From: a candidate division FCPU426 bacterium
GTDB taxonomy: Bacteria; Oederibacteriota; Muellerivitia; Muellerivitales; Muellerivitaceae
Assembly: GCA_030038835.1 (NCBI GenBank)
Contig: JASHQZ010000153.1
Span: forward strand, 1 to 46,002
DNA length: 46,002 nucleotides
Reading direction: 5' to 3'
Made by a program: the position numbers and the translations under genes. The notes below the pieces were generated by a model. It had not been told where the DNA came from. It made no database searches and saw nothing but the letters and a program-made list of their open reading frames with translations. This document shows, piece by piece, positions 1 to 46,002 of the stretch. Within the stretch, counting starts at the first letter, position 1; each line of letters begins with the position of its first letter.

Positions 1-94
1 TTTCGACGGGGGCGCCGCGGCCAACGGCCTTTATTACGTGGCGGTGACGACCCCCTCCGGCCATTGGATCCTGAAACTCCTCGTTTTAAAATGA
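1..94 (+). CDS. C-terminal end of a truncated CDS; FlgD-Ig-like / surface-protein C-terminal motif
   Basis: Frame 2 reads FDGGAAANGLYYVAVTTPSGHWILKLLVLK* (stop 92-94), resembling the 'NGxYYxxVxTxxGxxxxKLLVLK' ends of FlgD-Ig-like domains. Confidence 0.55.
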   Translation, partial: FDGGAAANGLYYVAVTTPSGHWILKLLVLK

Positions 95-148
95 CGTAAC
101 TTGTCCCTGCTTCCGTCCGTAACATGAGAAAGAAACGGAGAAAAAGAC

Positions 149-616
149 ATGGAAAAGGCGACCTTCGGGGCGGGATGTTTTTGGGGGGTGGAGGAGACTT
201 TCCGCCAGTTGAAGGGAGTGGTCTCCACCGCCGTGGGATACGAGGGCGGCCTCACCAACAACCCCACCTACAAGGACGTCTGCACCGACCGCACGGGCCA
301 CGCCGAAGTGGTGCAGGTGGAGTATGACCCCAAGCGGATTTCCTACGGCCAGCTCCTGGACGCTTTCTGGCACTGCCACAACCCCGCCAGCCTGAACCGC
401 CAGGGGCCGGACATCGGCACCCAATACCGGTCCGTGATCTTTTTCCACGACGCCCAGCAGGAGAAGGCCGCCAAGGCCTCCAAGGAAAAGCTGCAGAAAA
501 CCGGATACAAGAGCCCCATCGTGACCCAGATCGTCCCCGCCGCCATCTTCTGGAAGGCCGAGGATTACCACCAGCAATACCTGGCGAAGAGGGGAATGGA
601 CAACTGCCACATTTAA
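149..616 (+). CDS. msrA: Peptide-methionine (S)-S-oxide reductase
   Basis: 155 aa; N-terminal [15 protein letters not shown] active-site motif, [16 protein letters not shown]. Confidence 0.95.
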
Positions 617-774
617 AAAAGGCCCTAGGGACCAGGGGCTGGGTCCTAGTCCCTAACCCCAATTTCCCTTAATTGAGGCCCAAAATTCCCGCAAACAACA
701 CATGAACTGGGAAGGCCTTTGCGCTAAAATCACCCGCATTAAGCCCTTCGGGGACTAAACTGCTAAAAGGACGG

Positions 775-1275
775 TTGATTACAAAGCGAATGAAAATAAA
801 GCCTTGGGTGAGCGACGCGGTGGAAGTGAAGAAAAGCGGCATGGAGGGGAACGGCGTCTATGCCGTCCGTGCCATTAAGGAAGGGGAAGTCATCGGGGTC
901 TTCGGCGGGATCGTGGTTCCCGAGGCGGAAATTGAAAATCTCACCCGAACGGTCCCCGCGGAAAAGCTCAACATCGATCACGCCATGTATATTTACCCCG
1001 GCTTCATCATGCTGCACGATTACGAGAACGGCTGCGACCCCCTTTGCTTCGTCAACCACGCCTGCGATCCCAGCGCCAAGGTCGTCAATGGGGTGGTGCT
1101 GGTGGCCCAACGCGACATCCCCACGGGGGAAGAAATCAGCTGGGACTACCGCCAAACCGACGACGTGGGCAATTGGACCTACGAGTTCAAGTGCCAGTGC
1201 GGCACGCCCAACTGCACCGGCTTAGTGCAGGTGGGGCCCAAGTACCGTACCAAGGTAACCGCCGCCTCCAACTAA
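775..1275 (+). CDS. SET domain-containing protein (putative lysine methyltransferase)
   Basis: 166 aa; GNGVYAVRAIKEGEVIGVFGG, FVNHACDPSA, EISWDY and post-SET-like CQCGTPNCTG. TTG start at 775 or ATG at 790. Confidence 0.85.
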   Translation: MITKRMKIKPWVSDAVEVKKSGMEGNGVYAVRAIKEGEVIGVFGGIVVPEAEIENLTRTVPAEKLNIDHAMYIYPGFIMLHDYENGCDPLCFVNHACDPSAKVVNGVVLVAQRDIPTGEEISWDYRQTDDVGNWTYEFKCQCGTPNCTGLVQVGPKYRTKVTAASN

Positions 1276-1281
1276 GAGACT

Positions 1282-1442
1282 CTAACAAAAATCAAAAACG
1301 AAGGCATTTGAACCACCAAGGTCACCAAGCTCACTAAGAAAATCAAAAATCAAACATCGGATTTTCAGCGTTTTAAGAATCTTTGCCTTTAGTCTTTCTT
1401 GGCGCCCTTGGTGAGCTTGGTGGTGAAATGGGTTTTTGTTAG
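1282..1442. repeat. Long imperfect inverted repeat containing 9-nt CACCAAGNN tandem units
   Basis: Left arm CTAACAAAAA...ATTTGAACCACCAAGGTCACCAAGCTCACTAAGAAA and right arm TTTCTTGGCGCCCTTGGTGAGCTTGGTGGTGAAAT...TTTTTGTTAG are reverse complementary with few mismatches. Confidence 0.8.
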
Positions 1443-1471
1443 GGGTTCTAAATCCCGCCCCGCTTCCACCG

Positions 1472-1504
1472 ATACCGGCTCCCGCGCGAAGCCGGTATTT
1501 TTTT
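1472..1504 (+). terminator. Rho-independent terminator downstream of SET-domain gene
   Basis: ATACCGGCT-CCCGCGCGA-AGCCGGTAT followed by a T run. Confidence 0.85.
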
Positions 1505-1725
1505 GCCTCCGCCCGTTTTTTCAAGGCCGATGAACCTTCCATCCCGCGCCATGGATCCATTTCCTTCCTGAAAATGATTTACTTCTTAACCGATGGGCCA
1601 ATAAGGCCCCGCTCCGCAAAGGGGCCCGCCCCGGCGCGGCCCCAGGAATCTTTCCAACGCCCTTTGCCCTTTTCATAAAACTTACCCACAATTTTCCCGC
1701 CTGTTTCATTGAAACCCGTCCCGCC

Positions 1726-1752
1726 TCACGTTTTAAGGAAAACAGCCGTTAG
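1726..1752 (+). promoter_or_regulatory. Candidate sigma28 (FliA)-type promoter for the hook gene
   Basis: TCACGTTT - 11 nt - GCCGTTAG; 6/8 and 6/8 matches to E. coli TAAAGTTT-N11-GCCGATAA; about 60 nt upstream of the ATG. Confidence 0.5.
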
Positions 1753-1815
1753 AAAGTAATTAAATACCGCCTTTCGACGCCTTTGAACGACCCATTTCGT
1801 TTGGATGGATGACTC

Positions 1816-3702
1816 ATGAGCCTCCGGGCGCTTTACGCTTCCATATCCGGGCTTGATGCCGATAACCAGTGGTTGGACGTCATCGGGAACAACATCTCCA
1901 ACGTCAATACGGTGGGTTTCAAATCCAGCCGGGTTGAATTTTCCGATTTGTTCAGCCAAAACCTTTCCAACGGCACAGGGGACGGCGCCGACCCGGGCTA
2001 CGGGGGAACCGACCCCGAACAGATCGGGTTGGGCACCCGGCTGGGTTCCATTGAGACGATTTTCACCCAAGGCTCCACCCTGAACACGGGGGTTTCCACC
2101 GATATTTCCATCCAGGGCGGGGGCTTCCTCGTCGCCCGGGAGGGGGACCAAACCTTCCTCACCCGCGCGGGGGACCTGACTTTTGACAGCGACGGCTATT
2201 TGGTGAATCCCGAGGGGGATAAGATCCAGGGCCTCATGGCCACCCTTCAATACAGTAAAGACGCCATTAATTCGACTTCCTCGGTCCCAGGCCAGCCCGC
2301 CGTTGTGACGAGCGCCCAGTTGGAGCTGAGCTCGAACGTATCGGCCCTGACGGATATCCAGATCAACAGCGGCATGACCCTGCCGGCCAAAGCCACCACC
2401 GAAGTCACCTTCAAGGGCAATTTGGACTCGCTCCAGCAACCCAATGTTTTGGACCTGTTTCCCGGCGTCTTGAACGGCGCCAATGATCCCACCCTTCCCA
2501 TCGGCGTGGCCATCGCCGTCAACGCCCCACCGATCAACAACGCCATCGACACCACCCGGATGACCATCCAATTCAACGCCACAGGGGGATTCAGCTTGCA
2601 GCAGGTCGCCAACCTTTCATCGACCCCCGCGGGTTTCAACGTGCCGGTCCCCCTGGAAAACGGGTTCATCAACCTGACTTTCGCCAAGGACTTCGCCGGG
2701 GACTATGTGTGGGACCAGCAGCCACCCACACCGCCGGCGGCCCAGGTTTCGGAAACGGTTTACGATTCGCTGGGCAACCCGCGCCAAATCACCGTCCAGT
2801 TCTACCAGGTGAACGACCTGGGGGCCGACGGCATCAACAACCCTAACGGCCCCAACCAGGTTTGCTACGCCTGGTACGCTTTCGACACCACCGGAGGCCA
2901 GCCGGTCTCGACCGCCGATTTGCTGGGCGGGACGGGTATCGGCCAGGGCAACCTGAATCCCCCCGGGTTCTACGACCAGGACGATCCGGGGACCTCTTAT
3001 TTCGGCGACTTCCTCTGGTTCAACACCGACGGTTCCCTCGCTTCCAGCGGAGGGGTCGGGGGAGTGCCCGGACCGGCGGGGCCGGTTGATAATTTCATGA
3101 CCCAGCCCATTATTTACCTCCCGCCGGACAACACCAATCCGCCGGTTTCCCCCATCCCCACCCAAGGCGCCGAGATCGACCCAATCACGCTTAATTTCGG
3201 GACCTATGGCTTGTTGGGCACCGGCGAAAGGAACGGCCTTTACAGTGACGCGGAAGGGAGTTACCAGGTCGTCAATGGGGTCAATACCTATGTGCCCGAT
3301 AATACCGTTTATGCGGCCTCCCAAAACGGCTACCAAGCCGGGACCCTGGAGAATTTGAATATCGAAACCAGCGGTATGATCCAAGGATCTTTCTCCAACG
3401 GGCAAACCGCGGACCTGGCGCAGATCGCGCTGGACCAAGTCCAAAATCCGCAGGGGTTAAGCCAGGTTGGAAACAATGAGTTCGCTTTTTCCACCAACAG
3501 CGGCCCGGTCCAGACGGGGCTGCCCGGCCAGGGGAATTTCGGCACCATCGAATCCGGAACCTTGGAGGGGTCCAATGTGGACCTGACGGTGGAGCTCACC
3601 AACATGATCCTCGCCGAAAGGGGGTATGACACCAATGCCCGGATGATCGCGGTGATCAATGAGACCATGGCCACCCTCGACCAATTGGGCCAGGGTGGAT
3701 GA
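1816..3702 (+). CDS. flgE: Flagellar hook protein FlgE
   Basis: 628 aa; N-terminal rod/hook motif MSLRALYASISGLDADNQWLDVIGNNISNVNTVGFKSSRVEFSDL; C-terminal LEGSNVDLTVELTNMILAERGYDTNARMI. Confidence 0.92.
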   Translation: MSLRALYASISGLDADNQWLDVIGNNISNVNTVGFKSSRVEFSDLFSQNLSNGTGDGADPGYGGTDPEQIGLGTRLGSIETIFTQGSTLNTGVSTDISIQGGGFLVAREGDQTFLTRAGDLTFDSDGYLVNPEGDKIQGLMATLQYSKDAINSTSSVPGQPAVVTSAQLELSSNVSALTDIQINSGMTLPAKATTEVTFKGNLDSLQQPNVLDLFPGVLNGANDPTLPIGVAIAVNAPPINNAIDTTRMTIQFNATGGFSLQQVANLSSTPAGFNVPVPLENGFINLTFAKDFAGDYVWDQQPPTPPAAQVSETVYDSLGNPRQITVQFYQVNDLGADGINNPNGPNQVCYAWYAFDTTGGQPVSTADLLGGTGIGQGNLNPPGFYDQDDPGTSYFGDFLWFNTDGSLASSGGVGGVPGPAGPVDNFMTQPIIYLPPDNTNPPVSPIPTQGAEIDPITLNFGTYGLLGTGERNGLYSDAEGSYQVVNGVNTYVPDNTVYAASQNGYQAGTLENLNIETSGMIQGSFSNGQTADLAQIALDQVQNPQGLSQVGNNEFAFSTNSGPVQTGLPGQGNFGTIESGTLEGSNVDLTVELTNMILAERGYDTNARMIAVINETMATLDQLGQGG

Positions 3703-3764
3703 AAAAGAAGACCCGCCCCGCGGCGGCCCGGCCCCGGGGCTGAAAGGCCACGGGGTTTGGTTTC

Positions 3765-4550
3765 TCAGGAACCGGTGCTTTGGTACTGTTTCAGGCCCCA
3801 ATCCCAGGCCGCTTGGGCCAAGGCCGCGGAAAACACCGCCACCAGGGGCGCCGCCAGCACGCAACCCGGGGAAACCATCTTCCCGAAAACCCAACCGGCC
3901 GGCAAATAGTTAAAGGCCCCATAGGGCAGGAGGACCAAGAGGCCGTAGTGGACCCAACCGGGGTAAATGCCTAAGGGGTAACGGCTGGCCTGCAGGAGCG
4001 TGTGGGGTATCATGAGGGTGTAGCTGTAGGGACCCACGAACTTAAAGGACAGGCTGCAAAAAACCACCAGGGCGGACATGTAAATCACCCCGCCGGAGAG
4101 GACCCAGAGCGGCACCAGGGCCCAGTCCCACCAAGGCATGTGGAGGGCCAGGAGGGAAACCGCCGCCAGCACCAGGCCGGTTAAAAGATTGCCGAAGGAA
4201 TGCAGCTCGGGCCTGGAAATGAGAAGGAAGGGGAGGGACGGCACGGGGTAGACCAAGAGGCGGTCCAGGTCGCCCATGACGATGTAATAGGGCACCATCC
4301 AGATGTGGTTGAAGAAAAGCTCGGAGATGCCCAGGGACATGGCGGTCAAGCCGAACAAAAAGAGGACCTGGACCTGGCTCCAACCTTCCAGGTTCGAAGT
4401 CTGGTGGAAAATGACCCAAAGAAACCCCAAGGCCGCCAGCTGCAGCATGCTGGAAGTCAAAAGACCCAGCACGAAGTCCAGCTTGTACTCCAGCTTGGCC
4501 TGGAGGGAAGCGGTGAAGGTGGCCCAATAAATTCTTAGTGAATCCCGCAT
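3765..4550 (-). CDS. ABC-2 type transporter permease (DUF990-like)
   Basis: 261 aa, multiple hydrophobic helices; adjacent to a second permease and an ABC ATPase on the same strand. Confidence 0.75.
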   Translation of the reverse strand: MRDSLRIYWATFTASLQAKLEYKLDFVLGLLTSSMLQLAALGFLWVIFHQTSNLEGWSQVQVLFLFGLTAMSLGISELFFNHIWMVPYYIVMGDLDRLLVYPVPSLPFLLISRPELHSFGNLLTGLVLAAVSLLALHMPWWDWALVPLWVLSGGVIYMSALVVFCSLSFKFVGPYSYTLMIPHTLLQASRYPLGIYPGWVHYGLLVLLPYGAFNYLPAGWVFGKMVSPGCVLAAPLVAVFSAALAQAAWDWGLKQYQSTGS

Positions 4551-4635
4551 GGCATCCCTCGTTGATTATTACAACCGGTTCAAATCAAAACGGTAATTGA
4601 AAACTCAACATTTAAGACCCCGTGATTTTTTGGGG

Positions 4636-5466
4636 TCATCCCCCTTGTATTTCCAGCTGCCCCAGGGCCTTGCGCATCGTGAAATAGCCCAGGCCGTAAA
4701 GGCCCAAGCCCCAAAGGGCCTGTTCCCCCAAAAGGCGGAGGGCGGCCGCGCCTTCCACGTTCCCCAGGTAAATGGAAATGGGCGTATAAATCACGTGCTG
4801 GAAAGGGAGCCAGCGCCCCACGGACAGCAGGACCGGGGGATAGAGCGTCAAGGGCGCGGAGAAGCCCGAAAAAGTCTGGTGCAGGGCGAGCCGGGAAGCG
4901 AAGATGCCATAGCCGCTGTAGGTGTAGAAGGCCCCCTGGACGAAGAGGAAGACAATGGAATATTGGACCAGGAAAGCCAGGAAAAGGCTGATGATGAAAA
5001 GTCCCAGGGCTTCCGGGCTTTTGGGAAGGATTTGGCCCCCGAGAAAATAAAAGACCCAAGCGAGAATGGTCAAACCCACGAAGCTGTTAAAAAGGCAATC
5101 GCTCAAGGCCTGCATGGCCTGGGAAAGCTGGAAGTCCAGGGGTTTCAACAGGTCGGTGGCGATCAGGCCCAGCCGTATCCTCTGGCCCACCCGCTGGTCG
5201 ATGTTGATGCTAAGGGCGTAGTTCAGGCAGAAAGCCAGGGCCAGGTAGGCGAACATGGCCCGGCGGGACATGGCGATGGAAACCCCTTTCTGACCGTAAA
5301 CGTGGCTCCAGATCAAAACCGAGGTCCCATAGGCGAGCCCCGAAGTGAAAAGGCCCAGGAAGGTGGAGGCCTTGTAGGCGAAATTGGCCTTCAGGGCCCG
5401 GTTGAGATAGGTCAGGTAACCCAGGAGGCTTTCCCGGAAGCTCAAGGGCCTGGCGAGTGGGCGCAA
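4636..5466 (-). CDS. ABC-2 type transporter permease (DUF990-like)
   Basis: 276 aa, multi-TM, N-terminal ALKANFAYKASTFLGLFTSG; gene order with the ATPase. Confidence 0.75.
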   Translation of the reverse strand: MRPLARPLSFRESLLGYLTYLNRALKANFAYKASTFLGLFTSGLAYGTSVLIWSHVYGQKGVSIAMSRRAMFAYLALAFCLNYALSINIDQRVGQRIRLGLIATDLLKPLDFQLSQAMQALSDCLFNSFVGLTILAWVFYFLGGQILPKSPEALGLFIISLFLAFLVQYSIVFLFVQGAFYTYSGYGIFASRLALHQTFSGFSAPLTLYPPVLLSVGRWLPFQHVIYTPISIYLGNVEGAAALRLLGEQALWGLGLYGLGYFTMRKALGQLEIQGG

Positions 5467-5573
5467 GGATCAATCCTCCAAAATGATAAGCCGGGTTGGC
5501 CTGTCAACCAAAGCCGGGGAATCCTGCCCGCCCCCGCCAGGGCTTCGGGGGACAGCCTCCGCCCTCTTCACCC

Positions 5574-6590
5574 TCATTCCGGAAGCGAAGGCTGCCGGTA
5601 GATGCGCGTGACGATGGTTTCAATGTCGGTTTTTTCCAGGTTGATGTCCACCACCTGGAACTGTTGGAGGATCAATTGAATGAGGGTGGGCGCGGCCCCC
5701 TCCTCCCGGTATTCCACCACCAAGCGGTGCCCCCCGGCCTCGACGACCTTCCCGCCCGAATTCCCGATATCCCGGGACAGGGATTGGGCCGCGGAAGGGT
5801 CCACGGGTTTGTGGGTTTCCGCCACGATACGGCGGTCGCTGGCGTATTTCTGCTCAAACGCCCGGATGGAGCCGTCGAACAACAGCCTCCCCTTGTCCAG
5901 CAAAAGGAGGCGGTCGCAAGTCTCGGTAATGTCCTTCAAGTCGTGGGTGGTGATGAGGAGGGTGATCCCGAATTTGGCCTGGATGTCGGTGATGAACTCC
6001 CGCACCTGCTCCTTCACCGAGAGATCCAGGCCGATGGTGGGCTCGTCCAGGAAGGCGATGGCCGGGGCGTGCAACAGGGCCGCCGCCAAGTCGCAGCGCA
6101 TGCGCTGGCCCAGGGAGAGGTGCCGCACCGGGGTCCCCAGGAGGGGCCCCAGCCCCAAGCGGCGGAGGGCCTCCCCATAGACGGCTTGATAAACGTCCTC
6201 CGGGATGCGGTACATGGTCTTGAGAAGCTCGAAGGTCTCCTGCACCGGGATGTCCCATAAAAGCTGGGGCCGCTGGCCGAAAACCACGCCGATGTTCAAG
6301 GCCAATTGGCGGCGTTCCTTCCACGGCACCCGGCCCAAAACTTCCAGCCTGCCTCCGGTGGGAACGATAATTCCGGTGAGCATTTTCAACGTGGTGGATT
6401 TGCCCGCCCCGTTTTCGCCGATCAAGCCCACTTTCTCCCCGCGGCCGATGGAAAAGGAGAGCCCTTGAACCGCTTGGATTTGCTCGAATTGGCTGGCCAA
6501 GAGGCCTTTCACCGCCCCCAGGAGACCCGGTTGCCGGAGACGGCGTTGATAGCTTTTTGAGAGGTTTTCGACCGCCAGGGCGCTTTCCAT
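5574..6590 (-). CDS. ABC transporter ATP-binding protein
   Basis: Walker A GENGAGKSTT, signature LSLGQRMRCDLA, Walker B AIAFLDEPTIGLD, H-loop TTHDL. The ORF runs to 6671, but MESALAVENLSKSY (start about 6590) is the likely start. Confidence 0.93.
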   Translation of the reverse strand: MESALAVENLSKSYQRRLRQPGLLGAVKGLLASQFEQIQAVQGLSFSIGRGEKVGLIGENGAGKSTTLKMLTGIIVPTGGRLEVLGRVPWKERRQLALNIGVVFGQRPQLLWDIPVQETFELLKTMYRIPEDVYQAVYGEALRRLGLGPLLGTPVRHLSLGQRMRCDLAAALLHAPAIAFLDEPTIGLDLSVKEQVREFITDIQAKFGITLLITTHDLKDITETCDRLLLLDKGRLLFDGSIRAFEQKYASDRRIVAETHKPVDPSAAQSLSRDIGNSGGKVVEAGGHRLVVEYREEGAAPTLIQLILQQFQVVDINLEKTDIETIVTRIYRQPSLPE

Positions 6591-6787
6591 GGGTTTCCTT
6601 AAAAAAACAAAAAAACCACAACTTCGACCGCATAGGTGGAGCATCTTATTATCGGGAAAAAAAGCTGTCAATGCGGCTTGTTTTTCGTTATCCCATCCTT
6701 TATGAAGAGGGTCATATTGACTGTCGGCGGCAAAGATTCAAAATAAGAACGTACCCCGAAAAAGCAGGGAATCGAAAGGAGGCCTAG

Positions 6788-7048
6788 ATGAACCCTCTTC
6801 GTGAACCTAACGGAAAAGACGCCCAGTTGGAGGATGAAATCGGACGCAATGTCCGAGAAAAGGGGAAGGATTTCTGGATGAAAGTCATCGCCCGGGACGG
6901 ATACGTCAACCTCTGGGGTTTCGTGGACCGGAAGGAGGATAAACGCGAGATCGAGGAGATCGTCCAATCCACGCCGGGAACCCGCCTGGTCACCAACCAC
7001 CTTCGACTCAAGTTATTGGAGGAAAAAAGAGGCGCCGAGCATTTTTAA
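6788..7048 (+). CDS. Small BON-domain-like protein
   Basis: 86 aa; DGYVNLWGFVDRKEDKREIEEIVQSTPGTRLVTNHL matches the BON pattern (gxVxLxGxVdxxxxkxxxexxxxxxxGvxxVxNxl). Confidence 0.7.
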   Translation: MNPLREPNGKDAQLEDEIGRNVREKGKDFWMKVIARDGYVNLWGFVDRKEDKREIEEIVQSTPGTRLVTNHLRLKLLEEKRGAEHF

Positions 7049-7188
7049 AGACGCCGCAGGGAAATCCCCGGGCTTGCCCCAGGCTCCGCAAGTGTCGATG
7101 GGCCGGGTTAACCGCTCTCCTTTGAAAGACCCCCGGAACCGGCGTACCATTAAAGCGGGCGCAGATTTCCCCCCAAGGGAGGTTCAAC

Positions 7189-7422
7189 ATGGCGAATCCT
7201 TACATTTCCGATCCGAAGGATGTTGAATTGGAAGCGGCCATCAGCCGGGAGGTCCGGTCGTTGGGGATGGGCATCCACGTGAGCGTGAAGGCGGGGCATG
7301 TGACCCTTTCCGGAGCCGTGGATGATTTTGAAACCAAGCGCGGCATCCTGGAAGTCGTCCGGGGCGTCGCGGGCGGGCATCCCATCACGAACAATGTCCG
7401 CGTGGCGCGGGTGGCCGACTAG
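7189..7422 (+). CDS. Small BON-domain-like protein
   Basis: 77 aa; [39 protein letters not shown]. Confidence 0.75.
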
Positions 7423-7469
7423 GACTTCCATTCCAAATTTTTAGTTTTGCGTTCCTATATTATTCCGGC

Positions 7470-7494
7470 TTCCGGTCCCCTGAGGGGACCGGAA
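7470..7494. repeat. Perfect 11-bp-stem hairpin, no U-tract
   Basis: TTCCGGTCCCC-TGA-GGGGACCGGAA in the BON/FKBP intergenic region. Confidence 0.85.
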
Positions 7495-7518
7495 ATCCCC
7501 CCGGCTTAAAACTTCAAA

Positions 7519-7548
7519 CTGAAAATCGCCTTCCGGATAGGGTATACT
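7519..7548 (+). promoter_or_regulatory. Candidate sigma70 promoter for FKBP gene
   Basis: CTGAAA - 18 nt - TATACT, about 40 nt upstream of the ATG. Confidence 0.4.
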
Positions 7549-7589
7549 CTCGCCGTTTCGGGCAACATCACTTTTCCGGAGGAATCGGC

Positions 7590-8057
7590 ATGACTTTCCG
7601 CTATGTGGCTTTGGGCGTGATAGCTCTGGTTGGAATCGTCCTATTTGTCTCGGCATGCGCCAAAAAAGAGGCACAGGCGTCCGGCGATTCGGGCGCGGCG
7701 GCCGCCTCGGCCGGCGCCACGGTCACCACTGCCTCGGGGCTCCAATACGTTATTTTGGCCCCGGGAACCGGCCCGGAGGCCAAGGCCGGGGAAAATGTCA
7801 CCGTGCATTACACCGGCTGGCTGACCGACGGCACCAAGTTCGACAGCTCGCTGGACCGGGGACAGCCTTTCAGCTTCGCCTTGGGCGCGGGACAAGTCAT
7901 CAAGGGGTGGGACGAGGGCGTGGCCGGGATGAAAGTCGGCGAAAAACGCAAGCTCGTCATCCCTTCCAACCTGGGATACGGTGACCGGGGCGCGGGCAAT
8001 GTCATCCCGCCCAACGCCACCCTCATTTTTGAAGTCCAGCTCCTCGGCGTCCAATAA
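7590..8057 (+). CDS. FKBP-type peptidyl-prolyl cis-trans isomerase, predicted lipoprotein
   Basis: Lipobox VSAC after a hydrophobic leader; [62 protein letters not shown]. Confidence 0.95.
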
Positions 8058-8060
8058 ACC

Positions 8061-9158
8061 TTGCCTTCCTCCCGCGTGAGGCGCATCGGCATCCTGACCG
8101 GCGGCGGCGACTGCCCCGGCTTGAACGCCGTCATCCGCGCGGTGGTCAAAAACGCCTCCCAAAACAAAGTAGAGGTCGTGGGCGTCCATGACGGTTTCCT
8201 GGGCCTGGTGGAAAAAAACACCCGGCTTTTGGGCGCGGACGACGTTTCCAACATCCTGACCCTGGGGGGCACCATCCTGGGCTCCTCCAACAAGGACAAT
8301 CCCTTCCACCTGATGGAAGAGGACGCGGCGGGGAAGGTCCATTCCCATGACCGAAGCAAGGACATCCAGAAAAACCTTAAAGGCATGGGCATCGAGGCCC
8401 TCGTGGTCCTGGGCGGCGACGGAAGCATGACGGTGGCCCACAAGCTGGCCGTCATGGGCGTCCGCATCATCGGCGTCCCCAAGACCATCGACAATGATTT
8501 GGTGGGCACGGACCAGACCTTCGGCTATGACACGGCGGTTTCCATCGCCACCGAGGCCGTGGACCGCCTCCACACCGTGGCGGCCTCCCACCACCGGGTC
8601 ATCGTCATCGAAGTCATGGGACGTTACGCGGGCTGGCTGGCCCTGGGATCGGGGCTTGCGGGCGGAGGGGACATCATCCTCATCCCGGAAACGCCCTACG
8701 AAGAGAAAAAAGTCGCGGACGCCATTTGGGCCCGCCGTAAAAAGGGGAAGAAAAGCAGCATCATCGTCATCGCCGAGGGAGCCCATCCCAAGGGGGGCCA
8801 AATGGTGGTCGACCGCGTCAACCCCCTCTCGGCGGAAAGAATCCGGCTGGGAGGCATCAGCCGGGAACTGGCCCACCACCTGGAAGCCAAGTCCAGCATT
8901 GAATGCCGGTCCGTCATCCTGGGCCATGTGGTGAGGGGGGGGACGCCCACGGCCTTTGACCGGAACCTGGCCACCCTTTTCGGGGTGCACGCCATGGAAC
9001 TGGTCTTAAAGGGCCGGTTCGGCCGCATGGTGGCCTTGAAAAACACCCGCATATCCTCCGTGCCCTTGGCCCAAGTCGGCGGGAAATGCCGTAAAGTTCC
9101 CCTGAACCATGAGTGGATCAAAGCCGCCCGAAGCATCGGAGTTGAGTTTGGGGTTTGA
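8061..9158 (+). CDS. pfkA: 6-phosphofructokinase
   Basis: TTG start; GILTGGGDCPGLNAVIRAV, LGGDGSMTVA, PKTIDNDLVGTDQTFGYDTA, EVMGRYAG. Confidence 0.92.
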   Translation: MPSSRVRRIGILTGGGDCPGLNAVIRAVVKNASQNKVEVVGVHDGFLGLVEKNTRLLGADDVSNILTLGGTILGSSNKDNPFHLMEEDAAGKVHSHDRSKDIQKNLKGMGIEALVVLGGDGSMTVAHKLAVMGVRIIGVPKTIDNDLVGTDQTFGYDTAVSIATEAVDRLHTVAASHHRVIVIEVMGRYAGWLALGSGLAGGGDIILIPETPYEEKKVADAIWARRKKGKKSSIIVIAEGAHPKGGQMVVDRVNPLSAERIRLGGISRELAHHLEAKSSIECRSVILGHVVRGGTPTAFDRNLATLFGVHAMELVLKGRFGRMVALKNTRISSVPLAQVGGKCRKVPLNHEWIKAARSIGVEFGV

Positions 9159-9639
9159 GGAATTGACCGCAGAAGAACTTATCAAACTCCTCGGCTTAAA
9201 GCCCCATCCCGAAGGCGGCTATTACCGGGAAAGCTATCGAAGCCCCGGAACCATCCCCGGGCTCAACCCGTCCCGCGCCTTCTCGACCGCCATTTATTAC
9301 CTCTTGGTCCCCGGCGCCGTCTCCAAATTACACCGCCTGCGTTCGGATGAACTGTTCCACTTCCATATGGGCCATCCGGTGACTTGGGCCTTACTGGACC
9401 CGGCTGGAAGCGTGAAAAAAATCACTTTGGGACGGGATTTGCGGAACGGGCAACAACTCCAGATGTTGGTTCCGGCCGGAACATGGTTCGGCGGGGGTTT
9501 AAACCCAGGCGGGCATTACGCTTTGATGGCTACCACCGTGGCGCCGGGCTTTGAGTTTGAGGATTTTGAGCTGGGCCGGCGGGAGGAGCTTTTGCGGGCC
9601 TTCCCCCACGCGGAAAAGGAAATCCTGAAACTGACTTGA
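9109..9639 (+). CDS. Cupin superfamily protein (DUF985-type)
   Basis: LIKLLGLKPHPEGGYYRESYRS, STAIYYLL, LHRLRSDELFHFHMG, GTWFGGGL; overlaps the end of pfk by 50 nt. Confidence 0.85.
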   Translation: MSGSKPPEASELSLGFEELTAEELIKLLGLKPHPEGGYYRESYRSPGTIPGLNPSRAFSTAIYYLLVPGAVSKLHRLRSDELFHFHMGHPVTWALLDPAGSVKKITLGRDLRNGQQLQMLVPAGTWFGGGLNPGGHYALMATTVAPGFEFEDFELGRREELLRAFPHAEKEILKLT

Positions 9640-9704
9640 AACCTTAAAACCGCCCCAATTGTAGTATTAGGAAGCTTCGGATTTTGAGTTCCAAGGAGGA
9701 TGGA

Positions 9705-10121
9705 GTGAAAAAGTTAGCGGCGTTTCTTTTAACGTTGGGTTTCCTGGCGGCTTCCGCGGCCGGATGGGCCGACGACATGGACATGAATCAGGGCGGCAAG
9801 CCCCAGAAAGTGACCCTGACCGGCATCCTGGTGGACGTGGCCTGCTACCTGGATGACGGCGACATCGGGAACGACCACATGGGAATGAAGGGCTGTGGAA
9901 CCCAGTGCCTTAAAGGGGGCAGCCCGGCGGGCCTGCTGGTGGGGAAGAAGCTTTACATCCTGGCCTTCCCGGCGCCGGTTTTCGCCGATTACGTGGGGCA
10001 GCAGGTGGAACTGGCCGGGGACCTCTACGGCACCAGCAACCTGATCCCTACCAAGGCCGCGTCCATCGGCCAGGACGGCAAGAAGACCCCGATCAACATT
10101 AAGGGCAAGGCGATGATGTAA
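9705..10121 (+). CDS. Secreted uncharacterised protein with Cys/His motif
   Basis: GTG start after AAGGAGGA; signal peptide MKKLAAFLLTLGFLAASAAGWA; VDVACYLDDGDIGNDHMGMKGCGTQCLKGGSPAGLLVGKKLYIL. Confidence 0.8.
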   Translation: MKKLAAFLLTLGFLAASAAGWADDMDMNQGGKPQKVTLTGILVDVACYLDDGDIGNDHMGMKGCGTQCLKGGSPAGLLVGKKLYILAFPAPVFADYVGQQVELAGDLYGTSNLIPTKAASIGQDGKKTPINIKGKAMM

Positions 10122-10172
10122 TCAGGGCGGCCGTCCGTCGCCAGCCCTCAGCTGCCAGCCCAGAAGACAATC

Positions 10173-10211
10173 AAAGCCCCGTGGCGGGACTTCCCGAGAC
10201 AGGGCTTTTTT
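10173..10211 (+). terminator. Rho-independent terminator
   Basis: AAAGCCC ... inner CGGGACTTCCCG ... GGGCTTT followed by TTT. Confidence 0.75.
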
Positions 10212-10239
10212 ATTTTCAGCCCTAAAAAGCGACTGTAGA

Positions 10240-11094
10240 ATGCCCCGCATGATGCGAGAACCCAAGACGCCGCGCGAATACCATGTCCGGGCCGCCCTTG
10301 CCATGGCCCAAGTCGCCGCCATTGAGGGCGGCAAGAAAGCGTTGAAGTATTTCCGGAAAAAAGTGCCGGTCATTAAAAAAATCGACCGTTCTCCCGTTAC
10401 CCGGGCCGACCGCGAAGCGGAACAAGTCATCCGAAAATTGCTCCAAAAAGCCTTCCCCGACCACCAGTTGTGCGGGGAGGAATTCGGTTGGGATGAAAGA
10501 AAAAAATCCGACTTTAAGTGGTGGATTGACCCGGTGGACGGCACCCGTCAGTTCATCCGGGGCATTCCGCTCTGGGGAACTTTAATCGCATTGGAGTACA
10601 AGGGCGAAGTCGTGGCGGGGGTCATTCACCACCCGGCGATCGGGCTGACCCTTTCCGCGGCTGAAGGTTTCGGGTGTTTTCGCAACGGGCCCCGAAGATA
10701 CGATGAAACGCGGGTTTCTGTTTCTAAAATTCCAAACCTGAAGGGCGGAACCCTCACTTACGGGGGTCTGCGCCTGACCCCCCTTTCCTACCGGAAAAAA
10801 CTGACGGACTTGATCGCCACCTGTTACGACGACCGGGGTTTTGGGGATTGTTTCGGCCACTCGCTGGTCATCCAGGGCATGGTCGAAGCCATGCTGGACC
10901 CGGTGGTAAAACCCTACGACGTGGCGGCCATCAAGATCTGCGTGGAGGAAGCCGGGGGACGGTTTACGGACCTGAAAGGCCGGGATTCGGTTTACGGCGG
11001 GAACGCTTTATCCAGCAACGGCCTGGTCCATTCGCAAGTTCTCAAGGCCATCCGTTCAAAAGACTCATATAATGATTCTAAACTGAAGGCTTAA
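10240..11094 (+). CDS. Inositol monophosphatase family protein / HisN-like histidinol-phosphatase
   Basis: GEEFGWDE, WWIDPVDGTRQFIRGIPLWGTLIAL, VVKPYDVAAIKICVEEAGGRFTDLKG. Confidence 0.88.
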   Translation: MPRMMREPKTPREYHVRAALAMAQVAAIEGGKKALKYFRKKVPVIKKIDRSPVTRADREAEQVIRKLLQKAFPDHQLCGEEFGWDERKKSDFKWWIDPVDGTRQFIRGIPLWGTLIALEYKGEVVAGVIHHPAIGLTLSAAEGFGCFRNGPRRYDETRVSVSKIPNLKGGTLTYGGLRLTPLSYRKKLTDLIATCYDDRGFGDCFGHSLVIQGMVEAMLDPVVKPYDVAAIKICVEEAGGRFTDLKGRDSVYGGNALSSNGLVHSQVLKAIRSKDSYNDSKLKA

Positions 11095-11138
11095 AAACCC
11101 CCACAACGCGGAACCCAAAAATTTTGGAGGCGTTCTCC

Positions 11139-11405
11139 ATGGGCAATTGGCACGACGCTCACGGCCTCATCGGAATTCTCCTGGTCGGCATATTGACGGG
11201 ATGGCTGGCCAGCAAGCTCGTCCAAGGCAAGGGGATGGGAATCCTCCCCGACATGGTGGTGGGCATCCTGGGCGCCCTTTTGGGAGGTTTTCTCGCCCAT
11301 TTTTTCCACATCCCCATGGACAACTGGCTGGAAACCTTCGGGGTTTACGTCCTGGGGTCGGTGGTGCTGCTAGTTGGCATCCGTCTTTTAAAATCCTCCA
11401 ACTAG
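11139..11405 (+). CDS. GlsB/YeaQ/YmgE-like small membrane protein
   Basis: GILLVGILTGWLASKLVQGKGMGILPDMVVGILGALLGGFL; GGAGG upstream of ATG 11139. Confidence 0.85.
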   Translation: MGNWHDAHGLIGILLVGILTGWLASKLVQGKGMGILPDMVVGILGALLGGFLAHFFHIPMDNWLETFGVYVLGSVVLLVGIRLLKSSN

Positions 11406-11412
11406 GAATCCC

Positions 11413-12162
11413 ATGATCCACAAGAAAAAGGTCATCGTCGTGATGCCGGCCTATAACGCGGCAAAGACCCTCAAGAAAACCTATGACGAGATCCCCAAAG
11501 ACATCGTGGATGAAATCATCCTGGTGGACGACGCCAGCCGGGATGAAACGGCCCAACTGGCGAAGAAACTGAAAATAAAGACCTTCGTCCATCCCCGGAA
11601 CAGGGGGTACGGCGGCAACCAAAAGACCTGTTACGCCGCGGCTTTGAAGCGAAAAGCCGATATCGTGATCATGCTGCATCCGGATTACCAGTACACTCCC
11701 AAACTGGTTCCCGCCATGGCTTATATGCTGGCCTCGGGCGAATACGACGTGGTGCTGGGCTCGCGCATTTTGGGCGGACAGGCCCTGAAAGGCGGCATGC
11801 CGCCTTACAAATATATCAGCAACCGCTTCCTCACTTTCACCCAAAACATCCTCATGGGGGCCAAACTTTCCGAATACCACACGGGATACCGGGCCTTTAC
11901 CCGGAAGGTCCTGGAATCCATTCCCATGGAGAAAAATTCCGACGACTTCATCTTCGATAACCAGATGCTCTCACAGATCCACTATTTGGGTTTCCGCATC
12001 GCCGAGGTTACCTGCCCGGCCAAGTATTTCGCCGAGGCGTCCTCCATCAATTTCGTGCGCAGCACGAAATACGGTTTAGGGTGCCTTTGGACCGCCCTGC
12101 AGTTTCGCCTCAGCAAAATGGGGTTTAAATTCGGCCTCTTTAACTTCGATTCAAAACGGTAG
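11413..12162 (+). CDS. Glycosyltransferase family 2
   Basis: VIVVMPAYNAAKTLKKTYDEIPKDIVDEIILVDDASRDET, RNRGYGGNQKTCY, VVLGSRILGG. Confidence 0.92.
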   Translation: MIHKKKVIVVMPAYNAAKTLKKTYDEIPKDIVDEIILVDDASRDETAQLAKKLKIKTFVHPRNRGYGGNQKTCYAAALKRKADIVIMLHPDYQYTPKLVPAMAYMLASGEYDVVLGSRILGGQALKGGMPPYKYISNRFLTFTQNILMGAKLSEYHTGYRAFTRKVLESIPMEKNSDDFIFDNQMLSQIHYLGFRIAEVTCPAKYFAEASSINFVRSTKYGLGCLWTALQFRLSKMGFKFGLFNFDSKR

Positions 12163-12230
12163 GGGCGCGTGGCCGTGCATGCCGGGAGCCCCTGGCCCGA
12201 AGCGGACAGCCGATGTTGGGGGAGCTGGAT

Positions 12231-13718
12231 ATGTCCAAATTGATCCTCGCCATTGACCAGGGAACAACGGGCACCCGGACCTACCTTTTCGACCATTCGG
12301 GCAAGGTCGCGGGGAGCGCCTACCAGGAATTCACCCAATATTTCCCCAAGCCGGGCTGGGTGGAGCACGACGCCGACGAGATATGGCGGACGGCCGATGT
12401 AACCGGGCGGAAGGCCTTGAAATCGGCCGGAGCAAAGCCTTCCCAAGTCGCGGCCATCGGCATCACCAACCAACGTGAAACAACGGTTATTTGGGACCGA
12501 AAGACCGGGAAACCCCTCCACCACGCCATTGTCTGGCAATGCCGAAGGACGGCCCACCGCTGCGACCAGCTCAAGGCCCAGGGCAGGGAAAAGCTGTTTT
12601 TAAGCAAGACCGGCCTGGTCATTGATGCTTATTTTTCCGGCACCAAGGTGGAGTGGCTGCTGCAAAACGTGCCTGGCGCCGCCCGGAAAGCGGCCAGGGG
12701 CGAACTGGCTTTCGGAACCATCGACACCTGGCTTTTATGGAAGCTTACCGGAGGCCGCTTCCATGCCACGGATTATTCCAACGCCTCCCGCACCCTTCTT
12801 TTTAATATCCGCGCCAAGCAATGGGATTCCCGGCTATTAAAAATCCTTCATGTGCCCGCTTCGCTTTTGCCCAAGGTCCAGGCCTCCGCCAGCCGGTTCG
12901 GAGTCACCTCCGGCCGCAGCTACCTTGGCGAAGGCATCCCCATTACGGGCATCGCGGGGGACCAACAGGCCGCCCTTTTTGGCCAAGGATGCCATGAGCC
13001 TGGAACCTTGAAGAATACTTATGGAACAGGTTGCTTCCTCCTCTTGAACCTGGGGAAGAAACACCTTCTTTCGAAGAACAAACTTTTAACCACCCTGGCT
13101 TGTGACGGGAAGGGCCAGCCGGTTTACGCCCTGGAGGGGGCGGTCTTCATCGGAGGCGCGGCCATCCAATGGGTCCGGGACGGATTACAACTCATCCAAA
13201 CCTCACCCGAATCCGAGGAGCTGGCCAAGAAGGTACCGGACACGGGCGGAGTTTACTTGGTGCCGGCCTTTGTCGGATTGGGCGCGCCCTATTGGGACGC
13301 GCACGCAAGGGGGGCCTTGGTTGGGCTGACCCGAGGAACCCAAAAAGAACACGTGGTCCGGGCCGCCTTGGAATCCCTGGCTTATCAAACCCGCGATGTG
13401 GCGGATGCCATGATGAGGGATTCCCGGTTGAAGTTGAAGGAACTTCGCGTGGACGGCGGCGCCTGCAAGAACAACCTGCTCATGCAGTTCCAGGCGGATA
13501 TCCTCAACGTGAAAATCAACCGGCCCCAAGTGGTGGAAACCACGGCCATGGGAGCGGCTTTCCTGGCCGGATTGCAAGCAGGCTATTGGAAGGACAGCGG
13601 CGAAATCCAAAAGATCCGCAGGACGGATGAAATTTTCAAACCCCATATGCGGGAAGCCGATCGCCGCCGGTTATGGGGCGGATGGAAAACAGCCGTTCGA
13701 CAAGTCCTGACAACCTGA
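12231..13718 (+). CDS. glpK: Glycerol kinase
   Basis: MSKLILAIDQGTTGTRTYLFDHSGKV, GITNQRETTVIWDRKTGKPLHHAIVWQCRRTA, YGTGCFLLLNLG, LRVDGGACKNNLLMQFQADIL. Confidence 0.96.
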   Translation: MSKLILAIDQGTTGTRTYLFDHSGKVAGSAYQEFTQYFPKPGWVEHDADEIWRTADVTGRKALKSAGAKPSQVAAIGITNQRETTVIWDRKTGKPLHHAIVWQCRRTAHRCDQLKAQGREKLFLSKTGLVIDAYFSGTKVEWLLQNVPGAARKAARGELAFGTIDTWLLWKLTGGRFHATDYSNASRTLLFNIRAKQWDSRLLKILHVPASLLPKVQASASRFGVTSGRSYLGEGIPITGIAGDQQAALFGQGCHEPGTLKNTYGTGCFLLLNLGKKHLLSKNKLLTTLACDGKGQPVYALEGAVFIGGAAIQWVRDGLQLIQTSPESEELAKKVPDTGGVYLVPAFVGLGAPYWDAHARGALVGLTRGTQKEHVVRAALESLAYQTRDVADAMMRDSRLKLKELRVDGGACKNNLLMQFQADILNVKINRPQVVETTAMGAAFLAGLQAGYWKDSGEIQKIRRTDEIFKPHMREADRRRLWGGWKTAVRQVLTT

Positions 13719-13727
13719 TCCGGGAAC

Positions 13728-14279
13728 TTATTTTCCAAGCGCGTTTTTAACCGCCGTTAAAATTTCATTCTCCTCAACCGTCGTCGGCCGCACATCCACC
13801 AAGGTTTTTCCCGCCACCACTTGCGGGCTTATCGCGTCCGCCTCCACCAGCGTTTCCTTCGCGCCCTGCGGAATCAGGTGCACTTGAAAATCCGCGATGA
13901 ACTCCAAGGGCGTCTCCCAGAAATCCGTATAGACTTCCGACTTGCAAACCGGGTTGCGGTTGCAGCTGATGTACACATCGTTTTCGTTCACGGGATTCTT
14001 GAAAATTTTAATTTCGGCGGGATGCCGGTCGCCCTTCCAATACAAAGTAAATGTCGGGGGAAAATTCGGGGATTTTTGAAAAATGCCCTGCGGATTTCCT
14101 TTAAAGACTTGATTGAGGGCCTTTTGGACCTTGTAAACCGACCCCTTGAGGACCATCTGGGTGGGGCAGGGCTGTGGAAGAGGATGGGTGATCACCCTGG
14201 GCCTCCAGCAACCCATCAGCCCTAAAACTGCTAAAAAAGCCCAAAATTTCAAGGCTTTTTTCACTTTTTGAACTTTCAA
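13728..14279 (-). CDS. Predicted lipoprotein, unknown function
   Basis: 183 aa; hydrophobic leader with lipobox LGLMGC; divergent from mraZ. Confidence 0.65.
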   Translation of the reverse strand: MKVQKVKKALKFWAFLAVLGLMGCWRPRVITHPLPQPCPTQMVLKGSVYKVQKALNQVFKGNPQGIFQKSPNFPPTFTLYWKGDRHPAEIKIFKNPVNENDVYISCNRNPVCKSEVYTDFWETPLEFIADFQVHLIPQGAKETLVEADAISPQVVAGKTLVDVRPTTVEENEILTAVKNALGK

Positions 14280-14352
14280 TCCTTAACGCTCCATTAAAAA
14301 AACCTTCCAACTTGCCCCATCTTACACCGTCTTGACGTTTCAGTAGCCATGT

Positions 14353-14382
14353 AAAATCCGCTATTTTTCAGCAAAATCCGCT
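14353..14382. repeat. Direct repeat AAAATCCGCT x2, exactly 20 bp apart, immediately upstream of mraZ -35
   Basis: Copies at 14353-14362 and 14373-14382. Confidence 0.85.
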
Positions 14383-14410
14383 TGACGGGGTCAAAAAGTG
14401 GAACAATAAT
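14382..14410 (+). promoter_or_regulatory. sigma70-type promoter of the dcw cluster
   Basis: TTGACG (14382-14387) - 17 nt - AATAAT (14405-14410). Confidence 0.75.
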
Positions 14411-14445
14411 GGCGCGAAGTGGGGGATAGTGGTAAAAAGTGGGGA
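14396..14445 (+). promoter_or_regulatory. MraZ-type operator: five tandem TGG boxes
   Basis: AAAGTGGAAC AATAATGGCGC GAAGTGGGGG ATAGTGGTAA AAAGTGGGGA; TGG at 14399, 14410, 14420, 14430, 14440 (spacing 11,10,10,10). Confidence 0.8.
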
Positions 14446-14486
14446 AATTTTAAAATATCCTTATTTTTCAAGGCTTTGGAGGCCTC

Positions 14487-14945
14487 GTGTTCCGAGGGAT
14501 CTTTCACAACTCAGTGGACGACAAGGGGCGCACGAGCATTCCGGCGCGGTTCCGCGAACAAATCCGTGACGGACACGAAACGCCGCTGGTTTTGACCTTG
14601 GGTTTCGACCAATGCCTTTTCCTCTACCCCATGGATGCCTGGAAAAAGATCGAGGAGAAGCTGGCCGCCTTGGACACCTTGAACTCGGAAGTCCGCCAGT
14701 TCCAACGCACGATTTTGAAGGCCACCGATGAGGTGGAGATGGACCAGCAGGGACGCATTGTGATTTCGCCGGTTTTGCGGAAAGAAGCTGGCATCCACAA
14801 GAGCGTGGTGATCGTGGGGATGCTCCACCGCATCGAAATCTGGGACAAGGAGAAATACGAGAACTACCACGCCCAGACGACGCAATCGCTTGAACTTTTG
14901 GGCCAGAAGCTCTCTGACAAGGGCATTCAATCGCTGACGCTTTAA
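14487..14945 (+). CDS. mraZ: Transcriptional regulator MraZ
   Basis: MFRGIFHNSVDDKGRTSIPARFRE; second half DQQGRIVISPVLRKEAGI; first gene of dcw cluster. Confidence 0.95.
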   Translation: MFRGIFHNSVDDKGRTSIPARFREQIRDGHETPLVLTLGFDQCLFLYPMDAWKKIEEKLAALDTLNSEVRQFQRTILKATDEVEMDQQGRIVISPVLRKEAGIHKSVVIVGMLHRIEIWDKEKYENYHAQTTQSLELLGQKLSDKGIQSLTL

Positions 14946-15010
14946 CAAGGGCCGGTAGGCGACCCTGAAAGGCGCCTCCCCGGTCCCAGGCTTCTTGGGA
15001 GGGTGAAGAG

Positions 15011-15364
15011 ATGGAAATCGGAATCGAGATCAAGGAAAGGTTCTCCTTGGTCCACGTGAACGGCGATTTGAGCGAAGGCGACCTGGGGAAACTGGGCAAC
15101 GCGATCGAAACCTTGATGAAGAAGGGCTACTTGCACGTGGTTTTGGACTTGACCGGCGTTCCTTACATGAACGCCAAAGGGTTGGGGGCCCTGGTCAACC
15201 ATTGGACCCGCGTGCGCTTCAAGAGGGGGGATCTCCGCATTGTCGGCCTCAATAGCCGCCTCCTGCACCTGTTTAGGGTCATGGGCGTGGACGTCCTTTT
15301 TGACATCTACCAGGATGTCCACGAAATGATGGAGAAGACGGGACGGCTTCCCGCGATCGCATGA
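15011..15364 (+). CDS. STAS-domain (anti-sigma factor antagonist-like) protein
   Basis: 117 aa; VHVNGDLSEGDLGKLGNAIETLMKKGYLHVVLDLTGVPYMNAKGLGALVNHWTR...LFRVMGVDVLFDIYQDVHEMM. Confidence 0.88.
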   Translation: MEIGIEIKERFSLVHVNGDLSEGDLGKLGNAIETLMKKGYLHVVLDLTGVPYMNAKGLGALVNHWTRVRFKRGDLRIVGLNSRLLHLFRVMGVDVLFDIYQDVHEMMEKTGRLPAIA

Positions 15365-15451
15365 AGAAAATTTCGCACTCATTTCCATACCTCGGGCGAA
15401 GCCCGATTTAAAAGGGTAAATGGGGGAAAAACCAACAACTGCCAAAGTGGT

Positions 15452-15799
15452 TTGGAGGGGAAATTGGCCGTTTATACGACGAACGAAACCATTACCGTGC
15501 TGCGCCTTTCGGGCGACATCGGCGTTTCCGACATGGAGGCGCTTCTGCGCAAGATGACGGACCTGGTCTTGGGGAACAAGAACAAGGCGGTCCTGAACTT
15601 CCGACAGGTGAAGCACATCTCCCTTAACGCCATCTCCAAGCTGGCCGAGCGCAACCAGCGTTTCCGGGCCTTGGGCGGGGAGGTCAAATTGGCCGGGCTG
15701 ACTCCCTACGTCGCCAACCTGTTCAAGCTCGTCGGGGCCTATTCGGGCTTTGATGTGGTCCTGGATGAGGAAGAAGCCGTCGCCCGCTTTGAAAGCTGA
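15452..15799 (+). CDS. STAS-domain-like protein (second copy)
   Basis: TVLRLSGDIGVSDMEALLRKMTDLVLGNKNKAVLNFRQVKHISLNAISKLAERNQRFRALGGEVKLAGLTPYVANLFKLVG. TTG at 15464 is a likely alternative start (RBS GGAGGGG lies within the 15452 extension). Confidence 0.8.
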   Translation: MEGKLAVYTTNETITVLRLSGDIGVSDMEALLRKMTDLVLGNKNKAVLNFRQVKHISLNAISKLAERNQRFRALGGEVKLAGLTPYVANLFKLVGAYSGFDVVLDEEEAVARFES

Positions 15800-16766
15800 G
15801 CAAACCCATATACCGGTCCTCTTAAAGGAAACGGTGGAATGGTTGTCCCCGCCTCCCGACGGGGTAGTGCTGGATATGACGGTCGGGATGGGCGGCCACG
15901 CGCAGGAGCTTTTGAAATCCCTTCCGCGGGGCCGCCTGGTTGGGTTGGACCAGGATGCCGATGCCCTTCAACACGCTGGCCGAGCACTCAGGAAGGACCC
16001 CCGGGTCTCCCTGTTCAAGGCTAACTTCGCCGACATCCTGTGGGTGCTAAAAGACCTTTCGATCAGCGAGGTTGACAGCGTGTTGATGGATATTGGCGTA
16101 TCCTCCCTTCAATTGGACACGGCCGGGCGCGGCTTTTCATTCGGCCTGGACGGCCCCCTGGACATGCGCATGGACATCCATTCGGGCCACACGGCCGCTT
16201 GGGTCGTGAACACCTACCCGGAAGGGAAGCTTTCCAAAGTCATCTTCGAGTACGGCGAGGAACCCAAGGCGCGCGCCCTGGCCCGGGCCATCGTGAGGGC
16301 CCGGGAGCAAAAGCATTTGGAAACCACCGGGGAACTGGCCGCGCTGGCCTTGCGAGTCTTGGGCAAACCCCGCCCCAAGCGGGGGGAGCCGTCCCGGCAC
16401 CCCGCCACCCGGCTTTTCCAGGCCCTCCGTATCGAGGTCAACCGCGAGCTGGAAGTACTGGAAAAGGGCTTGAAAGCGGCCCTTTACTTCTTAAAACCGG
16501 GCGGCCGGATCGCCGCCATTACCTTTCATTCGCTGGAAGACCGCATCGTCAAACAGTTCTTCAAAACCGAGGCCATGGACTGCCTCTGCCCGCCCGATAT
16601 CCCCCAATGCGTTTGCGGACACAAGGCCTCTCTGCGGATCCTGACCGGCAAGCCCGTGACGGCCTCCGAAGAGGAGGTCCGCCAAAACCCCCGGTCCCGA
16701 AGCGCGAAGCTCCGGGCCGCGGAAAAACTGCGGCCATCGGTCGTTAGCCCTCCATCCTCGGTTTGA
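15750..16766 (+). CDS. rsmH: 16S rRNA (cytosine(1402)-N(4))-methyltransferase
   Basis: HIPVLLKETVEWLSPPPDGVVLDMTVGMGGH, GVSSLQLDTAGRGFSFGLDGPLDMRMD, ITFHSLEDRIVKQFF. Start uncertain; TTG 15789 (MKAEQTHIPVLL) is possible. Confidence 0.95.
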   Translation: MMWSWMRKKPSPALKAEQTHIPVLLKETVEWLSPPPDGVVLDMTVGMGGHAQELLKSLPRGRLVGLDQDADALQHAGRALRKDPRVSLFKANFADILWVLKDLSISEVDSVLMDIGVSSLQLDTAGRGFSFGLDGPLDMRMDIHSGHTAAWVVNTYPEGKLSKVIFEYGEEPKARALARAIVRAREQKHLETTGELAALALRVLGKPRPKRGEPSRHPATRLFQALRIEVNRELEVLEKGLKAALYFLKPGGRIAAITFHSLEDRIVKQFFKTEAMDCLCPPDIPQCVCGHKASLRILTGKPVTASEEEVRQNPRSRSAKLRAAEKLRPSVVSPPSSV

Positions 16767-16783
16767 AAGGGAACGGTCAAACC

Positions 16784-17215
16784 ATGCAGTCGACAGGCAC
16801 GATCAACATCGGGATGAAGAAGGCCGGGGAGATCCTCGACGCGGGCCTTTTCTGGCGCGGCAACCTGGCCAAGGCTGTCAAACGGCGCGATTTCAGGGGC
16901 ACGCTGGGGGGGGTCCTGGCCCTGAGCCTTTTCCTTTTTTTTTACGTCTGGCAGCACATGCAGGCGGTCAAGCTGGGTTACGAGGTACAGGAGCTGAAAA
17001 TGGAGAAACAGGAATTGACCAACCAATATTACTACCTCAAGTTCCAAATGTACGACGTGAACAGCCTCACGCGGGTGGAAAAAGTGGCAAGGGACCAGTT
17101 GGGGATGGTGACGCCCCGGGCGGACCAAATCGTCATTTTGGACGATGGGACCTCCTTTTATCCGCGATGGTTCTCCTTTTGGACCAGCGCGATGAAAAAA
17201 ACGGATGCCAAGTGA
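16784..17215 (+). CDS. ftsL: FtsL-like cell division protein
   Basis: Single TM (VLALSLFLFFYVW) followed by coiled-coil-like segment; VNSLTRVEKVARDQLGMVTPRADQIV; position between rsmH and ftsI. Confidence 0.8.
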   Translation: MQSTGTINIGMKKAGEILDAGLFWRGNLAKAVKRRDFRGTLGGVLALSLFLFFYVWQHMQAVKLGYEVQELKMEKQELTNQYYYLKFQMYDVNSLTRVEKVARDQLGMVTPRADQIVILDDGTSFYPRWFSFWTSAMKKTDAK

Positions 17216-17222
17216 GCCGCCG

Positions 17223-17420
17223 ATGAACGCGGAGAAGCCCCACAAGATTAAACAAAAGGAAATTCGGCCACGGACGCGTGGGAGGAATGGGGCCGGCCCA
17301 AACCCAAAGGCGGGCCAACCTGCTTATTCTTTTCGCCCCCCTCCATCCCCTGGATCCCCTTCACCTGTGGCCCAACCCTTTTTTGATTTGGAATCGGCTG
17401 TTGCTTCGGAGTCCCTATGA
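17223..17420 (+). CDS. Putative 65-aa Pro-rich small protein between ftsL and ftsI
   Basis: MNAEKPHKIKQKEIRPRTRGRNGAGPNPKAGQPAYSFRPPPSPGSPSPVAQPFFDLESAVASESL*; its TGA overlaps the ftsI ATG (ATGA). Confidence 0.4.
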   Translation: MNAEKPHKIKQKEIRPRTRGRNGAGPNPKAGQPAYSFRPPPSPGSPSPVAQPFFDLESAVASESL

Positions 17421-19558
17421 GCGGGTTAAGGCATTACAACCAAATCCAAAAGCGGCTCCTTCTGTTGCAGGGGCTCATCCTGGCCTCGGTGCTTTGCGTG
17501 GAGGGACGCCTGGCCTACCTTCAGGTCCTCAAACACGCGGAATTCCGCCAGCTGGCCTACCACCAGCAATACACACCCAAGGAAACCACCCCCTCCCGGG
17601 GCGTCATCGAGGACCGGTCGGGGGCCTTGCTTGCCATGAATATCGGTTTGTTCAATGTTTGCGCCCATCCCAACCAGATCGCCGAAAAGGCGTCCACGGC
17701 CGAGGCCCTCTCCCGCGCCCTGGGGATGTCTTATGCCGAGATCCTCTCCAAGATCGCCGGGGACAAGCCCTTTGCCTGGGTGGCCCGCCAGGTGCCCTAT
17801 GAGCGGTCCCAGGCGGTGGAAAACCTGAAATTGCAGGGCGTGGAGGCCTCCCGCGAGCAAAGGCGCTTTTATCCCGACCATGAGATGGCCGCCCACGTGC
17901 TGGGATTCGCAGGCATCGACGACCAGGGGTTGAACGGGCTGGAGCGCGAATACAACAACAGCCTCACCGGGAAGAGCGGGCTGGTTTTGACCGAAAGGGA
18001 CGCCCGTGGACGGGTGGTGTTGTCCGACAACGAAACCAAAATGGCCGCCGTGGACGGCCTGAACGTGGTGACCACCCTCGACAAGACCCTCCAGCACATC
18101 GCCCAGGTGGAACTGGAAAAGGCCTACGAGAAATACCGCTGCAAGGCAGCCTCCATCGCGGTCATCGACCCCCGCACCGGAGAAATCCTGGCCCTGGCCA
18201 ACTATCCCAATTTCGACCCCAACCACTTCAATGAAGTCCCCCAGGAATGTTGGAAGGACCGGATGGTGAACGACGAATTTGAACCCGGCAGCACCTTCAA
18301 GCTGGTGGCGGCCGTGGGCGCCCTGGAGGAGGGCGCGGTGAACGAAGACGACAAGTTTTTCTGCGAAAACGGGGCCTACCGCACCGATTACGGCCGGGTG
18401 GTGACGGACCACGAGAAGTATGGCTGGCTGACCTTCCGGGAAATCTTCGGGTATTCCAGCAACATCGGCATGGTGAAGGTGGCCGCCAAGCTGGGCGAGA
18501 AAAATCTATTCCGTTATTGCCAGCGTTTCGGCTTCGGCGTGACCACCGGTATCGACCTGCCGGGGGAGGTTTCCGGCACCTTGCGGCCCTTGGACAAATG
18601 GAGCGGCCTTTCCATGACCACCATTCCCTACGGCTATGAGGTGTCCACGACGCCCATCCAGATGTTGGCCGCCTACGCGGCCATCGCCAATGGCGGGGTC
18701 ATGATGCGGCCCCACGTAGTGAAAGAACTGGTGGATTCGGAAGGCAAGGTGGTCCGGGAATTCGGGCCCCAAAAAATCCGCCGCGTGTGCTCGGCCCAAA
18801 CCGCCACGCGCATCACGGAAATGATGAAATGGGTCGTGGAAAAGGGGACGGGCACGGCGGTGGCCCTGCCCTCCTACGACATCGCCGGAAAAACCGGTAC
18901 CGCCTACAAATTCATGAATGGGCATTACTCCAAGTATGACTACGTCTCCTCCTTCATCGGCTTCGTGCCGGCGGAAAACCCCAAGTTCGCCATCTACGTC
19001 TCCCTGGACGACCCCCGTGGGCTTTATTGGGGCGGTTACACGGCCGGCCCGGTCTTCAAAGAAGTGGCCAAGCGGGCGCTCGTGTACGACCTGGTGCCGG
19101 GCAAGGATCAGGCGCCGGCCGTGGCGCAGGACGGGGAACGGCGTTCCATTCCATCCTTCAAAGGCCTGACCCGCGAGCAAAGCGCGTGGCTGGCCCAGGA
19201 GGGCCGGTTCGGAATCAAGTTCAACGGCCAGGGGGACCGGGTGGTGGACCAGTCCCTGCCAGCCGGAGGAACGCTGGCGCCGGAAAACAACAAGCCCGTC
19301 AAGATTGTCCTGACCCTAGGGGCGCCCCCGGCTCCCCTGGCCCAGGGTGTCATGCCGGATTTAAGGGGAAAGACCAAACGGCAGGCCCTGGCCCTTTTGG
19401 CGCCGCTTGGAATACGCGTGAACTTCAAGGGCGAGGGGGTGGTGCGATCGCAATTTCCACCCGCAGGGCGGGCGGTCCAGGACGGAACGGCCTGCGACTT
19501 GAGCTGCGAGGTGCCCGTGGCCAAAACGACTTCCTCCGACGGGGAGAGCAACTCGTGA
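17417..19558 (+). CDS. ftsI: Peptidoglycan D,D-transpeptidase FtsI/SpoVD with two C-terminal PASTA-like repeats
   Basis: SxxK GSTFKLVAA, SxN YSSN, KTGT; C-terminal IPSFKGLTREQ... and MPDLRGKTKRQALALLAPLGIRVNFKG... Confidence 0.93.
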   Translation: MSGLRHYNQIQKRLLLLQGLILASVLCVEGRLAYLQVLKHAEFRQLAYHQQYTPKETTPSRGVIEDRSGALLAMNIGLFNVCAHPNQIAEKASTAEALSRALGMSYAEILSKIAGDKPFAWVARQVPYERSQAVENLKLQGVEASREQRRFYPDHEMAAHVLGFAGIDDQGLNGLEREYNNSLTGKSGLVLTERDARGRVVLSDNETKMAAVDGLNVVTTLDKTLQHIAQVELEKAYEKYRCKAASIAVIDPRTGEILALANYPNFDPNHFNEVPQECWKDRMVNDEFEPGSTFKLVAAVGALEEGAVNEDDKFFCENGAYRTDYGRVVTDHEKYGWLTFREIFGYSSNIGMVKVAAKLGEKNLFRYCQRFGFGVTTGIDLPGEVSGTLRPLDKWSGLSMTTIPYGYEVSTTPIQMLAAYAAIANGGVMMRPHVVKELVDSEGKVVREFGPQKIRRVCSAQTATRITEMMKWVVEKGTGTAVALPSYDIAGKTGTAYKFMNGHYSKYDYVSSFIGFVPAENPKFAIYVSLDDPRGLYWGGYTAGPVFKEVAKRALVYDLVPGKDQAPAVAQDGERRSIPSFKGLTREQSAWLAQEGRFGIKFNGQGDRVVDQSLPAGGTLAPENNKPVKIVLTLGAPPAPLAQGVMPDLRGKTKRQALALLAPLGIRVNFKGEGVVRSQFPPAGRAVQDGTACDLSCEVPVAKTTSSDGESNS

Positions 19559-21036
19559 AATTCCTGACCCTCTCCAAAACCATCAAGGGCGCGAAAATGG
19601 CGGGTAAGGGCAACCCCGTATTGACGGGCATCGCGGAAAATTCCAAAACAACCCATCCGGGCGAGCTTTTCGTTTGCATCCCCGGGTCCAAGGCCGACGG
19701 GCGGGCCTATGCGGAGGAAGCGGTGCAGTTGGGCGCCCAGGCCCTCGTGGTCCAAGGCGAACCCTTGCGGGGTTTGGAAGTCCCCCAACTGGTGGTCAAG
19801 GACAGCCGGGAGGCCCTGGCCCGCCTGGCCCACGCCTACTATGGAAACCCCTCGAAAAAGGTCAAAGTGCTCGGCGTGACCGGCACCAAAGGGAAAACCA
19901 CCACTACCTACCTGATCCGTTCCATCCTTCAAAAAGCGGGCCAGGAAGCGGGTTTGATCGGCACCATCGCCTACCAGATCGGCCCCAAGATTTACGAGGC
20001 CAACAATACCACGCCCTCGTCCCTGACCCTGGTCAAGCTCCTGGACGAAATGCGCAGGAAAAAATGCAAATGGGCGGTGATGGAGGTTTCCTCGCACGCA
20101 CTGGAGATGAAGCGGGTCCTGGGGGTGGAGTTCACGGGCGCGGTCTTCACCAACCTGGGCCGGGACCACCTGGACTACCACAAGAATTTCACCAACTATT
20201 TTATGGCCAAACGACGGTTGTTTACGGAGTTCAAGAGCGTCAAGGCCCGCGCGGTCAACGCGGACGACCCCTACGGCCAGAAACTTTTGAGGGAGCTCAA
20301 GTCCAAGGCCGTGGGTTACGGGATCAAGTCCAAATGCGCCTATCGCGCCGCCCATGTGGAGCATAAGCCGGGACTGATCCGTTTCGAGGTGCAAGGCCAA
20401 AAATTCGAGGCGCCGCTGACGGGTCTCTTCAATGTTTACAACTCGCTGGCCGCCCTTTCGGTCTTAAGGGAACTGGGCCTTTCCTGGGAAGTCCTGAAGG
20501 ACGGGTTGAGGCGCGCGCCGGCGGTTCCGGGCCGGTTCGAGGAAGTCTCCGCCGGACAGGATTTCACGGTACTGGTGGATTACGCCCACACGCCCGACGC
20601 CCTGAAGCAGGCCCTGGCGGCCTCCCGGGAAATTTTGGGGAAAAAGAGCCGGCACCGGCTGATCTCGGTGTTCGGGTGCGGCGGGGACCGGGACAAAACC
20701 AAGCGCCCCTTGATGGGCAAGATTTCCGCCCAACTGGCCGACATGACGGTGGTGACCTCGGACAACCCGCGCACGGAAAACCCCTCGGCCATTTTGGAGG
20801 ACATCCTGCGGGGGATCCCCCGGCCGCTCCGGGAAAACGGGCACCGAAAGGTTTGGGTGGAGGAGGAGCGGGGCGCGGCCATCCTCAAAGCGCTGTCCAT
20901 GGCTCAAAAGGGGGACTTGGTCCTTATCGCGGGCAAGGGCCATGAGACCTACCAGATTATCGGTAACGAGAAGCGCCACTTCGACGACCGGGAAGTGGCA
21001 AGGGAAATACTGAAGAAGATGACCAAGGCTTCCTAA
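19555..21036 (+). CDS. murE: UDP-N-acetylmuramoyl-tripeptide synthetase / MurE ligase
   Basis: GTGA overlap with ftsI stop; VTGTKGKTTTTYLIRSIL, NNTTPSSLTL, MEVSSHAL, DYAHTPDALKQAL, DNPRTENP. Confidence 0.95.
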   Translation: MKFLTLSKTIKGAKMAGKGNPVLTGIAENSKTTHPGELFVCIPGSKADGRAYAEEAVQLGAQALVVQGEPLRGLEVPQLVVKDSREALARLAHAYYGNPSKKVKVLGVTGTKGKTTTTYLIRSILQKAGQEAGLIGTIAYQIGPKIYEANNTTPSSLTLVKLLDEMRRKKCKWAVMEVSSHALEMKRVLGVEFTGAVFTNLGRDHLDYHKNFTNYFMAKRRLFTEFKSVKARAVNADDPYGQKLLRELKSKAVGYGIKSKCAYRAAHVEHKPGLIRFEVQGQKFEAPLTGLFNVYNSLAALSVLRELGLSWEVLKDGLRRAPAVPGRFEEVSAGQDFTVLVDYAHTPDALKQALAASREILGKKSRHRLISVFGCGGDRDKTKRPLMGKISAQLADMTVVTSDNPRTENPSAILEDILRGIPRPLRENGHRKVWVEEERGAAILKALSMAQKGDLVLIAGKGHETYQIIGNEKRHFDDREVAREILKKMTKAS

Positions 21037-22376
21037 TGCTTCCATGGACCTTGCGGGAGGTTGCCGCCCTTGCCAACGGGCGGCTGGTGAGGGGGGAGGG
21101 TGAAAGCAGAATCACGGGGGTCGTGCACGACACCCGCGACGTGGGAAAGGGCGACCTTTTCGCCGCCATCCGCGGGAGCCGGCTGGACGGCCACCGGTTC
21201 GTCAGGCAAGCCGCGCAAAAGGGCGCCAAGGCCGCGTTGGTTTCCCGGGTCATGGCCGTGGGGGTTCCGCAAGTCCTGGTGGCGGACACCACCCGGGCGT
21301 TGGGCGACCTGGGGAGGGCCCAACGGCTGCAGTGGAACGGCCCTGTGGTGGCGGTGACGGGCAGCGTGGGCAAGACCACGGTCAAGGACATGACGGCCCA
21401 ACTGCTCTCGGGTTCCTTCCGGGTCCTGAAGACGCAGGGGAACCTGAACAACCAATGGGGCCTGCCGCTGACCCTGTTGAAGCTGAGGACGGAGCATGAG
21501 GTGGCAGTGGTGGAGCTGGGCATCAACCACCCCGGGGAAATGGAAAGGCTTTCCGACATATCCAGGCCCGACGTGGCCGTGGTGACGGCCATCGGGGAGG
21601 CGCACCTTGGGTTTTTCAAGGACCGCCGCCACCTGGCGCGGGAAAAACAAACGATCGCGGCGCATTTAAGGGAAAGGGGAACCAACATCTTGAACGCGAA
21701 CGACGCCTTGCTGAGGAAGAACGTGGAAAACGTGATGACCTTCGGGCTGAAATTGGGCCAGGTGCGGGCCGTCCGCCTGGAGCCGGACGGGTTGGGGACG
21801 CGTTTCGAGATCCGGGCGCAGGGTGAAACTGCGGCCACGCGGCTTTCCATGCCGGGCGCGCACAACGTGCGCAATTCCATGGCGGCGGTTGCGGCGGGCC
21901 TGGCCCTGGGGATCCCCTTGAAGGCCCTGGCCCAACGGTTGAGGAACTTTGTTTCCGAAGCGCCCATGCGCATGGAGATCAAGAACCTGGGCGGCATCCT
22001 TTTCGTCAACGACGCGTACAACGCCTCGCCGACCTCGATGGAGGCGGCCCTGGTCACCTTCGCCGGCATGCAGGGCCCGCAACGCAAATGGGCGGTCCTG
22101 GGCGACATGCTGGAACTGGGAGAATTCTCGCCCGAGACCCATTACCGCATCGCGAAAAAGGCCATGGGCAGCGGTTTGGAGGGCGTGCTTTTGGTAGGGT
22201 CCCGCATGCGGAGGGCCTTCAACGGCTTGACCGGGGGACAAAAAAACAAGGCCTGGGCCTTCGGGGAAGTGGCGGACGCCCGGATGTTCTTAAGGCGGTC
22301 CGTGGAGAAGGGCGACGCGGTCCTCTTGAAGGCCTCGAGAGGCATGAGGTTGGAAAAAATCCTGGAGGGATTTTGA
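21036..22376 (+). CDS. murF: UDP-N-acetylmuramoyl-tripeptide--D-alanyl-D-alanine ligase
   Basis: AVTGSVGKTTVKDMTAQLL, TQGNLNNQWGLPLTLL, ELGINHPGEM, VNDAYNASPTSM. Confidence 0.96.
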   Translation: MLPWTLREVAALANGRLVRGEGESRITGVVHDTRDVGKGDLFAAIRGSRLDGHRFVRQAAQKGAKAALVSRVMAVGVPQVLVADTTRALGDLGRAQRLQWNGPVVAVTGSVGKTTVKDMTAQLLSGSFRVLKTQGNLNNQWGLPLTLLKLRTEHEVAVVELGINHPGEMERLSDISRPDVAVVTAIGEAHLGFFKDRRHLAREKQTIAAHLRERGTNILNANDALLRKNVENVMTFGLKLGQVRAVRLEPDGLGTRFEIRAQGETAATRLSMPGAHNVRNSMAAVAAGLALGIPLKALAQRLRNFVSEAPMRMEIKNLGGILFVNDAYNASPTSMEAALVTFAGMQGPQRKWAVLGDMLELGEFSPETHYRIAKKAMGSGLEGVLLVGSRMRRAFNGLTGGQKNKAWAFGEVADARMFLRRSVEKGDAVLLKASRGMRLEKILEGF

Positions 22377-22377
22377 G

Positions 22378-22572
22378 ATGCTCGACCTGAAACAGTTCCT
22401 GGACGGCTTGGCGGACGAGAACCACCCCTTCCGCAAAGGGCCGGATTTAAGGCAAGGATCGGCCCTGCCCCCGGAAGAAACAATGGAGAAGGTGTGGGGG
22501 CCCTTCCGGAGGGATGAAGCTTGGAGGGAGCGGCAGGTGCGGTTTTACTTCATGAGGATCAACAAAAACTAA
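22378..22572 (+). CDS. Putative 64-aa small protein between murF and mraY
   Basis: MLDLKQFLDGLADENHPFRKGPDLRQGSALPPEETMEKVWGPFRRDEAWRERQVRFYFMRINKN; ATG 1 nt after the murF stop. Confidence 0.6.
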   Translation: MLDLKQFLDGLADENHPFRKGPDLRQGSALPPEETMEKVWGPFRRDEAWRERQVRFYFMRINKN

Positions 22573-22582
22573 GGATTCAACG

Positions 22583-23671
22583 GTGCTTTACAAACTACTT
22601 TACCCCCTGGCCAGCCATTTCATCGGTTTCAACGTCTTCCGTTACGTCACCTTCCGGAGCGTCTACGCCGCCGTGACGGCTTTCGGGCTCTGCCTGCTTT
22701 GGGGACGCGCGGTGATCGCCCGAATCCAGGCGGCCCAACTGGGGGAGAAAATACGCTATGACGGCCCGGCCGGCCATTCCTCCAAGGCTGGAACGCCCAC
22801 CATGGGAGGGGTTCTCATCCTTTTGGCGCTTGTCCTCAGCGGCCTTCTTTGGGTGCGTTTGGACTCGAAATTCTTCTGGCTGGCCTTCTTTTCCATCCTG
22901 TGGTTCGGCTGCCTCGGATTTTTGGACGACCTCATCAAGCTCAAGGGCATCGGTAAAAGCCGGGGAATTCCCGGGGGGTGGAAGCTGATGTTCCAGTTCA
23001 TCGGGGCCATCCTGATTGTTTATGGATACCTGTATGTCCTGCCGGACGACTTCGTCTTGAAAACCGCCATTACCCTTCCTTTCTTTAAACATCCGCTCAA
23101 CCTGGACGTGGTCTACCCCTTTTTCGCCATCCTCGTCATCGTCGGGGCCTCCAATTCGGTCAACCTGACGGACGGATTGGATGGGCTGGCCATCGGCTGC
23201 ACCACCTTCGCGGCCATGGCCTTCGTGGTGGTCACCTATGTGTCCGGCAACGTGAAGTTCAGCGAGTACCTCAAAATCATCCAAGTGCCGGGCTCCAGCG
23301 AGCTCACGGTCCTTTGCGCGGCCCTGGTGGGAGCGGGACTGGGGTTCCTCTGGTTCAACGCCCCCCCGGCGCAAATCTTCATGGGCGACACCGGATCGCT
23401 TGCCTTGGGCGGACTTTTAGGGACCATCGCGGTGATGGTAAAGCAGGAAGTCCTCCTCATCATCGTGGGCGGCATCTTCGTGGCCGAGGCGCTTTCGGTC
23501 ATCATCCAAGTGACTTCCTTCAAGATGAGCGGCAAGAGGGTTTTCAAGATGGCGCCCTTGCACCACCATTTCGAGTTGTCGGGGGTTCCCGAATCCAAGC
23601 TCATCGTGAGGTTTTGGATCATCGCCATCATATTGACGTTGCTGACGCTTTCGACCTTGAAACTTCGTTGA
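22583..23671 (+). CDS. mraY: Phospho-N-acetylmuramoyl-pentapeptide-transferase
   Basis: GPAGHSSKAGTPTMGG, NLTDGLDGLAIG, FMGDTGSLALGG, MAPLHHHFELSG. Confidence 0.97.
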   Translation: MLYKLLYPLASHFIGFNVFRYVTFRSVYAAVTAFGLCLLWGRAVIARIQAAQLGEKIRYDGPAGHSSKAGTPTMGGVLILLALVLSGLLWVRLDSKFFWLAFFSILWFGCLGFLDDLIKLKGIGKSRGIPGGWKLMFQFIGAILIVYGYLYVLPDDFVLKTAITLPFFKHPLNLDVVYPFFAILVIVGASNSVNLTDGLDGLAIGCTTFAAMAFVVVTYVSGNVKFSEYLKIIQVPGSSELTVLCAALVGAGLGFLWFNAPPAQIFMGDTGSLALGGLLGTIAVMVKQEVLLIIVGGIFVAEALSVIIQVTSFKMSGKRVFKMAPLHHHFELSGVPESKLIVRFWIIAIILTLLTLSTLKLR

Positions 23672-23679
23672 ACGAAAGG

Positions 23680-23781
23680 CCAACACGAAGGCACAAAGAC
23701 CCCCAGAAAGGCAGCGAAGTGATAAAGAAAAAAAACCAAAGTAAAAAAGATGGTCCATGTGCCTTCGTAACCCCGTGTTGG
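23680..23781. repeat. Imperfect inverted repeat between mraY and murD
   Basis: CCAACACGAAGGCACA (23680-23695) versus TGTGCCTT (23758-23765) + CGTGTTGG (23774-23781), 8-nt bulge in the right arm. Confidence 0.75.
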
Positions 23782-23800
23782 AAGTTGGTTTAGGAGACTT

Positions 23801-25180
23801 ATGCATTACGTGCACGGAAAACAAGTGGCGGTTATCGGGTTGGGCCGGTCCGGTTTCGCGGCGGCGCGGCTTTTGTCCGTCCATGGCGCCCATGTGGTCG
23901 TCCTGGATGACAAGACCCCGGAAAAACTTTCGGGCTGGATCGAGCGGGCCGAGCAGTTGGCCCACGTGAAGCTCCTGCTGGGGGGCATCGACCCCGCCAC
24001 CGTGGCCAACGCGGACCTGGTGGTGGTCTCCCCCGGCGTTCCCGCGAACCACCCGACCCTGGAAGCGGCCCGGGAGAAGGGAATCACGGTGATTGGGGAA
24101 ATGGAACTGGCGTTCGGCTATTGCCCGGCGCCGGTGGCGGCCATTACGGGCACCAACGGCAAGACCACCACCACCACCCTGGCGGCCGCCATGATCCAGG
24201 CCTCGGGACAGAAAGCCGTCGCCTGCGGCAACATCGGAAAGGCCTTCTCGGAGGCGGTTTTCGAGCTTTGTACGGAGGATTGGGCGGTGCTGGAAGTTTC
24301 CAGCTTCCAACTAGAGACTATCGAGGAATTCCGGCCCAAGGTGGCCGCGGTCCTGAACGTGACGCCGGACCACCTGGACCGGCACCAGGGCATGCAGGAG
24401 TACGTGGAGACCAAGGGACGAATCTTCGAAAACCAAAAACCCGGGGATGCGGCCCTGCTGAATCTTTCCGACAAGTACACCCCCATCCTTTCCACCCTGG
24501 TCAAAAGCCGGCTTTATTTCTTCGGCTTCCCCGGGAACAAACCCGCCCCCAAACCCGGTTGTTACGCCTTGGACGGAAAAATCGAGCTCTTGGGCCGCCC
24601 CCTGCTCCCCGTGTCGGAATTGAAGATACCCGGGCCGCACAACGTGGAAAACGCCTGCGCGGCGTCCCTCATGGCCTCCCTTTGCGGGGTTCCGGACGAA
24701 TCCATCGCGAAGACCCTCCGAGACTTCACGGGAGTAGAGCACCGCCTGGAGGCGGCGGGCGAGATCAACGGCGTCCGATTTGTGAATGACTCCAAGGGGA
24801 CCAACGTGGATTCGGTGCTGAAGGCCCTGGAGAGCTTCGAAAGGCCCATCGTGCTCATCCTGGGCGGCCGGGACAAGGCCAGTGACTTCACGAAACTGGG
24901 CTCCCTGGTGAAGCAAAAGGTCACGCGCATCGTGGCCTTCGGGGAATGCAAGCAAAAGATCGTCCAGCAGCTTTCCCCCGCCGCCACGGTCGTGGAGGCG
25001 GGAAGCCTCGAGGAAACGGTGAACGGAGCCTATGCGGCCTGCGAGAGGGGCGGCGTGGTGCTGTTTTCGCCCGGTTGCGCCAGTTTCGACATGTTCCAGA
25101 ACTACGAGGACCGCGGAAGGCAGTTCAAGGCGGTGGTGGCCAAGATGGCCCAGCAAAAGGCCGGAAAAGTGAACGTTTAA
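23801..25180 (+). CDS. murD: UDP-N-acetylmuramoylalanine--D-glutamate ligase
   Basis: VAVIGLGRSGFAAARLL, ITGTNGKTTTTTLAAAMI, VLEVSSFQLETI, NDSKGTNVDSVLKAL. Confidence 0.96.
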   Translation: MHYVHGKQVAVIGLGRSGFAAARLLSVHGAHVVVLDDKTPEKLSGWIERAEQLAHVKLLLGGIDPATVANADLVVVSPGVPANHPTLEAAREKGITVIGEMELAFGYCPAPVAAITGTNGKTTTTTLAAAMIQASGQKAVACGNIGKAFSEAVFELCTEDWAVLEVSSFQLETIEEFRPKVAAVLNVTPDHLDRHQGMQEYVETKGRIFENQKPGDAALLNLSDKYTPILSTLVKSRLYFFGFPGNKPAPKPGCYALDGKIELLGRPLLPVSELKIPGPHNVENACAASLMASLCGVPDESIAKTLRDFTGVEHRLEAAGEINGVRFVNDSKGTNVDSVLKALESFERPIVLILGGRDKASDFTKLGSLVKQKVTRIVAFGECKQKIVQQLSPAATVVEAGSLEETVNGAYAACERGGVVLFSPGCASFDMFQNYEDRGRQFKAVVAKMAQQKAGKVNV

Positions 25181-25182
25181 TC

Positions 25183-25356
25183 GTGGAAAGGCCCGAAGAT
25201 CCCACGGGAATCTTTGGGCCGTCGCTTGGGGATGGGGTTTTAAAAGTTTTGCAAACGAAAGGATTTTCATTCTTGCGTTCGGATTCTGAGACCAACACCT
25301 ACCAACGCCTATTCAACACCTCCGAAGCCTTGCTCGGAATCCGAACGGAAGGATGA
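25183..25356 (+). CDS. Putative 57-aa small protein between murD and ftsW
   Basis: GTG 2 nt after the murD stop: MERPEDPTGIFGPSLGDGVLKVLQTKGFSFLRSDSETNTYQRLFNTSEALLGIRTEG*. Confidence 0.4.
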   Translation: MERPEDPTGIFGPSLGDGVLKVLQTKGFSFLRSDSETNTYQRLFNTSEALLGIRTEG

Positions 25357-25400
25357 ACTTCCAAAAGCAGTGTTGAGTTCTAAGTTTTGAGCGGATGAAC

Positions 25401-25427
25401 GTTTCCCAATGAAATTCATTGGGAAAC
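25401..25427. repeat. Perfect 13-bp-arm palindrome
   Basis: GTTTCCCAATGAA-A-TTCATTGGGAAAC between murD and ftsW. Confidence 0.9.
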
Positions 25428-25476
25428 AAACCGTAACTTAAAACTACAAACTTGAAACTAAGAACCGAGGTTCAGG

Positions 25477-26643
25477 ATGGGTTTTAGAAAACAAGAACAA
25501 GCTTCGCCGGACTTCCTGATTTTCCTGTTGACCCTGATTTTGGTCACGGTGGGGCTCATCATGATCTACAGCGCCTCGGCCATCCTGGCCCATGACCGCT
25601 ACGGGAGTTCCTATTACTTCTTCGGCCGGCAGCTGCTCTGGGTTTTGGCGGGGAGCGCCGCCATGTGGGTGGTTTCGCGGGTGGACCTGGAATCCATGCG
25701 CGCCCTGGCCATCCCAGGATTGTTCACGGCCATCTTCCTGATGGCCCTGGTATGCGTGCCGGGGATCGGGAAGACCGTGGGTGGGGCCCAAAGGTGGTTC
25801 CGCCTGGGGCCCTTCTCGTTCCAGCCGTCGGAAGTCTTAAAGATCGCCCTGGTTTTCTACTTGGCGGATTCCCTGGAGCGACGCCGGCAAACCCTCTCGA
25901 ACCTCTCGGGGCTGTTTCCCTACCTCGTGATCCTGGGAATCTGCATGCTGCTTTTGGAAAAACAACACGACTTCGGGACGGCGGTGCTTTTGGCCCTGGT
26001 CACCATCCTTTTGCTTTTCCTGGCCGGGATGCAATGGACTTTTTTCCTGATCCCTCTTTCCATCCTGCTGCCGGTTTTCATCTTCCTGGTGGAGTCGGCC
26101 AGCTACCGCATGAAGCGCATCACGGCCTTTTTAAACCCATGGGAAGACCCGCAGGGCGCCGGGTTCCAGCTGATCCAAAGCCTGATCGCCGTGGGCAACG
26201 GCGGGCCGCTGGGGGTGGGACTTTCCAACAGCTCGCAAAAGCTCTTCTACCTTCCCGCGCCCCATACGGACTTCATCTTCGCCATCATCGCCGAGGAACT
26301 GGGGATGGTGGGGGCGGGCACCCTGGTATTCCTTTTCGGGGTCTTTATCCTCAGGGGCTTCAAGGTGGCCTCGGTGTGGGGACAAAGGGAGGGCGGGATG
26401 TTCCTGTCACTCTTGGCCGCGGGCATTACGGCGATGATCGGGTTCCAAACCTTGATCAACTTGGGGGTGGTGACGGGTCTCCTTCCCACCAAGGGCATCC
26501 CCCTGCCGCTGATTTCCTACGGAGGATCTTCCATGGTCTTTACCCTGGTTTCCATCGGAATCCTGTTCAACATCTCCCGGGGAATCAAAATGCCGTCGCC
26601 CTTGACGGAAGGGGCCGGGTATGGGGCCCTCGGGATCGGCTGA
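25477..26643 (+). CDS. ftsW: Lipid II polymerase / cell division protein FtsW
   Basis: SEDS motifs: LIMIYSASAILA, FQPSEVLKIALVFYLAD, VGLSNSSQKLFYLPAPHTDFIFAIIAEELGMVGA, PLPLISYGGSSM. Confidence 0.96.
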   Translation: MGFRKQEQASPDFLIFLLTLILVTVGLIMIYSASAILAHDRYGSSYYFFGRQLLWVLAGSAAMWVVSRVDLESMRALAIPGLFTAIFLMALVCVPGIGKTVGGAQRWFRLGPFSFQPSEVLKIALVFYLADSLERRRQTLSNLSGLFPYLVILGICMLLLEKQHDFGTAVLLALVTILLLFLAGMQWTFFLIPLSILLPVFIFLVESASYRMKRITAFLNPWEDPQGAGFQLIQSLIAVGNGGPLGVGLSNSSQKLFYLPAPHTDFIFAIIAEELGMVGAGTLVFLFGVFILRGFKVASVWGQREGGMFLSLLAAGITAMIGFQTLINLGVVTGLLPTKGIPLPLISYGGSSMVFTLVSIGILFNISRGIKMPSPLTEGAGYGALGIG

Positions 26644-26684
26644 GGCCAGGGGGATAAAAATGAAAATTATGAAAGGCTTGAAAA

Positions 26685-27800
26685 GTGGAAGGGAACAAGA
26701 AACGAATCATCATCACCGGCGGAGGCACGGGGGGGCACATTTTCCCCGGAATCGCCATCGCCCGGGAGCTGTCGAGGCATCCGGAGGTTCAAGTGCTTTA
26801 CGTGGGTAAGGCCGAAGGGCTGGAATCCAAATGGGTCCCGGACTCGGGGTTTGAGTTCGAGGGCATCCAAGCCAGCGGTTTCCCACGGGGGTTTTCGGCC
26901 AAGTTTTTCGCCTTTTGGCTGGATTTCGCCAAGGGAATGGCCCAGGCGGGCCGGATCCTGCGGCGTTTCCGGCCGGACGTTATTTTTTCAACGGGAGGTT
27001 ACGTGTCAGTGCCGGTATCGCTGGCGGCGGCCTTGAGGGGCGTCCCGGTGGGGTTGTTCGAGCCCAACGTCGCGCCAGGGTTGGCGGCCCGGTTTTTATC
27101 TTTTTTCTCAAGGAGGATTTTCGTCGGGTTTGAGGACACTTTAAAACGCCTTTCGAAAAGGAGAACCCAATGGACGGGAATTCCGGTACGGGAAGAAATC
27201 ATCACGGCGGACAAGCGGAAAGCGCGGGAGAGCCTCGGGCTGAGCCTGGATACGGCCACTCTCCTGATGCTGGGCGGCAGTCAGGGGGCGCATACGCTCA
27301 ACCAGCACATGACGGATGTGATCAAGTTTTTGGGGGAGGGGGACCAGAAGGTCCAAGTGATCATGATGACCGGCTGGAACGATTACCGCAAGACGGTGGA
27401 CCAACTGGAAAACTGCGGCCTCAAGGTGGTTTTGAGGCCCTTTATCAGCAACATCCACGAAGCCTACGCGGCGGCCGACCTGGTGGTGGCCCGATCCGGA
27501 GCCATGACCTGCGCCGAAGCCTTAAGCCGGGGATTGCCGGCTCTTTTTATTCCCTATCCCCACGCTTCCGGACACCAGGAGATGAATGCGAGGGCCTTGG
27601 AGAGGGCTGGATCGGCAGTCGTGATTACCGAAAAGGAGCTGGACGACGAAAGCCTCACCCGGATGCTGATTTCCCTCCTTTCGGATGAGGGCCAATTGGA
27701 GGCGATGGGCGAGGCCGCCCGCAAACTGGCCAAGCCGGGGGCGGCCGCCGAGATCGTGAGAGGCCTGCTCGAGATGGCGGAAAAGAAGGGAATCAAGTGA
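26685..27800 (+). CDS. murG: UDP-N-acetylglucosamine--N-acetylmuramyl transferase
   Basis: IIITGGGTGGHIFPGIAIARELS, STGGYVSVPVSLAA, GGSQGAHTLN, RSGAMTCAEALSRGLPALFIPYPHASGHQEMNA. Confidence 0.96.
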   Translation: MEGNKKRIIITGGGTGGHIFPGIAIARELSRHPEVQVLYVGKAEGLESKWVPDSGFEFEGIQASGFPRGFSAKFFAFWLDFAKGMAQAGRILRRFRPDVIFSTGGYVSVPVSLAAALRGVPVGLFEPNVAPGLAARFLSFFSRRIFVGFEDTLKRLSKRRTQWTGIPVREEIITADKRKARESLGLSLDTATLLMLGGSQGAHTLNQHMTDVIKFLGEGDQKVQVIMMTGWNDYRKTVDQLENCGLKVVLRPFISNIHEAYAAADLVVARSGAMTCAEALSRGLPALFIPYPHASGHQEMNARALERAGSAVVITEKELDDESLTRMLISLLSDEGQLEAMGEAARKLAKPGAAAEIVRGLLEMAEKKGIK

Positions 27801-29200
27801 AAGTTAAAACCAAAATCCAAACCCTGCCCTTCGCCAACGTGCGGAGGGTCCATTTCATCGGCATTGGCGGGGCCGGCATGAGCGGTATCGCCGCGGTGCT
27901 CCTAAGCCTGCACTACGAGGTCACGGGCTCGGACCTGAAGGCCTCCGACGTGACGGACCGACTCGTGGAAATGGGCGCCCAGATCCACTTCGGCCACAAG
28001 GCGGGGAACGTGGCCGGGGCGGATGTCGCGGTTTATTCCGCAGCCGTGCCCATGGACAACCCGGAGATCCAGGAGGCCCATAAAAGGGCCATCCCGGTCA
28101 TCGCGCGCACGGAAATGCTGGCCGAGTTGATGCGCCTGAAGTACGGCATCGCCATCTCGGGCACCCACGGCAAGACCACCACCACCTCCATGATCGGACT
28201 GGTCATGACCGAGGCGGGCTTGGATCCCACCCTGGTCATCGGCGGCCAGGTGGATGTGTTCAAATCCAACGCCAAGCTGGGCAAGGGCGACTACCTGGTG
28301 GCCGAGGCCTGCGAGGCTTTCGGCGAGTTTTTCCTGCTTTCCCCCATGATCTCCATCGTCACCAATATCGACGACGACCACTTGGACTATTACGGTTCCA
28401 TCGACAAGGTGCGGGACGCCTTCGTCACCTTCGCCAACAAGGTGCCCTTTTACGGCTGCGTGATACTCGGCGTCGACGACAAACAAGTGCAGATGATCCT
28501 GCCCCAGATCAAACGCCGCATCATGACCTACGGCTTCTCCAGGGAAGCGCAGGTGTCGGCGCACAAGGTCAGACTCGAAAAGGCGGGTTCGGCCTTCGGA
28601 GTCGCCTTCCAGGGGAAAAAACTTGGGGCCGTCCGGTTGAACGTGCCGGGGCGGTTCAACATCCAAAACGCACTGGCGGCGGTGGCCGTGGGGCTGGAAC
28701 TCAAGGTCCCCTTCAAGAAGATCGCGGCCGGCCTCGTCCGCTTCCGCGGCGCCAAGAGGCGTTTCGAGGCCAAGGGCACCTACAAGGGAGCCGCGGTTAT
28801 GGACGATTATGCCCACCATCCCACGGCCGTGGCCGAAACCCTGAAGGCGGCCCGCAATTTCGCGGGCAACAAGAAGCTCCTGGTGGTGTTCCAACCCCAC
28901 CTTTTTTCCCGGACCCAGCTTTTGCGCGACAAGTTCGGTAAATCCTTCGGCGACGCGGATGAGGTGGTGATCGCGGCCATCTATCCCTCCCGGGAAAAGC
29001 CCATTCCCGGGGTTACGGGCATGACCCTGGTGGAGGCCCTACGGGAGAACATTCATCCCGACGTTCGTTACATCGAAGACCGAACGGCGTTGTTGGAATA
29101 CCTGAAGAGCCGTTTAACGGACCGATACGTGTTAATGACCATGGGCGCGGGGGACATTTGGAAAGTGGGGACCGACCTCGTCCAAAAACACAAAGGCTGA
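27797..29200 (+). CDS. murC: UDP-N-acetylmuramate--L-alanine ligase
   Basis: RVHFIGIGGAGMSGIA, SGTHGKTTTTSMIG, DDYAHHPTAVAETLKAAR, FQPHLFSRTQ; 4-nt overlap with murG. Confidence 0.97.
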   Translation: MKVKTKIQTLPFANVRRVHFIGIGGAGMSGIAAVLLSLHYEVTGSDLKASDVTDRLVEMGAQIHFGHKAGNVAGADVAVYSAAVPMDNPEIQEAHKRAIPVIARTEMLAELMRLKYGIAISGTHGKTTTTSMIGLVMTEAGLDPTLVIGGQVDVFKSNAKLGKGDYLVAEACEAFGEFFLLSPMISIVTNIDDDHLDYYGSIDKVRDAFVTFANKVPFYGCVILGVDDKQVQMILPQIKRRIMTYGFSREAQVSAHKVRLEKAGSAFGVAFQGKKLGAVRLNVPGRFNIQNALAAVAVGLELKVPFKKIAAGLVRFRGAKRRFEAKGTYKGAAVMDDYAHHPTAVAETLKAARNFAGNKKLLVVFQPHLFSRTQLLRDKFGKSFGDADEVVIAAIYPSREKPIPGVTGMTLVEALRENIHPDVRYIEDRTALLEYLKSRLTDRYVLMTMGAGDIWKVGTDLVQKHKG

Positions 29201-29343
29201 AAGACGGGATTGGCCGGGGAAAGGCGGGGGACTCCAAGATGAGGATCTGGGAATGATGAAGCGAAAAATGAAATTAAATCCGAGCGATCCTTTAAGTTTT
29301 CCCCGCGGACTTCGCGCTTTCGCGGTGAAGGGTCGGTTTTGAC

Positions 29344-30312
29344 GTGCTAACGATGGAAAGGGAAACCGTGGATTTCGGGGAGCTCAAACATTTGATCAAG
29401 GGAAAGGTGGAGTTCGACCACCCCATTGCCCCTTATACCACCTACCACTTGGGCGGGAAGGCGGCAGCTTTCGTGGAGCCCCAAACCCTCCAAGACCTCG
29501 CCGAACTCCTGCGCTGCCTGACCCACGCGGGGGCGCCTTACCTGGTGCTGGGCGGCGGCAGCAACGTGCTTTTCGCCGACGGGGGTTTCCGGGGGGTCGT
29601 GATCCGCCTAGGGCGGGGGTTCCAAGGCCTTCGCATCGAAGGCGACCGGGTGTGGGCTAAGGCCGGCACCAAGCTGGTGACGGTCCTCACTAAGGCCAGG
29701 GAGGCGGGGTTGGGCGGTGTGGAATTCTTTGCCGGTATCCCCGGCACCCTCGGCGGGGCGGTGGTGGGCAACGCGGGCGCCAAAAAGGCCTGGATTGGCC
29801 CGACGGTGGAGGAATTGACCATCGTGACGCCCCACGGCCAGGTAAAGCAGCTGAAAAAGGCGGATTACAAGTACGGCTACCGCAATTCGTCCTTGAAATT
29901 GAGCGGCAACGTGCTGGTGGAAGTGGCACTGAAGCTGAAGAAGGAACCCAAAGCCGAAATTGAGAAAAAGGTGAAGGAATATTTCAAAATCCGCCGGGGC
30001 AAGCAGCCCAAGACGGAAAGGAACGCGGGCAGCGTGTTCAAGAACCCCGAAGGCAATTTCGCGGGAAGGCTGACCGAATCCGTGGGGTTGAAGGGGTTCA
30101 AGGTCGGCGGTGCCAGGGTCAGCGAGATCCACGCCAACTTCATCATCAACGAAGGCACCGCCACCGCCCATGACGTGGCGGCCGTGATGCGGGAAATCCA
30201 GAAGCGGGTCTGGGCGGAGTACCAGATCCGGCTGGAACCCGAAGTCCTGCCACTGGGGGATTGGGATTGGGACGATATCAAGGATGTTTTTTGGAATTTG
30301 AAGGGCCGCTAA
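29344..30312 (+). CDS. murB: UDP-N-acetylenolpyruvoylglucosamine reductase
   Basis: APYTTYHLGGKAAAFVEP, LGGGSNVLFADGGFRGVVI, FFAGIPGTLGGAVVGNAGA, NAGSVFKNPEG. Confidence 0.96.
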   Translation: MLTMERETVDFGELKHLIKGKVEFDHPIAPYTTYHLGGKAAAFVEPQTLQDLAELLRCLTHAGAPYLVLGGGSNVLFADGGFRGVVIRLGRGFQGLRIEGDRVWAKAGTKLVTVLTKAREAGLGGVEFFAGIPGTLGGAVVGNAGAKKAWIGPTVEELTIVTPHGQVKQLKKADYKYGYRNSSLKLSGNVLVEVALKLKKEPKAEIEKKVKEYFKIRRGKQPKTERNAGSVFKNPEGNFAGRLTESVGLKGFKVGGARVSEIHANFIINEGTATAHDVAAVMREIQKRVWAEYQIRLEPEVLPLGDWDWDDIKDVFWNLKGR

Positions 30313-30327
30313 GGAAAAGCGGCGTGG

Positions 30328-31317
30328 TTGACCGACACCTTGGACAACGCGGTTGGGAAAATCAGAGGACTGGAGCGCGAGATGAAAGTCGGCGTTTTGA
30401 TGGGGGGATGGAGCCCGGAAAAAAAAATTTCCATGATGTCCGGGAAAGGCGTGGTGGAAGGGTTGAAAAAGGCGGGGATTAAAGCCGTGCCGCTGGTTTT
30501 AACCGCGGCGGATAAGGATGAAAAACAGCTGGAAAAGAGGATTAAGGCCGCCAAGTTGGACGCGGTTTTCATCGCCTTACACGGCGGGTTTGGGGAGGAC
30601 GGAACCTTGCAGGCTTTGTTGGACAAATGGGGGGTGGCCTATACCGGCTCGGGGGCCCTGGCCTGCGGATTGGCCATGCACAAAGGCTGCTCCAAGCTCG
30701 TTTTTGAGGCCAACGCGATTCCCACGGCCCCTTGGCAGGCCTTGCATAAGAGTTGGGGGAAAGGGAAGCGGCTCAAGGAAATCAGGCTGGGCTTTCCCCT
30801 GGTGGTCAAACCCGCCGACGTCGGCTCGGCCATCGGTGTGACCATCGTGAAAAAAAGGGATGAACTGGTGAAAGCCATCCAAAAGGCCTTCCAATACAGT
30901 CCTTGGGCCATCGTGGAGAAATTCGTTCCCGGCGTTGAGGTGACCGTCACAGTCCTGGGGCGAAAGGCCTTGCCCGTCATCGAAATCGTGCCAAAAAACG
31001 AATTCTACGACTTTGACGCCAAATACACGCCGGGCCAATCCGACCATGTGGTCCCGGCCCGCATTGCGGCCAAGAACGCCCAAAAAGTGAAGGCCTATGC
31101 GGTCCGGGCGGGAAAGGCCATGGGCTGCGAGGACTATTACCGCGTGGACTTCATCGTCCCCGGGAGCGGGGAGCCGCGGATCCTGGAAGTGAACACTGCG
31201 CCCGGCATGACCGCCACCAGCCTGGTGCCGGACGCGGCCAAGGCGGCGGGCATGGCATTCCCGCAGTTCTTGAAAACGGTGGTTGGCATGGCGCTCAAAA
31301 GGAGGAAAAAAGCCTGA
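30328..31317 (+). CDS. ddl: D-alanine--D-alanine ligase
   Basis: VGVLMGGWSPEKKISMMSGKGV, IALHGGFGEDGTLQALLDKWGVAYTGSGALA, LEVNTAPGMTATSLVPDAAKAAG. ATG 30382 is an alternative start. Confidence 0.96.
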   Translation: MTDTLDNAVGKIRGLEREMKVGVLMGGWSPEKKISMMSGKGVVEGLKKAGIKAVPLVLTAADKDEKQLEKRIKAAKLDAVFIALHGGFGEDGTLQALLDKWGVAYTGSGALACGLAMHKGCSKLVFEANAIPTAPWQALHKSWGKGKRLKEIRLGFPLVVKPADVGSAIGVTIVKKRDELVKAIQKAFQYSPWAIVEKFVPGVEVTVTVLGRKALPVIEIVPKNEFYDFDAKYTPGQSDHVVPARIAAKNAQKVKAYAVRAGKAMGCEDYYRVDFIVPGSGEPRILEVNTAPGMTATSLVPDAAKAAGMAFPQFLKTVVGMALKRRKKA

Positions 31318-32333
31318 TGTATTACCGGGGTTCACGGGTTCCTCTAAGTGAAAAATCGCCCCGGTTCCATACGGCGGGCGTGACCTATGGCGTCCGCCTT
31401 AAGGCGGACAAAACCGAAAGGGGAGGCGGAAAACGCCTTTTCCTCCATTGGGGGCAAACAAAGGAAAAGCCAACGCCGTTCCGGAGCCAGGCGGCGCATG
31501 CCTTTTACAGGCCCGGGGTCACGCCGGTGGAGGAGACGCCGGCCTATTCGGCCAGGAAAAAGGCCTGGGCGCCCCGGATACCGGGCTTCTCCCGATTCGC
31601 CTGGATCCTCAAGCTGGCGGGACTGGCGCTCCTGGCGCTGGCCGTGGTTTGGTCGAAAAACAGAACCACCGCCATGCTCCAGGACGTGGCGGGGTTGAAG
31701 CTGGAAAGGGTGAGCGTGGACGGAAACCATTATCTAAGCGATGACGAGGTCATCCAAACCGCGGCCCTGCCGCTGGGGGAAAGCATGTTCAGGCTGGATT
31801 TAAACGGGGCGCTGGAAAGGGTCCAGAAGATGGACTGGGTGGACAGCGCCTTCATTGAAAGGCGCCTGCCCCGCTCTATCGTGATTTCCGTGCGCGAACG
31901 CAGGCCCGTGGCCCTTTTGGATAGCGGCGACCTTTACGGCGTGGGCCCGGATGGGAGGGTTTTGCCGCCTGCGCCGGCCCTTTTGCGGGAAGACCTGCCG
32001 CTCATTTCTGGATTGGCGGTCAAGGCGGACGACTGGGGAACCACCGCCACGGCGGAGGCTTTGAAACCGGCATTGGATTTTTTGTCCTTCCTCCGGAAAA
32101 AGGACCCGGTTTTAGCCCAGGACGTTTCGGAGGTCAACCTTTCGGAGGCGGATTCTTTGAAAGTGACGTTCATCGACGGCATCCAGGCCACCTTCAACAC
32201 GCCGGTCGACGAGACCGAACTGCGGCGCATGGCGCTTGTTTTGAGCGATTTGAGCGGCAAGGGAAAACACGCGGCCGCCATGGATTTCCGGTACCGCGGA
32301 ATGGTGCTGGTCAAAACGAGGGAGGCGCAATGA
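31317..32333 (+). CDS. ftsQ: Cell division protein FtsQ (POTRA domain)
   Basis: One TM after a long N-terminus; VSVDGNHYLSDDEVIQTAALPLGESMFRLDLNGALERVQKMDWVDSAFIERRLPRSIVISVRERRPVALL. Start uncertain. Confidence 0.85.
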   Translation: MYYRGSRVPLSEKSPRFHTAGVTYGVRLKADKTERGGGKRLFLHWGQTKEKPTPFRSQAAHAFYRPGVTPVEETPAYSARKKAWAPRIPGFSRFAWILKLAGLALLALAVVWSKNRTTAMLQDVAGLKLERVSVDGNHYLSDDEVIQTAALPLGESMFRLDLNGALERVQKMDWVDSAFIERRLPRSIVISVRERRPVALLDSGDLYGVGPDGRVLPPAPALLREDLPLISGLAVKADDWGTTATAEALKPALDFLSFLRKKDPVLAQDVSEVNLSEADSLKVTFIDGIQATFNTPVDETELRRMALVLSDLSGKGKHAAAMDFRYRGMVLVKTREAQ

Positions 32334-32485
32334 AAGCGCAAAGGATCTTCCGGTCCTACCGGAAGAAATTGAAAAAAATGGTGGCGCGCCCGCTGAAGGA
32401 AGTAGGCCGCGCCAAACAGGTGAATTTGAAAATGATCAAGGTCTGTTTCGGACCCTGCCGCTGTTTCTCGGCGGCGAAACGATAA
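32330..32485 (+). CDS. Putative 51-aa highly basic small protein, ATGA-coupled to ftsQ
   Basis: MKAQRIFRSYRKKLKKMVARPLKEVGRAKQVNLKMIKVCFGPCRCFSAAKR*; 17 Lys/Arg, 1 acidic residue, 3 Cys; absent from the supplied ORF track (too short). Confidence 0.5.
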   Translation: MKAQRIFRSYRKKLKKMVARPLKEVGRAKQVNLKMIKVCFGPCRCFSAAKR

Positions 32486-32594
32486 AGGCAACCAGGGACG
32501 GGGAGTTGGAAATTAGGAATCTTGATGGTTTTTCAACGCGGGAGCATTGAAAAACTTCGGTAACTCAAAATTGATTTAGAGGGGGGTGGGTTGG

Positions 32595-33848
32595 ATGGCC
32601 AAGGAAATCAAGCAGGACATCGTGGTGGGGCTGGATCTGGGCACCACCAAGGTCTGCACCATCATCGGCGAACAGGACGACGAGGGACAGGTGCACATCA
32701 TCGGCGTGGGCACCACCCCCTCCACGGGCCTGAAGAAAGGCTCGGTGGTCAACATCGAGCAAACCATCGCCTCCATCAAGAAGTCCGTGCAGGACGCCGA
32801 GCGCATGGCGGGCGTGGCGGTTTCCTCCGTCTTCGCGGGAGTGGCGGGTGGGCACATCAAGGGACTGAACAGCCGGGGGGTCATCGCGGTGTCCCGTAAG
32901 GACAAGGAAATCACCGAGGACGACCGGGAGAGGGTCATCGAGGCGGCCCAGGCCATCGCCATCCCCTTGGACCGGGAGATCATCCACGTGATTCCCCAGG
33001 AATACATCGTGGACGACCAGGACGGCATCAAGAACCCCGTGGGCATGTCGGGGGTGAGGCTGGAATCCGAGGTGCATGTGGTGACGGGGGCCGTCACCAG
33101 CGTGCAAAACATCGTGCGGAGCGTGGAGAGGGCCGGATTGCAGGTGGCGGACATCATCCTGCAACCCCTGGCCTCGGCCGAGGCCATCCTGTCGGCGGAC
33201 GAGAAAGAACTGGGAGTAGTGCTGATCGACATCGGCGGCGGAACCACGGACATCGCGGTCTTCATCAACGGCGCCCTCTGGCACACGGGCATCATCACCT
33301 TGGGGGGGACACTGGTGACCAGCGACGTGGCCGTAGGGCTGCGCACGCCCAATACCGAAGCTGAAAGCATCAAGATCCAGTATGGGTGCGCCTATACGGC
33401 CATGGTGAAGGAAGAAGAGGAAATCACCGTGCCCGGCGTGGGGGGAAGGCCCGACCGGCGCATGCCACGGCGGGTGCTTTCCGAGATCATTGAGGCCCGC
33501 ATGGAGGAAATCTTCGAACTGGTGGGCTCTGAGCTGAAAAAACACGGATTTGAGGACCGCATCCCGGCCGGGGCGGTCATCACGGGAGGCGCGGCCCTGA
33601 TGGAAGGCACGGCCGAACTGGCGGAGAAGATCCTGCAGCTTCCGGTGCGTATCGGCTCGCCTAAGCGGGTGGGGGGGCTCACGGACGTGGTGTCCAACCC
33701 CAGCTATTCCACGGCCGTGGGGCTGGTATTGATGGGCACCCAGGCCCAAAACCCGCAGGGCGGCAGGAAGGGAACCGGATTTTCGGGCGGCGACGCCTTT
33801 GGAAACATCCTGGCCCGCATGAAGAAATGGTTCGGCGACTCAATATGA
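32595..33848 (+). CDS. ftsA: Cell division protein FtsA
   Basis: IVVGLDLGTTKVCTIIGE, MSGVRLESEVHVVTGAVTSVQNI, VVLIDIGGGTTDIAVFINGAL, ITGGAALMEGTAELAEKIL; C-terminus ILARMKKWFGDSI. Confidence 0.96.
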   Translation: MAKEIKQDIVVGLDLGTTKVCTIIGEQDDEGQVHIIGVGTTPSTGLKKGSVVNIEQTIASIKKSVQDAERMAGVAVSSVFAGVAGGHIKGLNSRGVIAVSRKDKEITEDDRERVIEAAQAIAIPLDREIIHVIPQEYIVDDQDGIKNPVGMSGVRLESEVHVVTGAVTSVQNIVRSVERAGLQVADIILQPLASAEAILSADEKELGVVLIDIGGGTTDIAVFINGALWHTGIITLGGTLVTSDVAVGLRTPNTEAESIKIQYGCAYTAMVKEEEEITVPGVGGRPDRRMPRRVLSEIIEARMEEIFELVGSELKKHGFEDRIPAGAVITGGAALMEGTAELAEKILQLPVRIGSPKRVGGLTDVVSNPSYSTAVGLVLMGTQAQNPQGGRKGTGFSGGDAFGNILARMKKWFGDSI

Positions 33849-34003
33849 TTTCTGGGAAGCTCACCACGGGATGGTTCGGAGACTCCATCCAGAGGCTTAA
33901 GGAAAAGTCTTCACCTGAAGTAATGGGGAAGTCGGACAGCAAGCCGGTAGCTGATGGATACCGGCCCTCACGAAGTCAAAAGAGGGGGAAAAGAAATGAT
34001 TGA
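33845..34003 (+). CDS. Putative 52-aa ORF bridging ftsA and ftsZ, repeats the FtsA WFGDSI tail
   Basis: MISGKLTTGWFGDSIQRLKEKSSPEVMGKSDSKPVADGYRPSRSQKRGKRND*; ATGA overlap with the ftsA stop, last 8 nt overlap the ftsZ start. Confidence 0.5.
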   Translation: MISGKLTTGWFGDSIQRLKEKSSPEVMGKSDSKPVADGYRPSRSQKRGKRND

Positions 34004-35159
34004 GTTCGCAGAAGACGATGTGACACAGTACCTGGCCCATCTGAAGGTCATCGGGGTGGGCGGCGGCGGGTGTAACGCCGTCAATAAGATGATCGAAGCC
34101 GGCATTGAAGGGGTGGAATGCATCGCGGCCAACACGGACTACAAGTCCCTGCGCCGCAGCAAGGCCATCAAGAAAATCCAGCTGGGCAAGGCCCTGACCA
34201 AGGGCCTGGGCTCGGGCGGCAACCCCACCATCGGAAAAGAAGCCGCGATGGAATCCACCGACGAAATCACCAAGTGCCTGGAGGGCGCCGACATGGTGGT
34301 GGTGGCCGCAGGCATGGGCGGCGGCACGGGCACAGGCGCGGCCCCAGTGGTGGCCGAAATCTCCAAAAAGCTAGGCATCCTGACCGTGGGCGTGTTGAGC
34401 CGCCCCTTTGAGCACGAGGGCCCGGTGCGCAAGGCCCAAGCCGAGGACGGGTTGCGCGCCATGATGCCCCACGTGGACGCCGTCGTGGTGATCCCCAACG
34501 AGCGCATCAACCTGGTATGCGAGCAGGATGTGGACCTGGCCTCCGCCTTCGCCCGCGTGGACGAGGTGCTCGTGCAGGCCATCCAGGGAATCTCGGTCAT
34601 TATCCACTCCGAGGGCATCATCAACCGTGACTTCGCCGATGTGCGGCGCATTTTGACCGCCAAGGGCAAGGTGCTGATGGGTATGGGCACGGGCACGGGC
34701 GAGGACCGGGCCCTGAAGGCGGTGCAAAAGGCCGTCAACAGCCCGCTTTTGGAGGATGTGGACATTGCCGGAGCCACCGCCGTGCTGGTGTTGGTGACCG
34801 CAGGGGCCAATTTCACCCTGAACGAGTTCAACCAGATCAACGGTTTCCTGCAAAAGGCCTCCCGGCCCGGCGCCGAAATCATCCCCGGCATCGTGCGGGA
34901 CGAGAACCTGAAGGATGGCCTGAGGGTCACCATCATCGCTACGGGTTTCGAGGCCCAGAAGGATCCCGACCAAATGGCCACGGTGATCGACCTGAAGAAT
35001 TTCGTCACGCCCAACTTCAACACGGCCAAGGCTAGCTCGTCCCAGACCGCCTCCCTCGAGGAAGTGGAAGGGGATATGACGCTTAAATTGTCCGACGGGC
35101 AGTACGATATTCCGGCTTACTTGCGGCGCCGATTGGCCAGCAAGCCATTTCAGAATTGA
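33996..35159 (+). CDS. ftsZ: Cell division protein FtsZ
   Basis: IKVIGVGGGGCNAVNKMIE-type N-terminus (LKVIGVGGGGCNAVN), GMGGGTGTGAAPVVAEISK; C-terminal DIPAYLRRR. ATG 33996 preceded by GGGGGAAAAGAA. Confidence 0.98.
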   Translation: MIEFAEDDVTQYLAHLKVIGVGGGGCNAVNKMIEAGIEGVECIAANTDYKSLRRSKAIKKIQLGKALTKGLGSGGNPTIGKEAAMESTDEITKCLEGADMVVVAAGMGGGTGTGAAPVVAEISKKLGILTVGVLSRPFEHEGPVRKAQAEDGLRAMMPHVDAVVVIPNERINLVCEQDVDLASAFARVDEVLVQAIQGISVIIHSEGIINRDFADVRRILTAKGKVLMGMGTGTGEDRALKAVQKAVNSPLLEDVDIAGATAVLVLVTAGANFTLNEFNQINGFLQKASRPGAEIIPGIVRDENLKDGLRVTIIATGFEAQKDPDQMATVIDLKNFVTPNFNTAKASSSQTASLEEVEGDMTLKLSDGQYDIPAYLRRRLASKPFQN

Positions 35160-35265
35160 CGAATGAAACCTTGAAATAAAATTGGATTTCATTCGTCATC
35201 CTGAGTGAAACGGAGGACTCGGGTTTGAACAAAGGTTCGCCGCTAAAAATCGCTCAGAATGAAAA
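35158..35265. repeat. Inverted-repeat element overlapping the ftsZ stop, with TCATCCTGAGTGAAACG-type sequence
   Basis: GACGAATGAAA (35158-35168) / TTTCATTCGTC (35187-35197); followed by GTCATCCTGAGTG...CGCTCAGAATGAA. Confidence 0.7.
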
Positions 35266-35280
35266 CTTAGGAACTTAGGA

Positions 35281-36519
35281 ATGTCGAAAGAGCGGTTGGG
35301 TAAAACATGGAAGGTTCTCGGCTTGGCGGCAGCGTTCCTGCCGCCGTTCACGGCCTGGGGGACGGATTTGACGGCGACGACGTCCGATCCCGCCCCTGCG
35401 GCGGCGCCGGGCATGCCGGGCTCCGACGAGCCCTTCTATGTGCTTTGCTACCACCGGTTCCTTCACCACCCGGATGAGGCCGAGGATTTGACCCAGGCCC
35501 AATACCAAATGCCCATTGAGGAGTTCCAATGGCAGATGCAGTACCTGAAGGGCAATGGATTTCATCCCATTTCCCAGGAACAACTGATGGCGTACTGGTT
35601 TCAAGGGAAACCCCTCCCCTTGAAACCGGTCCTCATCACCTTTGACGACGGTTTCCGCACGGTTTATACGGACGCTTATCCCGTCATAAAACCCTTAGGC
35701 TACCCCTCCATTTTTTTCCTTTATACCCACTTCGTCGAATATGGGGAATTAGCCCTTAAAAAAAAGAAGGAAATCAGTCAAAAGCATCAGGGGAAATTGT
35801 CAACGGAAGCCCTTACGGATGACGACATCTTTGAAATGGAGAAATCGGGCATGGTCGTGGAGTCCCATACCGCCAACCACCTTAACATGGGCATGGTCGG
35901 AGAAAAACTAGCCGCCGCTGCGGCCCAAAAACTGTGGACCTATGAGTTAAGCCAGCCGCTCACTTTCATCGAGTCCCGCTTTGGAAACAAACCGGACTGG
36001 CTGGCCTATCCTTACGGTGTTTACGACCCCGGCATTCTCAAGGCCGTCCGGGATTTAGGTTACAAGTTAGCTTTCACCGTCAACCCCGGCCCCAACGACA
36101 GGACGGTTCCGCCCTTGGTGCTCAAACGCAACCTGATCCTCTACCCCATCAGCCATGAGAGGTTCGCCGATATTTTCAAGGATAAGGTCCTGCACCTTAA
36201 AAATCTCTCGCCCGGGGACGGTGACCTGATTAACAGCCAGGAACCGGTTATTTCAGGTCAAATCCTGGATAACGTCGTGCCCAAGTCGGTCCAACTCCAG
36301 GTCGGCAGCCATATCCTGCAGTCCCAATATGACCCCCAAACGCATATTTTCCGCCATCCCGTGGGAGCGCCTTTGCCCCGGGGAGGGCATATCCTGACCG
36401 CACGGGCCATGGACAAGAACGGATGTACAAGGGTTTATAACTGGTATTTCCGCATTAAGCACCTGCCGGAGGGAAAGAATCCCAAGGAGGAGGGGACCAC
36501 GGATGCGGTTGAAAACTAA
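35281..36519 (+). CDS. Secreted polysaccharide deacetylase with C-terminal domain
   Basis: Signal-like N-terminus; LITFDDGFRTVYTDAYPVIKPLGYPSIFFLYT, SHTANHLNM, WLAYPYGVYD. Confidence 0.9.
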   Translation: MSKERLGKTWKVLGLAAAFLPPFTAWGTDLTATTSDPAPAAAPGMPGSDEPFYVLCYHRFLHHPDEAEDLTQAQYQMPIEEFQWQMQYLKGNGFHPISQEQLMAYWFQGKPLPLKPVLITFDDGFRTVYTDAYPVIKPLGYPSIFFLYTHFVEYGELALKKKKEISQKHQGKLSTEALTDDDIFEMEKSGMVVESHTANHLNMGMVGEKLAAAAAQKLWTYELSQPLTFIESRFGNKPDWLAYPYGVYDPGILKAVRDLGYKLAFTVNPGPNDRTVPPLVLKRNLILYPISHERFADIFKDKVLHLKNLSPGDGDLINSQEPVISGQILDNVVPKSVQLQVGSHILQSQYDPQTHIFRHPVGAPLPRGGHILTARAMDKNGCTRVYNWYFRIKHLPEGKNPKEEGTTDAVEN

Positions 36520-37831
36520 GGCGCGCCTTGCCGCCTGGGCGGCCCTGCTCTTGGGGACTTTGGGAGTTCTTTCCCCCCTTGGGGCGGACGCGCCAGTGAC
36601 CCTCCTATACGCCAACCAGGCCGGTGCGGTTCCAGTGCCGATCCTTCATGACATAAGCGGCAAGGCCTACTTGCCACTCATGGATCTGGCCCGTTTTTAC
36701 GGGATCCAGGTTCAGTTCGATTCCCAGACCCGGAAGATGACACTGTCGAAGGATAAGGCCCAGGTCCAATTAATTCTTTCCCAGCCCTTCTTCGAGGTGA
36801 ACAATCCGCCAGGCTCCTACCCCCTGGAACCGGCCGAGATTGTCTCCGGCCAGTTGGCCGTTTCGCCGGAAGCGGCGGAAGACCTGATGGGCGCTTTGTT
36901 GAACCTGGACGTTCGTTATTTGGCGGACCAAAACCAATTGGTGGTGGGTTCGGTGAAGAAAGAGGAAATTCAGCAGGAAATCCAGGACCAGACCCAATCC
37001 CTTCCGAGCCCCCCGCCCACCCCCGAGGCCGCAGCGGATGGCGGAGGAGCCTCCGCGACGCCGACGGAGGAAGAAGAAAATGACGCCCAGGCCGAACCTT
37101 TGACAACGGCAAGGCCCGAGGAAGAGGCGCCGCCCGAGAAAGAGGATTACCACGTCCGGCGGATCATTATCGACCCCGGGCACGGCGGAAAGGACAGCGG
37201 GGCGAAAGGCATCGATGGACTGTACTGTGAAAAACAGGCTACCCTGGACATCGCCCAACGGGTCGCCGGGATATTAAGCCGGGACCCTCAATTGAAGGTT
37301 TACATGACCCGGACGGACGATTATTTTATCACGCTCAAATACCGCACCGAATTCGCCAACCTGCACCAAGGGGACGTTTTTGTCTCCATCCACTGCAATG
37401 CCAATCCCCACAGCAAGACGACAGGCACGGAAACCTATTTTTACAGCGCCAGACCTTCCAATAAACTGGCCGCCGTGGCGGCTGTGGATGAAAATGGGTT
37501 CAACAATGACTTGACGAATTTGTTCGCTGATCTCCACCAGCGTATTTTCAGCCGACGGAGCCAAAGCCTGGCCGAAGAGGTGGATCGACGCATCCGGGAC
37601 CGGCTCGACCAGCACATCCGGCGCATACAGCACGCCCCCTTTTATGTTCTTCGGCAAGTGGACATGCCCTCCATCTTGGTGGAGACGGCTTTTATCAGCA
37701 ACCCGAAGGAAGAAAGGAAGTTAGAAGATCCGCAGTGGCGACAAAAAATCGCCCAGTCCATCGCCGACGGCATCCTGTCCTTCCGCGATAAAGTGGAGAA
37801 AAAAGGTGAAAACCAAGAAGCTCGGCGCTGA
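36503..37831 (+). CDS. N-acetylmuramoyl-L-alanine amidase (Amidase_3) with N-terminal copper-amine-oxidase-N-like domain
   Basis: IIIDPGHGGKDSGAKGIDGLYCEKQATLDIAQRVA, YMTRTDD, VFVSIHCNA, SILVETAFISNPKEE. Confidence 0.92.
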   Translation: MRLKTKARLAAWAALLLGTLGVLSPLGADAPVTLLYANQAGAVPVPILHDISGKAYLPLMDLARFYGIQVQFDSQTRKMTLSKDKAQVQLILSQPFFEVNNPPGSYPLEPAEIVSGQLAVSPEAAEDLMGALLNLDVRYLADQNQLVVGSVKKEEIQQEIQDQTQSLPSPPPTPEAAADGGGASATPTEEEENDAQAEPLTTARPEEEAPPEKEDYHVRRIIIDPGHGGKDSGAKGIDGLYCEKQATLDIAQRVAGILSRDPQLKVYMTRTDDYFITLKYRTEFANLHQGDVFVSIHCNANPHSKTTGTETYFYSARPSNKLAAVAAVDENGFNNDLTNLFADLHQRIFSRRSQSLAEEVDRRIRDRLDQHIRRIQHAPFYVLRQVDMPSILVETAFISNPKEERKLEDPQWRQKIAQSIADGILSFRDKVEKKGENQEARR

Positions 37832-38642
37832 GGCGCTTCAACAGCAACAGGGCGGCATCGTTGTGCTTTCGTTTCCCCGACTGGCCGACCCCAAGGTCTT
37901 AAAGCACGCGGTTTCAACGCGCTTGGGTGGCGTAAGCCAGGGTACCTATCGGTCGCTCAACCTCAGCGCGAAGGTCCAGGACGACCTCGTCCGCGTGAAG
38001 GAGAATTGGACGCTCTTATCCCGCGCGGCAGGTATGGACTTGGAGACGCCGGTTTACGTGGACCAGGTCCACGGCGACCGCGTGATCAAGCTGGATGCCG
38101 CCAACCGCTCGCCCAGCGGGGGCTCCTTGGGTGAAGGCGACGCGATCATCACCAATGAAAAAGGCGTCCCGATCATGCTGTTGGTGGCCGACTGCCTTCC
38201 TGTATTTTTTTATGATCCGACCCACCAGGCCGTCGGCTTGGCCCACGCGGGCTGGAAGGGCACGGTGGGCCATGTGGCCGCCAAGGCGCTTTTGGCCATG
38301 GGGGAAGCCTATGGCACCCGGCCCGAGGAAGTGAGGGTGGCCCTGGGCCCCTGCATCGGCCTGTGTTGTTATGAGGTGGGAGTGGAAGTTTACCGGGAAT
38401 TTGCTGAGGTTTTTCCCTGGGCGGGAGAGGTTTTTCAAAGCTCATCCCCTAGCCATTGGAAACTGGACCTGGCGGAAGCCAACGCCCGGCAATTGATGGA
38501 AATAGGCCTAAAAGAAGGAAATTTAATAAGGTCGGACTTGTGTACCGTTCGGCACCACGACCTTTTCTATTCCCATAGGGCGGAAGCGGCTGGAGAGAAA
38601 AAAACGGGACGTTTTGGCGCTTTTATTATGTTAAACAGTTAA
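37806..38642 (+). CDS. pgeF: Peptidoglycan editing factor PgeF (YfiH/YlmD family, multicopper-oxidase-like)
   Basis: STRLGGVSQGTYRSLNLS, VYVDQVHGDRV, GEGDAIITNEKGVPIMLLVADCLPVFFYDPTHQAVGLAHAGWKGTVGHV, GPCIGLCCYEVG. Confidence 0.94.
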   Translation: MKTKKLGAEALQQQQGGIVVLSFPRLADPKVLKHAVSTRLGGVSQGTYRSLNLSAKVQDDLVRVKENWTLLSRAAGMDLETPVYVDQVHGDRVIKLDAANRSPSGGSLGEGDAIITNEKGVPIMLLVADCLPVFFYDPTHQAVGLAHAGWKGTVGHVAAKALLAMGEAYGTRPEEVRVALGPCIGLCCYEVGVEVYREFAEVFPWAGEVFQSSSPSHWKLDLAEANARQLMEIGLKEGNLIRSDLCTVRHHDLFYSHRAEAAGEKKTGRFGAFIMLNS

Positions 38643-38677
38643 CTTGTGGTAATATTACTAAGTTCGAAAGAGGTGCC

Positions 38678-39373
38678 ATGGTGAGAAAATTAATGAACCG
38701 GTTGGTTCCAATCTTGTTGGCGGGCTTGTTCACAAACCGGGTTTTGGCTCAGGCGCTGGAACTCCCCAAAAGCGCCAATGATTATTATCAATCCGCCCTT
38801 CAATCCTACCTGACAGGCGACTTCGACCAAGCCATCCTTTGGGATTCCAAGGCCCTTCAAATTGATCCCCAGGACAAAAAGGCCGGAGAACTCCTAAGCC
38901 TACTGGTTTCCGAAAAAGACATGGCCAATAAGACCGTTATCTGGATCGGAGGCAAGCCTACCGTTGTTGAGCAGGGGACCGCCAACGCCGCCCCCCAAGC
39001 ACCCGTGACCTTATTCAAGGAAAGAATGGTCCGCTCCCCCTCCACCGACGACCGAAAGCTGGCGGAGCTGGAAACCCGCGTCCAAACCGTTGCGTTCCTC
39101 ATGGAAAGGGACTCTTTCAGCCAATACCGCGAGCTGAGCAGCGCTCAAGCCCAAACCACCAAACGGTTGGACGATATTTCTTACGACCTGAAGGACCTGG
39201 GACTGGGCATGAAAGTTTCCGACATCTTCTTTGTGCTGGCCTTGGCCGTGGCCTGCCTGGCTTTATGGAAAAGCTGGAGGAACGGCTTGGAAATCCAAAA
39301 ACGTACCCAGGATTTCAACCCATCCGCCCAAACCGAAGAACGGAGCAGGGTGGTCAATATCCGCCGGATGTAA
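38678..39373 (+). CDS. Hypothetical secreted/membrane protein with TPR-like N-terminal region and C-terminal TM
   Basis: Signal-like leader; YYQSALQSYLTGDFDQAILWDSKALQIDPQDKKAGELLSLL; C-terminal VSDIFFVLALAVACLALWKSW. Confidence 0.65.
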   Translation: MVRKLMNRLVPILLAGLFTNRVLAQALELPKSANDYYQSALQSYLTGDFDQAILWDSKALQIDPQDKKAGELLSLLVSEKDMANKTVIWIGGKPTVVEQGTANAAPQAPVTLFKERMVRSPSTDDRKLAELETRVQTVAFLMERDSFSQYRELSSAQAQTTKRLDDISYDLKDLGLGMKVSDIFFVLALAVACLALWKSWRNGLEIQKRTQDFNPSAQTEERSRVVNIRRM

Positions 39374-39388
39374 TTTTTACTGAACCCA

Positions 39389-39574
39389 ATGGCAAACTGG
39401 ATCAGGGAAATTTTAGTGCGCCTTTACCTCTTGGATCGGCCCATTGCCCCAAGGGGAAGGGAGGACCGTCGCAAGGAGGAACGGCGGTGGAGCGGCCCTG
39501 AGGGGGACATGCCCCGGCTCCGCAAAGATCCCCGACGGAAGGGAAACCGGAGGAAAAGGAACCGCAGGAGTTAG
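39389..39574 (+). CDS. Putative 61-aa Arg-rich protein
   Basis: MANWIREILVRLYLLDRPIAPRGREDRRKEERRWSGPEGDMPRLRKDPRRKGNRRKRNRRS; 15 nt after the previous stop. Confidence 0.35.
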   Translation: MANWIREILVRLYLLDRPIAPRGREDRRKEERRWSGPEGDMPRLRKDPRRKGNRRKRNRRS

Positions 39575-39687
39575 GTTTTAAAGAAGTGGCGTTGAAATTC
39601 CCGGGGTTGCCTGGGGCCCTGCCCGAGGACCACCGCAACCTTCCCAAACGAGCTCTGAGTCGCATTCAATGAACGAAGCCGGATGAC

Positions 39688-40041
39688 ATGGCCTCACCCG
39701 CCCGCTATGATTCCCCCGTGAAATCCGACCGGCCCATCCCATTATCCATTCTCTGTATCCTCGGCTTTTTAGGTTGTCTCCTGGGAATGTTCGTGGTTTA
39801 TTCTCCTTCGGTTCAAAAAGCTGGAATGACTTACGCCCTTTTCCGTTCCTTGGGGTTCACTTTCCTGATTGTTTGTTTCTTTGGACTTTGGTCCATGCGG
39901 CGCTGGTCGCTTTGGGCCCTCGGCTCCTATTTTTTGGTGAACCAGGCGGTCTGTTGGGCCTTCAGCACCTGGGACAAGGGAACCCTGGGACCGTTGTTGG
40001 TAATGGCTGTCGGCTTGATTTACTACCGGAGAATGCGGTGA
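39688..40041 (+). CDS. Small membrane protein (about 4 TM), unknown function
   Basis: 117 aa; alternating hydrophobic segments (IPLSILCILGFLGCLLGMFVVYS, FLIVCFFGLWSM, LWALGSYFLVNQAVCW, LGPLLVMAVGLIYY). Confidence 0.6.
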   Translation: MASPARYDSPVKSDRPIPLSILCILGFLGCLLGMFVVYSPSVQKAGMTYALFRSLGFTFLIVCFFGLWSMRRWSLWALGSYFLVNQAVCWAFSTWDKGTLGPLLVMAVGLIYYRRMR

Positions 40042-40042
40042 C

Positions 40043-40990
40043 ATGGTTGAAGGCCTTTTGCCCCTGCCCGACCCTTTTTCCCTGGGACTGACCTTCCTGT
40101 GCGGGCAATGCTTCCGTTGGGAAAGGTCCGATGCCCAGGCTTGGTTCCAAGGCGTGGCTGGCGGTGTCTACTGGAGGGTTCGGCAGGAAGGGAAAAAACT
40201 TTATTGGGAATGCAGCGCGGAGTCGGCCCGCGGAAAGCCGGCCTCCGATTGGCTGGCCGATTACTTGAGCCTGGACGATGACATTGGGGATTGGGGCCGG
40301 ACAGCGGAAAGCCATAAAGTTTTGAGCCGCCCGGCGCGGCTGCTCAAGGGCCTGCGGCTGCTTCGGCAAGACCCCTGGGAATGCGCGGTTTCCTATATGT
40401 TCGCCCAAGGGCTTTCGGTGGTAGTGATTCGCCAAGCCATTTACAAATTCTGTAAGAAATATGGCCGACCGGTCCAGGGGGCGCCAGGGCAGCACAACTT
40501 CCCCGAACCCAAGGATTTGATCCATCTTTCGGCCGATTTTTTGAAGCCCTTCACCAATAACTACCGGGCTAGGGCGGACCGGATCATCCGCATGGCCCGG
40601 GCAGTGGAAGCCCAAGTGATTGTTTTGGACCATTTAAGGGGCATTTCTTGCGACGAGGCCAGGGAAGCCCTCATGGCATTGGATGGAATAGGCCCCAAAA
40701 TCGCGGATTGCATCCTGCTTTTTTCCTTAGGCCATGCCTCGGCTTTTCCCGTGGACCGCTGGGTTTTAAGGGCCATGAAGCGGCACTTCCGTTCCATCCA
40801 TCTTTTGAGGCCCGGGGAGGAGGCCCCCACCCCCGCCCAATACCCAAAAATCGTCCAAAGGGCCCGAAAGGCCTTTGGGGACCGCTGCGGTTTGGCCAGC
40901 GAGTACCTTTTTTTATACCTTCGGCTGTTGGAGGATGAAAAGCTGAAAAAAGAGCTATTCCCATATTGCCAAACTCTTGACCGTTTTTGA
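40043..40990 (+). CDS. ogg: 8-oxoguanine DNA glycosylase / AP-lyase (OGG1-like HhH-GPD)
   Basis: LTFLCGQCFRWER, ALDGIGPKIADCILLFSLGHASAFPVDRWVLRAM (HhH, catalytic Lys and Asp). Confidence 0.9.
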   Translation: MVEGLLPLPDPFSLGLTFLCGQCFRWERSDAQAWFQGVAGGVYWRVRQEGKKLYWECSAESARGKPASDWLADYLSLDDDIGDWGRTAESHKVLSRPARLLKGLRLLRQDPWECAVSYMFAQGLSVVVIRQAIYKFCKKYGRPVQGAPGQHNFPEPKDLIHLSADFLKPFTNNYRARADRIIRMARAVEAQVIVLDHLRGISCDEAREALMALDGIGPKIADCILLFSLGHASAFPVDRWVLRAMKRHFRSIHLLRPGEEAPTPAQYPKIVQRARKAFGDRCGLASEYLFLYLRLLEDEKLKKELFPYCQTLDRF

Positions 40991-41143
40991 CTTGCACCCC
41001 TTGCAGGACAAGGGGCCGTGTTAAAATCGGCCTTCTTTGCCTTGAAAGGCTTTATAAAAAGTCGCAGTAAAAATATAATATTGGCCTTGGGGAAACGTTG
41101 GTGGGCGGCCATTTCGCCCTAGAATTCAAACACTGGATAAAGC

Positions 41144-42556
41144 GTGAAACCTCTCATTTTAATCGTCGACGATGAAGAAAGCGTCCGCGAATCCTTCCGC
41201 CTGGCGCTCCAGGACGAGTACGACTTGGCCTTCGCGGAGGACGTCAAGGCCGCCCTCCAGATCTTAAAAAGCCAAAATTTTGACCTTTGCCTCCTGGACA
41301 TCATGCTCCCGGACGGTTCGGGCATTGACCTCTTGCGGCAGATCAAGCGCAGGGACGAATCGCTGGACGTCATCATGGTAACCGCCCTCACGGGTGTGGA
41401 CACGGCCTTGGACGCCATGAAATTGGGGGCCTACGATTACATCACCAAACCCTATAAGATTGAGGAATTGTACGAGCTGATCAAGCGGGTCCTAGAGAAA
41501 AGGGCCTTGGAGAAGGAAAATCGTTTTTTGAGGGAGGAACTCAGCGCCAAGAAACCCGTCTGCCTGATGGGCTCCAGCAAAGCCGTCCAAGAACTGGCGA
41601 AAAAAATATCCGGGATCGCCAAGGCCGATTTGCCGGTTCTTCTCCAAGGCGAAATGGGAAGCGGCGTCGAGGAAGTGGCCCGCGAACTGCATACCCAAAG
41701 CTTGAGGCACCGCGGCCCTTTCATTACCGTTCCCTGCGCGTCCTTTTCCAAGGCCCAGTTGGAGAAAGAACTTTTCGGCGAGGAAGGCGACGAAGCCAAG
41801 AACAAGTCCCACCAGATCGGCAAGTTGGAGTTCGCCGACGGGGGAACCCTGTTTTTGGACCAAGTGGACCGCCTGCCGGTCGAGACCCAGGATAAATTAG
41901 TGAAAGTTTTCCTGGATCGGAAGTTTTCCCGGCTTGGAAGCCAGGCTACCTTACCATTGGACATCCGCGTCATCGCCTCTACCGATTCGGACCTCGAGCT
42001 GAACCTAAACCGGGGAACTTTCCGGAGGGATTTGCAACAATTTTTGAACTCTTTTTCCCTTGCCCTTCCGCCCCTCCGGGAGCGCCGCGAGGATATCCCG
42101 CCCCTGGTGGATTATTTCCTGAAATTGGCCAACCAAAAGGCCAAGACGCCCGTTAAGACCCTCCAAAAGGAAGCTCTCCAGTTTTTAACCCAATACGGCT
42201 GGCCGGGAAACCTAAGGGAGTTGGAGAATAACATTGAAATGATGGTTTTGTTCGCCGGCAAGGAAACGCTGACCTTGGAGGACATCCCCCTCGACATCCT
42301 GGTTAAGCAGATCGATTTGGCGAAGACCAAGGAAGAAGCAAAACTTTCGCTTAAGCGGGTCCGCCGCCAGTTCGAGCGGCAGTACATTCGGAAGGTGCTG
42401 GAACGCACGCGGGGCAACCAAACCCGCACCGCCGCCACCTTAGGGCTCCACCGCAATACCCTGATTTGGAAGCTGAAGGAACTCAACCTCGAGGAAGATT
42501 ACAAACGGATCGTCAAGAAGCGGCGGGAGCGCGGCGTGGGCTTCCGCAATTTATAG
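41144..42556 (+). CDS. NtrC-family response regulator with degenerate AAA+ (sigma54-activator) domain and Fis HTH
   Basis: Receiver LILIVDDEES...LLDIMLPDGSG...VTA...TKPY intact; AAA+ motifs degenerate (GEMGSGVEEVA, ELFGEEGDEAKNKSHQIGKLEFADGGTLFLDQVD); C-terminal RTRGNQTRTAATLGLHRNTLIWKLKEL. Confidence 0.9.
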   Translation: MKPLILIVDDEESVRESFRLALQDEYDLAFAEDVKAALQILKSQNFDLCLLDIMLPDGSGIDLLRQIKRRDESLDVIMVTALTGVDTALDAMKLGAYDYITKPYKIEELYELIKRVLEKRALEKENRFLREELSAKKPVCLMGSSKAVQELAKKISGIAKADLPVLLQGEMGSGVEEVARELHTQSLRHRGPFITVPCASFSKAQLEKELFGEEGDEAKNKSHQIGKLEFADGGTLFLDQVDRLPVETQDKLVKVFLDRKFSRLGSQATLPLDIRVIASTDSDLELNLNRGTFRRDLQQFLNSFSLALPPLRERREDIPPLVDYFLKLANQKAKTPVKTLQKEALQFLTQYGWPGNLRELENNIEMMVLFAGKETLTLEDIPLDILVKQIDLAKTKEEAKLSLKRVRRQFERQYIRKVLERTRGNQTRTAATLGLHRNTLIWKLKELNLEEDYKRIVKKRRERGVGFRNL

Positions 42557-42604
42557 ACCCCGGTTTTCCCCAGGGGGCATTTTGAAAATCTATTTGAGGT
42601 TCTT

Positions 42605-43738
42605 TTGAATTGGCTTTCCCTTCTCCAATCGTTGCACCGCCGGTTTCCCCGGAGTAACGATCCTCCAACCCGGTTTTCAATTGTTGAAAAATGGCTGCAA
42701 AAAAACCTCCGTTTTCGGAAAGCGGTCTTGTGGGGCCTCCAAAACGGTGTTTTTGAACCCCTTGTTTCCCCTCCTCAAACGGTTCGTCTCAGGGAAAGCC
42801 CTGAATTTCGGCGCTTGGTTTCCGGACGTCCGTGGATCGCCCCCCGAAGGGACCGGAAGAGGAAGTGGCAGGTTTATTGGCCTGTTTCCTCCGACGGCCA
42901 AGTGATCGCTTGCTGGGTCTTAGGGCCCCGGCCCACCCCGGCCGCTTTGACCGGGGATGAAAAACAATTCCTGGAACTGCTGGCCGATTGGACCTCCTTA
43001 TGGCTGGAGAAAAGACGGCTTTGGGCCAAATTGGAAAGTTCCGACCGGCAAGCCACCCTCGGATGGGTGTCGGCCGCAATGGCGCATGAGATCCGGAACC
43101 CTTTGTCCGCCCTGAACACCTTGGTGCAGCTCCTCCCGCAAAAAGGGGACGACCCTCAATTCAGGGAATCATTTCAAATAACCGTGGTAAAGGAAATCGG
43201 CCGCCTCATCCGATTGACCGATGATGTGCTGGGCTTTTTGAGGGTTGATCCGCAAGAAATGCGGAAATTGGATTTCAAGGATTTGGCCGACCATACCACC
43301 CGCTTGGTCCGTCCTTTGTTTGCTTCCAAGAAAGTCGAATTGGCGGTTGAGATTGAAAATCCCCTTTTTCTTACCGGTAACGAAGGACAATTGGAGTGTT
43401 TTATCCTTAATTTGCTTCAAAACGCCCTCAACGCCGTTGGGGAGGGTGGGAAAGTGGAAATATCGGCTAAGTCCAGGTCGGCTTCGGCCAAAGGAAAGGC
43501 TTCAATCCTCTTGATGGTAAAGGATAATGGAAAGGGAATTCCCAAGGAGGAATTACCCTTTATTTTCAGGTCCTTTTATTCCTCCACCCAAGGGGGAAGC
43601 GGGTTAGGCCTAGCCATTTGTGAGAAAATCGTTATGAATCACGGCGGCCGCATGGAAGTGAAAAGCGTCTACGGCAAAGGCAGCATTTTTTCAGCGTATT
43701 TTCCAGCTTTGCCGCGTCACCTCAACGCCTTGGATTAG
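42605..43738 (+). CDS. Soluble sensor histidine kinase (GAF-like N-terminal region)
   Basis: MAHEIRNPLSALNTLVQL, NLLQNALNAV, VKDNGKGIPKEELPFIFRSFYSSTQGGSGLGLAICEKIVMNHGG. Confidence 0.92.
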   Translation: MNWLSLLQSLHRRFPRSNDPPTRFSIVEKWLQKNLRFRKAVLWGLQNGVFEPLVSPPQTVRLRESPEFRRLVSGRPWIAPRRDRKRKWQVYWPVSSDGQVIACWVLGPRPTPAALTGDEKQFLELLADWTSLWLEKRRLWAKLESSDRQATLGWVSAAMAHEIRNPLSALNTLVQLLPQKGDDPQFRESFQITVVKEIGRLIRLTDDVLGFLRVDPQEMRKLDFKDLADHTTRLVRPLFASKKVELAVEIENPLFLTGNEGQLECFILNLLQNALNAVGEGGKVEISAKSRSASAKGKASILLMVKDNGKGIPKEELPFIFRSFYSSTQGGSGLGLAICEKIVMNHGGRMEVKSVYGKGSIFSAYFPALPRHLNALD

Positions 43739-43899
43739 GTTCAGCGATCATATTCTCCTTTCGCGATGATTGCGGGAATCCCCACTTCCCGCCGGGCGGA
43801 GGATGAAAGAACCAGCCGAGTCTGGCTATAAAAAAACCTTTTTCGGCCATTTTCTGCTAAATTAGACCCGTTTGGATAGGAAAAGCTGTGGGGGTTTGC

Positions 43900-44484
43900 A
43901 TGGGTAAAAGCACCTTGCGGATTTTAATCTTGGAAGATGACGCCTATTTCCGAAACCTCCTTCAAAAAGTTTGTGGCGAGATAGGGGAAAGTTTTGCGGT
44001 GGCGGATCCCCAGTCGGCCCTGAATCTACTGGCAAAACACCCCTTCCATCTTTTATTGGTGGATTGGCACCTCAACAAATCGGATTTGTCCTCATTTTAT
44101 TCCGCGATCGAAAATTTCCATCCCAACGTGCCTTGGGTGGCTTTATTCACGGTTCCAAACCTGGCGTCGGTGATATCCGCGATGAAGTCCGGCGCTGCCG
44201 ATATTCTTTGGGCCACCCAAGAGACGGGAGTTCTGAAAGAAAAAATAAAAGGTTCCCTTCAAAAACCCAGGGCCCCCATTTACGCTCATTCCCTTGTATC
44301 CCGCCTGACCGAATCCCTGACGGAAAGGGCCGTATCCCAGAAAATTCCCCTTTTTCAAGCCCGCCGTGAATTTTCCAAGACATTCCTTCGACAAATTTTG
44401 AGCCAGCAAAAACTAAGGCGGACCCAATTGGCGGTTTTATTAGGCGTCAGTCCCAGGACATTGCACCGATATTTGTCGGCTTAA
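43900..44484 (+). CDS. Atypical response regulator with C-terminal Fis-like HTH
   Basis: RILILEDDAYFRNLL, LLLVDWHLNKSD, C-terminal LRRTQLAVLLGVSPRTLHRYLSA; receiver Lys missing (GAADILWATQETG). Confidence 0.75.
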   Translation: MGKSTLRILILEDDAYFRNLLQKVCGEIGESFAVADPQSALNLLAKHPFHLLLVDWHLNKSDLSSFYSAIENFHPNVPWVALFTVPNLASVISAMKSGAADILWATQETGVLKEKIKGSLQKPRAPIYAHSLVSRLTESLTERAVSQKIPLFQARREFSKTFLRQILSQQKLRRTQLAVLLGVSPRTLHRYLSA

Positions 44485-44568
44485 GAGAGCCTGCGGCCGC
44501 GGATTTTTCCGAATAGGCCAAAGGGCGAGACAAAGGCCTTAAAAACCCTTTAAAAACACAGAAAATCC

Positions 44569-44597
44569 TTGCCAAGGGCCTTTTGCTTTAGTATAAA
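44569..44597 (+). promoter_or_regulatory. sigma70-type promoter of the HU gene
   Basis: TTGCCA - 17 nt - TATAAA, 33 nt upstream of the HU start codon. Confidence 0.7.
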
Positions 44598-44629
44598 TTA
44601 GGCGGATTTTGAAATCCAGGAGGTGGACG

Positions 44630-44905
44630 TTGACCAAAAGCGAATTGTTGGGGACGTTGGCGAACGAAACGGGCTTGAAAAAGAAGGATGTGGACAATGT
44701 TCTTCAGGCCTTGAGGAGCACGATTTACAAGACTTTGAAAAAAGAATACAAAATCAAGCTGGATGGCTTGGGCGTATTCCAATTAAAAGACCGCAAAGCC
44801 CGGATGGCCCGGAATCCCCGTACCGGTGAGATGGTCAATGTTCCGGCCAAGAAAGTCGTCAAATTCCGCGTGCTGAAAGATTTAAAGGAAGCCGTCCTGT
44901 CGTAA
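44630..44905 (+). CDS. HU/IHF-family DNA-binding protein
   Basis: TTG start after AGGAGGTG; TKSELLGTLANETGLKKKDVDNVLQAL...LDGLGVFQLKDRKARMARNPRTGEMVNVPAKKVVKFRVLKDLKEAV. Confidence 0.93.
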   Translation: MTKSELLGTLANETGLKKKDVDNVLQALRSTIYKTLKKEYKIKLDGLGVFQLKDRKARMARNPRTGEMVNVPAKKVVKFRVLKDLKEAVLS

Positions 44906-44933
44906 AAACATCCTCCTTTTTGTCGCCCAAAAG

Positions 44934-44971
44934 AAAGCACCCTGTTTTCGTTGAAAGCGGGGTGCTTTTTT
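44934..44971 (+). terminator. Rho-independent terminator downstream of HU
   Basis: AAAGCACCC-T-GTTTTC-GTT-GAAAGC-G-GGGTGCTTT followed by TTT. Confidence 0.92.
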
Positions 44972-45249
44972 ATTTTGAGAGACAGGTTAAGAACTTCTGC
45001 CAAAATCTCTTTTGACCTCGGAGGATTCATGCAACTCTTCCATAAAGCTGTTAAAGAGGGTGGTAGCGCCCCGCATTTTCCCGCATCATTCCAATGGGAT
45101 GGCTGGGGAGAGGGATCCCAGAGCAAAAATCATTTATTTTTGAAGGAATTTTTATCCCTTCCTCCTTGTACTCTAAGAACTCCGTGGTTCAAATGGCCTT
45201 TGTTTTGGGGTTTTGTTAAAGGCTGAAGCCCTTCGGGTGGTGGAAAACC

Positions 45250-46002
45250 ATGCGATTGAAAGTCCCATTTTCCCTTTGGAAATTGAAATATCCTTGGGGC
45301 TTCCTGGCCCTTTTGGCGTGGGTCCTCGTGGTTTTTGGCTGTTTTTTCGCTCCCCTTTTACATTCATTGAATTTCTCCAAAACGATCCTGGATGTAAGCC
45401 GTTTTCCGGCTAATCCATTTGCCCAAAAGGCGGGAATTTGGCTAGGTTGTTTCACGGCGGCGTCCACGGGACTTTGGTGCGCTGGAATTTTATGGAGTTG
45501 CGGGCGGCGCCTACGGAAATGGCTAGCCATTCCAGCTGAAAATGGGGTTTTGGGTTTAAGCCTGGATTTGGGGCTAGGATTCTTTTTGGGGGACCTCTTT
45601 TGGACGGGTTTAGGGTTGATCCGGCTTTGGGTGGAACCCCTTTGGCTGTCAGGCGGGATTGCCTTGTCGGTGTTGTCGGTGAAGGATTTGCTCAGTTTGT
45701 CCCTGAAAAACCTCGAATTCCACTTTCCACGGCGACGATCCTTCGGCATAGGAGAGGCTTGTCTGACCGTGAGTTTTGTTTATTTTGGCTTCCTTTTCGT
45801 TCATGGATTTCTTCCGGAGACTTTTTACGACTCACTGAATTATTTCCTCGGAATACCCCAATTTTGGCTTGACCGGCACGGTATCACGGACGACCCCGGC
45901 CATCTGTATTCGGGCTTTTTCCATGGCGGTTCCCTGTGTTTTATGTACGCTTTCGTCCTGGGAGGGACGGAGGGGGCCAAGATCTTAAGCGTCCTGGTTC
46001 TG
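45250..46002 (+). CDS. Truncated multi-TM membrane protein, possible GT39/PMT-like glycosyltransferase
   Basis: Open frame from ATG 45250 to window end (251 codons, no stop; not in the supplied ORF track): MRLKVPFSLWKLKYPWGFLALLAWVLVVFGCFF...ETFYDSLNYFLGIPQFWLDRHGITDDPGHLYSGFFHGGSLCFMYAFVLGG. Confidence 0.6.
   Translation, partial: MRLKVPFSLWKLKYPWGFLALLAWVLVVFGCFFAPLLHSLNFSKTILDVSRFPANPFAQKAGIWLGCFTAASTGLWCAGILWSCGRRLRKWLAIPAENGVLGLSLDLGLGFFLGDLFWTGLGLIRLWVEPLWLSGGIALSVLSVKDLLSLSLKNLEFHFPRRRSFGIGEACLTVSFVYFGFLFVHGFLPETFYDSLNYFLGIPQFWLDRHGITDDPGHLYSGFFHGGSLCFMYAFVLGGTEGAKILSVLVL

Follow-up and report, generated by a model that had tools for sequence, protein, structure and literature searches.

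RegA/PrrA/ActR response regulators consist of a receiver and a Fis-type HTH output without a working AAA+ domain. Members of the sigma54-activator family that have left sigma54 are already known, but usually with the ATP site kept. NtrC proteins of Rhodobacter capsulatus and Caulobacter, which lack the GAFTGA motif, act at sigma70 promoters (PMC10274813); mutants of Caulobacter NtrC in the GAFTGA-less background can influence sigma54-dependent genes. HupR, TyrR, and VpsR, activator-family members in which a proper GAFTGA is missing, also act with sigma70 (PMC3162934, PMC10274813). No literature on AAA+ pseudoenzyme response regulators was found.

We analyzed a 46,002-nt stretch of DNA (the window) from a candidate division FCPU426 MAG of 2.6 Mb and 85% completeness (G000). 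The window encodes an NtrC-type regulator with a degenerate ATPase domain, and an automated annotation as a sigma54-dependent regulator would probably be wrong. Our main reading, to which we assign a probability of about 0.7, is that a former sigma54 activator has become an ATP-hydrolysis-independent, kinase-controlled DNA-binding response regulator acting at sigma70-type promoters.

Locus and Domain Organization

The regulator (470 aa) was encoded at 41144–42556 by a reading frame uninterrupted from a GTG codon at 41144 to the stop codon ending at 42556; this start was supported by orthologues with the same start codon. The regulator, its domains, motifs, and promoter, and the two regulatory genes downstream all lie on the forward (+) strand. 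Pfam profiles revealed a receiver (Response_reg, residues 5–113, 41156–41482), a catalytically degenerate AAA+ sigma54-activator core (Sigma54_activat, 146 bits, residues 141–306, 41564–42061), an AAA lid (AAA_lid_14, residues 312–390, 42077–42313), and a Fis-type HTH (HTH_8, residues 407–447, 42362–42484), which is the domain order of the NtrC family. The DD/D/T/K active site of the receiver was complete according to Pfam and structure alignment, with the acidic residues D9 and D10, phospho-acceptor D52, T80, and K102. The HTH was followed by a basic C-terminal tail, EEDYKRIVKKRRERGVGFRNL (residues 450–470, 42491–42553), delimited by orthologue comparison and the structural model, in which residues 450–467 form a helix.

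The AlphaFold2 model of the whole protein kept the fold (mean pLDDT 86, pTM 0.62), including the P-loop geometry. The sequence-only reading had described the receiver residues and HTH as intact and the fold as otherwise kept, and these descriptions hold. The top PDB matches were NtrX of Brucella, followed by the sigma54 activators NtrC1 and NtrC4; the score of 370.6 bits falls below the NCBIfam equivalog cut-off of 600 bits for an NtrX orthologue. An Rfam scan of the window gave no matches.

Degeneration of the ATPase Motifs

The Walker A remnant GEMGSGVEE (residues 169–177, 41648–41674) carried Val instead of Lys at position 175, and the Walker B remnant GGTLFLDQV (residues 233–241, 41840–41866) had Gln instead of Glu at position 240. 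Loop 1 (ELFGEEGDEAKNKSHQIGKLEFA, 41768–41836) was devoid of GAFTGA: residues 209–231 read ELFG-EEGDEAKNKSHQIGKLEFA, one residue short of the canonical loop. In the arginine-finger segment FRRDLQQFLNSF (42020–42055), which contains FRRDLQQF at residues 293–300, the first Arg was retained and the second was replaced by Phe at position 300. These four alterations agree exactly with those quoted in the earlier reading, which overlooked a fifth one: in the sensor I remnant RVIASTDSD (41966–41992), the Asn of the canonical AATN is replaced by Asp (AST-D). The protein thus lacks GAFTGA, Walker A GxxGxGK, Walker B DE, and the full pair of arginine fingers expected of a functional bEBP, while RpoN, the genomic requirement for such a protein, was encoded in the host genome.

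A degenerate orthologue was found in nine of the nine genomes of the class, eight of the host family and one of a second family in the order, as a single best match per genome; the copy in G003 was split into two fragments at contig edges. Walker A was covered in eight of the nine orthologues and altered in all eight, ending in GSGV, GTGI, GSGM, or GSHK. Its Lys was replaced by V, I, or M in every host-family orthologue covering it. The most distant orthologue (G008) kept this Lys, with the preceding Gly replaced by His and Walker B DE by NQ. Across the class, Walker B read DQ, EQ, QQ, VD (in G002), or NQ, and GAFTGA was present in loop 1 of no orthologue. The substitutions varied between lineages and in none of them was a motif restored, as expected for a site that is apparently no longer maintained. 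No internal stops were found, and the frame was open in every full-length copy. Because the altered motifs are common to independently assembled relatives, they are not a sequencing accident, and a local pseudogene or assembly error was ruled out. Orthologues with intact motifs, which would have spoken for such a local event, were absent from the class; elsewhere in the phylum, the best matches were about 36–43% identical and kept Walker A.

This pattern bears on two other explanations. The first is that the protein is still a sigma54 activator but works by a modified chemistry and with another kind of loop 1. RpoN was found in every genome of the class, which would suit such a role; Walker A, Walker B, sensor I, the arginine finger, and loop 1 were, however, altered differently in each lineage, which points to decay and not to replacement by a new conserved motif, and we consider this explanation very improbable. 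The second is that only ATP hydrolysis was lost and that the former site, or a place close to it, still binds ATP, ADP, or c-di-GMP, which would serve a structural or sensory purpose. It is consistent with the fold and P-loop geometry of the model, with the Walker B Asp kept in the host protein and several close relatives, and with the precedents of ATP binding in R. capsulatus NtrC and of c-di-GMP in VpsR or FleQ. On the other hand, besides the loss of the Walker A Lys throughout the host family, the Walker B Asp was changed in G001, G002, G007, and G008, and no pattern of nucleotide contacts was constant across the class. We regard a ligand-binding role of this kind as unlikely.

Intact Activators and RpoN in the Same Genomes

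The presence of RpoN in all nine class genomes ruled out its loss as the cause of the degeneration. Four other activators were encoded in the host genome, scoring 227–252 bits on the sigma54-activator profile versus 149 bits for the degenerate regulator. Walker A, Walker B, and both arginine fingers were intact in all four, and their loop 1 was GAFTGA-like (GSYTGA, GSFTGA in two, and GAFTDA). The nearest paralogue was only about 39% identical to the degenerate regulator.

Domain-Wise Selection

We counted the differences per domain in seven genome pairs, both for the degenerate protein and for an L021-type paralogue with intact motifs. Among the four closer pairs, the AAA+ core differed at 24 of 166 positions versus 2 of 167 in the paralogue (p = 2.5e-6, pair 1), at 42/166 versus 4/167 (p = 2e-10), at 63/166 versus 13/167 (p = 2e-11), and at 47 versus 8 of about 166 positions, p values thus ranging from 2.5e-6 to 2e-11; in the closest pairs, the core changed about ten times as much as that of the paralogue. 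For the lid and HTH, these four pairs showed no difference from the paralogue, and a receiver excess (12/116 versus 3/117, p = 0.017) was seen only in pair 1. The remaining three pairs, which are distant, had a far larger AAA+ excess, accompanied by some receiver and lid excess and, in two of the three, by a slight HTH excess (p = 0.026 and 0.05). The receiver and lid outpaced the paralogue in G001, G002, and G008, and so did the HTH in G001. Only the AAA+ core was consistently faster than the intact paralogue in all seven pairs.

The dN/dS ratio of the AAA+ core (NG86; dS saturated in several pairs) was 0.12–0.17 versus 0.006–0.012 in the paralogue. It was well below 1 in all domains, and purifying selection thus still acts on both the AAA+ core and the lid. 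A raised but low ratio indicates that the core has been freed from catalytic, not from structural, constraint. Since selection maintains the core and lid and the predicted fold is intact, the regulator may still bind nucleotide.

The rapid change of the AAA+ core is the one point in favor of a pseudogene in progress. This explanation, which we consider extremely improbable, is refuted by the open frame of every full-length orthologue, the low dN/dS in all domains, an HTH with few or no substitutions among five genomes whose overall identity falls to 78%, and the conservation of the promoter and of the synteny in two families (see below). It is also very unlikely that the regulator is a dead partner in the sigma54 pathway, co-assembling with an intact activator and poisoning or tuning its ring, or competing for enhancer sites. 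Intact activators of the response-regulator type occur in the same genomes and the AAA lid and fold are kept, which speaks for such a role; yet the low identity to the nearest paralogue, an HTH recognition segment unlike that of the paralogues, and the fact that the AAA surface changes fastest, unexpected for a protein fitting a conserved partner ring, argue against it.

The sequence-only reading, which took the protein for one unable to remodel sigma54-RNA polymerase by ATP hydrolysis and possibly a phosphorylation-controlled oligomeric DNA binder or repressor, is thus partly supported. The predicted incapacity is the well-supported part, resting on the class-wide motif loss, the loss of constraint specific to the AAA domain, and a host genome that also encodes RpoN and intact activators.

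Origin and Sister Family

We built a tree of 42 proteins, in which all eight degenerate proteins of near-full length formed one clade (support 100/100) that grouped with a phylum-wide set carrying GAFTSA or GAFSSA in loop 1 (support 100/98). When the decayed domain was left out and only the receiver and HTH were used, the tree recovered the same grouping (support 94/88). Branching inside the joint group was weak (74/70), and the tree tool warned of long branches. These phylogenies indicate a single origin of the degenerate state.

The GAFTSA family (L049–L057, L059) of the same phylum, closest to the regulator by tree, has an HTH of the same type (NQTxAA..GIHRNTL). It differs in that Walker A and both arginine fingers are intact, the AAA domain is conserved, and Walker B is DD or DE (DD instead of DE, two members excepted). 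All degenerate orthologues have the basic tail after the HTH, whereas most sister proteins stop at the HTH and the tail of L057 is unrelated; the tail is a gain of the degenerate clade. The sister clade, with Walker A intact and present in other families of the phylum, likely represents the ancestral state. Lineages of one phylum thus appear to show successive steps, from GAFTSA with an otherwise intact ATPase through Walker B DD to complete loss, and this suggests a stepwise decay in which loop 1 was lost first, the Walker B Glu next, and then the remaining motifs. Since Ser at position 5 of GAFTGA was graded as only putatively functional in a 2011 survey (PMC3162934), the GAFTSA/GAFSSA proteins may have kept their activator function.

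Seven genomes of the host family were observed to encode another degenerate activator family as well, with PAS, AAA, and Fis HTH domains (L006 1066–2352, G000:C247; relatives L109–L114). Its PAS domain contains a conserved CFFC pair; Walker A is kept (GEKGTGKK), the GAFTGA region is deleted, and the Walker B Glu is replaced (LYLDG; LYLDS in one).

Gene Neighborhood and Promoter

The gene downstream, conserved in this position, encodes a histidine kinase with HisKA and HATPase_c domains (42605–43738; Pfam, synteny), which is the likely cognate kinase. Its N-terminal part is predicted to be GAF-like, with no obvious membrane segment. The conserved third gene (43888–44484; Pfam, synteny) encodes a small regulator of 198 aa with a degenerate receiver and an HTH, located 3' of the kinase gene in six genomes; none of the copies had the catalytic Lys of the receiver, and the G008 copy lacked the phospho-acceptor as well. 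The genes before the regulator are presumably ftsZ and those of polysaccharide deacetylase-like, amidase-like, YfiH-like, and OGG-type glycosylase proteins. The order from ftsZ to the small regulator gene was the same in G000, G005, and G006; it was also found, with some gene differences, in G008 of the second family, and most of it in G007. The synteny of the regulator is thus conserved across two families. In G001 and G002, the orthologue lies beside a hybrid kinase instead, with the kinase and small regulator still following in G001. The hybrid kinase and a receiver-kinase form a pair (L063 3013–7001; L064 about 8690–11868) that occupies another genomic location in the remaining class genomes.

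Upstream of the regulator, a promoter scan identified a sigma70-type promoter, TTTATA-17-TATAAT (41051–41079), conserved in five genomes. The conserved promoter-proximal element GAAAGnCTTTATAAA (41044–41058), which holds the dyad AAAG-n-CTTT, was followed by TATAAT at a spacing of 16–17 nt in all five alignable upstream regions, and the dyad may be an autoregulatory site. Searching the genome with the conserved promoter element GAAAGNCTTTATAA gave four sites versus five for the control; a looser pattern gave 40 versus 24, several of the matches being copies of a dispersed repeat (CTCTTACCACAAAGGGCACGAAGTACGCAAAGTGAGGCAT...) of the host genome (L079, L081, L086). As operator enrichment in the genome was not clear, we make no claim of a regulon. 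A sigma54 promoter scan of the window yielded 15 matches versus 21.6 expected, i.e., no excess.

An A/T-rich element, AAAACCCTTTAAAAA (44531–44556), resembling the one 5' of 41144, was observed upstream of the conserved TTGCCA-17-TATAAA-like promoter of an HU gene; it might be no more than an upstream promoter element.

According to our main reading, the soluble kinase would phosphorylate D52, as its adjacency suggests. Phosphorylation would then rearrange the receiver and the retained AAA+ scaffold and so alter how tightly the Fis-type HTHs bind or how they are spaced, and the DNA-bound regulator would activate or repress sigma70-type RNA polymerase promoters, possibly including its own. A broader and rather doubtful extension treats the operon as a "pseudo" signaling module, in which a dead-AAA regulator and a pseudo-receiver HTH protein, both descended from response regulators, would be under the control of one soluble kinase and act jointly at sigma70 promoters, with the AAA+ domain no longer an engine but serving as a protein- or ligand-binding platform. 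The system lets one ask what an AAA+ scaffold serves once ATP hydrolysis is impossible and how a sigma54 activator becomes a sigma70 regulator while RpoN persists.

Comparison with Known Systems

The best PDB match in both sequence and fold, NtrX of Brucella abortus (PDB 5m7n/5m7o/5m7p), shares with the regulator the receiver, AAA, and Fis HTH domains and the absence of GAFTGA. In the alignment, however, NtrX, which was crystallized with ATP and ADP, retains Lys in Walker A (GAGKE) as well as DE in Walker B, both of which the regulator has lost. In RegA/PrrA/ActR the AAA+ domain is absent, whereas here it is kept as a constrained scaffold. HupR, TyrR, and VpsR are comparable in the loss of the loop, although in our comparison the full set of losses seen in the regulator was shown for none of them; TyrR has another regulatory domain, and VpsR is under ligand control and does not require ATP. 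The NtrC proteins of R. capsulatus and Caulobacter share with the regulator the two-component NtrC architecture, the loss of the sigma54 contact loop, and the intact receiver and HTH. The former requires ATP binding and the latter its Walker residues, while those of the regulator are gone. Judged by its sequence and that of its relatives, the regulator carries this known kind of change further: the nucleotide site itself is degenerate, and in an orthologue conserved throughout the class.
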